Source of the DNA: Albidovulum aestuarii
Lineage (GTDB): Bacteria > Pseudomonadota > Alphaproteobacteria > Rhodobacterales > Rhodobacteraceae
DNA length: 64,000 nt
Assembly (NCBI RefSeq): GCF_029961185.1
Contig: NZ_JASBQQ010000001.1
Coordinates: 786,552 to 850,551 of the forward strand
Direction of reading: 5' to 3'
Below, in pieces: positions 1 through 64,000 of the stretch; position 1 is the first letter of the stretch; each line of letters opens with the position of its first letter. The notes beneath the pieces are model-generated. The model saw only the letters and a list, made by a program, of their open reading frames with translations. It searched no databases and was not told the origin of the DNA. Position numbers and translations under genes: made by a program.

Positions 1-1
1 C

Positions 2-274
2 CAGCGTATCGCCTGGGCGCTCGTGCGCATCTATGAACGCCTGAAAGCCGCAGGATTGGGAAAAGATGGAGACGTGCCTTTACCATTCCGCCAGCAGGAT
101 CTCGCGGATGCACTCGGCTTATCTCTCGTTCACACGAATAAAACTCTCAAGGCTCTGCGATCCATGGGGCTCGCGCATTGGAACGACGGCAGCCTTCAAC
201 TGAAGAAAATAAAGTCGCTGGCGGACCTCGCGATGATCGACCTTGAACGCCCGCAGCAACGGCCGTTGATGTAA
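2..274 (+). CDS. Crp/Fnr-family transcriptional regulator, C-terminal part (5' end outside window)
   Basis: The frame is open from the left edge of the window and ends at TAA 272-274, so only the C-terminal ~90 residues are present. They form the winged-helix DNA-binding domain of the Crp/Fnr family: an RIAW...IYERLK helix, then LPFRQQDLADALGLSLVHTN followed by KTLKALRSMGLAHW, the usual helix-turn-helix of these one-component regulators. The N-terminal cyclic-nucleotide-type sensor domain is cut off, so the signal sensed cannot be judged. A GTG at 23 could be mistaken for a start, but the homology continues upstream of it. Downstream lies a long gap before the rpoE promoter, so it is probably the last gene of its unit. 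Confidence 0.85.
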   Translation, partial: QRIAWALVRIYERLKAAGLGKDGDVPLPFRQQDLADALGLSLVHTNKTLKALRSMGLAHWNDGSLQLKKIKSLADLAMIDLERPQQRPLM

Positions 275-811
275 GATCATCAGCCGACAAAAGAATGTTC
301 GAGAACCTTTCAAATGAAGCAGTCTTACACTCAACGGACGCCAAAGCCTCTTATTCGCGCGTTCAATTGTGGTCGTCTTCAACGGGTTCGTCCGGACTCG
401 ACGAATGCTTGGTTCAGGGAAGCTCCTTGCGGTGTGTGACGGCACGATGAAGGCCCCCTTTGGCCCGTTGCCATCCTGTCCTCCCTCGGCCCGTTCCTGC
501 CGTTCATCGAGGCGCCCCGCGCTGCCTAGCAACTTCACCGAACCTGCCGTTCGTTCCTTGGCACGGCTTTTCCATGTGACGGGATATCGCGAAGCTGTGC
601 GGAGTGGTTATTCACTTCTGACTTGCACATGCCTGCTTCCGGCATCTTCGGCGCAGTTCGGAAAACTGTGGATGTCCCGCTGAGTCGTACTGTCCTACAT
701 CGGGCAAGGCGGTCGCCGTCGGAGAGAGATTGGTACAAGGTTTCCAATTGGGCCGATCTTGATCGTACGATCCCCTTGGCGTGCATTGAATGAAATGATT
801 GAGCGAGAAAT
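275..811. other. Intergenic stretch with no supported gene
   Basis: About 540 bp between the Crp/Fnr-type gene and the rpoE promoter. Several short open frames exist on both strands, but none has recognisable domains, a good ribosome-binding site or protein-like composition. No tRNA, insertion-sequence end or convincing terminator was found. It could be decayed accessory DNA or hold a small RNA. Confidence 0.5.
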
Positions 812-841
812 TGATCCAGTTGATGCGCAGCTGCGTATCTG
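812..841 (+). promoter_or_regulatory. RpoE (ECF)-type promoter of rpoE-chrR
   Basis: TGATCC at 812-817, an 18-nt spacer, then TATCTG at 836-841. The same TGATCC-N18-TA geometry recurs at four other sites in this window. RpoE of R. sphaeroides is known to use TGATC-type -35 elements and to activate its own operon. Transcription would begin near 848, after the upstream ATG at 846, which argues for translation starting at 933 (or GTG 921). Confidence 0.75.
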
Positions 842-932
842 AGTTATGTTAGACCTGAATGTCGATATTCCATGCGCCGGTCGGTATGTGCCTTTGGTGC
901 CTCGAATTGAAAGCAGACAGGTGTCGAAACCA

Positions 933-1478
933 ATGGCCGAATTATCGCAGCAAACCTTGTGGATGCTGGCCGTAAGGGACAAGCGTGACCGCCAGGCCTT
1001 TTCGGCGATGTTCGATCATTTCGCGCCGCGCCTGAAGGGAATGATCATGCGCTCGGGAATCGCTGCGCATCAGGCTGAAGAGATCGTTCAGGACGTGATG
1101 CTGACAGTCTGGCGCAAGGCATCGATGTTCGATCCGCACCGCGCGCAGGTATCGGCCTGGATCTACCAGATCGCCCGCAACCGGCAGATCGACATGGTAC
1201 GCAAAGAACGGCGGCCAGAGCCGGAAGACCTGATCGAGGATCCCGGGGCCGAGCTCGATGCCAGCCAGATCCTGGCATTGGAACAGGAAGCAACAGAACT
1301 GAAGAACGCCCTCTCGCGGCTTTCTGGCGAACAGCGCGAGATGATTGAGAAGGCCTACCTCGGCGAACTGACGCATCAAGAGATTAGCACCCAGACAGGG
1401 TTGCCATTGGGGACAATCAAATCGCGTATCCGGCTGGGGCTGGAACGGCTGAGGCACGAGCTTAAGGGAATACGTTAA
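933..1478 (+). CDS. rpoE: RpoE-like ECF sigma factor (RpoE-ChrR type)
   Basis: A sigma factor of 181 residues from the chosen ATG. Region 2 is seen in FSAMFDHFAPRLKGMI, then AEEIVQDVMLTVWRKA and VSAWIYQIARNRQIDMVRK; region 4 in LSGEQREMIEKAYLGELTHQ followed by GLPLGTIKSRIRLGLERLR. The partner gene directly downstream is a ChrR zinc anti-sigma factor, which places it in the ECF group that answers singlet oxygen and organic peroxides in R. sphaeroides. The open frame extends to 846, but the promoter at 812-841 makes that start unlikely; GTG 921 is a weaker alternative. The stop codon is immediately followed by the chrR start, so the two are translationally coupled. The promoter match upstream predicts autoregulation. 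Confidence 0.93.
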   Translation: MAELSQQTLWMLAVRDKRDRQAFSAMFDHFAPRLKGMIMRSGIAAHQAEEIVQDVMLTVWRKASMFDPHRAQVSAWIYQIARNRQIDMVRKERRPEPEDLIEDPGAELDASQILALEQEATELKNALSRLSGEQREMIEKAYLGELTHQEISTQTGLPLGTIKSRIRLGLERLRHELKGIR

Positions 1479-2114
1479 ATGTCCGCGATCACCCATCATA
1501 CACCGGATGCCATGCTGGCGGCCTATGCCGCCGGGTCCCTGCCGCAGCCCTTCGCGCTGGTCGTTGCCAGCCATGTGTCGCTTTGCGTTCATTGCCGTGT
1601 GGCGCTTGAAGCGCATCACTCCGCCGGTGGCGCGGTTCTGGAAACCGTCGATCAGGTTGCGGTTTCAGGCAATCTCAAGGCCTATCTCCTCGCCAGGCTT
1701 GATACGCCATTCACGCCACAGCCCGTGGTAAAGCGGTCTGGCATCTTTCCGGGACCGGTCATGGAGGCCATGAAAGGGCGCGCGCCGCGGTGGAAGGCGC
1801 TGGGTGCAGGTGTGCGCCAGGATATTCTGATGGCCAGTAACGCCGGGTCCGTGCGTCTGCTCTATATCCCTGCCGGTCAGGCGGTGCCCGACCATAGCCA
1901 TGGCGGACTGGAACTGACTCTGGTTCTGCAGGGCAGTTTTACGGATGAAACCGGGGCTTTCGGAATCGGCGATCTTGAGGTTGCGGATGAGGACCTTGAT
2001 CACACACCGGTGGCTGGCCCCGGTGAGGCCTGCATCTGTCTTGCGGCGACCGATGCGCCGCTGCGTTTCAACTCGCTCATACCGCGCCTTTTGCAGCCGC
2101 TGTTCCGGATCTGA
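1479..2114 (+). CDS. chrR: ChrR-family zinc anti-sigma factor
   Basis: A protein of 211 residues with two domains. The N-terminal anti-sigma domain carries the zinc ligands His6 (or His7) and a H-x3-C-x2-C motif, His32, Cys36 and Cys39, the arrangement that holds RpoE inactive in R. sphaeroides ChrR. The C-terminal half is a cupin, seen in DHSHGGLELTLVLQGSF and the later GDLEVADEDLDHTP segment, which in the family is needed to respond to singlet oxygen. Its start abuts the rpoE stop with no gap, so sigma and anti-sigma are made together. A strong hairpin with a T-run follows about 25 bp downstream. Confidence 0.93.
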   Translation: MSAITHHTPDAMLAAYAAGSLPQPFALVVASHVSLCVHCRVALEAHHSAGGAVLETVDQVAVSGNLKAYLLARLDTPFTPQPVVKRSGIFPGPVMEAMKGRAPRWKALGAGVRQDILMASNAGSVRLLYIPAGQAVPDHSHGGLELTLVLQGSFTDETGAFGIGDLEVADEDLDHTPVAGPGEACICLAATDAPLRFNSLIPRLLQPLFRI

Positions 2115-2138
2115 TTGCAGTTATACCGTTCGCATGAG

Positions 2139-2173
2139 AGCCGCCGGTCGATCCGGCGGCTTTCTCTTTTTTT
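2139..2173 (+). terminator. Rho-independent terminator of rpoE-chrR
   Basis: A 9-bp perfect stem, AGCCGCCGG at 2139-2147 and CCGGCGGCT at 2153-2161, with a 5-nt loop, followed by a T-rich tract to 2173 including seven T in a row. Confidence 0.85.
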
Positions 2174-2212
2174 ATTATATTCAAATACTTAAATCACAAA
2201 TTCGTGATCCGA

Positions 2213-2242
2213 TGATCCACCATCCGATCGCCCCCGTACCCC
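2213..2242 (+). promoter_or_regulatory. RpoE-type promoter of the fasciclin gene
   Basis: TGATCC at 2213-2218, 18-nt spacer, TACCCC at 2237-2242. An additional TGATCC at 2205-2210 lies 8 bp upstream but has no TA at the N18 position. The leader to the ATG would be about 50 nt. The -10 is weaker than at the rpoE and DUF1365 sites but resembles that of the site at 35600 (TAACCC). Confidence 0.55.
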
Positions 2243-2299
2243 TTGCACGACCTTTGAAACAGACCGGGCAAAAAGGCCCGCCAACACGGAGACCATGAC

Positions 2300-2815
2300 A
2301 TGAGATCCAATCTGAAAACCGCCGCTGCCGCACTTGCCATCGCTGTTTCGGCCAGCGCCGTACAGGCCGCAAACATCGTTGAGATTGCCGCCGGGGACGA
2401 GCGCTTCTCAACCCTCGTTGCGGCAGTAACCGCTGCAGGTCTGGCTGAAACCCTGTCCGGGCCGGGCCCCTTCACTGTCTATGCGCCGCTGAACGACGCC
2501 TTTGCGGCGTTGCCAGCGGGCACGGTCGAATCCCTGCTCGAATCCGCGAACAAGGCGCAACTGACCGATGTTCTGCTTTACCACGTGGATGATCGCAAGC
2601 TGACGGCTGGCATGATCCCGTCCGGGTCGAATTACTTCAAGCCGCTTCTGGCCAGTGAGCGTCTCTGCATCACCGCAGGCAGCGGTGGCGTCACAATCGC
2701 GGACGGAACCGGCGAGATGGCGAATGTCATCGTGGCGGATATTATGGCCGACAACGGTGTGATTCATGTCGTCGACAAGGTCCTGCTTCCGGGCAACCGC
2801 CCTGCCTGCCACTGA
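2300..2815 (+). CDS. Secreted fasciclin (FAS1) domain protein
   Basis: A protein of 171 residues. Residues 1-23 are a Sec signal peptide (charged start, AAAALAIAVSASAVQA, cleavage after AQA or QAA). The rest is one FAS1 domain: FSTLVAAVTAAGLAETL, GPFTVYAPLNDAFAALP, VLLYHVDDRKL, and the closing ADIMADNGVIHVVDKVLLP. FAS1 proteins are extracellular or periplasmic adhesion or ligand-binding modules; no enzymatic role is implied. GGAG at 2288-2291 lies 8 nt before the ATG. It sits alone between the rpoE-chrR terminator and a convergent unit, behind a probable RpoE promoter, so it is likely an envelope-stress target. Confidence 0.9.
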   Translation: MRSNLKTAAAALAIAVSASAVQAANIVEIAAGDERFSTLVAAVTAAGLAETLSGPGPFTVYAPLNDAFAALPAGTVESLLESANKAQLTDVLLYHVDDRKLTAGMIPSGSNYFKPLLASERLCITAGSGGVTIADGTGEMANVIVADIMADNGVIHVVDKVLLPGNRPACH

Positions 2816-2858
2816 CCGGGTGCATGTCTGGTCAAAGTCGGCCCCATTGCTGAAAAAG

Positions 2859-2889
2859 ACCGGTGCAGCCAGACCAAGGCAGCACCGGT
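2859..2889. terminator. Hairpin between convergent genes
   Basis: Perfect inverted repeat ACCGGTGC (2859-2866) and GCACCGGT (2882-2889) with a 15-nt loop in the gap between the fasciclin gene and the SDR gene. No clear T-run follows, so its role as a terminator is inferred from position. Confidence 0.4.
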
Positions 2890-2949
2890 TCCATATTGTA
2901 TGAAGGCCGGGCGATCTTGCCAGCGCTGCGGTCGCCACAGCTATGCCGC

Positions 2950-3675
2950 CTATCGTCCGCGGTAGACCAAGACGTCAGGCAGAAAAACCAGGCTTTTCAT
3001 CAGCCACGAGAACGGCGCTGGAAAATCGGTGCGGAAACGGTTCGATCGCATGGCCCTCGCGACGCGCTCGGCTGCAGCTTCGGGCGACATGATCATCGGC
3101 ATGCGAAAGCTGTTCTTCTCGGTCAGCCGGGTCTTGATGAAGCCTGGATTGACGAGGCGAACGACAACGCCGGTGCCTCTCAGATCATGCCGCATGGTTT
3201 CAGCCAGGCTCACCAGGGCGGCTTTGCTGGCGCCATAGCCGATTGCGGCGGGCAGGCCCCGATACCCGGCCAGTGATCCGATCAGGGTGATATCACCGCG
3301 CCCTGCGCGGACCATCTGCGGCACAACCTCGCCCAGCACCCGCATCGCACCGATGAAGTTCACGTCGCACATCGTCTGGGCGGCATCCGTATCCCAGTCG
3401 GTCGCCCGCATCGGCGTATAGGCGCCCGCATTGTAGATGATCCCATCGACCGGCCCGACCGCGCGGACAGCACGCTGGACGGCCTCCCGATCGGTCACGT
3501 CGAAGGCAATGACACGTGCCGCCGTCAGGTCGGATGCAAGTGTGGTCAACCGCCCCTCGTCCCGCGCCGACAGGATCAGCCGCGCGCCCTCGCGATCCAG
3601 CTTCATGGCCAGAGCCCGGCCAAGACCCTCGCTCGCCCCGATCAGCCAGTAGGATCTGCCGCCAAACTCCGTCAC
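2950..3675 (-). CDS. Short-chain dehydrogenase/reductase (SDR)
   Basis: A classical SDR of 241 residues. The cofactor motif near residue 13 reads GASEGLGR, NAGA marks the central strand, and the catalytic residues are the Ser of LIGSLAGYRG and the Tyr and Lys of YGASK. The C-terminus ends shortly after a hydrophobic stretch (SWLMKSLVFLPDVL) that may touch the membrane. It starts with GTG at 3675, overlapping the stop of the upstream DUF1365 gene by 4 bases, so the two are co-translated from the RpoE-type promoter at 4453-4482. An SDR belongs to the R. sphaeroides RpoE-dependent gene group next to rpoE (from memory, RSP_1087-1091). The substrate is unknown; a lipid or aldehyde product is an inference from context. 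Confidence 0.88.
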   Translation of the reverse strand: MTEFGGRSYWLIGASEGLGRALAMKLDREGARLILSARDEGRLTTLASDLTAARVIAFDVTDREAVQRAVRAVGPVDGIIYNAGAYTPMRATDWDTDAAQTMCDVNFIGAMRVLGEVVPQMVRAGRGDITLIGSLAGYRGLPAAIGYGASKAALVSLAETMRHDLRGTGVVVRLVNPGFIKTRLTEKNSFRMPMIMSPEAAAERVARAMRSNRFRTDFPAPFSWLMKSLVFLPDVLVYRGR

Positions 3676-4445
3676 TCCGCGCGCCCCTGCAAACTGGTGC
3701 TGTCAGAGACAAGCGACACGGGGGGTGCGGGCGGCTTCAGGAACGGCGCGCGTTTCCACCACAGGATCACCGCCTGCCAATGGATCAGCGCAACCACCCG
3801 CGCCGCGCCGAACGGACGGCGCAGGGCGGACCAGAGCAGCAAGATGCTGGTCGCGGGACGGCGCGCGCCGCTGAGCGTCGCGACCACCCCGTCTTCCCCA
3901 TTTCCATAGAATATCCGGATGCGGACGGCATCTTCGGATAAGGCGAAGTTGAACCGATACTCGCCTGCCACCTTCTGAAACGGCGACACGTGCATTATTT
4001 TGGCGGCGGTGACCGTGTCGCTGGCGGCGATCGGACGGAAATCGCCATGCGCGCAGAAATAGCAGTGCCGGTGGCCGAACGTATTGTTGACTTCGGCGAT
4101 GAAAGCACAGGGGCTATCCTGCTTCATCGCGATCCAGAAGCTGACCGGGTTGAAGTGGAACCACAGAAAGCTTGGCTGCGTCAGCAGCAGCAGACGCGCG
4201 CCCTCAAGCGGAAAACCACGTTCTGCAAGCTCTTCGCGGAACCAATCAAAACCGTACCCCTCGTTTCGCGGCCCGCCATTGTGCCGGTCCCAGAGCGACC
4301 ATAGATTGAACCGGTTGCGCGACAGAAGAAACGGATCCGCCGCAGCATCATCATCGATCAGGACATAGTCGACGCCATAGCGGAAAGCGTTCCGTAACGC
4401 TCCGCGCCGGACATGCGTGGTTTGACCCTGAATATGCTCAATCAT
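3672..4445 (-). CDS. DUF1365 family protein
   Basis: The family is recognised from TTHVRRGALRNAFRYGVDYV near the start, then LLTQPSFLWFHFNPVSFWIA, the EVNNTFGHRHCY segment and MHVSPFQK. DUF1365 proteins have no proven biochemical role but are regularly found beside a flavin amine-oxidase-like protein and a cyclopropane-synthase-like methylase, as here across the divergent promoter. The start is set at ATG 4445, giving 257 residues. The frame is open to 4493, but the -10 element of the promoter lies at 4453-4458, so upstream starts could not be transcribed from it. With the RNA start expected at about 4446, the message may be leaderless. Its stop overlaps the SDR start. Confidence 0.85.
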   Translation of the reverse strand: MIEHIQGQTTHVRRGALRNAFRYGVDYVLIDDDAAADPFLLSRNRFNLWSLWDRHNGGPRNEGYGFDWFREELAERGFPLEGARLLLLTQPSFLWFHFNPVSFWIAMKQDSPCAFIAEVNNTFGHRHCYFCAHGDFRPIAASDTVTAAKIMHVSPFQKVAGEYRFNFALSEDAVRIRIFYGNGEDGVVATLSGARRPATSILLLWSALRRPFGAARVVALIHWQAVILWWKRAPFLKPPAPPVSLVSDSTSLQGRAE

Positions 4446-4452
4446 GACGTGC

Positions 4453-4482
4453 CTTATACGGCGCCAACGCGTCTTTGGATCA
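4453..4482 (-). promoter_or_regulatory. RpoE-type promoter of the DUF1365-SDR unit
   Basis: On the minus strand TGATCC (4482-4477), 18-nt spacer, TATAAG (4458-4453). This is the best match of the five sites. It faces away from the site at 4511-4540, the two -35 elements being about 28 bp apart. Confidence 0.8.
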
Positions 4483-4510
4483 CACAAAGTCACCCACCGC
4501 TTGCCTTTAT

Positions 4511-4540
4511 TGATCCAAAGGCGAAGCTCTTGCGTAGTCT
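4511..4540 (+). promoter_or_regulatory. RpoE-type promoter of the FAD/methylase operon
   Basis: TGATCC at 4511-4516, 18-nt spacer, TAGTCT at 4535-4540. Transcription should start near 4547, leaving a leader of about 23 nt with GGGATGGGG just before ATG 4570. The element and its leader recur in front of the barrel gene at 35600. Confidence 0.75.
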
Positions 4541-4569
4541 ACTGAAAAAGCACGTCGGGATGGGGAAAC

Positions 4570-5913
4570 ATGTTCGATCACGAGCACAGGGACCGAAAGC
4601 GGATTGCCATTGTCGGGGGTGGCATATCCGGCCTTTCGGCCGCCTATTACCTTTCGCAGCACCATGATGTGACCCTGTTTGAGGCCTCACCTCGCCTTGG
4701 CGGGCATGCGCGCACGGTCCTGGCCGGAAAGAATGGCGCCCAGCCGGTCGATACCGGGTTCATCGTGTTCAATTACGTGACCTATCCCAATCTCACCCGA
4801 CTTTTCCGCGAACTCGACGTGCCGGTCATCAAAAGCGAGATGAGTTTCGGGGCAAGCATTGACGATGGCCGGATCGAGTACGGGCTGAACAGCCTGCGCA
4901 GCATCCTTGCCCAGAAGCGCAATTTGCTGCGGCCCTCCTATTATGGGATGATTTCGGACATCATCAGGTTCGGGAAGCAGGCGGAACGGGCGGCAGATGG
5001 CGACAACAAGACCATCGGTGAGCTTGTGGATGAACTCCGTCTCGGTCACTGGTTTCGCAACAACTACCTGATACCGATGTGCGGCGCGATCTGGTCAACG
5101 CCGTCCGAGGATGTCGAACGCTTCCCGGCCCGATCGCTGGTTCGCTTTTTCAAAAATCACGCGCTGCTTGCAGGAGCTGGCCGGCATCAATGGTGGACGG
5201 TCAAGGGCGGAAGCATCGAATATGTCCGCCGCCTTGAAGCAGCACTTGTGCAACGCGGGTGCCGCATCCGCACCGGACAACCCGTCACGGGCATCGAACG
5301 GTTTCCCTTCGGTGTGACGGTTCGGGCGGCCCGTTGCGAAGCTGAGGAATTCGATAAGGTGATCTTTGCCTGCCACTCCGATCAGGCTCTGGCCATTCTG
5401 AAAGGCGCCGCAACCCCTGCCGAGACCGAGGCGCTGGGAAACATCCGCTACCAGCCCAACCGCGCAGTCCTGCACCGCGATACCAGCCAGATGCCAAGGC
5501 GGCGCGCCAGCTGGTCCAGCTGGGCCTATCGGTCGCAGGACGGTATGGTCAGCGTGACCTATTGGATGAACCGGCTGCAGAATATCCCCGAAACCGATCC
5601 CCTGTTTGTCACGCTCAACCCGTCCCGAAGCATCCCGCAGCAGGATATCTATGACGAGGTCGAGTTCTCCCACCCGGTATTCGATCAGGCTGCTCTGCGC
5701 GCGCAGGATCGCATCCGCGCGATGCAGGGGGAAAACCACACCTGGTTCGTCGGCGCCTATAACCGCTACGGCTTTCACGAAGATGGCATCGCAAGCGCCA
5801 TGCGCGTTGTCCGCATGATCAACCAAGGCACTCAGCAGAAAGACCCAAAGGATGTATCTTACCAACCGAGCGCTGAAATCGCAGTTCCTGTCGACTTGCG
5901 AACGTCTGCGTGA
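4570..5913 (+). CDS. FAD-dependent amine-oxidase-like protein of the lipid-modification operon
   Basis: A protein of 447 residues with an N-terminal Rossmann dinucleotide-binding motif (IAIVGGGISGLSAAYYL, residues 12-28), the acidic FEASPRLGGHA second motif, and a C-terminal NRYGFHEDGIASAMR segment that closes the FAD site. Members of this branch sit next to DUF1365 and cyclopropane-synthase-like proteins. In R. sphaeroides the matching RpoE-controlled locus contains genes needed to make furan fatty acids, with an O2-dependent step after methylation; this oxidase is a natural candidate for such a step, but that is inference. GGGG 4562-4565 precedes the ATG. Its last 62 bp overlap the methylase gene in another frame. 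Confidence 0.85.
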   Translation: MFDHEHRDRKRIAIVGGGISGLSAAYYLSQHHDVTLFEASPRLGGHARTVLAGKNGAQPVDTGFIVFNYVTYPNLTRLFRELDVPVIKSEMSFGASIDDGRIEYGLNSLRSILAQKRNLLRPSYYGMISDIIRFGKQAERAADGDNKTIGELVDELRLGHWFRNNYLIPMCGAIWSTPSEDVERFPARSLVRFFKNHALLAGAGRHQWWTVKGGSIEYVRRLEAALVQRGCRIRTGQPVTGIERFPFGVTVRAARCEAEEFDKVIFACHSDQALAILKGAATPAETEALGNIRYQPNRAVLHRDTSQMPRRRASWSSWAYRSQDGMVSVTYWMNRLQNIPETDPLFVTLNPSRSIPQQDIYDEVEFSHPVFDQAALRAQDRIRAMQGENHTWFVGAYNRYGFHEDGIASAMRVVRMINQGTQQKDPKDVSYQPSAEIAVPVDLRTSA

Positions 5914-7009
5914 CGGGCAACTGACGCTGAGAACGCCCGAAGGCGACACGCATCGGTTTGGCGCGACCGGACCAGAGGCCGAGATGACCATACGGGACTG
6001 GTCCGCCGTCTCGGCCATGGCGGCGCATGGGCAGGTCGGTTTGGGCGAAGCCTATGTTCAGGGCCTGTGGGACACATCGTCAATCGAAACGCTGATGACG
6101 GTTGCGATGCGCAACCGGGACGAAATGGGCGCCTATGATCATGCCGGCCCGTTCACCCGCGCGAAGTTCCGCCTTGTCGATACGGTGCTGCGCGCCAATT
6201 CGCGCCGCGGGGCGACCCGCAACATCCGGTCGCATTACGATGTCGGCAACGAATTCTACCAACTCTGGCTTGATGAGGGGATGACCTATTCTTCGGGCCT
6301 GTTTGCGGACGGCGACGATGACCTTGGGCGCGCGCAGCACCGCAAGAATGCCCGCGCCCTGTCCCGGCTGGGCGGCGGTGCGCGGGTTCTGGAGATCGGT
6401 TGCGGATGGGGCGGCTTTGCGGAACAGGCGGCGGGGGATGGCCGCGATGTGACCGGTGTCACAATCTCGCGCAATCAGCAGAGTTATGCGGAATGCAGGC
6501 TCGATGGACGCGCCGACATTCAGCTGATGGACTACCGCGACATTCGCGGGCAGTACGACAACATCGTCTCGATCGAGATGATCGAGGCCGTCGGCGCACG
6601 CTACTGGCCCAGTTACTTTTCAGTGCTGAAACGCAATCTGGCCGAGGGCGGACGCGCGCTTTTGCAGATCATTACTGTGTCCGACGGCTTCTTTGAAACC
6701 TACCGGACATCCTCGGACTATATCCGTCAATATGTGTTTCCGGGCGGCATGCTTTTGTCCGACACCGTGATTACCGAACAGGCCGGGAATGCAGGCCTTC
6801 AGCTGCGCGACAGTTTCGCATTCGGACCGGACTATGCCCGAACGTGCCGCCAGTGGTCCGAACGTCTGTCCGCGCAGAAGACCCGGATTGACGAACTGGG
6901 ATACGGCGAGGCGTTCTTCCGCAACTGGAAGTACTACCTTGAGATCTGCGCCGCCTCTTTCGCGGTCGGGCACACCAATGTCGTGCAGGTGGAGCTGGCC
7001 CATGCCTAG
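5852..7009 (+). CDS. Cyclopropane-fatty-acid-synthase-like SAM methyltransferase
   Basis: A protein of 385 residues. The SAM-binding loop VLEIGCGWGGF is at 179-189, preceded by RSHYDVGNEFYQLWLDEGMT (127-146) and followed by the IEMIEAVG active-site region and YIRQYVFPGG, all typical of the CFA synthase family that methylates unsaturated acyl chains of phospholipids. In R. sphaeroides a related methylase of the RpoE regulon (UfaM) makes a methylated unsaturated chain on the way to furan fatty acids; this is the likely counterpart, though an ordinary CFA synthase cannot be excluded. ATG 5852, with AAAGG just upstream, gives the N-terminal region seen in relatives even though it overlaps the FAD gene by 62 bp; the next internal Met is too late. 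Confidence 0.88.
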   Translation: MYLTNRALKSQFLSTCERLRDGQLTLRTPEGDTHRFGATGPEAEMTIRDWSAVSAMAAHGQVGLGEAYVQGLWDTSSIETLMTVAMRNRDEMGAYDHAGPFTRAKFRLVDTVLRANSRRGATRNIRSHYDVGNEFYQLWLDEGMTYSSGLFADGDDDLGRAQHRKNARALSRLGGGARVLEIGCGWGGFAEQAAGDGRDVTGVTISRNQQSYAECRLDGRADIQLMDYRDIRGQYDNIVSIEMIEAVGARYWPSYFSVLKRNLAEGGRALLQIITVSDGFFETYRTSSDYIRQYVFPGGMLLSDTVITEQAGNAGLQLRDSFAFGPDYARTCRQWSERLSAQKTRIDELGYGEAFFRNWKYYLEICAASFAVGHTNVVQVELAHA

Positions 7010-7496
7010 GCTGCTGCTGTCGCTCGTCCTTCTGCTCTGCCCGATGATCGCGCAGGCCGTTCCGGTATCATCGGCCTTTCCCGGCGCCGAGATGCGAGGT
7101 CAGGCGACGCTGCGCTTTTTGGGTCTGCCCTTGTACCAGGCGCGCCTCTACACGCCTGCGGGCCGCGCGCTCGACTGGCAAGAGGACATGGCGCTGGAAC
7201 TCACCTACCTGCGCAGATTGAGCGAAACCGATCTGGTCGAGGCGACCTTGCGCGAAATCAGCCGCACCGGCGGGCCGCTGCCGCTGCGGGATCAACTGCT
7301 GAACTGCTACGACGATGTTGGCAGAGGTGACCGGTATCTTGCGGTCTCAAACGGCCCGGACGAGGTCCTGTTCTGGCGAAACGGCCAGCGCATGTGCGCG
7401 CTGTCCCATCCCCGGATCAAGCAACGCTTCATGGCGATCTTTCTGGGCAACAATACCCGGTCGCCCAGCTTCACCCGCAGACTGCGCGGCGAGTGA
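7002..7496 (+). CDS. Secreted chalcone-isomerase-like protein
   Basis: A protein of 164 residues with a Sec signal peptide (MPRLLLSLVLLLCPMIAQA, cleavage after 19). The mature part resembles the bacterial chalcone-isomerase-like domain: RFLGLPLYQARLYTP, MALELTYLRRLSETDLVEAT, then CALSHPRIKQRFMAIFLG. The fold is related to fatty-acid-binding proteins, which suits a periplasmic or membrane-side lipid role, but no activity is established. ATG 7002 overlaps the methylase stop by 8 bases and its own stop overlaps the next start (TGATG), so it is tightly coupled. The frame is open upstream of 7002, but that part is the methylase gene read out of frame. Confidence 0.85.
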   Translation: MPRLLLSLVLLLCPMIAQAVPVSSAFPGAEMRGQATLRFLGLPLYQARLYTPAGRALDWQEDMALELTYLRRLSETDLVEATLREISRTGGPLPLRDQLLNCYDDVGRGDRYLAVSNGPDEVLFWRNGQRMCALSHPRIKQRFMAIFLGNNTRSPSFTRRLRGE

Positions 7497-8713
7497 TGGT
7501 TTACCCCCGGGTCAGCCTTTATGCGCTCATGCTGGCGGCTGCCGGTATCCCGCTCTATATCCATCTGCCGCGGTTTGCGTCGGTCGAACTTGGTATTGCA
7601 CTTGGGACGATTGGGACCGTTCTGCTGGTGATACGCCTGATCGACCTTGTGCAGGACCCGCTCATTGGTTGGGCCATCGACAGGTGGTCCCGTGGGCAGA
7701 GCCTGTTTGCGCTTGCAGCCGCAACTGGGCTGGCCATCGGATTTCCGCTGCTTTTCATGCTGCGGCCCGGGCCGCATGTGGTTGCCGAACTGGTGGCGGT
7801 CCTCATCCTGCTGTTTTCGGCCTACAGCCTTGGTACGATCCTGCTGTATGGACGCAGCGCGACCCTTGCCGCGCGCCCCGACCCGCACGCGCTCATGACG
7901 CTTGCAGCCTATCGCGAAGGGGGCATGCTGGGCGGTGTCGTGATCGCGTCGATTGCGCCGTCGCTGCTGTTCGGCATGGGGGCTTCGGGTCAGGGATATC
8001 CCGCTTTCGGCATCCTTCTTGGCGCAATCGCGATCATTGCAGCCGTTCTGACCCGGCCGATCTGGCGCCGCAAACCGGTAATTGGTGAAGGGCTGTCCCT
8101 GTCCGGCATGGCCCGGGCAGGGGCGCTCAGACTCCTCGCCATCGCGCTGGTGAACAGTCTGCCCGTGGCCATCACCTCGACCCTGTTCCTGTTCTTCGTC
8201 GAAGACCGCCTTGACCTTCCCGGAAAGGCAGGCCCGCTTCTGGTTCTCTTCTTCCTGTCTGCAGGGTTAAGCGTTCCTGCCTGGACCCGGGCCAGCCATC
8301 GGCTGGGGCCAAGGACGACCATGCTGATTGCCATGCCACTTGCCGTTCTGGGCTTTGTCGGCGCGGCCTTCCTGGCGCCCGGAAACCTGTTCGGTTTCGC
8401 ATTGATCTGCATCGCATCCGGGGCGGCACTTGGCGCCGACATGGTCATACTGCCAGCCATGTTCTCAATCGCGCTGACTGCGGCCGGACTCAACGCCTCG
8501 ACTGCCTTCGGCATCTGGTCCTTCGCAGGAAAGCTCAGTCTGGCACTTGCCGCCTTCGCGGTACTTCCCCTGCTTGGCCAGAGCGACTTTGTCCCCGGCC
8601 AGCCCAACAGCCCGGAAGCCCTGGCCACGCTCAACATCGCCTATGCCGCCGTGCCCTGCATCCTGAAACTTTTCGCGATTGGCATGGTCCTCGCGCTGCC
8701 GTCAAAGGAGTGA
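7496..8713 (+). CDS. MFS transporter (GPH/melibiose-symporter-like)
   Basis: A protein of 405 residues, mostly hydrophobic, with about 12 predicted membrane segments. The stretch RLIDLVQDPLIGWAIDRW at about residues 44-61 is the signature loop of the glycoside-pentoside-hexuronide branch of the MFS. A GPH-type permease is part of the RpoE-linked gene group in R. sphaeroides. The cargo is unknown; in this operon a lipid, lipid precursor or oxidation product is more likely than a sugar, by inference. The start at ATG 7496 overlaps the preceding stop; GTG 7493 is possible. It ends with an AAAGGAG that serves the next gene. Confidence 0.82.
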   Translation: MVYPRVSLYALMLAAAGIPLYIHLPRFASVELGIALGTIGTVLLVIRLIDLVQDPLIGWAIDRWSRGQSLFALAAATGLAIGFPLLFMLRPGPHVVAELVAVLILLFSAYSLGTILLYGRSATLAARPDPHALMTLAAYREGGMLGGVVIASIAPSLLFGMGASGQGYPAFGILLGAIAIIAAVLTRPIWRRKPVIGEGLSLSGMARAGALRLLAIALVNSLPVAITSTLFLFFVEDRLDLPGKAGPLLVLFFLSAGLSVPAWTRASHRLGPRTTMLIAMPLAVLGFVGAAFLAPGNLFGFALICIASGAALGADMVILPAMFSIALTAAGLNASTAFGIWSFAGKLSLALAAFAVLPLLGQSDFVPGQPNSPEALATLNIAYAAVPCILKLFAIGMVLALPSKE

Positions 8714-8718
8714 AGCTT

Positions 8719-9279
8719 ATGAGAATCGCCGTCGTCATCCTGTTTCTGTTCGTCGTGGGGATTGCCGCCAGATCCCTTTTTCTGAGTTTCCGCGCCCAGT
8801 CCCCAGACGACTATACCGATACGGGACCTGCGTTTTCCCTTAAGGAGCATCTGTCGGGTCCTATCCTGTCAGAGGGGGTGATCTATGGGCCAACAGGCAA
8901 GATGACCAATACCTTCGTCGCCGAGATGGTCGGCGAATGGGACGGCGATACCGGCACGCTGAGTGAGCATTTCGTCTATTCCAATGGCGTCGAGCAGCAC
9001 CGCAAATGGTATCTGAAACTCGGCCCCGACAACACGTTCACGGCAACGGCGGATGATATCGTGGGCGAGGCGCAGGGCATCGTGTCGGGGGCGACCGTGA
9101 TGCTGCGCTACAAGATTGTGCTGCCACCAGACTCGGGGGGCCACACGCTGTCGGCAACCGACTGGATGTACCTGACACGTGATGGCTCCATAATGAACAA
9201 GTCCGAAATGCGAAAGTTCGGCATCAAGGTCGCCGAACTTGTAGCCACTATGCGTCCAAGCACCGGCAAGCCTAACTAG
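8719..9279 (+). CDS. DUF3833 family protein, membrane-anchored
   Basis: A protein of 186 residues with an N-terminal membrane segment (MRIAVVILFLFVVGIAARSL) that is either an anchor or an uncleaved signal. The body resembles DUF3833: LSGPILSEGVIYGP, FVAEMVGEWDGDTGTL, ARYK-like VMLRYKIVLP and TDWMYLTRDGSIMNKSEMRK. No function is known; the family is calycin-like in sequence pattern and recurs in these lipid-modification loci. ATG 8719 is chosen because AAAGGAG (8704-8710) lies 8 bp upstream; GTG 8710 falls inside that site. It is the last gene of the five-gene unit that starts at 4570. Confidence 0.8.
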   Translation: MRIAVVILFLFVVGIAARSLFLSFRAQSPDDYTDTGPAFSLKEHLSGPILSEGVIYGPTGKMTNTFVAEMVGEWDGDTGTLSEHFVYSNGVEQHRKWYLKLGPDNTFTATADDIVGEAQGIVSGATVMLRYKIVLPPDSGGHTLSATDWMYLTRDGSIMNKSEMRKFGIKVAELVATMRPSTGKPN

Positions 9280-9464
9280 GCTAAAGAGTTTGATGTGAAC
9301 GCGCCCGACATGTCGCCCGCTTCGTTCTCCGCCAACTTCCAACCATCATGTGTAATTCTTATGGCCAAGCCGCTTCCCAATCTCCAATCCAATTGAAGTC
9401 CGATTTGGTGAACTGGAAGAACGAAACGTCGTTGCATTCAGCTATATCTCTCCTGAGACGCGGG

Positions 9465-10055
9465 TTAGGTTGGGCAAGCTACACTCGGCCGATAGCTGAA
9501 CGTCCGCCAGGAGATCAGCTGGTCGTCGTTCTCGGCCTCGAAGCTGCAATGGAACTCCTGACGGATCTTGCCCTCCGACATCCCTGCCCGGCGCTCGGCC
9601 TCGATCCGCTCCGGCGTGATGGGACCCGTGTCGTCGATCGTCAACCGGCTGCAATGCCAACCCTCATCCCCAAGCGCGTTGATGTAGGTCCCGCAGGCAT
9701 GATTGCGGCCGCGTGGTGTGAAGGCAAGGAGTGCCCAGCCGTCATTCTCGACGAGGATCGGTCGGATGTAATCCCGGGAGTCCGGATGGGCGAGAGACCA
9801 TTCGGAGAAGACGACGCCCACGGGGTTTGAGCCAACCCCGCTGTTGTAATTGTGCGATCCGGCCATCTGCCAGATCGACCCGTTGACAGTCTCGATCAGC
9901 ATCTCCTGCGCGCTCGTGCGCCGTTGAACGGCCGACGGCAGCACCTGGTCGATGATCCGACGCCCCTTGTGGTCGACGCCGTTCCAGATCGTCCGCCGTG
10001 CCTGGGCCTGCTCGGGGACGAGATGCCATGCCGCCGGCATGCTTCGCCCGGACAA
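9465..10055 (-). pseudogene. Phage large terminase subunit, internal fragment
   Basis: The 196-residue reading frame matches the nuclease-side part of phage/prophage terminases: AWHLVPEQAQARRTIWNGVD, then EMLIETVNGSIWQMAGSHNY, VGVVFSEWSLAHPDSRDYIR, and ENDGWALLAFTPRGRNHA. The N-terminal ATPase Walker A part and the rest of the nuclease domain are missing, and the C-terminal end turns into unrelated sequence. No intact phage gene lies on either side. It is a decayed remnant; expression is doubtful. Confidence 0.75.
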
Positions 10056-10084
10056 TGAGGTTCTTCAACTGGTTATAGACCCGC

Positions 10085-10387
10085 TCACCCGCATCGAGCA
10101 TCTCGCGCAGGTGGCGCGAGATGCTCGATGCAGAGCGAGTGGATCGAACCGTCGACCGAGACCTCCGCCATCTGGCTGAAACCTGCATTCGTGAATGCCC
10201 GTCTGTTGCCGTTCACCAAGAACGTGAGGTCGCCCATGCTGTCGGCGTCGATGGTGCGTCGCAGCTCCGGGATGATCGGGATGTCCAGCCGGATCTGAAA
10301 GAGCCGCGGGGCATTGGTCCGAGATGTGACAATGACGCGCGCAAAGTGACCACTCGGCCGCCCGCATAGCGGTGCGGCGCCCCGCAC
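10085..10387 (-). pseudogene. Unidentified ORF fragment upstream of the terminase remnant
   Basis: The open frame has protein-like composition only in its middle part (LFQIRLDIPIIPELRRTIDA, MGDLTFLVNGNRRAFTNAGF, VSVDGSIHSLCIEHL). Coherent reading is lost at the inverted repeat 10091-10131; beyond it, another frame continues plausibly with LREMLDAGERVYNQLKNLIV. This suggests one gene split by a frameshift at the palindrome, in the same decayed phage segment. I do not recognise the family. Confidence 0.35.
10091..10131. repeat. Perfect 18-bp inverted repeat with 5-nt loop
   Basis: Arms at 10091-10108 and 10114-10131 are exact reverse complements around AGGTG. It lies inside the phage remnant at the point where the reading frame breaks. 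No T-run follows on either strand, so it is not an obvious terminator. Confidence 0.9.
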
Positions 10388-10424
10388 CGGAGATGCGGGG
10401 GGATCATCTGAAACGCGGCGTGGC

Positions 10425-10778
10425 CTATTTCAGCTTGATCGCAAAGTGCTTGCGCACCGGTTCCTCGATGGTCCAGGTGCCCATGAAGGTCGGCTCGACC
10501 ACGAAAGCGTCGCCTGGTGTCAGCGTGACCGGGGTACCGCAATCGGGTGTGATGGTGATGCGGCCCTCGATCAGGTGAACGAACTCGTAGAATTGATAGC
10601 TCGCGTGCCAAGTCCCGGTGGTGGCTTCCCATGTGCCGGAGATCATGCTGCCATCGAGCGAAGTGTGCTGCACCCAGTAGCGCATTGTCGGATTGCCCTC
10701 GGTCTTGATCCAACCCTCCAGATCGGTGGTGATGGGCTCCGGGCCCGGCGCAGGGAAGCGGAAAACCGTATCGCTCAT
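10425..10778 (-). CDS. Small cupin-domain protein (DUF861/EutQ-like)
   Basis: A single-domain cupin of 117 residues: SMISGTWEATTGTWHASY, FYEFVHLIEGRITITPDCG, then LTPGDAFVVEPTFMGTWTIE. Proteins of this DUF861 branch are often linked to enamine/ureidoglycine or ethanolamine metabolism, but many are uncharacterised. ATG 10778 follows a GAGGA site at the right distance; the ATG at 10790 is inside that ribosome-binding region. It is divergent from the GNAT gene and is the first intact gene after the phage remnant. Confidence 0.8.
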   Translation of the reverse strand: MSDTVFRFPAPGPEPITTDLEGWIKTEGNPTMRYWVQHTSLDGSMISGTWEATTGTWHASYQFYEFVHLIEGRITITPDCGTPVTLTPGDAFVVEPTFMGTWTIEEPVRKHFAIKLK

Positions 10779-10943
10779 ATCAATCCTCATGCGGCGTATC
10801 GTTGATCATAGCACTTGGTAGGCGGCACCCGCGCGCAGCGCAAGCAAGATGATCTGAACGCGCGCGATCACCAAGGGGACTGGCGAGCAGTCGCGAAATC
10901 AGTCAAAGACCGAAGCGCGCAGAATGCAAAGTCAGGGACGAGA

Positions 10944-11531
10944 ATGAGTATGGAGATCCGGAAGGCCAGAGCATCGGATGCCCCGCATCTGGTACGCTTC
11001 ATCAACGTGGCGGCCGACGACCTGCCGCTGTATTTCTGGCAAAAGACGGTCGGCCCGGAGGGTGACCCCTGGGCGCACGGTCAGGAACGTGCCGCCCGCG
11101 TGACGGGGAACTTTTCCTACACCAACGCGTGGTTGGCCGACCTCGACGGTGAAGTCGCCGCCTGCCTGCTTGGCTATGCCGCCGAAGACGAACCCGGCAC
11201 GATCGACCCGGACACACCGCCGATCTTCGTACCGCTTCTGGAGCTTGAAGCGCTGGCGCCAGGATCGTGGTATCTGAACGTTCTGGCCACCTACGAAGAC
11301 TATCGCGGCAAGGGTTTGGGCAGCGCGTTGCTGGGGCATGCTGAATCAATCGCGGTCGCCGCCGGTCACGATACCATCAGTTTAATCGCCGAGGACACGC
11401 ATCTTGACGCGCTCCGCCTCTACGCGTCCAAGGGCTACCGGCAGGTCGCCCGTCGTCCGGTCATCAAAGGTGATTGGAATGTCGATGCAACCGATTGGAT
11501 CTTGTTAACGAAGACCGTCCGGACCACCTGA
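10944..11531 (+). CDS. GNAT-family N-acetyltransferase
   Basis: A protein of 195 residues. The acetyl-CoA-binding motif A reads LNVLATYEDYRGKGLGSALL, with the R/Q-x-x-G-x-G/A pattern in RGKGLG, followed by motif B DALRLYASKGYRQVARRPV. The N-terminal half (IRKARASDAPHLVRFIN) is the usual start of the domain. AGGGACGAG lies just before ATG 10944; upstream in-frame sequence has low protein character. The substrate (amine, peptide or toxin) cannot be told. It stands alone between the cupin gene and tRNA-Cys. Confidence 0.85.
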   Translation: MSMEIRKARASDAPHLVRFINVAADDLPLYFWQKTVGPEGDPWAHGQERAARVTGNFSYTNAWLADLDGEVAACLLGYAAEDEPGTIDPDTPPIFVPLLELEALAPGSWYLNVLATYEDYRGKGLGSALLGHAESIAVAAGHDTISLIAEDTHLDALRLYASKGYRQVARRPVIKGDWNVDATDWILLTKTVRTT

Positions 11532-11754
11532 TCCCCGCACCAATGGTCAATGCTGCATCTGCCCGACGCGTCAAAGAGTGTTCTGTCGAATATCATCACC
11601 GACCGATGCTGTGATGCCGACCGGTTTCCGGAGGTGTTGAAGGACAAGGGCAAAAAAACCGGGCATCCGGGGCCGAAAGGCGATGAGAATAATGCAGAAT
11701 GTATGGATGCGCGATCTGGCGAACGTCGGTAGTCACGAATTTATTGAAAAACCT

Positions 11755-11828
11755 TGGAGGCGGGTACCGGAATCGAACCGGTCTTCACGGATTTGCAATC
11801 CGCTGCGTAACCTCTCCGCCAACCCGCC
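11755..11828 (-). tRNA. tRNA-Cys (anticodon GCA)
   Basis: A 74-nt tRNA on the minus strand: acceptor GGCGGGT (5' end at 11828) pairs with ACCCGCC, the anticodon GCA is at 11796-11794 in the loop of the GGATT..AATCC arm, the T arm carries GGTTCGATTCC, the discriminator is U73 (typical for Cys) and CCA is encoded at 11757-11755. Confidence 0.96.
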
Positions 11829-11949
11829 GGTCCGAGGCCTGCGTTGTCTAGCGTGGGTAGCAGGCAGCGTCAACGGGCTGCGAAGGGGGTGTTCCGTTTC
11901 TTTCCCGGATCGCCTATATGAGGCGATCTTGATCCGCAGGACCCCGCCG

Positions 11950-13146
11950 ATGTCTGACGCCCAACCGACCGCCCCCGTCACGCAGGATGTCGTGACCATT
12001 CCCCGCAAGTTGCCTGAAAGCGGGCGGGTGAACCTTGTCGGGCTGACGCGCGACCAGTTGCGCGATGCGCTGATCGCGGCGGGGACGCCGGAAAAGCAGG
12101 CCAAGATGCGGGTCGGGCAAGTCTGGCAGTGGATCTATCACTGGGGTGTGCGCGACTTTGCCGCCATGACCAATCTCGCCAAGGATTACCGGTCGATGCT
12201 GGCCGAAAGGTTCGAGATCGCGTTGCCAGAAATCGTCACTCGTCAGGTCTCGGCTGACGGCACCCGCAAATACCTTCTGCGCATCGCCGGCGGGCATGAG
12301 GTGGAAACCGTCTATATCCCGGAGGAGAACCGGGGAACCCTTTGTATTTCCTCTCAGGTCGGTTGCACGCTGACCTGCTCATTCTGTCATACGGGCACCC
12401 AGAAACTGGTCCGCAACCTGACGGCGGCGGAGATTGTCGGGCAGGTCATGCTCGCCCGCGATGATCTGGGCGAATGGCCCGAACAAGGCGCGCCTAAGAA
12501 CGAGACGCGGCTGGTGTCGAATGTCGTCCTGATGGGCATGGGCGAGCCCCTTTATAATTTCGACAATGTCCGCGACGCAATGAAGGTGGTGATGGATGGC
12601 GAGGGGCTGACCCTTTCGCGCCGCCGCATCACGCTGTCGACCTCCGGCGTCGTGCCCGAGATCGCCAAAACCGCCGAGGAAATCGGCTGCCTTCTAGCGG
12701 TCAGCTTCCATGCCACGACGGACGAGATCCGCGACCGGCTGGTGCCGATCAACAAGCGCTGGAACATCGAGGCGCTTCTGGCTGCCTTGCGCGACTATCC
12801 GCGCCTGTCCAATTCCGAACGCATCACCTTCGAATATGTGATGCTGAAAGGCGTCAACGACAGCGACGAGGATGCGAAACGGCTGGTGAAGCTGATCCGT
12901 GGTATCCCTGCCAAGATCAACCTCATCCCCTTCAACGAATGGCCTGGCAGCCCCTATCAGCGCTCGGACTGGGAGCGGATCGAGGCCTTCGCCGACATCA
13001 TCTACAAGGCCGGCTACGCCTCGCCCATCCGCACCCCGCGGGGCGAGGATATCATGGCGGCCTGCGGTCAGCTTAAATCCGCCACCGAACGCGCCCGCAA
13101 AAGCCGGGCCGAGATCGCCGCAGAGGCAGGCCTGCGGGGCGCCTGA
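11950..13146 (+). CDS. rlmN: Dual-specificity RNA methyltransferase RlmN
   Basis: A radical SAM enzyme of 398 residues that makes 2-methyladenosine at A2503 of 23S rRNA and A37 of some tRNAs. The iron-sulphur cluster motif is Cys139, Cys143 and Cys146 in [16 protein letters not shown], followed by [14 protein letters not shown], the SAM-binding strand [31 protein letters not shown], and the C-terminal AACGQLK segment with the methyl-carrying Cys. The start is at ATG 11950 (MSDAQPT), after the tRNA-Cys gene on the other strand; upstream in-frame codons would run through the tRNA. Confidence 0.96.
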
Positions 13147-13391
13147 GCCGGCGACTGCTTTCGGCATGTACGGCGGCCAGCGCCATTCCGTCGCTGGTAT
13201 CAAAAATCGACACAGTCAACGCCGCGGAGCCAATTTGTCGGAGCGATGCCGCGCGCATCCGAGCGCACCTTGCCTAGCAGAAGCACACCGGTCTACGCTG
13301 CGGACCTTGGGGACGGTGCCGACTTACCGTCTGTACGTGAAGACGCAAAAGTGATTGTCATCGGGTCGTCCGCCCCTGATCGGGACAGAGA

Positions 13392-15029
13392 ATGAACAGA
13401 TTCCCGCGCGCTCTACGAGTTCCTGTGCTTGCCGGAGGCACGGCGTCAGCGGCCTTTCTTCTCCTGGCCTGCATGCTGATAATCGGGGCACTCGCCGCCG
13501 TCTACGGACGCGGCATCAGTCATTCGGCTGTTTTCGTCACTGACTCCTTTGTATTTTTCGACGGAATTCACCGGATCGCCAATGGTCAGACGCCGAATGC
13601 CGATTTCTGGTCTCCGGTCGGTCCGCTGCCATACCTCTTTCCTTATTTCGGCTATCTCATCACGGGCACCTATGCCGGTGCCGTCGAGATGGGATCGCTG
13701 CTGATTGTGACGCCCACAATGGCCGCTGCCTCCGTGCTCCTGTGGAAGCGAACGCCCCCCATGATGGCGCTTCTTGTACTTGGCACGATTGCCGCAGTGA
13801 TGGTTGTGCCCCTGGTGCCCGGCATGGATGCCGACCAGGTGTCGCACGCGATGCATTACAATCGCTGGGGCTGGGGGATACTTCTGTCTTTGCTCACAAT
13901 CGGCTTGCCCGCGCGGAACGGTGCGGTGTGGGGATGCGTCGTCGTAGTTCTTGCGGGCGGTCTCTTGGCCGCGTTGTTCCTGATAAAGATCACTTACTTC
14001 CTCGTGGGTTCGGCCTATCTTCTTCTCTTGCTGTTTTATCCTGACCAGCGGCGGTGGCTTGCCCTGGGCTCCCTGATCACGGCTGCGGGAATGCTCGCAC
14101 TGGCCACGGTTATCTATCCCGAGATGGTCTTCGGCTACATTGCCTCGATTCAGGAAGCCCTCCACGCAGGCAAAGCCGTCCGCGGCCCGTATCTGAGCAT
14201 CGCGTTCAACGTGCGGGACACGCTTTTGCTGTTGGCCCTCGCGACCTATACGGTTCTCCTTCGCCCCGAAATCGATTGGCGCGATCTGGTGCTTGTTTTC
14301 TTTATCGTCGTCACCGGCATCGCCATCATCGACCAGAACTATCAGTTCAAGTTTATCGTTACATTTCCCGCCGCATTCGCGCTTCTGGTTGCCAATGCCC
14401 GGACCGGAAGCGATGCGCCAGCCAGGAGCGCCTCGGTCATCATCGCCTGCGCCGCGATAGCTCTTATTCCCTTTGCGCTGGATTGGAGCCGTGTGACGCT
14501 CTTGCACATCCGCGCGCCGCAAGGGAACGTCCCCGGGCTGACAGATCCGAAATTTGCAGAATTCTATATCTATGAGAACAAACCGCCGACGCCTACCGTT
14601 CCGCCAATCACTGAACCTGTGGATGTCGGCGCGCTGGTGGACGGAAAAGTGCCGATTACACATGTTCGGAAAACGGATTTCCCGTCAGTACTCGAAGACG
14701 GGGTGCGACTTCTGAAATCGGCCGGGGCGGATCGGTCCGAAATCACGACACTCGATTTTCTGAACACCATGCCACTGATGGTGGACGCGCCGCGTACCGC
14801 CAAGGGTTATTCCTGGCTGCATCTCGGGCGCAATGTCGGCGAAGACACGCTTCCCGACGGTGCCACGATGTTCAAGGGTATCGCCTACATCATGGTCCCG
14901 CTGAGGTCGCCGGAACATCCGAGCGTCATCAAACTGCTTGAGATTTACGGGGATTACCTGAAGGCGCATGCCGAAGTGGTCGACCACTCGGCCTCATGGG
15001 TCCTTCTGCGCCACAAACCCGCCGGGTGA
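13392..15029 (+). CDS. Polytopic membrane protein of unknown function (GT-C glycosyltransferase-like layout)
   Basis: A protein of 545 residues. Residues 1-350 contain about 10 hydrophobic segments; a first-loop stretch (VTDSFVFFDGIHRIANGQTP) just after TM1 and NADFWSPVGPLPYLFP resemble the acidic first extracytoplasmic loop of GT-C-type lipid-linked sugar transferases. Residues 380-545 are a soluble periplasmic domain. I do not recognise a named family. It stands alone, with 245 bp upstream and a convergent operon downstream. A weak GGGACAGAG precedes ATG 13392. Confidence 0.7.
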   Translation: MNRFPRALRVPVLAGGTASAAFLLLACMLIIGALAAVYGRGISHSAVFVTDSFVFFDGIHRIANGQTPNADFWSPVGPLPYLFPYFGYLITGTYAGAVEMGSLLIVTPTMAAASVLLWKRTPPMMALLVLGTIAAVMVVPLVPGMDADQVSHAMHYNRWGWGILLSLLTIGLPARNGAVWGCVVVVLAGGLLAALFLIKITYFLVGSAYLLLLLFYPDQRRWLALGSLITAAGMLALATVIYPEMVFGYIASIQEALHAGKAVRGPYLSIAFNVRDTLLLLALATYTVLLRPEIDWRDLVLVFFIVVTGIAIIDQNYQFKFIVTFPAAFALLVANARTGSDAPARSASVIIACAAIALIPFALDWSRVTLLHIRAPQGNVPGLTDPKFAEFYIYENKPPTPTVPPITEPVDVGALVDGKVPITHVRKTDFPSVLEDGVRLLKSAGADRSEITTLDFLNTMPLMVDAPRTAKGYSWLHLGRNVGEDTLPDGATMFKGIAYIMVPLRSPEHPSVIKLLEIYGDYLKAHAEVVDHSASWVLLRHKPAG

Positions 15030-15070
15030 TACCGAACGCCCCGCAGTCCCCGCGAAGTTGCAGCCGGTCG

Positions 15071-17164
15071 CTATTGCCATTGATGCAGTAGAACATCGAC
15101 CGCCATGCACCCGTCCCCGGTTACGAAAAGCGGGTTGATCTCAACCTCTGCAATCTTGTCCGAACCGGCCTCAACGGAGGCAGAAAAATCGGCGATCACT
15201 TGTGCAAGACGGGGGATGTCCACCGGCCTTGATCCACGATAACCGCCAAGCAGGCGGGCGGCCCGCAATCGGCGAAGTGCTACCTCAATCTCACCGGCAC
15301 CTGCGGGCAGAAGCAGCGTCGTGCTGTCGCCGACGAGTTCAGTCAGGATGCCGCCGGAGCCGAGCGTCAGGGCCATGCCGAATTGCGGATCCGAACGGAT
15401 CGAGAGGATCAGTTCAGCAACGGGCTTTTGCACCATGGCCTCAACTAGGAACCAGTCTGTCACAGCCTCCGGGTCATATGCTTTGACCGCTTGCCGCATC
15501 GCATCAAGCGCCGCCTGCACGGCGACCGCATCCGTCAGGCCCACGGCGACCGCGCCTGCCTCGGTCTTGTGGGCAAGGCGCGGCCCGATCATCTTCAGCA
15601 CCACCGGAAAGCCGAGTTTTTCTGCCGCTGCCACCACCTCATTGCCGCTGACCAGATGCCCCTCTGGTACCGGCAGTCCCATTTCGCGAAGATGTGCCTT
15701 ACCTGCGGCTTCATCAATCATGCGCAGGGCGCTGGAGGGTCGTGCGGGTAACAGCGGTGCAGGTTTCGCCTCGGCAATCCGTCTGCGCATCGCGCTCCAG
15801 CGTGTGGCGGCGCGGATCGCGTTTAGCGTCTCGTCGATCCCCTGCATCGGGGCGACACCCGCCGCGATCAGCATCTCGCGGGTCTCGGCGTCAATGTTTT
15901 CCGGTAGCGTGGCGCAGATCGCGGCAGGGATTCCGTGACCTCGGGCGGCCTCGGTGAACGCCTTTGCGTCATTGAGATAGTAGACCTTGGATTCGTCCAG
16001 CCCCTCAGCCGGGTAGTCCTGTACCAGCAGGGTTGCGTCGGCCTCGGCAAGACCCATGGCTCGGTCAAAAACGGGGCCGGTGGTGGCAGGCTGGCCCCAG
16101 ATCGGGGTCGTGTAGTCCAAGGGGTTCGAAACCGTGGCGATGGGCGGCAATAGAGCCGCCAGTTCGGCGCGGGCCGCCTGATCGAAGGCGGGAAAGTTCA
16201 GACCGATCGTCTCGGCATGGTCGGCAAGCATCGTCGCCCCGCCGCCCGAACAGGTGAATCCTGCCACCCGGTTACCCTTGGGAGCGCCTGCGACGCAAAG
16301 GAATTTCAAGGTTTCGAGGAGCTCCGAGGGGTTCTTGACCCGGATCACGCCGCACCGGTCAAAAAGCGCATTGTGCAGGTCATCCGCACCTGAAAGCGAA
16401 CCGGTATGGCTGACGGTCAGGCTCGCCCCGATCTTCGACGATCCGGTTTTAAGCGCCACGACCGGCACGCCCCGGTCCAGCGCCTTGAGACAGGCGGTCT
16501 CGAAGGCGCGGACATCGCGCAGCCCCTCGATATGGATGCCGATGGCACGGACGGCGGGGTGGTCGGCGAGGTGATCGACGAAATCCTCGATGGTCAGAAC
16601 CGACTGGTTGCCGCCCGAAATCATATGCGTGAACGGCAGCGAGCGTTGGGCCATCGTGATGTCCGACGATAGCATCCCTGACTGGGTGATGATCGCCGCA
16701 CCCCAGCCGGGGCAACTGCCGCCATGGGCAAAGGGCCAGAGTGCCGCGCGGTCGAGATAGTTGATCATGCCGTAGCAATTGGGCCCGATCAGCGCCATCT
16801 GCCCCGTGGCCTCGATCAACTGCCGCTCAAGCTCTGCCCCTCCGGCGCCAGCCTCGCGGAACCCGGCGGTGTAGCAGACGACGCCTCCCGCACCCATCGT
16901 CGCAAGCTCCCGCACCGTCTCCACAGCGGCGGTCGCGGGCACGGCGAGGAAGACGGCGTCGGGTGCTTCAGGCAGGTCGACAAGGCGGCGGCGGCAGGGA
17001 TAACCGCCCAGCGCGTCGCGTTTCGGGTTCACCGCCCAGATATCGCCCTGATAGCCGCGCCGCTCGGCTTCCTTGATCGCGACCTCGGCGTCGCGCCCGC
17101 CGACAAAGGCGATGTGGCGCGGGTTCAGAAGGCGGTTCAGATTGGCGCGGCGGTCCGGCGTCAT
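15071..17164 (-). CDS. ADP/NDP-forming acyl-CoA synthetase (ACD superfamily)
   Basis: A fused protein of 697 residues: N-terminal CoA-binding domain (LLNPRHIAFVGGRDAEVAIK), the succinyl-CoA-ligase-like middle with the phosphohistidine region VSHTGSLSGADDL, then a C-terminal ATP-grasp domain (LGFPVVLKMIGPRLAHKTEA, VEINPLFV). Such enzymes form or split acyl-CoA with ADP/ATP. ATG 17164 overlaps the stop of the acyl-CoA dehydrogenase gene by 4 bases, and longer in-frame starts would lie inside that gene. It is the last gene of a seven-gene operon. Together with the dehydrogenase it would activate and oxidise a carboxylic acid brought in by the ABC importer. Confidence 0.88.
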   Translation of the reverse strand: MTPDRRANLNRLLNPRHIAFVGGRDAEVAIKEAERRGYQGDIWAVNPKRDALGGYPCRRRLVDLPEAPDAVFLAVPATAAVETVRELATMGAGGVVCYTAGFREAGAGGAELERQLIEATGQMALIGPNCYGMINYLDRAALWPFAHGGSCPGWGAAIITQSGMLSSDITMAQRSLPFTHMISGGNQSVLTIEDFVDHLADHPAVRAIGIHIEGLRDVRAFETACLKALDRGVPVVALKTGSSKIGASLTVSHTGSLSGADDLHNALFDRCGVIRVKNPSELLETLKFLCVAGAPKGNRVAGFTCSGGGATMLADHAETIGLNFPAFDQAARAELAALLPPIATVSNPLDYTTPIWGQPATTGPVFDRAMGLAEADATLLVQDYPAEGLDESKVYYLNDAKAFTEAARGHGIPAAICATLPENIDAETREMLIAAGVAPMQGIDETLNAIRAATRWSAMRRRIAEAKPAPLLPARPSSALRMIDEAAGKAHLREMGLPVPEGHLVSGNEVVAAAEKLGFPVVLKMIGPRLAHKTEAGAVAVGLTDAVAVQAALDAMRQAVKAYDPEAVTDWFLVEAMVQKPVAELILSIRSDPQFGMALTLGSGGILTELVGDSTTLLLPAGAGEIEVALRRLRAARLLGGYRGSRPVDIPRLAQVIADFSASVEAGSDKIAEVEINPLFVTGDGCMAVDVLLHQWQ

Positions 17165-18321
17165 GCCCCAAGCGGCCTCAGGATGGAGCGGGTGATGATA
17201 TGGCGCTGAATCTCGGACGTGCCGTCCCAGATGCGCTCGATCCGTGCATCGCGCCAGAGCCGTTGCACCGGCATCTCCTCCACAAGACCCATGCCGCCAT
17301 AGATCTGCACGGTGTCGTCGGCGACCCGGTTCAGCATTTCCGAGCAATAGACCTTGACCATCGCCGCATCCTCATCGCGCATGATGCCCTGATCGGCGCG
17401 GCGCACGGTGTCGGCGACCAGAAGTTCGGCGGTGCGCAGCCCGATTGTCATATCGGCGAGGCGAAAGCCCGTGGCCTGAAACTGGCCGATTGGCTGGCCG
17501 AACTGCTTGCGGGTGGCGCACCAGTCGGTGGCAAGCGCGATCAGCCGTTCCGCCTTGCCGCAGCACGACGCCCCGATCCAGACCCGGCCCATGCCGAGCC
17601 ATTTGCCCGCCAGTTCAAAGCCGCGCCCCTCTTCGCCCAGCACCTGACCAGGGCCGAGGCGGACATTGTCGAAGATCAGCTCATAGGTCTTGTAGCCGCG
17701 ATTGGAGACGCATCTGCTGCCCTCCCGGAAGGTAACACCGGGCATGTCGCGGTCGACAAGAAAGGCGGTCACACGTTTGCGCGGCCCGCGTTTGGTCTCA
17801 TCCACCCCGGTCGCGGCGAAGACGATGGCGAAGTCGGCCATGGTCGGGGCCGAGATGAAATGCTTCATCCCGTCGAGAATCCAGTCGTCCCCATCCTTGC
17901 GTGCGCGGCTTTGCATACCCATCGCGTCCGATCCCGCACCGGGTTCGGTCAGCCCGAACAGCTCGCGCTTTTCGCCCGTCACGCAGGGCATGAGGTATTT
18001 GTCGATCTGCTCCCCTTCGCAGGCCAGCAAAAGCTCCGTCGGCCGCGCGATCCAGGAATGAAGCGCGTGGCTCGTGCGCCCGAATTCGCGCTCGATGATC
18101 GACATCTGGGTGTAGTTCAGCCCACCCCCGCCAACACGCTCGGGCAGGTTCGCGGCAAAAAGGCCCAGTTCCTTCGACTTCCGCTCAATCTCGCGGCCGA
18201 TCTCTTCCGGCACCTCTCCGGTCTGATCGACAAGCTCCTCATGCAGGATCACTTCCTTGTCGAGAAAGGCGCGGACCGAGGCGCGCAGGAGTTCGTCCTC
18301 ATGCGACAGGGCGACGTTCAT
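17161..18321 (-). CDS. Acyl-CoA dehydrogenase family protein
   Basis: A protein of 386 residues. The FAD/substrate motif LFGLTEPGAGSDAMGM, the second signature CATRKQFGQPIGQFQA, and the C-terminal QIYGGMGLVEEMPVQRLWRD and IWDGTSEIQRHIITR segments define the family. It introduces a trans-2 double bond into an acyl-CoA with electrons passed to ETF. Start ATG 18321 (MNVALSHEDELL) touches the stop of the upstream permease gene (TGATG). The position between an importer and an acyl-CoA ligase suggests a dedicated substrate rather than general beta-oxidation. Confidence 0.92.
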   Translation of the reverse strand: MNVALSHEDELLRASVRAFLDKEVILHEELVDQTGEVPEEIGREIERKSKELGLFAANLPERVGGGGLNYTQMSIIEREFGRTSHALHSWIARPTELLLACEGEQIDKYLMPCVTGEKRELFGLTEPGAGSDAMGMQSRARKDGDDWILDGMKHFISAPTMADFAIVFAATGVDETKRGPRKRVTAFLVDRDMPGVTFREGSRCVSNRGYKTYELIFDNVRLGPGQVLGEEGRGFELAGKWLGMGRVWIGASCCGKAERLIALATDWCATRKQFGQPIGQFQATGFRLADMTIGLRTAELLVADTVRRADQGIMRDEDAAMVKVYCSEMLNRVADDTVQIYGGMGLVEEMPVQRLWRDARIERIWDGTSEIQRHIITRSILRPLGA

Positions 18322-19118
18322 CAGGTCTCTCCTGAGTTTCGGCTGCGGCGCGCGTTCAGCGCCTGAATGATGAAGAAGATGATGGTGATGGCGATCAGCA
18401 CGACGGCGGCAGCGGCAACCGTCGGATCGGTGTTTTCGCGGATGCCGTTCCACATGCGGCGCGGCAGGGTGTAGACGTTGAATTTCGACAGGAACAACGT
18501 CACGACAATCTCATCCCATGACGCGATGAAGGCAAAGATCGCGCCGGCCAGCACGCCGGGACGGATGGATGGCAGGATCACCCGCCGCATCGTCGTCCAG
18601 TTCGACGCGCCGAGGTTGCGCGAGGCCTGTTCAAGGCGCGGATCGAAACCGGCGAGCGAGGCGGAGACGGTGATCAGGACAAGAGGGGCCGCAAGCACCG
18701 TATGGGCCAGGATCAGCCCGGCATAGGTGTCGATCAGGCCCAGTGGCACCATGAAGCGATAGAAGGCCATGGCCGAGATGATCGGCGGGACCACCAGCGG
18801 CAGCAACAGAAAGGCCCGCACCGCCTCGCCCCATTTCGACGAGACACGCCATAGACCGATGGCGCAGAGTGTGCCGAGCGCGGTCGCAAGCGCCGCCGAG
18901 GTCAGGCCGATGACAGCGCTCTGCCAGAAGCTCGACATCCATTCTTCGCTGCCGAAAAGCTTTTCGAAATGGCGCAGCGACAACTCGCCCTTTGGCATCG
19001 ACAGGAACCGTTTCGGCGTCAGCGAGACGGGGATGGCGATCAGGGCGGGGGCCACGAGAAACAGTAAGAGAAGCCACGCCCAGTAGCGGTTCAGCGTTTC
19101 GGAAAAACTGCGCCTCAT
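18321..19118 (-). CDS. ABC transporter permease (PotC-like)
   Basis: An inner-membrane protein of 265 residues with about six membrane segments. The EAA loop that contacts the ATPase is LEQASRNLGASNWTTMRRVI, followed by LPSIRPGVLAGAIFAF. It is the second permease of a spermidine/putrescine-type importer. Start ATG 19118 overlaps the end of the first permease gene by 4 bases. The last residues are very basic (ARRSRNSGET), consistent with an inside C-terminus. Confidence 0.9.
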   Translation of the reverse strand: MRRSFSETLNRYWAWLLLLFLVAPALIAIPVSLTPKRFLSMPKGELSLRHFEKLFGSEEWMSSFWQSAVIGLTSAALATALGTLCAIGLWRVSSKWGEAVRAFLLLPLVVPPIISAMAFYRFMVPLGLIDTYAGLILAHTVLAAPLVLITVSASLAGFDPRLEQASRNLGASNWTTMRRVILPSIRPGVLAGAIFAFIASWDEIVVTLFLSKFNVYTLPRRMWNGIRENTDPTVAAAAVVLIAITIIFFIIQALNARRSRNSGET

Positions 19119-19966
19119 GCCTTGGCCCCCCCGAAGATGGTCGAAAGCTTCATGAAGCGCGACATGAGGAAGAGAAGCGCCAGCACACCGAAGAGCATCA
19201 GCGCCGCCAGCATCGCCGCCGTACCCCAGCGGAGCGTGACGAGGATCTGGACCGAGATGTATTCGGCCACCATCAGCACCTTGCCGCCACCTAGGATCGC
19301 GGGCGTGACGTAGAAGCCGAGTGAAAGAATGAAGACCAGAAGCGAGGCGGCGACGAGGCCGGGCCTGGTCAAGGGCAGGTAGACCCGCCAGAACGTCTGT
19401 TGCCCGGTGGCGCCGAGGCTGCGCGAGGCCGACAGCACCCGGCCGTCGATATTCTGCATCACGGCCAGAAGCGGCAGGACGGCATAGGGGATCATGTAAT
19501 GCACCATGCCGATCAGCACGCCAAGCTCATTGCGCATGAATTCGATGGGCTCTGCGATGATGCCGATATTCACCAGCGTTTCGTTCACCAGCCCCTTGCG
19601 GCCGAGAAGCATGAGCCAGGAAAAGGTGCGGACAAGGACGGAAATCCAGAAGGAAACGAGCAGAAGGCTCAGCATCTGGTTGCGGCTGCCTTGGGCGACA
19701 TGGACCATGGCATAGGCGATGGAATAGCCGAAGATGACTGAAAAGGCGGTGGTGATCACGCAGATGCGGATCGTTGTCCACAGGATGCCGACAAGGTTGT
19801 CCGACGTGACAAGTGCGGCATAGTTGCCAAGACCCGGTTCTGGGTCGGTCACGCTCAGCCACAGGATATTGACGATGGGACCAAGGAACAGCGCCACCAC
19901 GAGCGCAAGGAACGGCAGGACAAGAAGCCAGCCGGTGCCGATGCGTCTGAGGGGGGAGCCGTTCAT
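19115..19966 (-). CDS. ABC transporter permease (PotB-like)
   Basis: An inner-membrane protein of 283 residues with about six membrane segments and the EAA loop LSASRSLGATGQQTFWRVYL followed by PLTRPGLVAASLLVF. It is the first permease of the importer, translationally coupled to the next one (4-base overlap). ATG 19966 (MNGSPLRRIGTG) is chosen because AGGAG lies shortly upstream and upstream in-frame sequence covers the hairpin at 19999-20014. Confidence 0.9.
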   Translation of the reverse strand: MNGSPLRRIGTGWLLVLPFLALVVALFLGPIVNILWLSVTDPEPGLGNYAALVTSDNLVGILWTTIRICVITTAFSVIFGYSIAYAMVHVAQGSRNQMLSLLLVSFWISVLVRTFSWLMLLGRKGLVNETLVNIGIIAEPIEFMRNELGVLIGMVHYMIPYAVLPLLAVMQNIDGRVLSASRSLGATGQQTFWRVYLPLTRPGLVAASLLVFILSLGFYVTPAILGGGKVLMVAEYISVQILVTLRWGTAAMLAALMLFGVLALLFLMSRFMKLSTIFGGAKA

Positions 19967-19990
19967 CCGTGAACCTTCGTCAGGAGAGGG

Positions 19991-20014
19991 AAAAGGGCCG
20001 GGCCCGAAGGCCCG
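19991..20014 (-). terminator. UUCG-loop hairpin between binding-protein and permease genes
   Basis: On the minus strand CGGGCC-TTCG-GGCCCG (20014-19999) followed by GGCCC and TTTT to about 19991. A C(UUCG)G tetraloop hairpin after a binding-protein gene is typical of a partial terminator or mRNA-stabilising element that keeps binding protein in excess over permeases. Confidence 0.65.
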
Positions 20015-20064
20015 TGCCAAGTCTCAGGACCGGCAGCGCGGGAGTGGCGCCGCCGGGTCGAGGA

Positions 20065-21174
20065 TCACGAGATCGCGTCGAGGAAGGCGTTGACGGCATC
20101 GCCGCCGTTCTCGCCCCACCACGTCGGATCGTTGTAGACGATGTTGTCGATGTTCATCGCCGAGGTGATCGCATAGGGCTGCTGGTCCTCGGGGATCTGG
20201 GCGAAGGCCTCGGGGTTCGAGGGTGTCATGCCAAGGCAGTCGAGCAGCGTCAGCTGTGACGGCACGCCCTGCGCCGTCGCGATGAACTTCATCACAGCCT
20301 CGCGCCCTGCCGGGTTGCCCTTCGGCACGATATAGGCGCCGGGCATGGCAAGGGCCTCGTTCATCACCAGCTTGTAGCGGCCATCGGTGTCGTTCTCGAT
20401 ATTACGGCCCCGGTTCTGCCAGACCATGCCCATCGAGACCTCGCCATTGACGACCATCGAATGCGCCTCGGAGCCCGAACCCCAATAGAGGCTGTCATCC
20501 TTGATCGATTTGATCTTGGCCAGCGCCCGGTCCATGTCGAGCGGATAGAGCGCGTCCTTCGATACGCCATCCGCCAGAAGCGCGCCCTCAAGCGCCCCGT
20601 TGGCCCATTTGTAAAGCGACCGTTTGCCCGGGAACTTGGCCGTGTCGAAGAAATCCGCCCAGCTTTTCGGCGGGTTATCCCCATAAGCCTCGGTGTCATA
20701 AACGAAGGCGTAACCGTAAAGGATGATCGAAACGCCGTGCTCCAGCGCGTATTGCGGCAGGGTGCGGTCCTTCGAGACGATGTCGTAGTCGATGGGTTCC
20801 AGATGACCCGACGGCCCGAGCGCCACGGCGTCAAAGAGGTCGGCGTCACAGACGTCCGCCGTCACGTTGCCGCTGTCGACCATCTCCTTGATCTTGCCCT
20901 GCAAGGGGCCGGACGTGTCGAATTTCAGTGGCATGCCGGTTTCGGCGGTGAAAGGATCGCCGATGGCCGCGCCATGGCATTCCTCGGACTGGCCGCCCCA
21001 GTTCCACATGACGATCTCGTTCGCCGCCGCCTCGGCATCGCCCGCGATCACCGATTGGGTCGCGATCCCCGCCATGCCGCACAGGACAAGGAAGCTGCGC
21101 CGGTCCATCCGGCCTTCCTTGAACGCCTTGGCGCCTTCCGCGACTGTCTCGCGCATGAATTGCTTGTCGTGCAT
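20065..21174 (-). CDS. ABC transporter substrate-binding protein (PotD-like, Tat-type leader)
   Basis: A protein of 369 residues. A 22-residue N-terminal extension precedes MDRRSFLVLCGMAGIATQSV, a twin-arginine-like signal with cleavage probably after AEAA. The mature part is a spermidine/putrescine-type binding protein: NEIVMWNWGG, GPLQGKIKEMVDSGNVTADV, YGYAFVYDTEAYGDNPPKSW, and VWQNRGRNIEND. This class also binds quaternary amines, opines and mannopine-type ligands, so the substrate is open. AGGAGG lies close before the ATG. Confidence 0.9.
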   Translation of the reverse strand: MHDKQFMRETVAEGAKAFKEGRMDRRSFLVLCGMAGIATQSVIAGDAEAAANEIVMWNWGGQSEECHGAAIGDPFTAETGMPLKFDTSGPLQGKIKEMVDSGNVTADVCDADLFDAVALGPSGHLEPIDYDIVSKDRTLPQYALEHGVSIILYGYAFVYDTEAYGDNPPKSWADFFDTAKFPGKRSLYKWANGALEGALLADGVSKDALYPLDMDRALAKIKSIKDDSLYWGSGSEAHSMVVNGEVSMGMVWQNRGRNIENDTDGRYKLVMNEALAMPGAYIVPKGNPAGREAVMKFIATAQGVPSQLTLLDCLGMTPSNPEAFAQIPEDQQPYAITSAMNIDNIVYNDPTWWGENGGDAVNAFLDAIS

Positions 21175-21252
21175 TCCAGGTCTCCTCCATGTTGGCCGGG
21201 CTTGCCGCCCGGTTATTTGCGGGGTCTGTTCCTCCCACCCCGCTATGGGTCT

Positions 21253-22257
21253 TCAGTCTCTTTCCAGCCTGACCGCCGCCGCGTCGGACCAGCTCAGATC
21301 CACCTCGGCGCCCGCGGCCAGGGGCGCGCCGCCGCGCCAGGCATCGGCATCGACTTCGATCTCATCCATGCCCGGCACGGTAACGTCGTATTTCAGAACC
21401 GAGCCGAAATAGGTCATCGCGCGAACCGTGCCCGACACCCGATTTGGCCCCTGTCCCGCGCCCTTCGGCGCGATGTCGATCTTTTCGGGGCGGAGCGCAT
21501 AGAGCGCGCCGTCTTTGGTCAGAAAATTAGACTTGCCAAGGAAGCTGGCCGCGAAACGGGTGCGGGGCTTCTGGTAAAGTTCCTCCGGCGTGCCGACCTG
21601 TTCGATGCGGCCCTTTTGCATGATCACGATGCGATCGGACATCGACAGCGCCTCTTCCTGATCGTGGGTCACGTAGATGAAGGTCGTGCCGACGCGGCGG
21701 TGGATGTCCTTGAGCTGGTCCTGCACCTCGACGCGCAGCTTCTTGTCCAGCGCCCCAAGGGGTTCGTCCAGCAACAGAACCGGCGGCGCGAAGCAGAGCG
21801 CGCGGGCCAAAGCCACACGCTGCTGCTGGCCGCCGGAGAGTTGCCCCGGCAGGCGGTGGCCGAAGTCCTGAAGCTGGACGAGGTCCAGCATCTCATCGAC
21901 GCGGGCTTCGATCTCGGCCTTGGGGCGTTTCCGCACGTCGAGAGGATAGGCGATGTTCTGGCGGACACTCATATGCGGGAACAAGGCGTAGCCCTGAAAC
22001 ACCATGCCGAAGTTGCGCTTTTCGGGGGGCATTCCGGCAATGCTCATACCGTCCAGCAGGATGTCGCCCTCGGTGATATCCAGAAAGCCTGCGATCATCA
22101 TCAGAAGCGTGGTCTTGCCCGACCCGGACGGGCCCAGCAGCGTCAGGAACTCTCCCCGACGGATATCGAGATTGACGCTCTCAGCGGCGGTGAAGCTGCC
22201 GAACCGCTTGGTCAGCGCCTTAAGCCTGAGCCCCCCGGAGACGGCGCCGTCGATCAT
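21253..22257 (-). CDS. ABC transporter ATP-binding protein (PotA-like)
   Basis: A protein of 334 residues. Walker A is [13 protein letters not shown], the Q-loop [16 protein letters not shown], the signature [15 protein letters not shown], Walker [13 protein letters not shown], and the H-loop [15 protein letters not shown] domain follows ([27 protein letters not shown]), which is typical of PotA/UgpC-type ATPases. ATG 22257 overlaps the stop of the upstream BKACE gene by 4 bases; longer in-frame starts would be inside that gene. It powers the importer made of the two permeases and the binding protein downstream. Confidence 0.94.
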
Positions 22258-23144
22258 GCGTCGGCGCCTCGAAGCTTCAGCTTGTTGCGCGCCTCCTGCG
22301 GGGTCAGCACGCGGGCGCCCATCGCCTCGATGATCGTGCAAGCGCGTTCGACCAACTGGGCGTTGGTCGCCAGAACCCCTTTTGACAGGTAGATATTGTC
22401 CTCCAGCCCCACCCTGACATTGCCGCCCAGCGAGACAGCGGCCGCGACCATCGGCATCTGCATCCGGCTGATGCCGAAGCTCGCCCAGCTTGCCCCGGCG
22501 GGCAGTTGCGCCTTCATCGCCGCCATCGTCTCGACCGTCTGATCCGCCCCCCACGGGATACCAAGGCACAGCTGGAACATCGGCGGGGCGTCGATCAGCC
22601 CTTCATCCACCATCGCCTTGGCAAAGCGGATATGGCCGAGGTCAAAGACCTCCAGTTCCGGCTTCACGCCCCATTCCTTCGTCAGCGCGGCCATGCGGCG
22701 CAGGATCGGCGGGGTGGAGATATAGATCGTGTCGTCATTGCCGAAATTCAGTGTCCCGCAATCGAGCGAGCAGATCTCCGGCAGGCAATCCTTCACATGG
22801 GCCAGCCGCTCATCCGGCCCGATCATGTCGGTCCCCGGCCCGGGCATCGCCCAGTCGTCCTTTGATGGCACCCAGTCGCCGCCCATCCCGGCCGTCAGGT
22901 TGATGACGACATCGGTGCCGCTGTCGCGCACCCGGTCCACGACCTCGCGGAACAGCGCCGGATCGCGGGAGCCCTTGCCGGTTTCGGGGTCGCGGACATG
23001 GATATGGGCACAGGACGCCCCGGCTTTCGCGGCCTCGATCGCCTCGCGGGCGATGGCCTCTGGCGTCACCGGAACATGCGGGCTGATATGGGTCGTTGCC
23101 CCCGCCCCCGTCACCGCACAGGTGAGAACCACCTCGAAATTCAT
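22254..23144 (-). CDS. BKACE-family beta-keto acid cleavage enzyme (DUF849)
   Basis: A TIM-barrel enzyme of 296 residues. It shows the family pattern: [40 protein letters not shown] with the metal-binding [26 protein letters not shown], and late [14 protein letters not shown] with [22 protein letters not shown] proteins condense a beta-keto acid with acetyl-CoA and release acetoacetate plus a new CoA ester; known substrates include dehydrocarnitine and 3-keto-5-aminohexanoate. The divergent GlxA-type regulator resembles regulators of carnitine and betaine genes, which makes a dehydrocarnitine-like substrate a reasonable guess. First gene of the seven-gene operon. Confidence 0.9.
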
Positions 23145-23197
23145 TCCGCGCCTCCCAGACTTTTCTCAATCCTTGGGCCCGGAATGGTCTTTTCCTG

Positions 23198-23213
23198 TCA
23201 GTAATTCGACTGA
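23198..23213. promoter_or_regulatory. Inverted repeat in the BKACE/GlxA divergent promoter
   Basis: TCAGT-N6-ACTGA at 23198-23213 in the 81-bp gap between the two divergent genes, ending 12 bp before the regulator ATG. A candidate operator for the GlxA-type regulator, by position only. Confidence 0.35.
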
Positions 23214-23225
23214 TATGCATATGCC

Positions 23226-24338
23226 ATGTCGAAAATTCGCACCTCACCCGACCCCGCCGCCGTGGCGCCCCCTCCCCGGGAACAAGCCGCACGGCATGTC
23301 GCATTCCTCGTCGTGCCGCGCTTTAACATGATGACGATGATGACCATGATCGAGGTGATGCGGATCGCGAATTACCTCTCGCCTGCGCCGCTCTATTCGT
23401 GGGAAGTGCTTTCCTTCGACGGAGAAGAGATCACCGCCTCGAACGGTTTCACGGTGGGCACGGCCGCGCCCGACGACCATATTCGCCGGGGCGAAACGCT
23501 TTTCGTCCTCGGTTCATGGAACGCCGAAAACTACAAGAACAGCCATACACTGGCCTGGATTCGCAGGCAGGCGCGGGGCGGCGTGCGGATGTGCTCGGTC
23601 GAGCTTGGCTGCTACCTACTGGCCCGTGCGGGCCTTCTGTCGGGCAAGCGGGCGACCACTCATTGGTCATGGATGTCGGGATTCGAGGAACAATTCGACG
23701 AAGTGACTGTGGCGGAACAGCTTTACACCATAGACGGTCAGATGATGACCTGTGCCGGGGGGCTTGCAGGCGTCGATCTGATGCTGCGGGTTGTCGGCGA
23801 CGAACATGGCGAACGGCTGGCCGGAGAGATCGCCGACCAGATGCTCTATCACCCGATCCGGCCCGCCAATACCCCGCAACGGCGGACGATGGGGCGAGGG
23901 ATGGAATCACTCGCCCCCATGGTGCGAGAGGCGATCACGTTGATCGAAAAAAACATCGGCGAACCCCTGACCGTGCCGCAGATCGCCGAAGAGCTTGGTG
24001 TGTCGCAGCGCCAGTTGGAGCGCCAGTTCAAGTCCAGCATCGGCTGCACCGTCGTCCAATTCGGTCTGCTGCTCCGGCTGCAGCACGCGCGTGTTCTGTT
24101 GATTTCCACCGCACTCTCGGTGCGCGAGATCGCGACGGCTTCTGGCTTCAATACCCTGTCGCATTTTGCCTATTCCTTCGGCAAATGCTTCGGCCGCAGG
24201 CCATCGGACTACCGCCAGGCCTGGCCCGAAAAGGATGCGACACCCAGCTGGCCGGGAACCTTGTCGAAATTTCTCGAGGCGCTGGAGCACCGCGGCAGTG
24301 CAAAGCCCATGCAGATTTTGCGTAAGACTGGCGGCTGA
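23226..24338 (+). CDS. GlxA-family (DJ-1/PfpI + AraC) transcriptional regulator
   Basis: A protein of 370 residues. Residues 20-205 form the DJ-1/PfpI-like ligand domain (VAFLVVPRFNMMTMMTMIEV, FVLGSWNAEN, GVRMCSVELGCYLLARAGLL, RATTHW), and residues 235-340 the AraC helix-turn-helix pair (LTVPQIAEELGVSQRQLERQ, LSVREIATASGFNTLSHFAY, GRRPSDYRQAW). This layout is shared with CdhR, GbdR and SouR, which sense carnitine, betaine and sarcosine. It is divergent from the BKACE operon and likely activates it. Strictly the ligand is unknown. Confidence 0.92.
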   Translation: MSKIRTSPDPAAVAPPPREQAARHVAFLVVPRFNMMTMMTMIEVMRIANYLSPAPLYSWEVLSFDGEEITASNGFTVGTAAPDDHIRRGETLFVLGSWNAENYKNSHTLAWIRRQARGGVRMCSVELGCYLLARAGLLSGKRATTHWSWMSGFEEQFDEVTVAEQLYTIDGQMMTCAGGLAGVDLMLRVVGDEHGERLAGEIADQMLYHPIRPANTPQRRTMGRGMESLAPMVREAITLIEKNIGEPLTVPQIAEELGVSQRQLERQFKSSIGCTVVQFGLLLRLQHARVLLISTALSVREIATASGFNTLSHFAYSFGKCFGRRPSDYRQAWPEKDATPSWPGTLSKFLEALEHRGSAKPMQILRKTGG

Positions 24339-24387
24339 TCCGGTCCGACCGCGGGTCAGTTCAACGACGGCCACCGAAACCGACGGT

Positions 24388-25575
24388 TCAATGCGACCGC
24401 TTTCTCCGGTCTTGGGATCGAATTTCATCGCTTAACCGGTTCTCGCTCCAGCCCTCGGACAGCGCCCGCCGCATCACGTCCTGCTGGCTTGGCGGCGCCA
24501 TGCCGCCGACCGGCGCGTCGAGGTCGAGATTGGAGGGGAACGGATAGCCCTCGGCCGTCGCGGCCACGACATTGTCCGCCTCTCGCCCCGTCAATGCCCC
24601 GCCTTCGGCCAGCGCCTTCAGATGGGGATAGACCGCTTTGCTCAAGCGGCTGCGGTCGACGATCTCGATCGAGCGGCCATAGGCAGACCCGATCTGCATG
24701 AGATTGGCAAAACGTTGCACATCCGCCGTCCGGTTCTCGCCCGCCGCATGGAAAGTCGCCGGATTGAAGAAGACCATATCGCCTTTCTCCAGCGGCAGTT
24801 GCACATGGTTCGCCTCGAAATAGGCGCGGAAGTCCGGGCGATGAATGGCGATATAGCCCGGCAGGTAACTCTGTGAATAAGGGAGAAGCTTCGTCGGCCC
24901 GCTCTCCTGCGGCATGTCGCTATGCGCCACCGCCCCCTGAAGCGTCAACAACGCCGACAGCGCATGCTGCGAGGCTGGATAGTCGCGCAGGATCTCCTCA
25001 GTCTGGAACCCCATGTGATAGTCGCGGTGCGGCGTCTGCGCCTTGCCTCCGGGCCGGACGACATTGACTTGCGTGGTGATCTGGTAGCAGGGGCCAAGCC
25101 AGGCCTCGGCCACGCGCCGCACGGTCTCGTTCGCGTTGTAGCGCGCGAAAAGTGCGGGATCGCGAACCCCGAGCTTTTCGTGGGCGTTCCAAAGGCGGCT
25201 GTTCGCCCCGGCGGCGGCGAAGTGATCGCCCTTGCCGGGCTGGGCCGCCTCTTCCTCGGCGATGATGGCGCTCAGAATCTCCGTCACCTCGTCCAGCAGA
25301 CCCGTATCGGAATACCCGCCCCGGATCGCGATGATGCCCGGCCCTGATGAGAACACGTGATTGAACTCGGCCATCACCATCCGTGCCCTGCCCTCGTCCG
25401 TGAAACCGCGCAACAGCGCCGCCCCGTCATAGATCGGTATGTTCTTCACCACCTCTGCGGCATTGGGATAATCTGCCGCCGGGGTTTCCCGCTCCACATG
25501 GGCCGCGAAATCCACGATGTCGCAATCGCCCGTGCCCAGCCAGACGCCCGCCCTGCCAGCTTTCCGATCCAGCAT
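24388..25575 (-). CDS. Phytanoyl-CoA dioxygenase (PhyH)-like Fe(II)/2-oxoglutarate oxygenase
   Basis: A protein of 395 residues. The iron site is seen as HRD in TPHRDYHMGFQ plus a distal His in FFNPATFHAAGENRT, with a downstream Arg that would bind 2-oxoglutarate (QRFANLMQIG). The family hydroxylates small amino-acid-like or acyl substrates. GGAGGAGAG lies directly before ATG 25575. It is divergent from a LacI-type regulator and convergent with the GlxA gene, so it is a separate unit, possibly of the same catabolic locus. The substrate is unknown. Confidence 0.85.
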   Translation of the reverse strand: MLDRKAGRAGVWLGTGDCDIVDFAAHVERETPAADYPNAAEVVKNIPIYDGAALLRGFTDEGRARMVMAEFNHVFSSGPGIIAIRGGYSDTGLLDEVTEILSAIIAEEEAAQPGKGDHFAAAGANSRLWNAHEKLGVRDPALFARYNANETVRRVAEAWLGPCYQITTQVNVVRPGGKAQTPHRDYHMGFQTEEILRDYPASQHALSALLTLQGAVAHSDMPQESGPTKLLPYSQSYLPGYIAIHRPDFRAYFEANHVQLPLEKGDMVFFNPATFHAAGENRTADVQRFANLMQIGSAYGRSIEIVDRSRLSKAVYPHLKALAEGGALTGREADNVVAATAEGYPFPSNLDLDAPVGGMAPPSQQDVMRRALSEGWSENRLSDEIRSQDRRKRSH

Positions 25576-25665
25576 GCTCTCCTCCCGCTCGCATGTTTCC
25601 TTGCATCACCCTAGCAGTTTGGAGGATGCTTCCCGCGCATCGGAATCCATCAAAAACGCATCAAA

Positions 25666-26679
25666 ATGGCCCATCGTTTTCTCGTGAAGGACATCGCGAT
25701 TCAGGCCGGGCTCGGGACCGCCACAGTGGACCGGGTTCTGAACGGACGCGGCGGCGTGCGCCAGCAAACCGCCGACCGCATCCGCCATGCGATAAGCGAA
25801 CTGGAGGCGCAGGCCGGGCAGCTTGCCGCATCCGGCGTCAAGCTGATCATCGACCTCGTAGTCGAGGCACCGCAAAGTTTCCGCGATGCGCTCGATGGCG
25901 CGCTGAAATCCGAACTGCCGCTGATGCGGCCCGCCGCCTTCCGGGTCCGAGCCGATACCCGCACCCATTTCCCCGAACCCGATCTGGAACGGGCCCTTGA
26001 CCGCGCGGCGCGGTTGGGCAGCCACGGGGTAATCTTCATGGGCCCCGATACGGCACGGGTTCGCAGCGCGATCTCACGTCTGATCGCAAGGGGCGTGTCG
26101 GTCGTAACACTCGCGACCGACCTGCCCGACACGCCGCGCACCGCCTATGTCGGGCTCGACAACGCGCTCGCGGGCCGGACGGCGGCCTGGCTCATTCACC
26201 GCTGGCTGGGCGCTGCCCGAACGCCGCGCCTCTTGATCACCGTTCGCAACGACCGTTTCAGCGGAGAGGAGGCACGCGAGGCAGCCTTTCGCCAAGCGGT
26301 TGCCGCTCTGATGCCGGGCGCGCGGCTCGACAGCATCGTGGAAGGCCATGATACGGTTGAGTTTTCCCGGCGCATTACCGAGGCCGCGCATTCGGCGCCA
26401 ATCGACGCGCTTTATTCCATCGGCGGCAACAACCACCTGCTTCTGCGCGCGATTGAGGCGGCGGGGCGGCCGCGACCGCATGTCATCGCGCATGATCTCG
26501 ATGCCGACAACCGGTCCCTCCTCACCGAAGGGCTGATCGACATCGTCCTCTACCATGATATTGCCGGGGATATCCGCAATGCCTGCCGGGCGATCCTCTC
26601 CGCCCGCAGCCGGGGCGCGATGCCGGCACCGCCTGACGGGGCGGCACTTCTTCTGGCGCTTCCGCCGATGATGGGCTGA
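25666..26679 (+). CDS. LacI-family transcriptional regulator
   Basis: A protein of 337 residues. The N-terminal helix-turn-helix is VKDIAIQAGLGTATVDRVLN with hinge GRGGVRQQTADRIRHAI; the rest is a periplasmic-binding-protein-like sensor (GVIFMGPDTARVRSAISRL, AYVGLDNALAGRTAAWLI, DALYSIGGNNHLLLRAIEA, IDIVLYHDIAGDIRNA). This branch includes regulators with sugar or amino-acid-like effectors. It is divergent from the PhyH-like gene, which is the obvious target, and ends near the glycine-cleavage terminator. Confidence 0.9.
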   Translation: MAHRFLVKDIAIQAGLGTATVDRVLNGRGGVRQQTADRIRHAISELEAQAGQLAASGVKLIIDLVVEAPQSFRDALDGALKSELPLMRPAAFRVRADTRTHFPEPDLERALDRAARLGSHGVIFMGPDTARVRSAISRLIARGVSVVTLATDLPDTPRTAYVGLDNALAGRTAAWLIHRWLGAARTPRLLITVRNDRFSGEEAREAAFRQAVAALMPGARLDSIVEGHDTVEFSRRITEAAHSAPIDALYSIGGNNHLLLRAIEAAGRPRPHVIAHDLDADNRSLLTEGLIDIVLYHDIAGDIRNACRAILSARSRGAMPAPPDGAALLLALPPMMG

Positions 26680-26691
26680 ACACCCGCGAAG

Positions 26692-26718
26692 AAAAACGGC
26701 CCCGGTTTCCCGGGGCCG
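26692..26718 (-). terminator. Rho-independent terminator of the gcvT-gcvH-gcvP operon
   Basis: On the minus strand CGGCCCCGG-GAAA-CCGGGGCCG (26718-26697), a perfect 9-bp stem with a GNRA loop, followed by TTTTT. It begins only 6 bp after the gcvP stop and faces the convergent LacI gene. Confidence 0.9.
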
Positions 26719-26724
26719 CGAAGG

Positions 26725-29574
26725 TCACTCTGCCGCGTCCATGTAGCTTTCGACCGGCGGGCAGATGCAGACGAGATGCCGGTCGCCATAGACGTTGTCG
26801 ACCCGGCCCACGGGCGGCCAGTACTTGTCCACCCGGAACGATCCCGGCGGGAAGCAGCCCTGTTCGCGGCTATAGGGCCGGTCCCACTCCCCGATCAGCG
26901 CATTGACCGTATGGGGCGCGTGTTTCAGCGGGTTGTTCTCCGCATCGATCTCGCCCTTTTCAATGGCCGCGATCTCGTCCCGGATCGACAGCATCGCGGT
27001 GACGAACCGGTCAAGCTCGGCCTTGGTCTCCGATTCCGTCGGTTCCACCATCAGCGTGCCCGCCACCGGCCAGCTCATCGTCGGCGCGTGGAATCCGTTG
27101 TCGATCAGCCGCTTGGCGATGTCGTCGACGGTGACATGGGCACTGTCGGCATAGGGACGGGTGTCGAGGATGCATTCATGCGCGACCCGACCCTTGCCGC
27201 CCTTGAAGAGGATGTCATAGGCCCCTTCCAGCCGCTTGGCGATGTAGTTGGCGTTGAGTATCGCCACCTTCGTCGCCTGCGTCAGCCCCTTGCCGCCCAT
27301 CATCAGGATATAGGCCCAGGAGATTGGCAGGATCGAGGCCGAGCCCCAGGGTGCCGCCGAAACCGGCCCTTCCTCGCCGCCCGTCACCGGATGGCCCGGC
27401 AGGTGCGGCGCCAGATGCGCCTTGACTCCGATCGGGCCCATGCCGGGACCACCGCCGCCATGCGGGATGCAGAAGGTCTTGTGGAGGTTGAGGTGGCTCA
27501 CATCGCCGCCCAGATCGCCCGGCCGGACAAGGCCCACCATCGCGTTCATATTGGCGCCGTCGATATAGACCTGCCCGCCATGGTCATGGGTGATCTTGCA
27601 GACCTCGCGCACGGTTTCCTCAAAGACGCCGTGGGTCGAGGGATAGGTGATCATGCAGGCGGAAAGGTTCTCGCCCGCCGCCTCGGCCTTGGCGCGGAAA
27701 TCCTCCACGTCGATATCGCCGTTCTCGGCCGACTTCACCACGACAACTTTCATCCCCGCCATCTGGGCCGAGGCCGGATTGGTGCCATGGGCCGAAACCG
27801 GGATCAGGCAGATATTACGGTGCGCCTCGCCCCTCGCCCGGTGATAGGCCTCGATGGTCAGCAGGCCCGCATATTCGCCCTGCGCGCCGGAATTCGGTTG
27901 CAGGCTCATCGCGTCATAGCCGGTGATCTCGCAGAGCTTGGCCGACAGGTCGTCGAACATCTCCTTGTAGCCCTCCGTCTGATCGGACGGCGCGAACGGG
28001 TGCATGTTCGCGAATTCGGGCCAGGTGATCGGCATCATCTCGGCCGCCGCATTCAGCTTCATCGTGCAGGAGCCAAGGGGGATCATCGCCCGGTCGAGCG
28101 CAAGGTCGCGGTCAGCGAGGCGGCGCATGTAGCGCATCATCTCCGTCTCCGCCCGGTTCATATGGAAGACCGGATGGGTCAGGTAGTCCGACGTGCGCAC
28201 GAGGTCGTCGGGGATATTGAAGTGATGCGTCAGGTCATCGTCCTTCTGGTCGATCCCGAAGGCGCGCCATAGGCGTTCAATGGTCAGTCGCCGCGTTGTC
28301 TCGTCGATGGAGATGCCGACCTTGGTCGCGCCGATCTTGCGCAGGTTGATGCGTTCGTCCCGCGCGGCCTTCAGGATCGCGCCCTGCATCGCGCCGACCT
28401 CGACGGTGATCGTGTCGAAGTAATGCTTGGGCTCGATCTTGTAGCCCGCAGCCTCCAGCCCATGCGCCACGCGCACGGTCTTGCGGTGGATGCGCTGGCC
28501 GATGGCGCGCAGCCCTTCGGGCCCGTGATAGACGGCGTAGAACGACGCCATATTGGCCAGCAGCGCCTGCGCCGTACAGACATTCGACGTGGCCTTTTCG
28601 CGGCGGATATGCTGTTCCCGCGTCTGAAGGCTCAGACGATAGGCCTGACCGCCCTGCGCGTCGATGGACACACCAACGATCCGGCCCGGCATGTTGCGCT
28701 TGTGCGCGTCCTTGCAGGCCATGTAGGCCGCCGACGGCCCGCCAAAACCCATCGGCACGCCGAAACGCTGGGTGGAGCCGACGGCGATATCAGCGCCCAT
28801 CGCGCCCGGCTCCTTCAGGAGCGTCAGCGCCATGATATCGGCGATGACGATGCCCAGCGCGCCCGCCTCATGCAGTTTCGCGATATGGGGGGTGAAATCG
28901 GTCAGATGGCCATAGGTGCCGGGGTACTGGAAGATCGCGCCAAAGACCTTGGCCGGGTCGATCTCCTCGGGGTTGCCGACAATGATCTCGATGCCGATGG
29001 GGGCCGCGCGGACCTTCATCACCTCGATATTCTGCGGATGGCAGTTCTCGTCGATAAAGAAGGCCGTGGCCTTCGATTTCGACGTGCGCTGCGCCATGGT
29101 CATGGCCTCCGCTGCCGCCGTCGCCTCATCCAGAAGCGAGGCATTGGCAATCTCCAGCCCCGTCATGTCGCAAACCATGGTCTGGAAGTTCAGAAGCGCC
29201 TCAAGCCGGCCTTGCGAAATCTCCGGCTGATAAGGCGTATAGGCCGTGTACCAGGCGGGGTTTTCAAGGATGTTGCGCTGGATCGCGGGCGGGCAGACGG
29301 TGCCGTAGAACCCCTGCCCGATCATCGAGGTGAAAACCTGGTTCTTCTTCGCGACCTGCCGCATGAACCACAAAAGCTCGCGTTCCGACTTGGCCTTGCC
29401 GAAATCCAGCGGCTTTTCCTGCCGCAGGCTTTTCGGGATCGTCTGGTCGATCAGTTCGTCGAGGTCCTTCACCCCCAGCACCTTGAACATCTCCTCCATC
29501 TCTGCCGGAGACGGGCCGATGTGGCGGCGGTTGGCGAAGTCGTAGGGCAGGTAGTCCGTGGGGGTGAAGGGCAT
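26725..29574 (-). CDS. gcvP: Glycine dehydrogenase (decarboxylating), P protein
   Basis: A protein of 949 residues, the full length of the fused P protein. It decarboxylates glycine with pyridoxal phosphate and passes the aminomethyl group to the lipoyl arm of GcvH. The N-terminal half starts with [19 protein letters not shown]; the PLP lysine is in [20 protein letters not shown] near residue 700. Third gene of the operon, 11 bp after gcvH. The operon is under the glycine riboswitch upstream of gcvT. Confidence 0.97.
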
Positions 29575-29585
29575 CTCTCGCTCCG

Positions 29586-29945
29586 TTATCCGATCAGCGC
29601 ATTATAGGCGGCTTCGTCCATCAGCCCGTCCAGCGCGGACTTGTCGGCAAGCTTCATCTTGAAGAACCAGGCCTTGCCGGTCGGGTCCTCGTTCACCATG
29701 CCCGGATTGTCGGCCAGTTCGTCATTGACCTCGACGATCTCGCCATCCAAAGGCGCGCGGATGTCGGATGCGGCCTTGACGCTTTCGATCACGCAGATCT
29801 CGTCATCCTTCGACACGCTCGTGCCCGCCTCGGGCAGTTCGACGAAAACAACATCGCCGAGTTGCTCGGACGCATGCGCTGTGATGCCTACGGTGACGAT
29901 ATCGCCCTCGGCGCGGAGCCATTCATGATCTTCGGTATATTTCAT
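29586..29945 (-). CDS. gcvH: Glycine cleavage system H protein
   Basis: A protein of 119 residues. The lipoylated Lys57 is in [11 protein letters not shown], and the N-terminal [11 protein letters not shown] is the standard start of the family. It shuttles the aminomethyl group between the P, T and L proteins. ATG 29945 has AGGGG upstream; the longer open frame reads out of the gcvT end. It lies between gcvT and gcvP with short gaps. Confidence 0.97.
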
Positions 29946-29964
29946 GGGTCTTTTCCCCTGCTGG

Positions 29965-31092
29965 TTAACGTTTGTATTGGTTGGGTTGGAACGGCATGGG
30001 CGAGATGGCGGCGGGCAGACGCTTGCCCCGAACCTCGCCGTAAACCACGGTGCCTTCATTCAGGTCGGCGGGCAGATAGGCCATCGCCATCGGCGCTTCG
30101 ATCGAGGGGCCGAAACCGCCCGAGGTGATGGTGCCGATAGCGGCACCGCCTTCGGGACCGGCAAACACTTCCGTCCCCTCGCGCATCGGCGCGCGGCCCT
30201 CGGGGCGCAGCCCCACGCGGCGGCGGGCGGGGCCATCGGCCAGCTCTTTCAGGATGCGCGCCGCACCCGGGAAGCCACCCTCGCGGGCGCCACCGGCGCG
30301 CCGCGCCTTCTGGATCGCCCAGGTCACATTGCCCTCGACCGGGCTCGTCGTGGTGTCGATGTCATGGCCGTAAAGGCACATGCCCGCCTCAAGCCTGAGG
30401 GAATCGCGGGCGCCGAGGCCGATGGGCGCGACCTCCTCCATCGCCAGAAGCGCGCGGGCAAAGCTGAGCGCGAATTTCTCAGGGACGGAAATCTCAAACC
30501 CGTCCTCGCCGGTATAGCCAGACCGCGAAATCCAAAGTTCCGCCGAGTCCCACTGCCGAATCGCAACGTCCATGAACTTCAGGTCGACCACATCCGGCAC
30601 CAGCCGGGCCAGCGCCGCCTCGGCCGCCGGTCCCTGAAGCGCCAGAAGCGCCCGGTCGGTCACCATGCCCAGATCGCAGGTGTCGCCCAGATGCGCCTTC
30701 AGATGCGCAAAATCCTGATCCTTGCACGCGGCATTGACCACGAGGAACAGGTGATCGCCCCGATTGGCGACCATCAGGTCATCGAGAATCCCGCCGATCT
30801 CATTGGTGAAAAGCGCATAGCGCTGGCGGCCCTCCTTGAGGCCGAGGATATCGACCGGCACCAGCCGCTCCAGCGCAAGCGCCGCATCCCCGACCGCGCC
30901 CGACTTCGCGCTCATCAGGATCTGGCCCATATGGCTGACATCGAAGAGCCCGGCGCCAGAGCGCGTGTGAAGATGCTCCTTCATCACGCCCATCGGATAT
31001 TGCACCGGCATCTCATAGCCAGCGAAGGGCACCATCTTGCCGCCAAGCTCGATATGCAGATCGTATAGAACCGTACGCTTCAGATCGGCCAT
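29965..31092 (-). CDS. gcvT: Glycine cleavage system T protein (aminomethyltransferase)
   Basis: A protein of 375 residues. Family marks are [45 protein letters not shown] and [14 protein letters not shown]. It releases ammonia and moves the one-carbon unit to tetrahydrofolate. First gene of the operon, with GAGGGAGGA before ATG 31092, about 75 nt below the tandem riboswitch. In this window the product would also recycle glycine from any betaine or sarcosine breakdown. Confidence 0.97.
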
Positions 31093-31128
31093 GCCGTCCT
31101 CCCTCTGTCACGCCGGTCTATGGTGTCC

Positions 31129-31168
31129 GGCATCGCCAAGGGCGGTCAAGACCGCCCGTTCCGATGCC
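31129..31168 (-). promoter_or_regulatory. Probable expression-platform hairpin of the glycine riboswitch
   Basis: Outer stem GGCATCG/CGATGCC (31168-31162 with 31135-31129) encloses GGGCGG/CCGCCC (inner stem). It starts inside the 3' end of aptamer 2 and could form only when that end is free. No T-run follows, so control may act through Rho or RNA stability rather than intrinsic termination. Confidence 0.5.
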
Positions 31169-31332
31169 CCCTCTGTCCTTTCGCCTGAGATCGTTATCCC
31201 TTCGGCGCCCCATCGGGGTCTCTCCAGAGTTTCCGTTGCCAGACCGGTCCTTGCGCCTGAGAGTTTACCGGGGCGGTTGCTCCTTCGGCACCAGACGGGG
31301 CCGTGCGGCCCCTCCGGATTCTCCCGGATCTG
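31168..31332 (-). promoter_or_regulatory. Tandem glycine riboswitch
   Basis: Two aptamers on the minus strand. Aptamer 1 (31332-31240) has closing strands CAGATCCGG and CCGGTCTG and the core GGGAGA, CCGAAGGAGCAA and CTCTCAGGCGCAAGGACC. Aptamer 2 (about 31232-31168) has GGAGAGA, CGCCGAAGGGATAAC and ATCTCAGGCGAAAGGACAG. These are the conserved cores of the glycine aptamer, and the gene below is gcvT, the classical target, normally switched on by glycine. Confidence 0.95.
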
Positions 31333-31462
31333 ACATAGCCTGAATACCCGGTTCGCCACCGTTCTGGCAAGCCTGTATGCAATGGGATACATTCTTGCGT
31401 GTTAGCGCATGTCTGCTGAAACATGCTTGCGCATCCACTGCCGCCGCGCCAAGGATCAGCGC

Positions 31463-32032
31463 ATGGCAAAGGACCTCCACCCCGCCTTTTTCGGCTATGG
31501 TTCACTCGTCAACCGGGCGACGCATGACTACGCCCCCGGCGAAGCGGTGACGCTGACTGGCTGGCGCCGGGTCTGGCGGCATACGCGGCTGCGCGACTGG
31601 CCTTATCTCTCGGCCGAACGCGCCGAAGCCGAGATCGACGGGCTGATCGCCGCCGTGCCCGATGACAACTGGGCGCTTCTCGACCAGCGCGAGGCCGCCT
31701 ATCGGCGCCACCCCGTCGCGCACGACCATGTCACCGCCGCGCCCCTCTGGGCGCACCGGATCGAGATTTACGCGGTGGACGACGTCCATGGCGTGGCCGC
31801 GAACCACCACCCGATTCTGCTCAGCTATCTCGATACCGTCGTACAGGGGTTCCTGCGCGAATTCGGCGAGGCGGCCGTTGCGCGTTTCTTCAACACCACC
31901 GCGAACTGGACATCGCTCCTCGACGACCGTGCATCGCCGCATTATCCCCGGCATCAGAAGACCAGCGCGGCGGAACGGCGACTGGTCGATCATCATATCG
32001 ACGCCCTCGGCCTCAAGCGCCGAAAGGTTTGA
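31463..32032 (+). CDS. Gamma-glutamylcyclotransferase-fold protein
   Basis: A protein of 189 residues. The FFGYGSLVN motif near the N-terminus is the dinucleotide-like loop of the gamma-glutamylcyclotransferase/AIG2 fold, followed by WRRVWRHTRLRDWP and a LDQREAAYRRHPV segment that could carry the catalytic acidic residue. The true reaction is unknown; relatives include gamma-glutamylamine cyclotransferases. ATG 31463 has AAGGA 7 bp upstream. The end is followed by pepT 14 bp later, so both may form a peptide-recycling unit. Divergent from the gcv operon. Confidence 0.8.
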   Translation: MAKDLHPAFFGYGSLVNRATHDYAPGEAVTLTGWRRVWRHTRLRDWPYLSAERAEAEIDGLIAAVPDDNWALLDQREAAYRRHPVAHDHVTAAPLWAHRIEIYAVDDVHGVAANHHPILLSYLDTVVQGFLREFGEAAVARFFNTTANWTSLLDDRASPHYPRHQKTSAAERRLVDHHIDALGLKRRKV

Positions 32033-32046
32033 CCCGGAGAACGAGG

Positions 32047-33288
32047 ATGAGAACGGATTTCGACCGCGAACTGGAAGAACGTCTTGTGCGCTACACCGCC
32101 ATCGACACGCAAAGTGACGATAGCACGGGAATTCAACCAAGCACCGCGATCCAGCTCGACCTTCAGCGGCTTCTCCTTGACGAACTGACGGCGATCGGGG
32201 CCGTGGATGTGCGGCTGACCGACTACGGCGCGGTGCTCGCCACGATCCCGGCCACGGTGGAAAACGCGCCTACGATCGGCTTTCTCGCTCATGTCGACAC
32301 CGCGCCGCAATTCAATGCGACCGGGGTCAAGCCGGTTGTGCACCGCAACTACAATGGCGGCGCGATCAGCTTCGCTGACGCGCCCACCCTGACACTGACA
32401 CCCGAGGTCTCGCCCTATCTCGGCCAGAAGTCCGGCCATGACATCATCACCGCCAGCGGCACGACGCTGCTCGGTGCCGATGACAAGGCCGGGGTCTCGG
32501 TCATCATGACCGCCGCGCGCCACCTTATTGCCAATCCGGACATCCCCCACGGGCCGATCCGCATCGCCTTCACGCCGGACGAGGAAATCGGCGCGGGCGT
32601 CGACGTGCGCCTGCCCGCCGATCTCGGCGTCGATTTCGCCTATACGTTCGATGGCGGCGAAGTGGGCGAGATCGAGTACGAGACGTTCTCGGCCGATGGC
32701 GCAACGGTGACCGTGACGGGCGTCTCGATCCATCCCGGCTGGGCCAAGGGCAAGCTCGTCAACGCGCTCCACCTCGCCGCGAAGATCGTCCAGACCCTGC
32801 CCCACGCGACCATGACGCCCGAGACGACCGAGGACCGCGAGGGCTTCATCCATATTTACGAAATGAAGGGCTCGGCCGCCGAGGTGGTCATGAAGATCAT
32901 CCTGCGGGATTTCGAGCGGGACGGGCTGACCGCCAAGGGCGAGTTGCTGCGGCAGGTCTGCGCGGCCGTGCAGGCGACCGAACCGAGGGCCGAGATCACA
33001 TGCGAGATCAGGCCGCAATACCGCAACATGCGCTACTGGCTGGAAAAGGACATGGCGCCCGTGGAGCTCGCCCATGCAGCCTGCCGCGATCTCGGGCTTG
33101 AACCGGTCTCGATCCCGGTCCGGGGCGGCACCGACGGGTCGCGGCTGACCGAAATGGGTGTGCCCTGCCCCAACCTATTCACCGGCATGCAGGAAATTCA
33201 CGGACCGCTGGAATGGATCAGCGTGCAGGACATGGCGGTGGCAACGCAACTGTTCCTGAAAATAGCGGAACGGGCGGCGCAAAGGTAA
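32047..33288 (+). CDS. pepT: Peptidase T (tripeptide aminopeptidase)
   Basis: A protein of 413 residues of the M20 family. Zinc ligands are seen in FLAHVDTAPQ, LLGADDKAG, TPDEEIGAG with the paired catalytic Glu, FDGGEVGEIEYETF, and the C-terminal GMQEIHGPLEWI His. It removes the N-terminal residue from tripeptides in the cytoplasm. The start is ATG 32047 with GGAG 7 bp upstream; TTG 32029 is less likely. Two hairpins follow between it and the convergent gltX. Confidence 0.95.
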   Translation: MRTDFDRELEERLVRYTAIDTQSDDSTGIQPSTAIQLDLQRLLLDELTAIGAVDVRLTDYGAVLATIPATVENAPTIGFLAHVDTAPQFNATGVKPVVHRNYNGGAISFADAPTLTLTPEVSPYLGQKSGHDIITASGTTLLGADDKAGVSVIMTAARHLIANPDIPHGPIRIAFTPDEEIGAGVDVRLPADLGVDFAYTFDGGEVGEIEYETFSADGATVTVTGVSIHPGWAKGKLVNALHLAAKIVQTLPHATMTPETTEDREGFIHIYEMKGSAAEVVMKIILRDFERDGLTAKGELLRQVCAAVQATEPRAEITCEIRPQYRNMRYWLEKDMAPVELAHAACRDLGLEPVSIPVRGGTDGSRLTEMGVPCPNLFTGMQEIHGPLEWISVQDMAVATQLFLKIAERAAQR

Positions 33289-33292
33289 GCAA

Positions 33293-33368
33293 CTGGGTTT
33301 CGACCCAGCTTGCCGGACCGATTATAGCGTTTCAGGTTTCCGTTGTTTCAACCACAACCCGAAACGCT
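33293..33368. terminator. Two hairpins between convergent pepT and gltX
   Basis: Hairpin 1 is CTGGGT-TTCG-ACCCAG (33293-33308) just after the pepT stop. Hairpin 2 pairs AGCGTTTC (33326-33333) with GAAACGCT (33361-33368), extended by GGTT/AACC, and abuts the gltX stop. Neither has a T-run, but the position suits a bidirectional termination region. Confidence 0.55.
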
Positions 33369-34691
33369 TTAGCCCTTCGCCCGCACATTCTGGAGAAGTG
33401 GCATCAGCTCGGCCATTTCGGGTCCGTGCGGCTGACCGGTCAGCGCGTGACGCAAAGGCATGAACAGCCCCTTGCCCTTGCGGCCGGTCTTTTCCTTAAC
33501 CGCCGCCGTCCACTCGCCCCAGGTCGCCTCGGTGTAGGGCGGCTCGGGCAGCAGTGCCATCGCCTCGGCCACGAACTCCGCATCCTCCGGCGCAATCACC
33601 GGCTCCGCCCCGTCGCGGCAAAGCACCCACCACGCGCCGAGGTCGTCGAGCTTCGTGATGTTCTGCGACGCGACGCGCCAGAAGCGCTCGGCCATCTCCT
33701 CCGGCACGCCGAGCGCCGCGATGCGGTCCTTCACCGCGTCGAAGGGCAGCGCTTGATTGCGGGCGCGGGTCAGCGGCCACAGATCCTCGGCATCGAACTT
33801 GGTCGGTGCCGCGCCGAACTGGCTAAGCTCGAACCCGTCGGCAATCTCATCCAATGACATCATCAGCTCCACCGGCTGCGATGAGCCGAGCCGCGCCATC
33901 AGGCTCAGAAGCGCCTCTTTCGCCACGCCCTGCGCGCGCAGATCACGCAAGCTGAGTGTGCCAAGACGCTTCGACAGCCCCTCGCCCTGCGGCCCGGTCA
34001 GCAGCGAATGGTGCGCGAAGGCGGGCGGGGTTCCACCCATCGCGCGCATGATCTGCACCTGCGTCGCGGTATTGGTCACGTGGTCGGCACCGCGCACGAT
34101 ATGGGTGATGCCCATGTCGATATCGTCCACCGACGACGCGAAAGTATAAAGCACCTGCCCGTCGGCGCGGATCAGCACCGGGTCCGAAACAGAGGCGGTG
34201 TCAATCGACACATCGCCCAGAATCCCGTCAGTCCATTCGGTGCGCTGCTGGTCGAGCTTGAAACGCCAATAGCCGTCGCGCTCTGCCCTCAGCTTGTCCT
34301 TCTCCGCCGCCGACAGGCCCAGACCCGCCCGGTCATAGACCGGCGGCTTGCCCATGTTCAGCAGCTTCTTGCGCTTCAGATCAAGCTCGGTCGGCGTCTC
34401 GAACACCTCGTAAAGATCGCCCGAGCCGCGCAACTCTTCCGCCACCTCGGCATAGCGGCCAAGCCGCTCCGACTGCTTCTCGATCCGGTCCCAGTGCAGG
34501 CCAAGCCATTCAAGATCCGCTTTGATCCCGTCTGCATATTCCTGCTTCGACCGTTCCTGATCGGTGTCATCAAGGCGCAGGATGAAGGTGCCGCCGGTCT
34601 TGCGGGCGATCAGATAGTTCATCAGCGCGGTGCGCAGGTTGCCCACATGGATATAGCCGGTGGGCGACGGGGCGAAGCGGGTCACGGTCAT
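33369..34691 (-). CDS. gltX: Glutamyl-tRNA synthetase, short second-type
   Basis: A class I synthetase of 440 residues. The HIGH motif is HVGN in FAPSPTGYIHVGNLRTALMN, and the KMSKS loop is GEGLSKRLG. It charges tRNA-Glu and/or tRNA-Gln with glutamate. Alphaproteobacteria commonly carry two GltX proteins; this one is shorter than the usual ~470 residues and lacks an obvious zinc-binding Cys set, so it is probably the second paralogue. ATG 34691 starts at the conserved MTVTRFAPSPTG. Confidence 0.93.
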   Translation of the reverse strand: MTVTRFAPSPTGYIHVGNLRTALMNYLIARKTGGTFILRLDDTDQERSKQEYADGIKADLEWLGLHWDRIEKQSERLGRYAEVAEELRGSGDLYEVFETPTELDLKRKKLLNMGKPPVYDRAGLGLSAAEKDKLRAERDGYWRFKLDQQRTEWTDGILGDVSIDTASVSDPVLIRADGQVLYTFASSVDDIDMGITHIVRGADHVTNTATQVQIMRAMGGTPPAFAHHSLLTGPQGEGLSKRLGTLSLRDLRAQGVAKEALLSLMARLGSSQPVELMMSLDEIADGFELSQFGAAPTKFDAEDLWPLTRARNQALPFDAVKDRIAALGVPEEMAERFWRVASQNITKLDDLGAWWVLCRDGAEPVIAPEDAEFVAEAMALLPEPPYTEATWGEWTAAVKEKTGRKGKGLFMPLRHALTGQPHGPEMAELMPLLQNVRAKG

Positions 34692-34767
34692 GGATAGGTC
34701 TCCTGTCGCGCCCCCTCTTTCACAGGACGCGCATTTTGTCCATATGAGGGAGGGTTAGGAGAGACGT

Positions 34768-35175
34768 ATGAACGACTGGCTGGGGCGCACCGCGCCCGAC
34801 CTTTACACGATCGAACAGATGGCTCGGGCGACGGTCTCTGACCTGCCGGCCCAGTTCGCCTCGCCCGCCCGCGCGGTGGTGATCCGGATTGAGGACTTCC
34901 CTCCCGAGGATTTCCTCGACGAGATGAACATCGAAAACCCGTTCGAACTGACCGGGCTCTATGACGGTATTCCGCTGACGGAGAAGTCGGTGATGGATGT
35001 GGTCGACCGGCCCGACACGATCTGGCTCTTCCGCCGCCCGATCCTCGACGAATGGGCCGAACGCGGTAATGTCTCGCTTGGCCAGCTCGTTGCCCATATC
35101 ATGGTCCACGAGCTCGCCCACCATTTCGGCTGGTCTGACGATGAGATCGCTGAGATTGACCGCTGGTGGGAATGA
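34768..35175 (+). CDS. Small zincin-like metallopeptidase family protein
   Basis: A protein of 135 residues. The zinc motif is HELAHHFGWSDDE at 114-126 (HExxHxxGxxD), which defines the minimal-zincin family (Pfam Possible zinc metallopeptidase). Its substrate is unknown; the family is widely conserved next to housekeeping genes. AGGAGAGACGT precedes ATG 34768. It is divergent from gltX. Confidence 0.85.
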   Translation: MNDWLGRTAPDLYTIEQMARATVSDLPAQFASPARAVVIRIEDFPPEDFLDEMNIENPFELTGLYDGIPLTEKSVMDVVDRPDTIWLFRRPILDEWAERGNVSLGQLVAHIMVHELAHHFGWSDDEIAEIDRWWE

Positions 35176-35345
35176 CGGGCAGCATCGGCACCGCGTCCTC
35201 GCCGAGAAAAACGCCTGATTATTGAGCAAAAACACCGCCTCATGGTCAATCGAACGGCAATGACGCAAAGAACGCGCCGACCGAATTGACAAGACAACCC
35301 ATGCATGCGGCATAATCAGTGCAATGTTGGGGGGTAATCGGCCGC

Positions 35346-35546
35346 ATGATCGCAGATAGTCCGGCAATCCGCGACGCGCTGTCGGCCAACATTTTCACAA
35401 TTGCCGTACTGGCCTTCACCGAGGCGCTTGAAACACAGGTCTGCGCAGTTCGCACCTGCCTCGTGCTTGGCAAGGACGCCAACGATCAGATTGTCCGTGA
35501 TCATCACTCGCTTCATCATCCGCCCCTTCGTGGGATCGGACCCTAA
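35346..35546 (+). CDS. Possible small protein, no known family
   Basis: An open frame of 66 residues from ATG 35346 (MIADSPAIRDALSANIFTIA...) in the 530-bp gap after the zincin gene. The N-terminal half has plausible composition; the C-terminal end is rich in His and Pro. No clear ribosome-binding site is visible and the family is unknown. The remaining part of this gap (35176-35345, 35547-35599) shows nothing I can name. It may be non-coding. Confidence 0.25.
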   Translation: MIADSPAIRDALSANIFTIAVLAFTEALETQVCAVRTCLVLGKDANDQIVRDHHSLHHPPLRGIGP

Positions 35547-35599
35547 TTCCAGCTGGAGGAGTATCCCGTGGACGGTCAGACTTCCTTCACTGAATTGTT

Positions 35600-35629
35600 T
35601 GATCCAAACCCGCAACTCTTGCGTAACCC
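35600..35629 (+). promoter_or_regulatory. RpoE-type promoter of the barrel-hydrolase operon
   Basis: TGATCC at 35600-35605, 18-nt spacer, TAACCC at 35624-35629. The segment from 35599 to about 35684 aligns without gaps to 4510-4595, including the GGGATGGGGAAAC ribosome-binding block and the start codon position (GTG 35659 here, ATG 4570 there). Confidence 0.6.
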
Positions 35630-35706
35630 TGTCACCAGACGAGGTGGGATGGGGAAACGTGTTCGATCACAAGCGCATGGATCCGGAAGATGAGAGGAGG
35701 CGCGCA

Positions 35707-37149
35707 TTGAGCCGTTTTCGATACTCTATGGCAGAGATGAGGGCGGGCACCCTTCTGATTGTGTGTCTGGCGGCGGTGCCGGCTCAGGCCCAGGACCGGG
35801 ATCGGATGCTCTTCCACGACTCGAACGGCCTGACCGTGCGCGGTCACCTGCAATTTGGTTTTAACGCCGTCAGCGAGCAGAACCTGTTCTGGGACCTCGC
35901 CGCGACGACCGCGCCGGGCAGTGGGTATGACCCTGATACGAACTGGCTGGAAGTGTACATCAAACCCGGTATCAGCTTCGAATATGAGCTCGACGCAGGT
36001 GCCGTGCTTTATGGCAAACTCTCGGCCGTATCGTCCTATACTCTGGGCACCGACGCCTTCGACACGGGCGACACCGGCGCCACAACGCTCGAAGAGGCCT
36101 ATCTTGCCATCCGTGGCGATCAGGGCAGCGGCCTTTCCTACGATGTGTCGCTCGGTGCACGCGAATTGACCCTCGGGACCGGCATGCTGATCGCAAGCGG
36201 AGGGACCAGCGGATTCGAACGCGGCGCGCTGAAGTTCGGCCCGCGCAAGGCTTGGGAAATGGCCGCAATCGGACGCCTGACCTACGGGAACGTCACCGGG
36301 ACGGCGTTCTATCTGGACCCGAACGAGTTGCCATCCACCGACGGCGGCAACCAACTCGCAGGTGTCGATCTGCGCATGGATGACCCAAGGGGCGGTTATC
36401 TCGGGGCCACATTCGTGGACGTGCTCAAGTCCGACTCTCCGTACCCCCAGGCAGCACCCGGCGGCGTTGGCGCGCCCACGGTAACGCCCGGCGCTCGGGA
36501 AGACACCAAGACCCTGAACATTTACGCCAAGACGAACCCTTTCTCAGGCGACCTGGAAAACTGGACCTTTACGAGCGACCTCGCCTACCAGTGGAATGAC
36601 CGGATCGACATGGAGGCCTGGGCCGGTCGCGTTACGGCCGGCTATACGTTTGCAGGCCTGCCATGGGCGCCAAACCTCACACTGGGCTACCAGACGTTTT
36701 CGGGGGACGATCCGGACACGTCGAAACTGGAACGGTTCGACCCGCTTTATTATCAGGGAAGCCCCAGCGCCTGGGCGACAGGGTCCAAATCGGCCTCGAC
36801 CTTTATCAACTCTAACGCGAACGCGCTCACGCTGGCACTCAGGGTCCAGCCGACACAGCAGGATACCCTGACACTGAGGTACGCGCATATCCGGGCGAAC
36901 GAGTTGAACAGCCCGGTCCAGTTCGGTCAGGCGACCCGTGTGGATATCAACGGAAATGTGGTGTCGGGCGTGACGGATGCGCATCTCGCTGATGACATCT
37001 TCCTTGAATACAGCCGCATCATCAACCGAAACACTTTTCTGGCGGCCGGCGCTTCCGTCTCCTTCCCAGGTACGGGAATAGACAACGTCATCGGCCAAAA
37101 CGCTGACCCGTGGACTGGAGGATTCGTAAATGTCGTCTTCAATTTCTAA
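35707..37149 (+). CDS. Outer-membrane beta-barrel protein (porin-like)
   Basis: A protein of about 480 residues. From TTG 35707 it begins MSRFRYSMAEMRAGTLLIVC and ends the signal peptide at VPAQA. Many alternating strands follow (LTVRGHLQFGFNAVSEQN, NWLEVYIKPGISFEYELDAG, WAGRVTAGYTFAGLPWAPN, TLTLRYAHIRANELNSP) and the last residue is Phe (FVNVVFNF), as in outer-membrane barrels. A perfect AGGAGG (35695-35700) lies 6 bp before the TTG. GTG 35659, which corresponds to ATG 4570 in the duplicated leader, is an alternative that would add 16 residues before the signal peptide. It overlaps the next gene by 20 bases. Confidence 0.8.
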   Translation: MSRFRYSMAEMRAGTLLIVCLAAVPAQAQDRDRMLFHDSNGLTVRGHLQFGFNAVSEQNLFWDLAATTAPGSGYDPDTNWLEVYIKPGISFEYELDAGAVLYGKLSAVSSYTLGTDAFDTGDTGATTLEEAYLAIRGDQGSGLSYDVSLGARELTLGTGMLIASGGTSGFERGALKFGPRKAWEMAAIGRLTYGNVTGTAFYLDPNELPSTDGGNQLAGVDLRMDDPRGGYLGATFVDVLKSDSPYPQAAPGGVGAPTVTPGAREDTKTLNIYAKTNPFSGDLENWTFTSDLAYQWNDRIDMEAWAGRVTAGYTFAGLPWAPNLTLGYQTFSGDDPDTSKLERFDPLYYQGSPSAWATGSKSASTFINSNANALTLALRVQPTQQDTLTLRYAHIRANELNSPVQFGQATRVDINGNVVSGVTDAHLADDIFLEYSRIINRNTFLAAGASVSFPGTGIDNVIGQNADPWTGGFVNVVFNF

Positions 37150-38461
37150 GGCAGCTCTGATCGCGGTCAGTTTCGGGATCAGCGCGGCGTCAATGGCTAC
37201 GGCCCAGAACGCGCCGCTTTCGGCCCAAGACTCGGACCCGCGGGTCATGGGCTGGATGGAAGGTTTCCCACCGTCGCCGGACAAGCTCATCACCCAGCCG
37301 GACTCAAACTTTTTCAGCTTTCCCAAGTTGCGCTGGTCGGTCTGCCATCTGCGCGAGTTCCTGCCGACCGAAGAAATCAGCCGAGGCCTCGGCGCACCGG
37401 TACCGCTCGACTACCTGACGCCCGCCGAGTTCGCCGAGACAGCGCGTGAAATTGATGCGCTGACCTTCACCCCGATCGATGGCGACGCGCCGATGACGTG
37501 GGAGCAATCGCTCTACGCCAACTACACCGACGGCATCCTTATCCTGCACATGGACCGCGTGGTCTACGAGCGCTATTTCGGCTGCCTCGCCGAGGACGGC
37601 AAGCACGCGGCGATGTCGATGACCAAGTCCGTCACCGGCCTTCTGGGAGAGATCCTTGTGGCCGAGGGTGTGCTCGACGATACGGCACTGGTCCGCGACA
37701 TCATCCCCGAGATCGGCGACAGCGCCTTTGCCACCGCGACCGTGCGGCAAGTCATGGATATGACGACCGGCGTCCAGTATTCGGAAAACTACTCCGACCC
37801 CAATGCCGACATCTGGCTTTACTCCAGGGCGGCCAGTCCGCTACCGAAACCAGAGGACTACGAGGGCCCGGACGGGTATTGGGAATACCTTCAACAGGTG
37901 AAGCCCGAGGGCAATCACGGCGATCAGTTCCACTACAAGACCATCAACTCCGATATGCTCGGCTGGATGATCAGCCGCGTTACGGGCAAGTCAGTGACCG
38001 AGCTTGCCTCGGAACGGCTCTGGCAGCGCATGGGCGCCGAACAGGACGCCTACCAGACGGTCGACGGCAAGGGCGTGCCCTTCGCTGGCGGCGGCATATC
38101 GGCCGGCCTGCGCGACCTCGGCCGGCTCGGTCTGCTGATGCTGAACGGGGGCGAGATCAACGGCGAGCGCCTTTTCCCGGCCGAGGTCGTGGACAATATC
38201 CGCGCCGGCGGGGACCCGGCGAAGTTCACGGGCTTCGCCACGATCCCGAATGGCAGCTACACCAGCCAGTGGTGGGTCTTCCATAACGATCACGGCGCCT
38301 TTGCCGCACGCGGCGTTCACGGGCAGACGATCTATGTCGATCCGACCGCCGACATGGTTCTCGTGCGGTTCGCCTCGTTCCCGCAGGCGCAGAACGGCTT
38401 CATCGACCCGACCTCGCTGCCCGCCTATCAGGCCGTGGCGGAATATCTCATGTCGCGCTGA
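37130..38461 (+). CDS. Secreted class C beta-lactamase/NylB-like serine hydrolase
   Basis: A protein of 443 residues with a signal peptide (SKAALIAVSFGISAASMATA). The nucleophile motif is Ser163-x-x-Lys166 in AMSMTKSVTG, the Tyr motif is YKTIN (Tyr269), and the third element is HGQTIYVDP near the end. The layout resembles 6-aminohexanoate-dimer hydrolases and esterases of the family more than true beta-lactamases. It starts inside the end of the barrel gene (ATG 37130), so the two form an operon: an outer-membrane pore with a periplasmic hydrolase. Confidence 0.85.
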   Translation: MSSSISKAALIAVSFGISAASMATAQNAPLSAQDSDPRVMGWMEGFPPSPDKLITQPDSNFFSFPKLRWSVCHLREFLPTEEISRGLGAPVPLDYLTPAEFAETAREIDALTFTPIDGDAPMTWEQSLYANYTDGILILHMDRVVYERYFGCLAEDGKHAAMSMTKSVTGLLGEILVAEGVLDDTALVRDIIPEIGDSAFATATVRQVMDMTTGVQYSENYSDPNADIWLYSRAASPLPKPEDYEGPDGYWEYLQQVKPEGNHGDQFHYKTINSDMLGWMISRVTGKSVTELASERLWQRMGAEQDAYQTVDGKGVPFAGGGISAGLRDLGRLGLLMLNGGEINGERLFPAEVVDNIRAGGDPAKFTGFATIPNGSYTSQWWVFHNDHGAFAARGVHGQTIYVDPTADMVLVRFASFPQAQNGFIDPTSLPAYQAVAEYLMSR

Positions 38462-38562
38462 CCATCGCGTCAAACGCAGCCGCGAGACCGGCACAACACA
38501 AGAATGTGATGCCGGTGCCGTCTGCGCTGACATAGGCTTTTTGAGTCAAAACGGAGGCTGCC

Positions 38563-39486
38563 ATGACCACCAAACTCACCCGTCGTCACGCTCTGCTGGC
38601 CGGGGCCGCCGCACCGCTTGTTGCGCTCGCCGCCACGCCTGCCCGCGCAAAGGCCGACATGAAGGGCATGACCACGCCGCTCTTCAGCCGCTTCAAGCAC
38701 GGCGATTTCGAGGTGACGACCCTTCTGGCCGGGACAAGGCCGGTGGAAGAGCCGCAATCGATCTTCGGCATGAATGTCAGCGCCGAGGACTTTGCCGCCG
38801 TCTCGGACGCCGCGCATCTGCCGACCAATGTCGCCCAGTTTTTCTTCACGCCGACGGTGGTGAATACCGGGGAAGAGCTCGTGCTCTTTGACACAGGCCT
38901 CAATGCCGAAGGCATAACGGCCGCTTTGGCAGCCGCCGGATACACGCCCGATCAGGTCGATACCGTCGTCATCACACATATGCATGGCGACCATATCGGC
39001 GGGCTGAACTCCGATGCCGGGGCAACCTTCCCCAATGCCCGCTATGTCACCGGATCGACCGAACACAACCACTGGTCAGCGGCGGGCAATGAGGGTTTCG
39101 ACGGCAAGGTCAAGCCGCTCAATGACAAGTTCACCTTCCTCGACGATGGCGGCAGCGTCGCCTCGGGCATCACGGCGCTTGCCGCGCATGGCCATACGCC
39201 CGGCCATATGGGGTACATGATCGAAAGCGGCGGCAAGGGTCTGGTGCTGATCGCCGATACCGCGAACCACTATGTCTGGTCGCTGGCCAAGCCCGACTGG
39301 GAGGTGAAGTTCGACATGGACAAGGCCGCCGCCGCACAGACCCGCCGCAAGATGCTCGGCATGATCGCCGCCGACCGGCTGCCCTTCATCGGCTATCACA
39401 TGCCCTTCCCCGCCACCGGCTTCGTCGAGGCCGATGGCGACGGATTCCGCTATGTGCCGTCCTCATATCAGCTTATGCTTGGCTGA
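38563..39486 (+). CDS. Tat-exported metallo-beta-lactamase-fold hydrolase
   Basis: A protein of 307 residues with a twin-arginine-type leader (TRRHALLAGAAAPLVALAA, cleavage after ARA). The zinc site is HMHGDH at 139-144 plus GHTPGHMGY, LIADTANHYVW and the C-terminal IGYHMPFP. The substrate is unknown; the family includes lactonases and esterases. CGGAGG lies 6 bp before ATG 38563. It follows the serine hydrolase by 101 bp on the same strand and may be co-transcribed, giving two exported hydrolases downstream of one barrel protein. Confidence 0.88.
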   Translation: MTTKLTRRHALLAGAAAPLVALAATPARAKADMKGMTTPLFSRFKHGDFEVTTLLAGTRPVEEPQSIFGMNVSAEDFAAVSDAAHLPTNVAQFFFTPTVVNTGEELVLFDTGLNAEGITAALAAAGYTPDQVDTVVITHMHGDHIGGLNSDAGATFPNARYVTGSTEHNHWSAAGNEGFDGKVKPLNDKFTFLDDGGSVASGITALAAHGHTPGHMGYMIESGGKGLVLIADTANHYVWSLAKPDWEVKFDMDKAAAAQTRRKMLGMIAADRLPFIGYHMPFPATGFVEADGDGFRYVPSSYQLMLG

Positions 39487-39554
39487 CACCGAACGCCGCC
39501 GCCCCTTGCCGGGTGGCGGATTTGCGGTCAGGGTCGGGGAAATGATGTAGGCCC

Positions 39555-40499
39555 ATGACCCCGATCCTGACCGTAACCCTCAACCCCGCACTTGATATCG
39601 CCACAGCGACCGATGGGGTGCGTCCGGGGCCGAAACTGCGCTGCGATACCCCGCAGGTGGACCCCGGTGGCGGCGGCATCAATGTCAGCCGGGTGATTGC
39701 CCGACTGGGCGGCGTCTCGACCACCTTCGTCGCGCTTGGCGGCGCGACGGGAGAGCGACTCTCCGCCGCGCTGGCCGTCGAGAAGATCGCAGCCCATCCC
39801 TATCCGGCCCCAGGTGAGACGCGGGAAAGCCTGTCGGTCACCGACCGGGCCACCGGCGCGCAGTACCGCTTCGTCCTGCCCGGCCCGGTCTGGACCCAGG
39901 GACAGGGCAAGGCCGTGCTGACGGCCATCGCCGATGCCGCGCCGGAAGGCGCGCTTGTGGTCCTCTCGGGCAGCCTGCCGCCGGGACTGCCCGTCGATCT
40001 GCCCGCGCGCCTGACCCGATCGTTAACCCGCAAGGCCGCACGTCTTGTCCTCGACACATCAGGTGCGACGCTGATCCGCGCGGCCGATCCCGTCCGCTCC
40101 GCCCATGTCCTGCGCATGGATGAGGCCGAAGCCGAGGCATTGGCGGGTGGGCATCTAAAGACACGGGGCGACAGCGCCGATTTCGCCGAAGCCCTCGTGC
40201 GTCGGGGCGCGGCCCGCATCGCGGTCATCGCAAGGGGCGCGGACGGGTCGGTTCTGGCCACGGAACGCGAACGCTGGTTCGCCAAGGCCGCGAAGGTGCC
40301 GGTAAAAAGTAAGGTCGGCGCGGGCGACAGCTTCCTCGCCGCGTTCACCCTCGCACTGGCCCATGATCGCGCCCTGCCCCGCGCCTTGCAAGAAGGCATG
40401 GCCGCTGCATCGGCGGCAGTGATGACCGAGGCAACGGAGCTTTGCCGCCGCGCCGATTTCAGGCGGTTGGTCAAGGAATGCCCGGTTGAACCCGTCTGA
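39555..40499 (+). CDS. PfkB-family hexose kinase (1-phosphofructokinase type)
   Basis: A protein of 314 residues. It begins ILTVTLNPALDIATATD, typical of the phosphofructokinase/tagatose kinase branch, has PGGGGINVSRVIARLGG, and the catalytic Asp and anion hole in VGAGDSFLAAF. It phosphorylates a sugar phosphate with ATP; fructose-1-phosphate or fructose-6-phosphate are the likely substrates. No PTS gene is near, so PfkB-like activity on fructose-6-phosphate is possible. It is followed by a terminator hairpin. Confidence 0.88.
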   Translation: MTPILTVTLNPALDIATATDGVRPGPKLRCDTPQVDPGGGGINVSRVIARLGGVSTTFVALGGATGERLSAALAVEKIAAHPYPAPGETRESLSVTDRATGAQYRFVLPGPVWTQGQGKAVLTAIADAAPEGALVVLSGSLPPGLPVDLPARLTRSLTRKAARLVLDTSGATLIRAADPVRSAHVLRMDEAEAEALAGGHLKTRGDSADFAEALVRRGAARIAVIARGADGSVLATERERWFAKAAKVPVKSKVGAGDSFLAAFTLALAHDRALPRALQEGMAAASAAVMTEATELCRRADFRRLVKECPVEPV

Positions 40500-40511
40500 A
40501 ACCTAACAAAA

Positions 40512-40536
40512 GTAAGATGGGTTCAAACCCACCTTA
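40512..40536. terminator. Hairpin between convergent genes
   Basis: GTAAG-A-TGGGT/ACCCA-C-CTTAC with a 4-nt loop (TCAA), 40512-40536, between the PfkB kinase gene and the convergent SH3-domain gene. There is no T-run, but the symmetric stem in a convergent gap suits bidirectional termination. Confidence 0.6.
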
Positions 40537-40577
40537 CGAGGGTTGGCCGATTGAACGGCGCTGGATGCCCAGCCGGG

Positions 40578-41525
40578 TCACAGCGCCCCCTCGTCCGTCA
40601 GCGACATTGGCCTCGTGGTCGACCCGTCGGAATAGGCGATGCATTGCCAGCGCGCCTGCTGCGGCCCGACGCCGACGATGACCTCGGTTCCGGCCTCGGA
40701 ATAGCTGGATGAGAGCAGAACCACATCGGGGTTGCCTGTCTCGACTGTTACCGCCTGCAAACAAGCCTGATCTGCGGCACTCGGCATTTCAGCGTTCGAC
40801 GATGGCAGTGCCGAGGCCGACGCGTCTCCGCTGCCCTCGATCAGAAACTCCCCGGCCGCCCATCCCTCGTAACCGGGGTCTGCCAGCGTCGCGACCCGGC
40901 ACCACCGGCGCCCCTCGGCCATGCGGCAACCGAGATTGCGGAGGTTCGTGCCGTTCGCCAGAAGCGTGACAAGCGCGGCCCCCGCCGAAGGTTCGGCGCG
41001 AAGGTTCAGCCCACTGCCCGACGTTTTCACCACGTAAAAATCCGGCCCGCCCGCAAGCCCGTCCGCATAGTCGCCCTGAACCACCTCTCCGGTCGCGCCG
41101 GTGATCGCGATGTCGAGCGTGAAGTCCGACCGCTCACCGCGCCGGGCTGCAACCCGCATCATGTAGACCGAAATCGTATAGTTGCCCGAGACCGGCAATG
41201 CTACTTCGAAGCGATTGAGATCGGGAACATCGACACCGGTCATGCTGCTGTTTGCGATTGCCTCGCCTCCCGGACCGCTGCCGGGCGCATAGACGTTGAA
41301 ATAGGTCGCAAGGTTCGAAGGCGCGAGCGCCACCGTCATCTTTTGACCCGCCTCGGCACCGACGACGTAGGAGACCGATTCATATCCAACAATCTGGTCG
41401 CGGATCGTGGTGCCGCTTGCCCCCGCAGCGAAATGCACCTGTTCGGTGCGGATATCCTGGGCAAAAGCAGTACACGGAATGCACAGCAGGCAGAACAGTG
41501 CGACCCTGGACAAAAAGCGTTTCAT
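40578..41525 (-). CDS. Secreted SH3b-domain protein with lysozyme-inhibitor-like N-terminal domain
   Basis: A protein of 315 residues with a signal peptide (MKRFLSRVALFCLLCIPCTA, cleavage after AFA). Residues 25-140 resemble the inhibitor of g-type lysozyme fold (VHFAAGASGTTIRDQIVGYE, YFNVYAPGSG, FEVALPVSGNYTISVYMMR). A bacterial SH3 domain follows (LNLRAEPSAGAALVTLLANG, RRWCRVATL, GWAAGEFL), then a Cys-containing C-terminal region. It acts in the periplasm; protection of the cell wall against lysozyme is an inference from the first domain. Confidence 0.8.
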   Translation of the reverse strand: MKRFLSRVALFCLLCIPCTAFAQDIRTEQVHFAAGASGTTIRDQIVGYESVSYVVGAEAGQKMTVALAPSNLATYFNVYAPGSGPGGEAIANSSMTGVDVPDLNRFEVALPVSGNYTISVYMMRVAARRGERSDFTLDIAITGATGEVVQGDYADGLAGGPDFYVVKTSGSGLNLRAEPSAGAALVTLLANGTNLRNLGCRMAEGRRWCRVATLADPGYEGWAAGEFLIEGSGDASASALPSSNAEMPSAADQACLQAVTVETGNPDVVLLSSSYSEAGTEVIVGVGPQQARWQCIAYSDGSTTRPMSLTDEGAL

Positions 41526-41594
41526 TCCCGTCTCCCCGAGATCCGTTGCAAGAATTGGCGCGTCCCGACCCTGTCGATGTAGTCGAATTTTCTC

Positions 41595-42017
41595 TTAGGG
41601 CTCAACCGGCCAATGCGACGCCAGATCCTCCAGACCCGCCCGGATCAGCCGCTTCAGAACCGCCTCATCTATATCGGCTATCTTGTTGATATAGAGACAG
41701 GATTTTCCCGTCCGGTGCTTGCCGAGATCCTTCAGGATCAAACCGAAATCCGCATAACCCGGCATGATGTAGATGCTCAGTGCGGCTTTGCGGGGTGAGA
41801 AGCCCGTGGCCAGAAAATCGCCCTCGCGCCCCGTGGCATAGCGATAATGATAGCGACCATAGCCGATTATCGACGGGCCCCACATCACCGGTTGAAACCC
41901 CGTCACCTCGCGAAAGAGCACGTCGAGGCGCAACGCCTCGTCCCGCCGCGTCGGCGGTTCAACCCCGGCTATGAAGTCCGTCACGGAAAGGGCGGTCGGA
42001 ACGGTCTTGTTGGCCAT
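41595..42017 (-). CDS. DUF1801 family protein
   Basis: A protein of 140 residues. DUF1801 features are the N-terminal RRDEALRLDVLFREVTG, VMWGPSIIGYGRYHYRYATG, AALSIYIMPG, and LGKHRTGKSCLYINKIADID. Its role is unknown; members are small cytoplasmic proteins with an iron-chaperone-like fold. It lies 35 bp upstream of the exonuclease/phosphatase-like gene on the same strand order. Confidence 0.85.
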   Translation of the reverse strand: MANKTVPTALSVTDFIAGVEPPTRRDEALRLDVLFREVTGFQPVMWGPSIIGYGRYHYRYATGREGDFLATGFSPRKAALSIYIMPGYADFGLILKDLGKHRTGKSCLYINKIADIDEAVLKRLIRAGLEDLASHWPVEP

Positions 42018-42052
42018 AGCGAAGTGTCGGCCGGTCCCGCCGCCCTGTCCAG

Positions 42053-43006
42053 TCAGAACGACACTTCCGCGAGCGTCGCCCGGTGGTCCGACGGCCAGGG
42101 GTCGACCGCCAGATCGCTGCGGGGGCCCGTCTCACCGACGATCCAGGCGCCGGTAACCGTCAGCCCGTCGGCCTTCGCAAAGGCAAAGTCGATGCGGTCG
42201 TGATGGTCCTCCGGGTCCGCCTCGTCCCCCTGCGGGGTCCAGGTATAGGCGGGTTTGGCGACCGGGTCGGGATTGGCCGCGCGGTAGGTATCGACGAACC
42301 CCGCCTCGGACAGGCGGTGAGTGGTCGGCCATTCGACCTTCACCGGCTGCTGCCCGGCGGCAACCGCCGCATCGGTCCAATCGTATTCCGACGGCTCATT
42401 GAAATCGCCGAAGACGAAAACAGCAGCCGCGCCCTCTGCGGCCTGCATATCCTCGAAGAGAATATCCATCGCGGGCCCCCGCGTCTGGTTCGCCCAGTCC
42501 TGCGCCTCGGCCTCGGTCTTGATGAACGGGGCGGGCCCGTATTCGATGCCGAGCAGCTGGTAGGGCTGATAGGGCTCGTCATCATGATGGATGTTGAACG
42601 CCCAGACAGTGACCCCGTCGACATCGATCGGCACACCGAGGTCATTGCCGGTGGCCGCCCCGATGGGATAGCGCGACAGGATCGCATTGGCCCAGAGCGC
42701 CACGTTTTCCTGCGTCTGGTCGTAGTAGTAGTAGCCCAGCGCCTCGGCGATCTCCTTTGCCACGCTCTCACCCACCGCCGCGCAGGCTTCGGCGGTACAG
42801 TCCTCGGGCTCCAGCCGGGTTTCCTGCATGCCGATGATGTCGGGGTTTGCGGCCTTCAGCACAGCGACGGTTTCCTCGACGCCCTTGCCCTCGTTCCCGC
42901 CGCCGCCCCAGATATTGTAGCTCATAATTCGAAGCGTCGTTTCCGCAGCCGCCGGTACGGCTGCAACGATGCCCACAATCAGTCCCGGTAGAAGCCGACT
43001 CAGCAT
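42053..43006 (-). CDS. Secreted endonuclease/exonuclease/phosphatase-family protein
   Basis: A protein of 317 residues with a signal peptide (LLPGLIVGIVAAVPAAA). The family motifs are LRIMSYNIWGGGG, IIGMQETRLE with the metal Glu, the VFVFGDFNEPS segment, and the C-terminal DHHDRIDFAF and WPSDHRATLAEV with the catalytic Asp-His. It is exported, so it may act on extracellular DNA or phosphoester substrates, possibly for phosphate supply. AGGAGG precedes the start. Confidence 0.88.
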   Translation of the reverse strand: MLSRLLPGLIVGIVAAVPAAAETTLRIMSYNIWGGGGNEGKGVEETVAVLKAANPDIIGMQETRLEPEDCTAEACAAVGESVAKEIAEALGYYYYDQTQENVALWANAILSRYPIGAATGNDLGVPIDVDGVTVWAFNIHHDDEPYQPYQLLGIEYGPAPFIKTEAEAQDWANQTRGPAMDILFEDMQAAEGAAAVFVFGDFNEPSEYDWTDAAVAAGQQPVKVEWPTTHRLSEAGFVDTYRAANPDPVAKPAYTWTPQGDEADPEDHHDRIDFAFAKADGLTVTGAWIVGETGPRSDLAVDPWPSDHRATLAEVSF

Positions 43007-43093
43007 GTGCCACCTCCTGTGTTGAGACCGCGATACATTACCTGTGAATCGGGTTCGTGAAATCTGAATTCCAAGAGGATGGATTCGGGAGGT

Positions 43094-43900
43094 TTAGTCC
43101 CGCAAAGCGCGGAAATCTTCCTGCAGTCGGCGAAAGGCCGAGCGGTAGCGCGCCAGCCGGTCCGCGTCGGCGACCGAATTCAGGAACGGCTTGCGTTTGC
43201 CAGTGACCATCACATCCTTGCCGTCGATCGGAGTGGCAAGCGCCGTGTCGGCGGCGAACATCTCGCACTCCGCGTGAGGCAAGCGGACCGAGAGGTAGGC
43301 GTAGTCGGCCGTTTCGAACTGGTTCGACAACCACAGATGTTTCAGGGCCCTGCACCCCGCCAGCGGCCGCAACCCGCCCTCCGTCACGCGCAGGTTCAGA
43401 AGCCGCAATTCTTCCAGAGATCCAAGCTCTCCGACCGGCGCAAGCGTTGCAGCACGGTGCGCATTCCACATTCCGCCGGAAAAGCTGAATGCGACAAGCC
43501 CGACAAGCGACGCGATAGGGTCAAGATCGTTGATCTTCGGGCAATCCTCGAGTGACAGAACACGGACGCCAGACAGTTGCCGCAGAACGGAGATGTCCGA
43601 AACCTTCGTCGTGCCGACAAGCATGAGATGCGTCAGACGGCCAAGCCCCGCCAGACCGCCCAGATCACCCGTCCGCAGGTCAAAAAGGCCAAGCTTTGCG
43701 ACGTCAAGCCGCGCAACGAGCGGCGCAAAGTTCCTCGCATTCGCACCGATGACCGAAGCCACATCGCCCGACAGCACACCATGCTCACGCGCCAAATCGA
43801 CCTCGCGACCGTCGAGGAAGACTTTGGGCAGCCTGTCGTCGCGCCACTTGCCGTCATTGGCAAGCTCATACATCAGGGTGTCGAGCCTCAGCGCGGTCAT
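43094..43900 (-). CDS. Leucine-rich-repeat-like cytoplasmic protein
   Basis: A protein of 268 residues without a signal peptide. Residues 60-205 contain irregular leucine-rich repeats (LAGLGRLTHLMLVGTTKVSD, LRQLSGVRVLSLEDCPKIND, LGSLEELRLLNLRVTEGGLR, CRALKHLWLSNQF). It ends with a charged helical stretch. It is a binding protein by fold, with unknown partner. It lies 24 bp upstream of nadE on the same strand. Confidence 0.7.
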   Translation of the reverse strand: MTALRLDTLMYELANDGKWRDDRLPKVFLDGREVDLAREHGVLSGDVASVIGANARNFAPLVARLDVAKLGLFDLRTGDLGGLAGLGRLTHLMLVGTTKVSDISVLRQLSGVRVLSLEDCPKINDLDPIASLVGLVAFSFSGGMWNAHRAATLAPVGELGSLEELRLLNLRVTEGGLRPLAGCRALKHLWLSNQFETADYAYLSVRLPHAECEMFAADTALATPIDGKDVMVTGKRKPFLNSVADADRLARYRSAFRRLQEDFRALRD

Positions 43901-43924
43901 GACAGGTCCATTCCGTCTCTGTCC

Positions 43925-45583
43925 TCAGTTCTCGTCGCGCCAGCGGTTCACGATCGGATAACGCCGGTCGAGCCAGAAGGCCTTGCGCGTCAGCCGGGGA
44001 CCCGGCGCGGACTGGAAGCGTTTGTATTCAGACAGGTAGATCAGCCGCTCCACCTTCTTCACCATGTCGCGGTCGAACCCCGCCGCGACCACCTCGGCCA
44101 CCGACTGATCGCGGTCGACAAGCCGTTCCAAAACCGCGTCCAGAACCGCATAGGGCGGCAAGCTGTCCTCGTCCTTCTGGTCGGGCCGGAGTTCGGCCGA
44201 AGGTGGCTTGTCGATGACACGCGCCGGAATGACCTCGCCCGCCGGGCCCATCATCCAGGGCCGGTGATTGGCGTTGCGCCAGCGGCAGGTCTCGAAGACC
44301 CGCATCTTGTAGAGGTCTTTCAGCGGGTTATAACCCCCCGCCATGTCGCCATAGATCGTGGCATAGCCCACCGCGACCTCGGATTTGTTGCCCGTCGTCA
44401 GCAACATCTCGCCGAACTTGTTCGACAAAGCCATGAGCAGCAGACCGCGCAGCCGCGACTGGATATTCTCCTCCGTCAGGCCCGGCTCAGTCCCCTCGAA
44501 CAAGGGCGCCAAAGCCTCGGTCACCGCCGCGCGGGGGCCGGAGATCGGCACAGTGTCCAACCGGCAGCCCAAGGCCTTGGCAACGCCGTCCGCATCTTCC
44601 AGCGAATGGGTGGACGTATATTCCGAGGGCAGCATGACGCAGCGCACATTTTCCGGCCCGATCGCATCGGCGGCAATGGTGGCCACGAGCGCCGAATCCA
44701 CCCCGCCCGACAGTCCCAGCAACACCTTGCCGAACCCGGTCTTGCCGAGATAGTCGTGCAAGCTCTGCACCATGGCGCGGTAATCCTGCTCCCACTCGTC
44801 GGGCCGGGCATCAAGCTCGGTCCGGACCGCCTGCCAGCCCTTCACGCCCTTCTCGAAATCCACATGGCGGATGCATTCGTCAAAGACCGGCAGTTGCGCG
44901 GCCAGTTCCGCGCCCGGGTTCAGCACGAAACTGCCGCCGTCAAAGACCTGATCATCCTGCCCGCCGACCATGTTGAGATAGACGAGCGGCAGATGGGTCT
45001 CGATGACACGCGCAACCATCACGTTGACCCGCACGTCGTATTTGTTGCGGTAATAGGGCGACCCGTTGGGCACCAGCAGGATCTCCGCCCCGGTCTCGGC
45101 CAGCGTCTCGGTCACATCGTCGAACCACGCATCCTCGCAGATGGGGGTGCCGATGCGGACCGGCCCCACCGCATAGGGGCCGCTGACCGGGGCGGATGTA
45201 AAAAGCCGCTCCTCGTCAAAGACCGCTTCGTTCGGCAGGTGGTGTTTCAGCACCCGCGCCGCGACCTTGCCACCCCGTAGCACGTAATAGGCGTTGTAAA
45301 GGCCGCTCGCGTCTCGGTAGGGCCCGCCGATGCCCAGAACAGGCCCGTCGGCGCAGGCGGCGGCCAGCCGGTCGATCTCTTCCATCGCCGCCTCGGCAAA
45401 GGCCGGTTTCAGCACCAGATCCTGCGTCTGATAGCCGGTGATGAACATCTCAGTCAGCGCGACCATGTCCGCCCCGGCGGCGCGGCCCTGTTCCCAGGCG
45501 GCGCGGGCCTTGGCGGCATTGGCGGCAAGGGCACCGACAGTCGGATTGAGCTGTGCCAGTGTCAGGCGCAAGGTTTCGGACAT
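43925..45583 (-). CDS. nadE: Glutamine-dependent NAD+ synthetase
   Basis: A protein of 552 residues with an N-terminal nitrilase-type glutaminase domain (Glu in ALTEMFITGYQTQDL, Lys in VLKHHLPNEAV, Cys in IGTPICEDAWF) and a C-terminal synthetase domain with the P-loop LLGLSGGVDSALVAT. It amidates nicotinic acid adenine dinucleotide with ammonia from glutamine. ATG 45583 starts at MSETLRLTLAQLNP; the frame is open further upstream, but this is where the nitrilase domain begins. Divergent from the MORN gene. Confidence 0.95.
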   Translation of the reverse strand: MSETLRLTLAQLNPTVGALAANAAKARAAWEQGRAAGADMVALTEMFITGYQTQDLVLKPAFAEAAMEEIDRLAAACADGPVLGIGGPYRDASGLYNAYYVLRGGKVAARVLKHHLPNEAVFDEERLFTSAPVSGPYAVGPVRIGTPICEDAWFDDVTETLAETGAEILLVPNGSPYYRNKYDVRVNVMVARVIETHLPLVYLNMVGGQDDQVFDGGSFVLNPGAELAAQLPVFDECIRHVDFEKGVKGWQAVRTELDARPDEWEQDYRAMVQSLHDYLGKTGFGKVLLGLSGGVDSALVATIAADAIGPENVRCVMLPSEYTSTHSLEDADGVAKALGCRLDTVPISGPRAAVTEALAPLFEGTEPGLTEENIQSRLRGLLLMALSNKFGEMLLTTGNKSEVAVGYATIYGDMAGGYNPLKDLYKMRVFETCRWRNANHRPWMMGPAGEVIPARVIDKPPSAELRPDQKDEDSLPPYAVLDAVLERLVDRDQSVAEVVAAGFDRDMVKKVERLIYLSEYKRFQSAPGPRLTRKAFWLDRRYPIVNRWRDEN

Positions 45584-45786
45584 GCGTTTTCCCGGGTTCC
45601 TGCCCCGTCTTACCAGACCTGCCGCCGAGGGAAAGCCATCGGCTGAACCGCAGGCGGCAGCCCCCCTGCACTGGGTTGTCACAACAGGGTCGGGCAATTA
45701 GGCTCCGGAACGGGTGCCGACGACGCGACCGGCCGAGCTTTCGGTATTGCGGTGGTCCGGTCGGCGATTGCAGGGCGAGGTCAACC

Positions 45787-47277
45787 ATGCTGCGCGGCGG
45801 TTCGGGAATACCGGCTTTTCTGGTGATGATGACCATCGGCGCGGCCGGAACGGCCACGGCGCAGGAAACGATCACCAAGGAATACGAGAACGGCGGCATC
45901 TACGAGGGCACGTTCAAGGACGGCAAGCAGCACGGACAGGGTACCTACCGATTGCCGGATGGCTACGAATATACCGGCGACTGGGTCGAGGGTGAGATTC
46001 TTGGCCAGGGCCGGCTGCGGTATGTCAACGGCTCCGTCTATGAAGGGGCGCTCGTGAAAGGCCAGCCGCATGGCAAAGGCAAGATGATCTTCGCCAATGG
46101 CGGCAGCTATGAAGGTGACTGGGTCGCAGGCGCGATCGAAGGGCAAGGCACGCTGGAATACTTTGACGGATCAGTCTATTCCGGCACGTTGAAAATGGGG
46201 CGTCCCAACGGCAAGGGCGCGCTTCGCCTGCCAAACGGCGCGACCTATGAGGGCGACTGGATCGATGGGGTCAATCAGGGCACCGGTACGATCACATTCG
46301 CAGACGGTTCGATCTACGAAGGCGACATGCTCGGCGGAACGATGGCGGGACAGGGTCGGCTGACCCGTCCGGACGGATCGGTCTATGAAGGTGGATGGGC
46401 TGGCGGCAAGCTGAACGGCGCAGGCAAGTTCACCCGGCCGGACGGGTCAAGCTATGAAGGCAGCTTCGTGAATGGGAAACGCAGCGGTCACGGGCGGGCG
46501 ATCTATGCCAACGGCAATATTTACGTGGGCGATTTTGCTGATGACGTGTTCCACGGCAAGGGGACGCTGAGCTTCCCGAATGGATATATCTATGAGGGCG
46601 ATTGGGTCGAGGGGCACAAGCTTGGCTCCGGCAAGGCGACCTATCCCGACGGCACCGTATACGAGGGTGCATTCCGTGAAAACCGCTTCAACGGCATCGG
46701 CACGATGACAGCCCCCGATGGCGTCAGCTTCACCGGCTCTTGGGTCGATGGCGTCATCGGTGAAAGCGGCACCAAGCGACTGCCCGACGGCCGGGTCTAC
46801 GAGGGCGGGTTCAAGGATGGCAAATATCATGGCCAGGGCACCATGACCTATCCCAGCGGCCAGACCTATACGGGCGACTGGGTAGAAGGTATGCGCAGCG
46901 GTCGTGGCACCGCAACATATGAAGACGGATCGGTTTATACGGGCGAGTTTGCAAATGACCAACGCCACGGAATGGGCGAAGCCGTCATGCCGGACGGTTT
47001 CCGCTATTCCGGCGGCTGGCAGGCGGGACAGATGCACGGACAGGGGACCGCAACCTATTCCAATGGCGATGTCTACGAGGGGGGCTTCGTGGGCGGTCAG
47101 CGCGAAGGCGAGGGTATCTTGCGATACGCGACAGGCGAGGTTGAATCCGGCACCTGGACCCGCGGCGCCCTGACCGCACCCACGCCCGATCCCGAAACGC
47201 CGTCCCCCGACGCATCCGCCCCCCCGGCGGACGAAACCGCCCCAGCCAGCCCGGATGCGGCAGAAACCGCGAACTGA
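45787..47277 (+). CDS. Secreted protein with 18 MORN repeats
   Basis: A protein of 496 residues. After a signal peptide (LVMMTIGAAGTATA) residues of exactly 23-aa period follow (pattern YEGxWxxGxxxGxGxxxxxDGxx), 18 full units and a partial one, for example YEGTFKDGKQHGQGTYRLPD and YTGDWVEGMRSGRGTATYED. MORN repeats form beta-hairpin rods that bind lipids or proteins. The C-terminus is a Pro/Ala/Asp-rich tail without structure. ATG 45787 is chosen because a signal peptide begins there; upstream in-frame sequence overlaps nadE. It is expected in the periplasm or outside. Confidence 0.88.
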   Translation: MLRGGSGIPAFLVMMTIGAAGTATAQETITKEYENGGIYEGTFKDGKQHGQGTYRLPDGYEYTGDWVEGEILGQGRLRYVNGSVYEGALVKGQPHGKGKMIFANGGSYEGDWVAGAIEGQGTLEYFDGSVYSGTLKMGRPNGKGALRLPNGATYEGDWIDGVNQGTGTITFADGSIYEGDMLGGTMAGQGRLTRPDGSVYEGGWAGGKLNGAGKFTRPDGSSYEGSFVNGKRSGHGRAIYANGNIYVGDFADDVFHGKGTLSFPNGYIYEGDWVEGHKLGSGKATYPDGTVYEGAFRENRFNGIGTMTAPDGVSFTGSWVDGVIGESGTKRLPDGRVYEGGFKDGKYHGQGTMTYPSGQTYTGDWVEGMRSGRGTATYEDGSVYTGEFANDQRHGMGEAVMPDGFRYSGGWQAGQMHGQGTATYSNGDVYEGGFVGGQREGEGILRYATGEVESGTWTRGALTAPTPDPETPSPDASAPPADETAPASPDAAETAN

Positions 47278-47507
47278 CCGGCGGCGTCGATCGTTTTCAT
47301 ATCCCGGCCCTGAACCGGCACCGGCGATCAACCCGACGCTGGTCGGCGTCACGCGGCGGCCATACGATTTGCCGACGCAACGCCGACACTTTGCCGATCA
47401 GGTTTGATACCCCGAACGGAGTGCGCTGAAACCTGCCCTTCTATTCCGCTCCGGCTATCCGAATTTTCCGCTTTTCCTTTCCCGTCTCATCGCTATAGTC
47501 GCGCCCC

Positions 47508-47594
47508 ATGACACGGAGCTTTTATATCCCGACCGCCCAATGTGCTTCGCGCGCCCGGTCGCTTCGTGCCCTTCTCCTCCTTAGCCGCCTCTGA
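47508..47594 (+). CDS. Candidate leucine leader peptide of leuA
   Basis: A 28-residue open frame, MTRSFYIPTAQCASRARSLR followed by ALLLLSRL, ending 76 bp before the leuA start. Four consecutive Leu codons (CTT CTC CTC CTT, 47571-47582) plus a final Leu form the classical signature of an attenuation leader. The stop codon lies within the hairpin 47588-47623. No strong ribosome-binding site is seen. The preceding 47278-47507 shows no gene. Confidence 0.7.
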   Translation: MTRSFYIPTAQCASRARSLRALLLLSRL

Positions 47595-47623
47595 GCGTGC
47601 CTTCCGGCGCGACCGCTCAGAGG
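47588..47623 (+). promoter_or_regulatory. Hairpin at the end of the leu leader peptide
   Basis: Perfect 10-bp stem CCTCTGAGCG (47588-47597) and CGCTCAGAGG (47614-47623), overlapping the leader stop codon. A ribosome stalled on the Leu codons would lie just upstream of it. No T-run follows, so termination may rely on another mechanism. Confidence 0.55.
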
Positions 47624-47670
47624 TGACCCTGCGCCAGGCAAAGCTAAGGTAGACAAGTGAGATCAGGACA

Positions 47671-49230
47671 ATGACCGACAAGACCAGCCAGGACCGCGTG
47701 GTGATTTTCGACACCACCTTGCGCGACGGGGAACAATCACCCGGCGCGACCATGACGCATGAGGAAAAGCTCGAAATCGCCGAGATGCTCGACGAGATGG
47801 GCGTCGACATCATCGAAGCCGGGTTCCCCATCGCGTCCGAAGGGGATTTTGAGGCCGTCACGGCGATCGCCAAGCAGGCGAAACAGTCCGTCATCTGCGG
47901 CCTCGCCCGGGCCAACTTCAAGGATATTGACCGCTGCTGGGAAGCGGTGAAACACGCGAAACGCCCGCGCATTCACACCTTCATCGGCACCTCGCCCCTG
48001 CACCGCGCCATCCCCAATCTGGACATGGACCAGATGGCCGAGCGCATCCATGACACTGTGACCCATGCCCGCAACCTCTGCGACAACGTGCAATGGTCGC
48101 CGATGGATGCGACGCGGACCGAACACGACTATCTCTGCCGGGTGGTCGAAATCGCGATCAAGGCGGGTGCCACCACGATCAACATCCCTGACACTGTGGG
48201 CTATACAGCCCCGCGCGAAAGCGCCGACCTGATCCGCATGCTGATCGAAAAGGTACCCGGCGCGGACGACATCATCTTCGCCACCCATTGCCACAACGAC
48301 CTTGGCATGGCAACGGCCAACGCGCTGGCCGCCGTTGAGGCCGGCGCGCGGCAGATCGAATGCACGATCAACGGTCTGGGTGAGCGCGCGGGCAATACCG
48401 CGCTGGAAGAGGTCGTGATGGCCCTCAAGGTCCGTAACGACATCATGCCCTATCAGACCCGGATCGACACGACGAAGATCATGAACATCTCGCGCCGCGT
48501 CGCCGCCGTCTCGGGCTTTCCGGTGCAGTTCAACAAGGCCATCGTCGGCAAGAACGCCTTCGCCCATGAAAGCGGCATCCATCAGGACGGGATGCTGAAG
48601 AACGCCGAGACGTTCGAGATCATGCGCCCGCAGGATATCGGCCTGGCCGGAACCTCGCTGCCCCTGGGCAAGCATTCGGGCCGTGCGGCGCTCAGGTCGA
48701 AGCTGAACGATCTGGGCTTCGACCTCGCCGACAACCAGCTCAATGATGTCTTCGTGCGGTTCAAGGCGCTCGCCGACCGCAAGAAGGAAGTCTTCGACGA
48801 GGACATCATCGCGCTGATGAGCGATCAGGCCTCGGAAGGGGCAGACGATCACTTGCAGGTTAAGTTCCTGCGGGTGATCTGCGGCACCGAGGCGCCGCAA
48901 TCTGCCGATCTGATCCTGACCGTGGACGGCAAGGACCAGCAGGTGACGGCGCAGGGCGATGGACCGGTTGACGCGACCTTCAACGCGATCAAACGGCTCT
49001 TCCCGCACAACGCGCGGCTCGCGCTCTATCAGGTCCATGCGGTGACGGAGGGCACGGACGCGCAGGCCACCGTGTCCGTCAGGCTGGAGGAAGACGGCAA
49101 GATCGTCACCGGTCAGTCGTCAGATACCGATACGGTTGTGGCCAGCGCCAAGGCCTATATTAGCGCACTGAACAACCTGATCGTAAGGCGGGCAAAGACG
49201 AAGCCTGAAGAGTTTAAGTCGGTTTCTTGA
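47671..49230 (+). CDS. leuA: 2-isopropylmalate synthase
   Basis: A protein of 519 residues catalysing the first step of leucine synthesis (acetyl-CoA + 2-oxoisovalerate). The motif VVIFDTTLRDGEQSPGATMT is at the start, HCHNDLGMATANALAAVEAG carries the metal-binding His pair, and NGLGERAGNTALEE is present. The C-terminal ~120 residues are the LeuA regulatory domain (feedback by leucine). ATG 47671 follows the leader peptide. It is probably controlled by attenuation through that leader. Confidence 0.97.
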   Translation: MTDKTSQDRVVIFDTTLRDGEQSPGATMTHEEKLEIAEMLDEMGVDIIEAGFPIASEGDFEAVTAIAKQAKQSVICGLARANFKDIDRCWEAVKHAKRPRIHTFIGTSPLHRAIPNLDMDQMAERIHDTVTHARNLCDNVQWSPMDATRTEHDYLCRVVEIAIKAGATTINIPDTVGYTAPRESADLIRMLIEKVPGADDIIFATHCHNDLGMATANALAAVEAGARQIECTINGLGERAGNTALEEVVMALKVRNDIMPYQTRIDTTKIMNISRRVAAVSGFPVQFNKAIVGKNAFAHESGIHQDGMLKNAETFEIMRPQDIGLAGTSLPLGKHSGRAALRSKLNDLGFDLADNQLNDVFVRFKALADRKKEVFDEDIIALMSDQASEGADDHLQVKFLRVICGTEAPQSADLILTVDGKDQQVTAQGDGPVDATFNAIKRLFPHNARLALYQVHAVTEGTDAQATVSVRLEEDGKIVTGQSSDTDTVVASAKAYISALNNLIVRRAKTKPEEFKSVS

Positions 49231-49287
49231 TATTTTGCCCCAACCTGATTGGATAATTGACTCAGAAATGTTCGATAAATGAAACTC

Positions 49288-49315
49288 GGCGGAATGCCGC
49301 AACGGGCGTTCCGCC
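49288..49315 (+). terminator. Hairpin downstream of leuA
   Basis: GGCGGAATGCC and GGGCGTTCCGCC pair over 11 positions with one wobble around a short loop (49288-49315), followed by CCCCCTTTC. A weak intrinsic terminator before mreB. Confidence 0.5.
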
Positions 49316-49349
49316 GCCCCCTTTCGCATTGTGCCGCCCAAGCCTATAA

Positions 49350-50447
<1,098 letters not shown>

Positions 50448-50481
50448 GACCTGACCCCAGCGCCCGAGAACGAGGCCGACT

Positions 50482-51399
50482 GTGGCACGAGACCGCAACA
50501 CCGAAGCCGAATTCAAGCGCCCGCTGCGTCGGGTACTGACGGCTGCGCTCGTCTTCCTGCTGGCTGTCATCTTCCTGATCTGGCGCATTGACAGCCCGCG
50601 CGTGGAACGGTTCCGCGCGGCTGTCATCGACCGCGTCGTGCCAAACATGGAATGGGCACTGGTGCCGGTAACCAAGTTCATGGACATGGTGGACGGGTTC
50701 CAGTCCTATGCCGCGCTCTACGACCAGAACCAGGAACTGCGGCGCGAGCTGCAGCAGATGAAGGCGTGGAAAGAAGCCGCCGTCCAACTGGAACAGCAAA
50801 ACGCCAAGCTTCTGGCGCAGAACCAGGTCCGACTCGACCCCAAACTGACCTCGGTTTCGGGCGTCGTGCTCGCCGATGCCGGGTCACCCTTTCGCCAGTC
50901 GGTTCTTCTGAATGTCGGGTCACGCGATGGGATCGTCGATGGCTGGGCGACGATGGACGGGCTCGGCCTTGTCGGCCGCATCTCGGGTGTCGGGCAGACC
51001 ACGGCGCGGGTGATCCTTCTGACCGACGCCTCCAGCCGAATCCCGGTCGTGATCCAGCCCTCGGGTCAGAAGGCGATGCTCGTGGGTGACAATTCCCACT
51101 CTCCGCCGGTTGAGTTTCTTGAAGCCCCGGAGCAGGTCCGCCCCGGCGATCGGGTGATTTCCTCGGGCGATGGCGGGGTCTTCCCGGCAGGGCTGCTCGT
51201 CGGGCAGGTCACGCTTGGCACCGACCAGCGGCTTCGCGTGGCGCTTGCCGCTGACTACGAGCGGCTGAACTTCCTGCGCGTTCTGCGCAGCCACCCGGCC
51301 GAGCAGATCACCGAAGCGGGCCGCCTGATCCCGCCGCCGGTTGCGCCGGATGCAGAGGCTGCGGAGACCCCGGCACCAACGGAGGCCGGAGATGGTTGA
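50482..51399 (+). CDS. mreC: Rod shape-determining protein MreC
   Basis: A protein of 305 residues that starts with GTG at 50482. One membrane helix (VLTAALVFLLAVIFLIW), a periplasmic coiled coil (QELRRELQQMKAWKEAAVQL, AKLLAQN) and the beta-barrel MreC domain (VVLADAGSPFRQSVLLNVGS, GLGLVGRISGVG, GDRVISSGDGGVFPAGLLVG). It links MreB to the PBP2-RodA wall synthase. It overlaps mreD by 8 bases. The Ala/Pro-rich tail is typical of Rhodobacteraceae. Confidence 0.95.
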   Translation: MARDRNTEAEFKRPLRRVLTAALVFLLAVIFLIWRIDSPRVERFRAAVIDRVVPNMEWALVPVTKFMDMVDGFQSYAALYDQNQELRRELQQMKAWKEAAVQLEQQNAKLLAQNQVRLDPKLTSVSGVVLADAGSPFRQSVLLNVGSRDGIVDGWATMDGLGLVGRISGVGQTTARVILLTDASSRIPVVIQPSGQKAMLVGDNSHSPPVEFLEAPEQVRPGDRVISSGDGGVFPAGLLVGQVTLGTDQRLRVALAADYERLNFLRVLRSHPAEQITEAGRLIPPPVAPDAEAAETPAPTEAGDG

Positions 51400-51931
51400 T
51401 CCGGCCGCCGCCACGAGGTTCAGCTATCGCAGCCTGTTTCTTGCCCTTGCCGCTGTGATCCTTTTCGTGCGGCTCCTGCCACTCAGCGCCCTGCCCGCGC
51501 GGTTCCCGGGGCCCGACCTCATCTTATGTCTCGCGCTGGCCTGGGTTCAGCGGCGCCCCGACTATGCGCCCGCGCTGCTGATTGTGATCGTCTTTCTGAT
51601 CGAAGACATCCTCGCGATGCGGCCACCGGGTCTCTGGGCGCTGATCGTACTTCTGGGCACTGAATTCCTGCGGTCTCGCGAAGCGCTCTTGCGTGACCTT
51701 CCCTTCATTGTTGAATGGGCAGCGACAGGTGCCCTGATCCTGGCCATGGCGATCGTAAATTGGCTTGTGCTTGCGCTGTTCCTCGTGCCGCAGGCAGATT
51801 TCGGGCCAGTCATGCTTCAGGTCATAACCACGATCGTCGCCTATCCTTTGATTGTACTGGCCACCCTCTTCGTCCTTGGGGTCCGCAGGACCGCAACCGG
51901 TGAGGTCGACACATTGGGGCGTCGGATATGA
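51392..51931 (+). CDS. mreD: Rod shape-determining protein MreD
   Basis: A protein of 179 residues, almost entirely membrane-embedded with about five hydrophobic segments (LFLALAAVILFVRLLPL, LLIVIVFLIEDILAM, ATGALILAMAIVNWLVLALF). Named from position between mreC and mrdA and from hydrophobicity; the sequence itself is poorly conserved. ATG 51392 overlaps the mreC stop, and its stop overlaps the mrdA start. Confidence 0.88.
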   Translation: MVDPAAATRFSYRSLFLALAAVILFVRLLPLSALPARFPGPDLILCLALAWVQRRPDYAPALLIVIVFLIEDILAMRPPGLWALIVLLGTEFLRSREALLRDLPFIVEWAATGALILAMAIVNWLVLALFLVPQADFGPVMLQVITTIVAYPLIVLATLFVLGVRRTATGEVDTLGRRI

Positions 51932-53868
51932 GACGTTCCCCACGCGACGCACAGGAAAGCCACCGCCGCATTGGCCGCCGCGCAATGCTGCTTGGGTCGC
52001 TCCAGGCGGTCTTCGTCGGCACGCTGGCTTTCCGGATGCGCTACCTTCAGGTCGACCAAGCCGACGAGTTCCTGCTTCTTGCCGAGGAAAACTCGATCAA
52101 GGTCCGCCTTCTGCCACCCGCCAGGGGACTGATTCAGGACCGTAACGGCACCGTGGTTGCTGGAAACGAACAGAACTACAGGATCACGATCATCCAGGAG
52201 GATGCGGGCGATACCTCGGCGGTTCTCGACGAACTGGCCCAGCTCATCCCACTCACGGATGATGACCGCGAGCGGACCCTCAAGGAGGCGGCGCGAACGC
52301 CGACCCTGCCAATTACCATCGCCGACCGCCTGAGCTGGGAGGAATTTTCGCGCGTTGCCGTCAACGCCCCCGCCCTTCCCGGCATCACAACCGAGGTCGG
52401 ACTGTCTCGGTTCTATCCGCAAGGCGCCGATTTCGCCCATGTCCTCGGTTATGTCGGCCCGGTCAGCGATTACGACCTGTCGAAGATCGAGGACCCGGAC
52501 CCGCTGCTGAAGATCCCGCGGTTCCAGATTGGCAAGATCGGAGTTGAGGCCAAGCTGGAGGCCGACCTGCGCGGAAAAGCCGGTTCGCGACGGATTGAGG
52601 TCAACTCCTCAGGCAGGGTCATGCGCGAACTGGGGCGGCAGGAGGGCGACCCCGGCGCCAACGTCCGCATCACCATCGACCACCGCCTGCAGAATTATGT
52701 ACAGGCGCGTCTGGGCGAGGAAAGTGCCGCCGCTGTCGTCGTCGACGTGAATACCGGCGATATTCTTGCCATCAACTCCGCCCCCAGCTTCGACCCAAAC
52801 CTGTTCGTGCGTGGCATTTCCGGCCCTGATTATCGGGCGCTGACAGAAAACGATCACCGTCCGCTTGCAGACAAGACCGTTCAGGGCGCTTATCCGCCCG
52901 GCTCCACCTTCAAGATCGTGACCGCGCTGGCCGCGATGGAGGCCGGTGTCATAAACCCCGGCGAGACGGTCTATTGCCCCGGTTACACCCAACTTGGCAA
53001 TCGCCGGTTTCATTGCTGGAAACGTGGCGGCCACGGTTACGTTCGCATGACCGAGAGCCTCGAGAAATCCTGTGATGTCTATTACTATGAAGTCGCCCAG
53101 CGCGTCGGCATCGACAAACTGGCCGAGATGGCCCGGCGGTTGGGGATAGGCGCCCGGTTCGATCTGCCGATGTCGGCGATTTCCGAAGGGCTTGCGCCGG
53201 ACAAGAACTGGAAACTGGCGAAATATGGCAAGTCCTGGCTGGTCGGCGATACGCTCAATTCCGGCATCGGTCAGGGCTATGTGCTGGCCTCTCCGCTGCA
53301 GCTTGCGGTGATGACAGCACGGGTAGCGAGCGGCCGAGCAATCGAGCCGCGTCTGGTAAGGGCTGTTGACGGGCTCGACGTGCCGCTGGCTGAGGCCCCG
53401 CTACTTGGCCTAAGTGACGCGGCATTGCGTGCAGTCCGCCAGGGCCTGTTCGACGTCTCCAATTCGCAGAGCGGCACCGCCTACCGCTCGCGCATCGTCG
53501 ACGATACGATGCGGATGGCCGGCAAGACCGGCACCAGCCAGGTCCGCAACATCACTGCTGCCGAACGGGCGCGCGGGGTTTTCCGCAATGAAGACCTGCC
53601 CTGGGAACGCCGCGACCACGCGCTTTATGTCTGCTATGCGCCCTTCGACGCGCCCAAGGTCGCGGTTTCGGTCGTGGTAGAGCATGGCGGAGGCGGCTCC
53701 ACGGCCGCGGCCCCCATCGCCCGCGACATCGTACTTCATGCGCTTCACGGCGGGATACCGCCCCTTACCGCCTATCCAGCTGATCAGCGCAACCGGATCG
53801 AGGCCGAACGTGAAAAGCTGCAGCTTCTCGATCCCGAAGGCCCCAGCGGAGGGCGGTCGCGCGCATGA
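51928..53868 (+). CDS. mrdA: Penicillin-binding protein 2 (elongation transpeptidase)
   Basis: A protein of 646 residues with one N-terminal membrane helix, the PBP dimerisation domain (ARGLIQDRNGTVVAGNEQNY), and the transpeptidase domain: Ser-x-x-Lys in GAYPPGSTFKIVTA (Ser near 326), Ser-x-Asn/Asp in SLEKSCDVYYYE, and KTG in AGKTGTSQV near 533. It cross-links septum-independent wall with RodA. It overlaps mreD and rodA by 4 bases each. Confidence 0.96.
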   Translation: MRRSPRDAQESHRRIGRRAMLLGSLQAVFVGTLAFRMRYLQVDQADEFLLLAEENSIKVRLLPPARGLIQDRNGTVVAGNEQNYRITIIQEDAGDTSAVLDELAQLIPLTDDDRERTLKEAARTPTLPITIADRLSWEEFSRVAVNAPALPGITTEVGLSRFYPQGADFAHVLGYVGPVSDYDLSKIEDPDPLLKIPRFQIGKIGVEAKLEADLRGKAGSRRIEVNSSGRVMRELGRQEGDPGANVRITIDHRLQNYVQARLGEESAAAVVVDVNTGDILAINSAPSFDPNLFVRGISGPDYRALTENDHRPLADKTVQGAYPPGSTFKIVTALAAMEAGVINPGETVYCPGYTQLGNRRFHCWKRGGHGYVRMTESLEKSCDVYYYEVAQRVGIDKLAEMARRLGIGARFDLPMSAISEGLAPDKNWKLAKYGKSWLVGDTLNSGIGQGYVLASPLQLAVMTARVASGRAIEPRLVRAVDGLDVPLAEAPLLGLSDAALRAVRQGLFDVSNSQSGTAYRSRIVDDTMRMAGKTGTSQVRNITAAERARGVFRNEDLPWERRDHALYVCYAPFDAPKVAVSVVVEHGGGGSTAAAPIARDIVLHALHGGIPPLTAYPADQRNRIEAEREKLQLLDPEGPSGGRSRA

Positions 53869-55004
53869 GTTATCTTGAGTACAACGTCAAGACGGTGCCA
53901 ACGGGTCTGCGCAAGGTACTGCATGTGAACTGGCCACTCGTCCTGCTTCTGGCTGCAGTCGCATCGGTCGGGTTCCTCATGCTCTATTCGGTCGCGGGCG
54001 GCCGGATCGACGTCTGGGCCGAACCGCAGATGAAACGTTTCGCAATTGGACTTGTCGGCATGCTGGCGATCGGATTCGTCCCGATCTGGTTCTGGCGAAA
54101 CGTTTCCGCAGTCGCCTATCTCGGCTCGCTTCTCTTGCTCGTGGCCGTGGAATTATTCGGCGATATCGGCATGGGCGCGCAGCGATGGCTGGAAATCGGC
54201 CCCCTGCGCCTGCAGCCGTCGGAACTGATGAAGATCGCGCTCGTGATGCTGCTTGCGGCCTATTACGACTGGCTCGACGTCAAGAAGGTGTCGCATCCGC
54301 TCTGGGTGATCATTCCGGTCGTGATGATCCTCGTCCCCACCTTCCTCGTCCTGAAGCAACCCGACCTTGGCACCGCGATCCTGCTTTTGGCCGGGGGGGG
54401 CATCGTGATGTTCGTCGCGGGCGTCAGAATTTGGTATTTCGGCACCGTCATTGCGCTTGGCGTGGCGCTGATCTTTACCGTGATCGAAAGCCGCGGCACC
54501 GACTGGCAACTGATCAAAGACTACCAGTTCCGCCGGATTGATACCTTCCTTGACCCGTCGGCAGACCCCCTTGGCGCGGGCTACAACATCACGCAGGCGC
54601 AGATCGCACTCGGCTCGGGCGGCTGGGCCGGTAAGGGCTTCATGCAGGGCACCCAGTCGCGGCTGAACTTCCTGCCGGAAAAGCACACCGACTTCATCTT
54701 CACCACGCTTGCCGAAGAGTTTGGTTTTATCGGTGCTTTCTCTTTGCTCATGCTCTACGTCATGATCCTTCTCTTCTGTATCCAGTCAGCACTCGCCAAC
54801 CGCGACCGGTTCTCGGCGCTTCTGATCCTGGGGATCAGCAGCACCTTCTTCTTGTTCTTCATGGTGAACATGTCGATGGTGACAGGGCTGATGCCCGTTG
54901 TCGGCGTGCCGCTGCCACTTGTGTCCTATGGCGGAACGGCGATGATCATCCTTTTGGCCGGGTTCGGCCTTGTGCAAAGCGCCCATATCCACCGTCCGAG
55001 GTAA
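53865..55004 (+). CDS. rodA: Peptidoglycan glycosyltransferase RodA (SEDS)
   Basis: A SEDS protein of 379 residues with about ten membrane segments. The family motifs are RWLEIGPLRLQPSELMKIAL, LKQPDLGTAILLLAGG, GFMQGTQSRLNFLPEKHTDF and the C-terminal PLPLVSYGGTAMI. It polymerises lipid II as partner of PBP2. It overlaps mrdA by 4 bases and is followed 2 bp later by the ghrA-like gene. Confidence 0.97.
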   Translation: MSYLEYNVKTVPTGLRKVLHVNWPLVLLLAAVASVGFLMLYSVAGGRIDVWAEPQMKRFAIGLVGMLAIGFVPIWFWRNVSAVAYLGSLLLLVAVELFGDIGMGAQRWLEIGPLRLQPSELMKIALVMLLAAYYDWLDVKKVSHPLWVIIPVVMILVPTFLVLKQPDLGTAILLLAGGGIVMFVAGVRIWYFGTVIALGVALIFTVIESRGTDWQLIKDYQFRRIDTFLDPSADPLGAGYNITQAQIALGSGGWAGKGFMQGTQSRLNFLPEKHTDFIFTTLAEEFGFIGAFSLLMLYVMILLFCIQSALANRDRFSALLILGISSTFFLFFMVNMSMVTGLMPVVGVPLPLVSYGGTAMIILLAGFGLVQSAHIHRPR

Positions 55005-55005
55005 C

Positions 55006-55944
55006 ATGCCCGCCACCGTCTTTTTCGCCGCCGGTCCCGCGAACTGGGAGGAATACCGTAATCCCCTGAACGCGGCCTTCACCGCTGCGGGGCTTGATAT
55101 CGTGATGTCGGACCGGACGGATGACCCGGCTTCGGTCGACTACATCGTGTTCGCGCCGGGCGGGGTCATCGAGGATTTCGGACCTTACGTGAACTGCAAG
55201 GCGGTTCTGAACCTCTGGGCGGGGGTAGAGCGTCTGGTGACGAACCCGACCCTGACCCAGCCTCTTGCACGCATGGTCGACTGGGGCCTGACCGAAGGCA
55301 TGGAGGAATACGTGGTCGGTCACGTTCTGCGCCATCATCTGGGGATGGATGCCCATATCCATGGACAGGATGGCGTCTGGCGCAATTCGGTTCTGCCGCC
55401 TTTGGCCCGTGAACGTCCCGTCGCCATGCTGGGCCTCGGCGAACTGGGGCAGGCCTCTGCCCGCGCGCTGACCGCACTGAACTTTCCGGTGATGGGATGG
55501 AGCCGCAGCCCGAAGGCCATTGACGGCATCGAATGCCGATCGGGCGAGGACGGTCTTGCCCATGTCCTGTCGCGCGCCGAAATCGCGGTCCTGCTTCTAC
55601 CGCTGACCGAGAACACCCGCGACCTGATGAATGCCGACCGTTTGGCACTGATGCCGGAAGGTGCGGTGATCATCAATCCCGGACGCGGCCCCCTGATCGA
55701 CGATACCGCTTTGCTTGCCGCGCTCGATGAGGATCGGATCGGCCATGCCACGCTTGACGTGTTCCGTACCGAGCCGCTGCCGCCCGATCATCCCTTCTGG
55801 GCACATCCGAGGGTTACCGTGACCCCGCATATCGCGGCCGACACGCGACCGTCCAGCTCGTCTCAGGTCATTGCCGAGAACATCCGACGCGGTGAGGCGG
55901 GCGAACCCTTCCTGCACCTCGTGGACCGGTCGCGCGGATATTGA
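55006..55944 (+). CDS. ghrA: D-2-hydroxyacid dehydrogenase (glyoxylate/hydroxypyruvate reductase A-like)
   Basis: A protein of 312 residues. NAD(P) binding is GLGELGQASARALTALNFPV, catalytic Arg is in INPGRGPLID, Glu in DVFRTEPLPPDHPFW, and His in TPHIAADT. It reduces glyoxylate or hydroxypyruvate. The GhrA branch is recognised from the short N-terminal part (FAPGGVIEDFGPYVNCKAVL) and LWAGVERL. It starts 2 bp after rodA and is therefore probably co-transcribed with the cell-shape operon, although functionally unrelated. The longer open frame upstream is rodA. Confidence 0.88.
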   Translation: MPATVFFAAGPANWEEYRNPLNAAFTAAGLDIVMSDRTDDPASVDYIVFAPGGVIEDFGPYVNCKAVLNLWAGVERLVTNPTLTQPLARMVDWGLTEGMEEYVVGHVLRHHLGMDAHIHGQDGVWRNSVLPPLARERPVAMLGLGELGQASARALTALNFPVMGWSRSPKAIDGIECRSGEDGLAHVLSRAEIAVLLLPLTENTRDLMNADRLALMPEGAVIINPGRGPLIDDTALLAALDEDRIGHATLDVFRTEPLPPDHPFWAHPRVTVTPHIAADTRPSSSSQVIAENIRRGEAGEPFLHLVDRSRGY

Positions 55945-55959
55945 TGCGGCCGGGTCGGC

Positions 55960-56757
55960 CTATCTGATCTTGGGCGGTCTGGCCGGGTCCATCCCCGGTG
56001 CGGCCGGTGTTACCACCTGCGCCGTGTCGACCTCGGGCTCAGGCAGGTCGAAGCGCAACGACACCCGGGCAACGCGTGCCGTGAGTTGATCGCCCGCTCC
56101 CGGAAAGGCTACGTCGATCTCGCCCGCCTCGATCCCGGAAAAGACCAGCGCTTCGGACACCGCCTTGGCCAGCGCCGCCTCAGCCCCCTCCACAGCACCT
56201 TCAAAGGCCAGAAGATGGCCGCGCCGCCCGTCGCCGTAACTGACCGCCACCAGATGCGCGGCGCGTGCGAGCCCCGCCAACCCGGCAAGCTTGGCATCCA
56301 GCGCCGCCACGACCGCCTCAGGCAACCGCGTCGGAGCCGCGACCGATGTGATCTGCCCCTGGGCCTGTTCGGGCGTGTGATCTAGCGTTCCGGCCAGCCA
56401 GCCCAGCGCCGCTGCCGGCATCAGGAAGGTGGACGGCACCACGCCGAGATTGAGGCCAAGCCCCACACCCTCGCCTGCCAATCCCCGTGCAATTACCCGC
56501 CCCGGCAGTGCGGCATAAGGCGCGGGCGCGCCTGTAAATTCAGCCAGCCGTTCTTCTGTATCGAAGGCCAGTGCGAACCGCCCTTCGTCAAGCGGGAAAA
56601 CCTGCGGAGCGATGGTTTCACCGATCGGTTCGGCCTCCAGCAGGAGAAAGAGTTCGGCGTCGGCCAGCCGCTCATAGAATCTTAGCCGCGCCGCATCGTC
56701 CTCGGGTGCCGCCTCCATTGCCGCATGGGCGCGGTCGAGCATCGTTTCAGTCGTCAT
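55960..56757 (-). CDS. SseB-family protein
   Basis: A protein of 265 residues. The N-terminal half fits the SseB domain (LRFYERLADAELFLLLEAEP, FPLDEGRFALAFDTEERLAE), and the C-terminal half the SseB C-terminal domain (GIEAGEIDVAFPG). It is rich in Ala and Leu and has no membrane segment or signal peptide. Function unknown in this group; enterobacterial SseB is a type III chaperone, which need not apply here. Overlaps the end of the upstream UDG-like gene by 11 bases. Confidence 0.8.
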   Translation of the reverse strand: MTTETMLDRAHAAMEAAPEDDAARLRFYERLADAELFLLLEAEPIGETIAPQVFPLDEGRFALAFDTEERLAEFTGAPAPYAALPGRVIARGLAGEGVGLGLNLGVVPSTFLMPAAALGWLAGTLDHTPEQAQGQITSVAAPTRLPEAVVAALDAKLAGLAGLARAAHLVAVSYGDGRRGHLLAFEGAVEGAEAALAKAVSEALVFSGIEAGEIDVAFPGAGDQLTARVARVSLRFDLPEPEVDTAQVVTPAAPGMDPARPPKIR

Positions 56758-57343
56758 CCATCACCTCGGACAAGCGCGCCCGTGCCTCGGGCAGCAGTTC
56801 CGCCTCGAACCAGGGATTGCGTTTCAGCCAGCCGGTATTGCGCCAGGAGGGATGAGGCAAGGGAAAGACGCGCGGCGCATGGTCGCGCCAGTGCTTCACG
56901 GTTTCCGTAACGCCGCCCTTTGCCGCCGCCACGCCGAGATGCCAGCGATGCGCATAGCCGCCAACGAGGAAGGCGATCCGGACATTCGACAAGACCGACA
57001 TGACCCGTTCGTGCCAATGTTCAGCGCAGCGTTTCGGCGGCGGCAGGTCGGACCCTTTGGCGTCATAGCCCGGAAAACAGAAGGCCATCGGCACGATGGC
57101 CACCTTCTTGCTGTCATAAAAACCCTGCGGATCGAGCCCGAGCCAGTCTCTCAACCGGTCGCCAGACGGATCGGTGAAGGGCTGACCGCTGTCATGCACC
57201 CGCGCGCCCGGCGCCTGCCCGGCGATCAGCACCCGCGCCGAGGGGCGAAACCAGACCACGGGGCGCGGTTCGTGCGCCGTCGCGGTCCGCGCGAAATCCT
57301 CGGCACAGAGACGGCAGGCGGATATGTCGTCGGTCAGAGCCAT
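56747..57343 (-). CDS. Uracil-DNA-glycosylase-family protein
   Basis: A protein of 198 residues with Cys-x2-Cys near the N-terminus (ISACRLCAEDF), the catalytic-site motif VLIAGQAPGARVHDSGQPF, and the C-terminal FPLPHPSWRNTGWLKRNPWF. This resembles the UDG superfamily branch with an iron-sulphur or Cys-rich start. It may remove uracil or related bases; the classical family-4 Cys set is not complete. ATG 57343 is preferred over GTG 57352. Divergent from the arsR-type gene. Confidence 0.85.
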   Translation of the reverse strand: MALTDDISACRLCAEDFARTATAHEPRPVVWFRPSARVLIAGQAPGARVHDSGQPFTDPSGDRLRDWLGLDPQGFYDSKKVAIVPMAFCFPGYDAKGSDLPPPKRCAEHWHERVMSVLSNVRIAFLVGGYAHRWHLGVAAAKGGVTETVKHWRDHAPRVFPLPHPSWRNTGWLKRNPWFEAELLPEARARLSEVMDDD

Positions 57344-57393
57344 GGCCCGCACTCTGCCGCGACGCCCAGGTCAGGAAAAGGCGCAATCACGTT

Positions 57394-57413
57394 ATTTCGA
57401 TGTTTATCGAAAT
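57394..57413. promoter_or_regulatory. Inverted repeat, candidate ArsR-type operator 1
   Basis: ATTTCGAT-GTTT-ATCGAAAT, perfect 8-bp arms, 41 bp before the ATG of the ArsR-type gene. Confidence 0.55.
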
Positions 57414-57434
57414 TTCTCTTGTGCGACTCAATCA

Positions 57435-57452
57435 TTTCTATAATTCTAGAAA
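57435..57452. promoter_or_regulatory. Inverted repeat, candidate ArsR-type operator 2
   Basis: TTTCTA-N6-TAGAAA, ending 1 bp before ATG 57454. The AT-rich palindrome resembles the operators of ArsR/SmtB repressors. Confidence 0.6.
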
Positions 57453-57453
57453 C

Positions 57454-57792
57454 ATGAAACATATGACCACCGATGACCTTTCCGTCGAAATCGCCGCCTC
57501 GACCTTCGCGGCGCTTGGTTCCGAACAACGGCTCGCCGTCCTGCGCACACTGGTGCGCGCGGGGCCGGACGGGCTGACGATCGGCACGCTGGGTGAACGC
57601 GCGGGCGTGACCGGATCGACATTGACCCACCACATGAAGATCCTCGCCCAAGCCGGTCTGGTGACACAGACAAAACAGGGTCGGTCGATCATCTGCGCGG
57701 CCGTGGCCTACGAACAGGTCCGGGCCTTGTCGCGATTTCTTCTCAACGAATGCTGTGCCGACAGCGGCCAACCGGGGCACCATCATGGCTGA
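57454..57792 (+). CDS. ArsR-family metal-type repressor
   Basis: A protein of 112 residues with the ArsR helix-turn-helix (LGSEQRLAVLRTLVRAGPDG, VTGSTLTHHMKILAQAGLVT, KQGRSIICAAVAYEQVRALS). The C-terminus carries ECCADSGQPGHHHG, a Cys-Cys and His cluster that could bind Cu, Zn or As. The start is ATG 57454, directly behind a palindrome; ATG 57463 is possible. Its stop overlaps the permease start by 8 bases. It probably represses this two-gene unit and is released by metal. Confidence 0.88.
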   Translation: MKHMTTDDLSVEIAASTFAALGSEQRLAVLRTLVRAGPDGLTIGTLGERAGVTGSTLTHHMKILAQAGLVTQTKQGRSIICAAVAYEQVRALSRFLLNECCADSGQPGHHHG

Positions 57793-58825
57793 GACCACCC
57801 ATTCCCACGACCACGGCCATTCGCGGCTGCCGGTTGACGGGGCCTGGATCGCGCTGGCGGTTCTGCTGGCCGCTGTCACAATCTTCGACTTGCCCGCGCT
57901 GTGGCCAACCATCCGCTTCACCGGAGGTGCGCTTTTATCGACCGCTCCATTCATCGGCTTCGCCGTCCTGGCCATCGGCTATCTGAAGGCGACCGGTGCG
58001 GAAGCGCTGGTTGCCCGCGCCTTCGAGGGGCGCGAGACGCGGATGATCGTGCTTGCAGCCCTGATGGGCGGGCTCGCGCCCTTCTGCTCCTGCGAGGTCA
58101 TCCCGTTCATCGCGGCGCTTCTTGCCCTTGGCGCGCCCCTGAGTGCAGTGATGGCTTTCTGGCTGGCATCCCCTCTGATGGACCCGGCGATGTTCGCGAT
58201 CACGGCGGGTACGCTCGGCTTCGGCTTTGCCCTCGCCAAGACGGCGGCGGCTATCGGGCTGGGACTCATGGGCGGGTTCGGAACGATGGCTTTCGCGTCA
58301 ACTCCCGTCTTCCGCGATCCCCTTCGCAAGAAACCGGCACCGGCCTGCGGAAGCTCTTGCTGCGGCACGGAAAAGCCCATGTCGGGCAAGCCGGTTTGGC
58401 GGTTCTGGAGTGATCCGGACCGACGCGACACATTCCGTTCGGCCGCCACCGAAAACGCCGTTTTCCTTCTGAAATGGCTGACACTGGCCTATGCGGTCGA
58501 GGCAGTGATGATTCGCTATGTCCCAGCCGACTGGATCGCGGGCGTACTTGGCGGCAGCGGCATCGGTCCCATTGTCCTTGGCGCACTGGTCGGCGCACCC
58601 GCCTATCTCAACGGCTATGCCGCCGTGCCGCTTGTTGACGCACTCCTGGAACAGGGCATGTCGAACGGTGCGGCGATGAGTTTCATGCTCGCTGGCGGCG
58701 TCAGCTGCATCCCGGCCGCCATCGCCGTCTGGGCGCTCGTGAAACCCCGCATCTTCGCCGCCTATCTCGGCTATGCTTTCGCGGGTTCCGTCATTGCCGG
58801 GCTGGTCTGGCAGGCCATCGCCTGA
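57785..58825 (+). CDS. SO_0444-type Cu/Zn (or As) efflux permease
   Basis: A protein of 346 residues with about eight membrane segments in two halves. The signature is LAPFCSCEVIPFI (Cys101, Cys103), repeated partly as AGGVSCIPAA in the second half. The N-terminus is His-rich (HSHDHGHSR), and a cytosolic or periplasmic loop has CGSSCCG. The family (DUF318/ArsP-like permeases) exports metals or organoarsenicals; coupling to a Cys/His-rich ArsR suggests Cu/Zn. Translationally coupled with the repressor. Confidence 0.82.
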   Translation: MAETTHSHDHGHSRLPVDGAWIALAVLLAAVTIFDLPALWPTIRFTGGALLSTAPFIGFAVLAIGYLKATGAEALVARAFEGRETRMIVLAALMGGLAPFCSCEVIPFIAALLALGAPLSAVMAFWLASPLMDPAMFAITAGTLGFGFALAKTAAAIGLGLMGGFGTMAFASTPVFRDPLRKKPAPACGSSCCGTEKPMSGKPVWRFWSDPDRRDTFRSAATENAVFLLKWLTLAYAVEAVMIRYVPADWIAGVLGGSGIGPIVLGALVGAPAYLNGYAAVPLVDALLEQGMSNGAAMSFMLAGGVSCIPAAIAVWALVKPRIFAAYLGYAFAGSVIAGLVWQAIA

Positions 58826-58840
58826 CGTGTCCACGACCGT

Positions 58841-58899
58841 TGCTCCTAGGCCTGTTTTCCGATAAGTCCGGGAAAACAGGGCCAAAGCGGGAGGGGGCA
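58841..58899 (+). promoter_or_regulatory. Structured 5' leader of nhaA that can mask the ribosome-binding site
   Basis: A perfect 10-bp stem CCTGTTTTCC (58851-58860) and GGAAAACAGG (58871-58880), extended by GG/CC. Upstream GCTCC (58842-58846) can pair with GGAG of the Shine-Dalgarno stretch GGGAGGGGG (58889-58897). The arrangement just before the nhaA ATG resembles a translational riboswitch; lithium/sodium-responsive nhaA motifs are known, but a match cannot be decided by eye. Confidence 0.55.
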
Positions 58900-58904
58900 C
58901 GCGT

Positions 58905-60158
58905 ATGTATCGCGTCTGGAATTACGTCACCAACTATTCTCTGCTGTTGATCGCCGGGGCCCTGATCGCGCTGATCTGGGCCAATATCGACGCGTCGAGT
59001 TACCATCAGTTCGTCGATTTCGTGATCGTCGATCACTTCTTCATCGGCCATGCACATGAGGAAGGCGGCCACATCACCCGGACGCTGACGCTGCACTACC
59101 TCGTCAACGACATCGGCATGGCCTTCTTCTTCGCCATCGCAGCGAAGGAAGTGTGGGAGGCGATCATCCTCGAAAACGGCTCTCTGCGCGGTAAGAAGGC
59201 GATGACGCCCCTGATCGCGACCGCAGGCGGCATGTTCGGCCCGATCGCCGTGTATCTTGGCCTCGCCGCTGTTCTGGGTGTCTATGAGACGGTGAGCCGT
59301 GGCTGGGCGATCCCGACCGCCACCGATATCGCGTTTTCGTACCTCGTTGGCCGCATGGTCTTTGGCGCCGGACACCCGGCGATCCGCTTCCTTCTGCTGC
59401 TGGCTATTGCCGACGATGCGGCGGGGCTGATCATCCTGGCGATCTTCTATCCATCTGGTGATCTTGCACCGGAATGGCTGATCCTGTCCTTCGGCGCGGC
59501 CTTTGCCGTCTTCGTGCTGGCCAACTGGCTACCGCGTCGCCTTGACCGGGGCAACCAGTTGCGCCCGAACTCCACCTGGGTTCGGCAGAAGCTGTCGTTC
59601 TGGCCCTATCTCATCGCCGGCTGCCTGAGCTGGTACGGTTTTCAGGAATCGGGCATCCACCCCGCGCTTGGCCTTCTGCCCATCGTGCCGGCGATCCCGC
59701 ATGCTGATCGCGCCTTCGGTATCTTCGCCGAGGCCGAGCAGTATCTCACCGACCTTCTGAACTGGATCGAGCATCATCTGAAATACCCGGTGGAGTTTGT
59801 CCTGTTCTTCTTCGGTCTACTGAACGCGGGCGTGGAGTTTTCGGCGATTGCCGAGCCGACGTGGCTGGTGCTCCTGGGGCTGATCATCGGCAAGCCTGTC
59901 GGTATCTTCCTGTTCGGCTGGTTCGCCGCCTATCCGATGAAACTCGGCCTGCCGCAGGGCATGCGGTCGGTCGACCTCGTCGTAATCGGTTTCGTCGCCG
60001 CCATCGGCTTCACCGTTGCGCTCTTTGTCGCCTCGGTCGCCTTCCCGGCCGGACCGGTTCAGGATGCCGCCAAGATGGGTGCGCTCTTCTCCTTCGGCGC
60101 GGCGGTCCTGTCCATCATTGCGGGTAAGGCCTTCCGGGTCGAGAAGGTCAACGGCTGA
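58905..60158 (+). CDS. nhaA: Na+/H+ antiporter NhaA
   Basis: A protein of 417 residues with about 12 membrane segments. The ion-binding Asp pair is Asp170-Asp171 in LLAIADDAAGLI, with WAIPTATDIAFSYLVGR upstream and GIHPALGLLPIVPAIPH. A hydrophilic insertion (residues 258-290) is longer than in E. coli NhaA. It exports Na+ (and Li+) for H+ and controls internal pH. ATG 58905 has GGGAGGGGG upstream, inside a structured leader. A GC-rich hairpin follows. Confidence 0.95.
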   Translation: MYRVWNYVTNYSLLLIAGALIALIWANIDASSYHQFVDFVIVDHFFIGHAHEEGGHITRTLTLHYLVNDIGMAFFFAIAAKEVWEAIILENGSLRGKKAMTPLIATAGGMFGPIAVYLGLAAVLGVYETVSRGWAIPTATDIAFSYLVGRMVFGAGHPAIRFLLLLAIADDAAGLIILAIFYPSGDLAPEWLILSFGAAFAVFVLANWLPRRLDRGNQLRPNSTWVRQKLSFWPYLIAGCLSWYGFQESGIHPALGLLPIVPAIPHADRAFGIFAEAEQYLTDLLNWIEHHLKYPVEFVLFFFGLLNAGVEFSAIAEPTWLVLLGLIIGKPVGIFLFGWFAAYPMKLGLPQGMRSVDLVVIGFVAAIGFTVALFVASVAFPAGPVQDAAKMGALFSFGAAVLSIIAGKAFRVEKVNG

Positions 60159-60163
60159 CATTT

Positions 60164-60199
60164 GCGGCACGGGCGCCCTTTAAAATGCGCCTGTGCCGC
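60164..60199 (+). terminator. GC-rich hairpin after nhaA
   Basis: GCGGCACGGGCGC (60164-60176) pairs with GCGCCTGTGCCGC (60187-60199) over 13 positions with one wobble or mismatch. It starts 6 bp after the nhaA stop. No T-run follows. Confidence 0.6.
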
Positions 60200-60288
60200 C
60201 ATAATCCGGGCAAGATGTGATTGTAGCTGCTATGTTAACGATCATCGCCTAACGATACAGGCAGGCAGAGCAGCGCCAGGGCCAACGG

Positions 60289-60939
60289 ATGCTCGAATTC
60301 GAGAATGTCAGCAAGTCCTTCTGGACCGGAAAACAGCGCAAGGTCATTCTTGATCAGGCGTCCTTCCGCGTGGAACTAGGCAATTCTTTGGGCATCCTTG
60401 CCGAGAACGGCGCGGGCAAGACCACGATCATCAACATGATGGCAGGGCTGGAAAAACCCGATGAGGGGACCGTTCGCAAATCCTGCCGCGTTTCCTTCCC
60501 GCTTGGCTTCATGGGCGGCGTTGTCGGCAAGCACACCGCCCGCGAAAACGCGCGGTTCATTGCCCGTCTCTACGGGCTCGACCCCGACTATGTGGAGGCG
60601 TTCAGCCGTTGGCTCTGCGGGATCGAGGAGTACTTCGACATGCCGGTCGGAACATTCAGTTCCGGGATGAAGCAGCGGTTCACGTTCTCGCTTCTGCTCG
60701 CCATGGAATTTGATATCTACCTGATCGACGAAGGGATGCCCGGTACGACAGATGTGGAGTTCAACCGTAAGGCGGGTACGGTTCTGCGCGACCGGCTCAA
60801 GACGGCAACTGTAATCGTCGTCTCGCATCAGGCCGCGACGTTGGAAAAGTTCTGCCGCAGTGCCGCTGTGTTACGACACGGCCGGTTGCACATGTTCGAT
60901 ACACTGGAAGAAGCGAAACGGATGTACGACTATGCTTAA
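60289..60939 (+). CDS. kpsT: Polysaccharide export ABC transporter ATP-binding protein (KpsT-like)
   Basis: A protein of 216 residues. Walker A is GILAENGAGKTT, a variant of the usual GRNGAGKST; the signature is FSSGMKQRFTFSLLL; Walker B IYLIDEGMPG; the H-loop VVSHQ. The PSFPLGFMGGVVGKHTAREN-like stretch (FPLGFMGGVVGKHTARENAR) is typical of KpsT/Wzt-type capsule exporters. The cognate permease (KpsM) is not in this window. It overlaps the next gene by 8 bases. Confidence 0.88.
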   Translation: MLEFENVSKSFWTGKQRKVILDQASFRVELGNSLGILAENGAGKTTIINMMAGLEKPDEGTVRKSCRVSFPLGFMGGVVGKHTARENARFIARLYGLDPDYVEAFSRWLCGIEEYFDMPVGTFSSGMKQRFTFSLLLAMEFDIYLIDEGMPGTTDVEFNRKAGTVLRDRLKTATVIVVSHQAATLEKFCRSAAVLRHGRLHMFDTLEEAKRMYDYA

Positions 60940-62494
60940 AGCTCAGAGGTTTCGCATTCGTCCAAGTGACCGGCCGCCGGCAAAACCGGCCTCCGAACCG
61001 CTCGCGCCGCCCGATGATGGTTTCGGCGATCAGAAATTCCCGACGGCCGAACATCCCACGGAACCGAAAAGTTCAGCTGAGGAACTGGCCGCAATTCGCG
61101 CCGAGGGGTTGACCGGGCGCCAGCTCAGAACCGCCCGGCGCGTCGCCCAGAAGAATGGTATCGAAGCGGCCGACGATTTCGATGCGGTGCGACTGCTGCG
61201 GAAACGTGGGATCGATCCGTTCCAACCGTCGCAGGTCATGCAACTCATCGAAGGGGACCGGCCAGGTCCGGATCAGGCGGGGCGCATTCAGTTGCCTCAG
61301 ACCCTTCCCGAACAGCCGGGCGTTCCGGGCCGCCCCATTGAGCCGGATGATCGCGCATCGGCGATCCTGCAGATTCAGCGCGATATTGTCCGCCGCCGTC
61401 GCCGCAACTTCAGGATGCTGCTTGCCCGGCTTGCCGCTTTCGTACTGGTGCCGACCATCGTCGTCGGCTGGTACTATTTCAAGATGGCGACGCCCCTCTA
61501 CGCGACATACAGCGAATTCATCATCCAGCAGAGCGAAGGGCAGGCCGCGAATATCGGCTCGATGTTCCGGGGAACCCAGTTCGCCACATCGCAGGATTCG
61601 ATCAACGTCCAAGGCTATCTGCAATCGCGGGATGCCATGCTCCGTCTCGATCAAGACCATGGCTTCAAGGCGCATTTCAGCCAGCCGTCCATTGACCCGC
61701 TGCAGCGGCTGGACGCAGACGCGACGAACGAGGCCGCATACAAACTCTACAAGCGCAACGTCAAGATCGGCTACGACCCGACCGAGGGTATCATCAAGAT
61801 GGAGATCATCGCAGCCGATCCCAATGTCAGCGAAACCTTCTCCAAGGCGCTGATCGGCTATGCCGAAGAGCAGGTGGACCAGCTTTCGTCCCGGCTGCGC
61901 GAGGATCAGATGCAGGGCGCCCGCGACAGTTATGACGATGCAGAGAATAAGGTTAGCGAGGCGCAACAGCGGGTCTTGGCCCTGCAGGAGGAGTTGGGCA
62001 TCCTCGACCCGGCGACCGAAAGTGGTTCGGTGATGACGCAGATCAACGGGTTCGAAATCGAACTGCAAAAAAAGCGGCTGGAATTGCAGCAGCTTCTCGA
62101 CAACGCCCGCCCCAATCAGGCCCGCGTGAAGGGTGTGGAAGGCGACGTCCAAAGGCTTGAACAACTGATCGCGGGCCTGCGCGCGCAACTGACCGAAGGT
62201 GGCGCTGGCGGCGTCTCACTTGCACAGGTGACCGGCAAGCTGCGGATCGCCGAGGCCGATCTGCAGACCCGTCAGCTTATGCTGGCGCAGGCGCTTCAGC
62301 AGCTGGAAACTGCCCGGATCGAGGCCAATCGCCAGGTCCGCTATCTTGAACCCAGCGTCCGGCCGGTCGCCCCCGACGAGGCAACCTATCCCCGCGCTTT
62401 CGAAAACACGGTCTTGGCCTTTCTGATCTTCGGTGGCATTTACCTCGTGATGTCACTGACCGCCTCGATCCTGCGGGAACAGGCGACCTCGTAA
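60932..62494 (+). CDS. kpsE: Capsule polysaccharide export inner-membrane protein (KpsE-like)
   Basis: A protein of 520 residues. A long N-terminal cytoplasmic part (about 165 residues, Pro- and Arg-rich) precedes TM1 (MLLARLAAFVLVPTIVVGWY). The periplasmic domain starts with the Wzz-like PLYATYSEFIIQQSEG and has a long coiled coil (residues 330-475). TM2 is VLAFLIFGGIYLVMSLTASI. Standard KpsE lacks such a long N-terminal segment. ATG 60932 overlaps the kpsT stop. It bridges inner and outer membrane for polysaccharide export. Confidence 0.85.
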   Translation: MLKAQRFRIRPSDRPPAKPASEPLAPPDDGFGDQKFPTAEHPTEPKSSAEELAAIRAEGLTGRQLRTARRVAQKNGIEAADDFDAVRLLRKRGIDPFQPSQVMQLIEGDRPGPDQAGRIQLPQTLPEQPGVPGRPIEPDDRASAILQIQRDIVRRRRRNFRMLLARLAAFVLVPTIVVGWYYFKMATPLYATYSEFIIQQSEGQAANIGSMFRGTQFATSQDSINVQGYLQSRDAMLRLDQDHGFKAHFSQPSIDPLQRLDADATNEAAYKLYKRNVKIGYDPTEGIIKMEIIAADPNVSETFSKALIGYAEEQVDQLSSRLREDQMQGARDSYDDAENKVSEAQQRVLALQEELGILDPATESGSVMTQINGFEIELQKKRLELQQLLDNARPNQARVKGVEGDVQRLEQLIAGLRAQLTEGGAGGVSLAQVTGKLRIAEADLQTRQLMLAQALQQLETARIEANRQVRYLEPSVRPVAPDEATYPRAFENTVLAFLIFGGIYLVMSLTASILREQATS

Positions 62495-62504
62495 GGAGCC
62501 GGAA

Positions 62505-63353
62505 ATGACCGAGATGAAGGAAGTGGCCGTCGGCGGGCTGACCGTCGGCAACGACCGGGTGTTGACCGTGATCGCGGGCCCTTGTCAGCTGGAAAGCGCC
62601 GATCACGCCCAGATGATCGCCGGGACGATGGCCGATGCCTGCGCGAAGGCCGGGGCGCAGTACATCTTCAAGGCCAGTTACGACAAGGCCAACCGCACCT
62701 CGTTGAAGGGTAAGCGCGGGATCGGGATGGAGGCGGGCCTTAAGGTGCTTGAGGGCGTGCGCGCCGCACTTGGTATGCCGGTCCTGACCGATATCCATGA
62801 TGCCGAGCAGGCGCGCATCGCAGCCGAAGTGGTCGACGTCATTCAGATCCCGGCCTTCCTCTGCCGCCAGACCGACCTGCTGCTTGCGGCGGGCGAGACC
62901 GGCTGTGTGATCAACATCAAGAAGGGCCAGTTTCTTGCCCCCTGGGACATGGACAATGTCGCAGCCAAGGTCGCAAGCACGGGCAATGAGAAGATCCTTC
63001 TGACCGAACGTGGCGCGAGCTTTGGTTACAATACGCTGGTCGCCGACATGCGCTCGCTGCCGCGGATGGCCAAGACAGGCTATCCGGTGATCATGGACGC
63101 GACCCATTCGGTCCAGCAACCGGGCGGTCAGGGCGGTTCCAGCGGCGGCCAGCGCGAATACGCCCCCGCCATGGCCCGCGCCGCCGTCAGCCTCGGTATC
63201 GCCGGGGTCTTTATCGAGACCCATCAAGCGCCTGATGCCGACCCGTTGATTTCCGACGGGCCAAACATGATCCCGCTCGACCAGATGCCGAAACTCATCG
63301 ACACGCTGATGGCGCTCGATCGGATTGCGAAGGCTGATCCGGTGCGGGTGTAG
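62505..63353 (+). CDS. kdsA: 3-deoxy-D-manno-octulosonate-8-phosphate synthase
   Basis: A protein of 282 residues that condenses PEP and arabinose-5-phosphate for Kdo. IAGPCQLES has Cys27, the mark of the metal-dependent class (metal-free enzymes have Asn), and KASYDKANRTSLKGKRG, TDIHDAEQA, NIKKGQFLAPWDM, and DATHSVQQPGGQG follow. GGAG 9 bp before the ATG. Kdo is needed for lipid A core and for the Kdo linker of KpsT/KpsE-exported capsules, which fits its position 10 bp after kpsE. Confidence 0.95.
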   Translation: MTEMKEVAVGGLTVGNDRVLTVIAGPCQLESADHAQMIAGTMADACAKAGAQYIFKASYDKANRTSLKGKRGIGMEAGLKVLEGVRAALGMPVLTDIHDAEQARIAAEVVDVIQIPAFLCRQTDLLLAAGETGCVINIKKGQFLAPWDMDNVAAKVASTGNEKILLTERGASFGYNTLVADMRSLPRMAKTGYPVIMDATHSVQQPGGQGGSSGGQREYAPAMARAAVSLGIAGVFIETHQAPDADPLISDGPNMIPLDQMPKLIDTLMALDRIAKADPVRV

Positions 63354-63370
63354 TGCCACCGGCGGACTGG

Positions 63371-64000
63371 TTACACCGCCTGCCCCGCCGCCCAACCCGA
63401 CGACCAGGCCCACTGGAAATTGTAGCCGCCAAGCCAGCCGGTCACATCCACCGCCTCGCCGATGAAATAGAGGCCCGGAACCGTGCGGGCCTCCATCGTG
63501 CGCGCGTCGAGCCCGCCCGTATCGACACCGCCCAGCGTCACTTCGGCGGTGCGGTACCCCTCTGAACCGACCGGTTTGACTTGCCAGCGGTTCACCGCAT
63601 CGCCAATCTGGTCGAGTACGGCATTCGACTGATCGGCCAGCCGCCCGGAAACCCCGGTCGCCTCAAGAACGATGCCAGCGACCTTCTCTGGCAAGTACCG
63701 GCCAAGCGCAGTCTGCACCGCGATGCGTCCACCAGCGCCCCGCAGCGCCTTCAACGCGGCGGCAACATCGCAGCCCCGCGCCAGATCGACCGTCAGGCTG
63801 TCGCCCTCGCGCCAGTAGGAACTGATCTGAAGAATCGACGGGCCCGACAGACCGCGATGGGTGAACAGAAGCCCCTCCTCAAAGGCAGTCCGGCCAAGCG
63901 TCACGCGTGCCTCGACCGACACCCCGGCAAGGGGGCGTAGTTTCTCAAGATCCTGTTCCGCGAATGTCAGGGGTACCAAAGCGGGGCGGATTTCGGTGAC
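63371..64000 (-). CDS. BaiN/RdsA-type (HI0933-like) NAD(P)/FAD oxidoreductase, C-terminal part
   Basis: The frame is open to the right edge, so only the C-terminal ~209 residues are seen; the N-terminal FAD-binding domain is outside. Family marks are FEEGLLFTHRGLSGPSILQI and, near the end, VPGLYFIGEAVDVTGWLGGY followed by NFQWAWSSGWAAGQ. The TTG at 63979 is internal. The true substrate of these flavoproteins is mostly unknown. Convergent with kdsA, with an 17-bp gap. Confidence 0.88.
   Translation of the reverse strand, partial: VTEIRPALVPLTFAEQDLEKLRPLAGVSVEARVTLGRTAFEEGLLFTHRGLSGPSILQISSYWREGDSLTVDLARGCDVAAALKALRGAGGRIAVQTALGRYLPEKVAGIVLEATGVSGRLADQSNAVLDQIGDAVNRWQVKPVGSEGYRTAEVTLGGVDTGGLDARTMEARTVPGLYFIGEAVDVTGWLGGYNFQWAWSSGWAAGQAV

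Follow-up and report, generated by a model that had tools for sequence, protein, structure and literature searches.

The outer-membrane beta-barrel gene of Albidovulum aestuarii appears to start within a copied expression cassette that originated at the 5' end of a ufaD-like flavin oxidase gene. The analysed stretch of DNA, referred to here as the window, comprises 64,000 nt of assembly GCF_029961185.1 (contig NZ_JASBQQ010000001.1, positions 786,552-850,551, forward strand); the whole 4.24 Mb genome is designated G000. According to the preferred reading, to which we assign a probability of roughly 0.8, the cassette was copied in an ancestor shared by A. aestuarii and its sister species G297 and became fused, in frame, with the 5' end of the barrel gene, bringing the barrel-hydrolase operon under the control of RpoE. 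The copied piece would have encompassed ~85 bases of the ufaD-like gene, i.e. promoter, leader, ribosome-binding site, start codon and about nine codons. The barrel-hydrolase pair itself would have been acquired by insertion between a zincin gene and a metallo-beta-lactamase-fold gene, with the cassette supplying promoter and translation start in place of the regulator and palindrome seen at many related loci. The promoter motif predicts that RpoE would transcribe this putative envelope module once singlet-oxygen or organic-peroxide stress has led to turnover of ChrR; the physiological role envisaged for the operon is likewise presumptive. The relevant features are listed in Table 1.

Table 1. 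Features of the window and, in the last row, of an example locus from a barrel relative
Feature	Position	Strand	Basis or remark
rpoE, ECF sigma factor gene	846..1478	+	Sigma70_r2/r4; RpoE-type site upstream at 812-837
chrR, anti-sigma factor gene	1479..2114	+	TIGR02451 above cut-off; ChrR cupin
DUF1365 gene, UfaO-like	3672..4493	-	Domain match; furthest upstream start shown
Divergent RpoE-type promoter of DUF1365 (UfaO-like) gene	4457..4482	-	Motif scan
Donor cassette	4510..4594	+	62/85 match to recipient block
RpoE/ECF11-type promoter of flavin oxidase gene	4511..4536	+	Motif scan; kept in family
GGGATGGGGAAAC, presumed ribosome-binding stretch of donor	4557..4569	+	One of two genomic occurrences
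Flavin amine-oxidase-family gene, UfaD-like, donor	4570..5913	+	Pfam Amino_oxidase
Recipient cassette (promoter, pre-start sequence, start codon, first codons)	35599..35683	+	62/85 to 4510-4594
RpoE/ECF11-type promoter TGATCC-N16-CGTA of barrel gene	35600..35625	+	24/26 identical in G297
GGGATGGGGAAAC, presumed ribosome-binding stretch of recipient	35646..35658	+	One of two genomic occurrences
Outer-membrane beta-barrel gene	35659..37149	+	Pfam Alginate_exp; read from cassette GTG
NylB-like serine hydrolase gene, beta-lactamase fold, barrel partner	37130..38461	+	Pfam Beta-lactamase
Metallo-beta-lactamase-fold gene	38563..39486	+	Domain match; same site in genus members without barrel gene
Helix-turn-helix gene, example locus	L069:1477-1944	-	Divergent from barrel-hydrolase pair

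The recipient block (35599-35683) and the donor block (4510-4594) were found to be identical at exactly 62 of 85 positions without a gap, in agreement with the gapless match of about 62 positions given in the preliminary description. Across the plus strand of the window, the donor block scores a mean of 21.4 identities (sd 4.0); its next best place reaches 43 identities on that strand, the best place on the minus strand reaches 40, and the maxima in 60 first-order Markov sequences of 128 kb with the dinucleotide make-up of the window ranged from 38 to 46. When the whole genome was searched with the recipient block, the block itself was followed by the donor at E 3e-8, and no third match below E 0.1 was obtained in the 4.24 Mb (next match, E 0.107). 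Chance similarity was rejected on the basis of these comparisons, and a repeat family was rejected on account of there being two copies only in the genome. The preliminary description had also considered that the block might be common upstream of unrelated genes; this was checked in the same genome, where it is not the case.

Identity is unevenly distributed along the two blocks. The part from the -35 to the -10 element matches at 23 of 27 positions, and GGGATGGGGAAAC, the start codon and the first codons together match at 33 of 38, consistent with the earlier claim that the similarity runs past what a sigma factor needs and into the coding frame. The bases between the -10 element and the ribosome-binding site agree at 6 of 20 positions, a background level that leaves the exact boundaries of the copied piece uncertain. 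Each block contains one copy of GGGATGGGGAAAC; the 4.24 Mb genome has no other exact copy, and the reversed pattern was not found there. Since identity has dropped to background in the central part of the leader and both ends have been kept at equal spacing, the comparison suggests an old event with selection acting on promoter and translation start. As a control, 25 sites of the form TGATCC-N15..17-CGTA from the same genome were aligned at their -10 elements and compared over the 58 downstream bases (27 entries, two neighbouring sites each being entered twice). The donor-recipient pair was identical at 39 of these 58 positions and other distinct pairs of RpoE-type sites at no more than 25, and similarity owed to the promoter motif alone was rejected accordingly. 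A conserved RNA fold across the translation start was also rejected (z 0.34 and -0.12).

The barrel gene continues the reading frame set by the copied start codon, and VFDHKRMDPEDERRRALSRFRYSMAEMRAG precedes the hydrophobic part of the signal peptide. We infer that the GTG of the cassette serves as the start of the barrel gene, for which an in-frame TTG at 35707, located behind GAGAGGAGG, represents a possible alternative. In several barrel relatives the leader is likewise open and comparable in length, with an unrelated sequence. When G000 is compared with G297, the first nine codons differ by two amino-acid changes and no silent change, such that the leader peptide is not visibly constrained; from codon 34 onwards, 35 silent and 11 amino-acid changes were counted in 463 codons. 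Comparison of the same two genomes yielded 101 of 109 identical positions for the block and 361 of 423 for the preceding intergenic DNA, a weak difference (p 0.055). No solved structure was related to the barrel by sequence at E 0.001, and the best PDB relatives of the hydrolase are 6-aminohexanoate-dimer hydrolases (E 3e-61). The metallo-beta-lactamase-fold gene downstream could possibly be read through from the captured promoter.

Both components of an RpoE-ChrR system are encoded in the window (sigma factor: TIGR02937 sigma70-ECF, 83.8 bits, cut-off 42.9; ChrR: TIGR02451, 191 bits, cut-off 124.5), and TGATCC-N16-CGTA precedes the barrel gene, two features expected of an RpoE-ChrR (ECF11) regulon. 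Assignment of the sigma factor to the ECF11 group is deduced from its ChrR partner, no ECF11-specific sigma model being among the hits. TGATCC-N16-CGTA was taken to be the RpoE/ECF11-type promoter consensus, an assumption backed by its presence before rpoE and the flavin oxidase gene. Five TGATCC-N14..20-CGTA sites were observed in the window, compared with 0.54 expected from shuffling, and these precede rpoE (812), a fasciclin gene (2213), the DUF1365 gene (4457, other strand), the oxidase gene (4511) and the barrel gene (35600). At 4457-4536, the divergent RpoE-type promoters of the DUF1365 and oxidase genes are situated 28 bases apart.

Passages of PMC6852236 describe a core RpoE-ChrR regulon of about eight genes, which include rpoE-chrR and the furan fatty acid genes, together with an extended regulon in selected species. 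UfaD is predicted in a passage of PMC7380195 to contain an NAD-FAD-binding domain, UfaO being a DUF1365 protein. The rpoE-chrR pair is common to the window and the core (ECF11) regulon of Rhodobacter sphaeroides as presented in these passages, and the window likewise carries RpoE-type promoters before genes for an FAD-binding oxidase and a DUF1365 protein (PMC6852236, PMC7380195). The barrel-hydrolase operon does not appear in the passages of the two papers that deal with the RpoE-ChrR regulon (PMC6852236, PMC7380195); an extended species-specific regulon is mentioned in the review (PMC6852236). The operon would represent a new candidate member of the singlet-oxygen regulon.

By domain content and neighbourhood, the oxidase and DUF1365 genes are likely orthologous to those for UfaD and UfaO; the DUF1365 reading frame was drawn from its furthest upstream start, so that its true start may be later. 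The oxidase gene is present in 9 of 22 genus genomes (E 1e-80), and an RpoE-type promoter was identified at all nine of these loci, including that of G000. The same applies to 28 of the 29 other-genus loci that were read, from 112 other-genus genomes with a match, the site being TGATCT at two of the 28. Based on this distribution, the RpoE-type promoter of the oxidase gene is judged to be old. The starts of many of these orthologs resemble ATG-TT-GATCA, as in the two blocks; in G280, which represents another genus, the oxidase donor has both GGTGGGATG and a GTG start in common with the blocks. Donor orthologs were collected by protein search, because the G297 donor escaped detection when the genus was searched at the DNA level with the donor block.

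The barrel gene was compared with 80 named loci, the best of 150 barrel relatives, a set from which records very near to G000 may be absent. Upstream DNA of 160 bases or more is available for 78 of these loci; six have fewer than 500 bases, two of these being too short for the block. The preliminary description had looked to related loci for a decision on the origin of the cassette. In this comparison none of the 80 barrel relatives (78 with enough upstream DNA) was shown to carry the block, the best reaching 39 of 85 positions, and the donor family was shown to keep its RpoE-type promoter. Among the same best 80 of 150, a hydrolase relative follows the barrel gene at 70 loci and precedes it at one, and the barrel relatives extend to groups as distant as a cyanobacterium and a verrucomicrobium. 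The gene has a patchy distribution, being present at 64% identity or more in 14 of 294 other family genomes and at high identity in 1 of 21 other genus genomes. In the flanking DNA fetched for the 80 named loci, which is short in some cases, no match at E 1e-15 was obtained to the metallo-beta-lactamase-fold, pfkB, zincin or gltX genes, nor to the oxidase, CFA-type or rpoE products.

Because the oxidase promoter is family-wide and the block is absent from the barrel relatives, the 5' end of the oxidase gene was identified as the source. On comparative grounds, copying from the oxidase to the barrel gene is counted among the points regarded as shown, along with the homology of the blocks, the missing regulator-palindrome pair and the synteny with G297. 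The observed pattern is that of promoter capture: a homologous block stands at the recipient with an intact donor elsewhere in the genome, and relatives of the recipient lack the block and relatives of the donor have the promoter. The recipient block matches the donor of its own genome at 62/85, that of G280 at 61/85, that of G297 at 60/86 and that of G312, a further sister species, at 57/85; the donors match each other at 54/87 to 68/86. In a tree of six blocks, the two recipients were separated from the four donors with a support of 90, but the blocks are too short for the tree to identify the donor lineage. The copying event predates the split of G000 and G297, the only two species in which the recipient copy is known, a restriction that counts against the preferred reading. 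Also on that side of the balance are the background identity between the -10 element and the ribosome-binding site, the unconstrained leader peptide with its alternative TTG start, the weak difference in conservation between the block and the intergenic DNA, and the nearly equal closeness of the block to its own donor and that of G280.

A small related helix-turn-helix gene was detected at 22 of the 80 barrel loci and is located upstream and divergent at 21 of them; its product yields only sub-threshold winged-helix Pfam matches. Barrel loci with the divergent gene mostly carry an upstream palindrome, written [GA]CCCANNNTGGG[CT], and GCCCATTTTGGGC is an instance beside such a gene, Thetidibacter halocola being a relative with a locus of this type. 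Across the 73 barrel loci with more than 700 bases upstream, the palindrome [GA]CCCA-N3-TGGG[CT] is present at 20 of the 21 that encode the regulator and at 2 of the remaining 52 (Fisher p 1e-14, an optimistic value, since the same loci served both to define the motif and to count it). The helix-turn-helix protein and the palindrome are likely to form a regulator-operator pair. The pair cannot have been the sole ancestral state, as both elements are missing from about 50 of the 73 loci. No match to the regulator at E 0.001 was found in G000 or G297, the control genomes being matched in three of three cases, and the palindrome is absent before the barrel gene of both species even when one mismatch is allowed. 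A weak match (31%) to the regulator in G312 counts against the preferred reading.

The zincin gene is present in 22 of 22 genus genomes. In 8 of 11 fetched relatives, including G312, the metallo-beta-lactamase-fold gene and pfkB lie beyond it, as a rule separated from it by further open frames; in the other three, pfkB lies there without the metallo-beta-lactamase-fold gene. Seven of the 11 harbour the metallo-beta-lactamase-fold gene between zincin and pfkB in the absence of a barrel match, and only G312 contains the hydrolase gene and a barrel remnant. This variable content indicates that the barrel-hydrolase pair was probably acquired by insertion into the interval between the zincin and metallo-beta-lactamase-fold genes. 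G297 displays the same arrangement as G000 and carries the block at the syntenic site (80/85); in the main alignments between 24 and 64 kb of the window, the DNA of the two genomes is 86-93% identical. G312 lacks a counterpart of window positions 35281-37024, so that it is without the block and retains no more of the barrel gene than its final 41 codons; at this deletion of about 1.7 kb (L214, around 2057-2061), the flanking matches overlap by 5 bases. The synteny in G297 and the remnant in G312 place the pair in the common ancestor.

Independent emergence of two RpoE promoters with similar translation starts is regarded as highly improbable. Such convergence would accommodate the unmatched bases between promoter and ribosome-binding site (6/20) and has a parallel in the unrelated RpoE-type site of the barrel gene in Marimonas, but it does not account for the equal gapless spacing, the 13-mer unique to the pair, the shared codons or a downstream match (39/58) far above that of all other RpoE-site pairs. 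Equal spacing, the rare pre-start sequence and the shared codons instead favour descent, as the preliminary description had argued; its proposal that copying of the cassette captured the gene into a stress regulon is supported as far as descent is concerned, with transcription by RpoE predicted from the motif. Copying in the reverse direction, from the barrel to the oxidase gene, in favour of which nothing was found, is given next to no weight. It was rejected on the same upstream comparison of both gene families: the oxidase promoter is family-wide, and, among the best 80 of 150 barrel relatives, 78 are without an exact RpoE-type site and none has the block.

Capture in another species, followed by arrival of the barrel-hydrolase pair together with its cassette, is considered unlikely. 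The patchy distribution of the barrel gene (14/294 family and 1/21 genus genomes) and its reach into distant groups would fit such a history, as would the recipient block being about as near to the G280 donor (61/85) as to its own (62/85). Against this stand the 78 testable named relatives (within the best 80 of 150), none of which has the block, as well as the G297 synteny and G312 remnant, by which the pair was already in the common ancestor. A doubtful, though somewhat less unlikely, proposition concerns the route and is compatible with the preferred reading, namely that the whole donor gene was duplicated beside the barrel gene and a deletion then fused the two 5' ends. The in-frame join is in keeping with this route, and a deletion of about 1.7 kb did hit the locus in G312; however, the 120 bases compared after the block show no similarity to the donor gene, and none of the flanks of the 80 loci (best 80 of 150) has an oxidase, CFA-type or rpoE gene at E 1e-15.

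The growth of regulons is usually ascribed to point mutations that build a site or to the transfer of genes that bring their own promoters along. Promoter capture is known from experimental evolution and the transfer of non-coding DNA from comparative work; the copying of a promoter onto another gene is a known kind of event. If the preferred reading, i.e. copying of the ufaD-like cassette onto the barrel gene, holds, the locus would provide a good natural specimen, in which a member of an alternative-sigma-factor regulon passed on its promoter, ribosome-binding site and codons and in which another mode of control can still be seen in relatives. The barrel gene seems to have entered that regulon in one step that is readable in the sequence, and a probable dedicated regulator with its palindrome in relatives can be set against the RpoE-type promoter present here. 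In PMC11111574, on promoter capture, acquired genes are activated via tandem duplication; likewise, the acquired gene would here gain expression, as predicted, from DNA duplicated within its own genome. Unlike the tandem duplication of that report, the piece is short, dispersed and natural and includes a ribosome-binding site and codons (PMC11111574). The deletion-born fusions described in PMC12803068 similarly place the 5' end of one gene onto another, whereas here the donor is intact and the fusion is not traced to a deletion (PMC12803068). No donor remnant or fusion intermediate was seen in the 120 bases after the block or in the fetched flanks. Searches of the open-licence literature, which covered some of the gene names, returned no paper on the recipient locus and few relevant papers on promoter capture, mobile promoters or regulatory switching.

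An exact RpoE-type site (TGATC[CA]-N15..17-CGTA) within 500 bases upstream was observed at 2 of the 80 named barrel loci, both from Marimonas (L116 and L118), where TGATCC-N16-CGTA is located 102 and 90 bases, respectively, before the barrel match and is unrelated to the copied block. With a spacing of 16 and no mismatch, two barrel loci have a site and three controls have none; with one mismatch allowed, the count is three for the barrel loci and 0, 1 and 0 for the controls. Judged from the motif, the barrel-hydrolase module may have been recruited to the RpoE regulon a second time and independently, in what counts as one event since both species belong to a single genus. It is a speculative and rather improbable extension that the module joined the singlet-oxygen regulon on two or more occasions and by separate routes (the copied cassette and Marimonas), which would imply a novel envelope function in that response, and that the start block has remained similar in both genes because it acts as a shared control site of regulon messages.

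The rpoE-chrR-ufa cluster (window 808-9311) is only 79% identical to its counterpart in G297 (L064), compared with the 86-93% observed between G000 and G297 for the main aligned stretches at 24-64 kb, and the cluster may have been exchanged in one of the two species.
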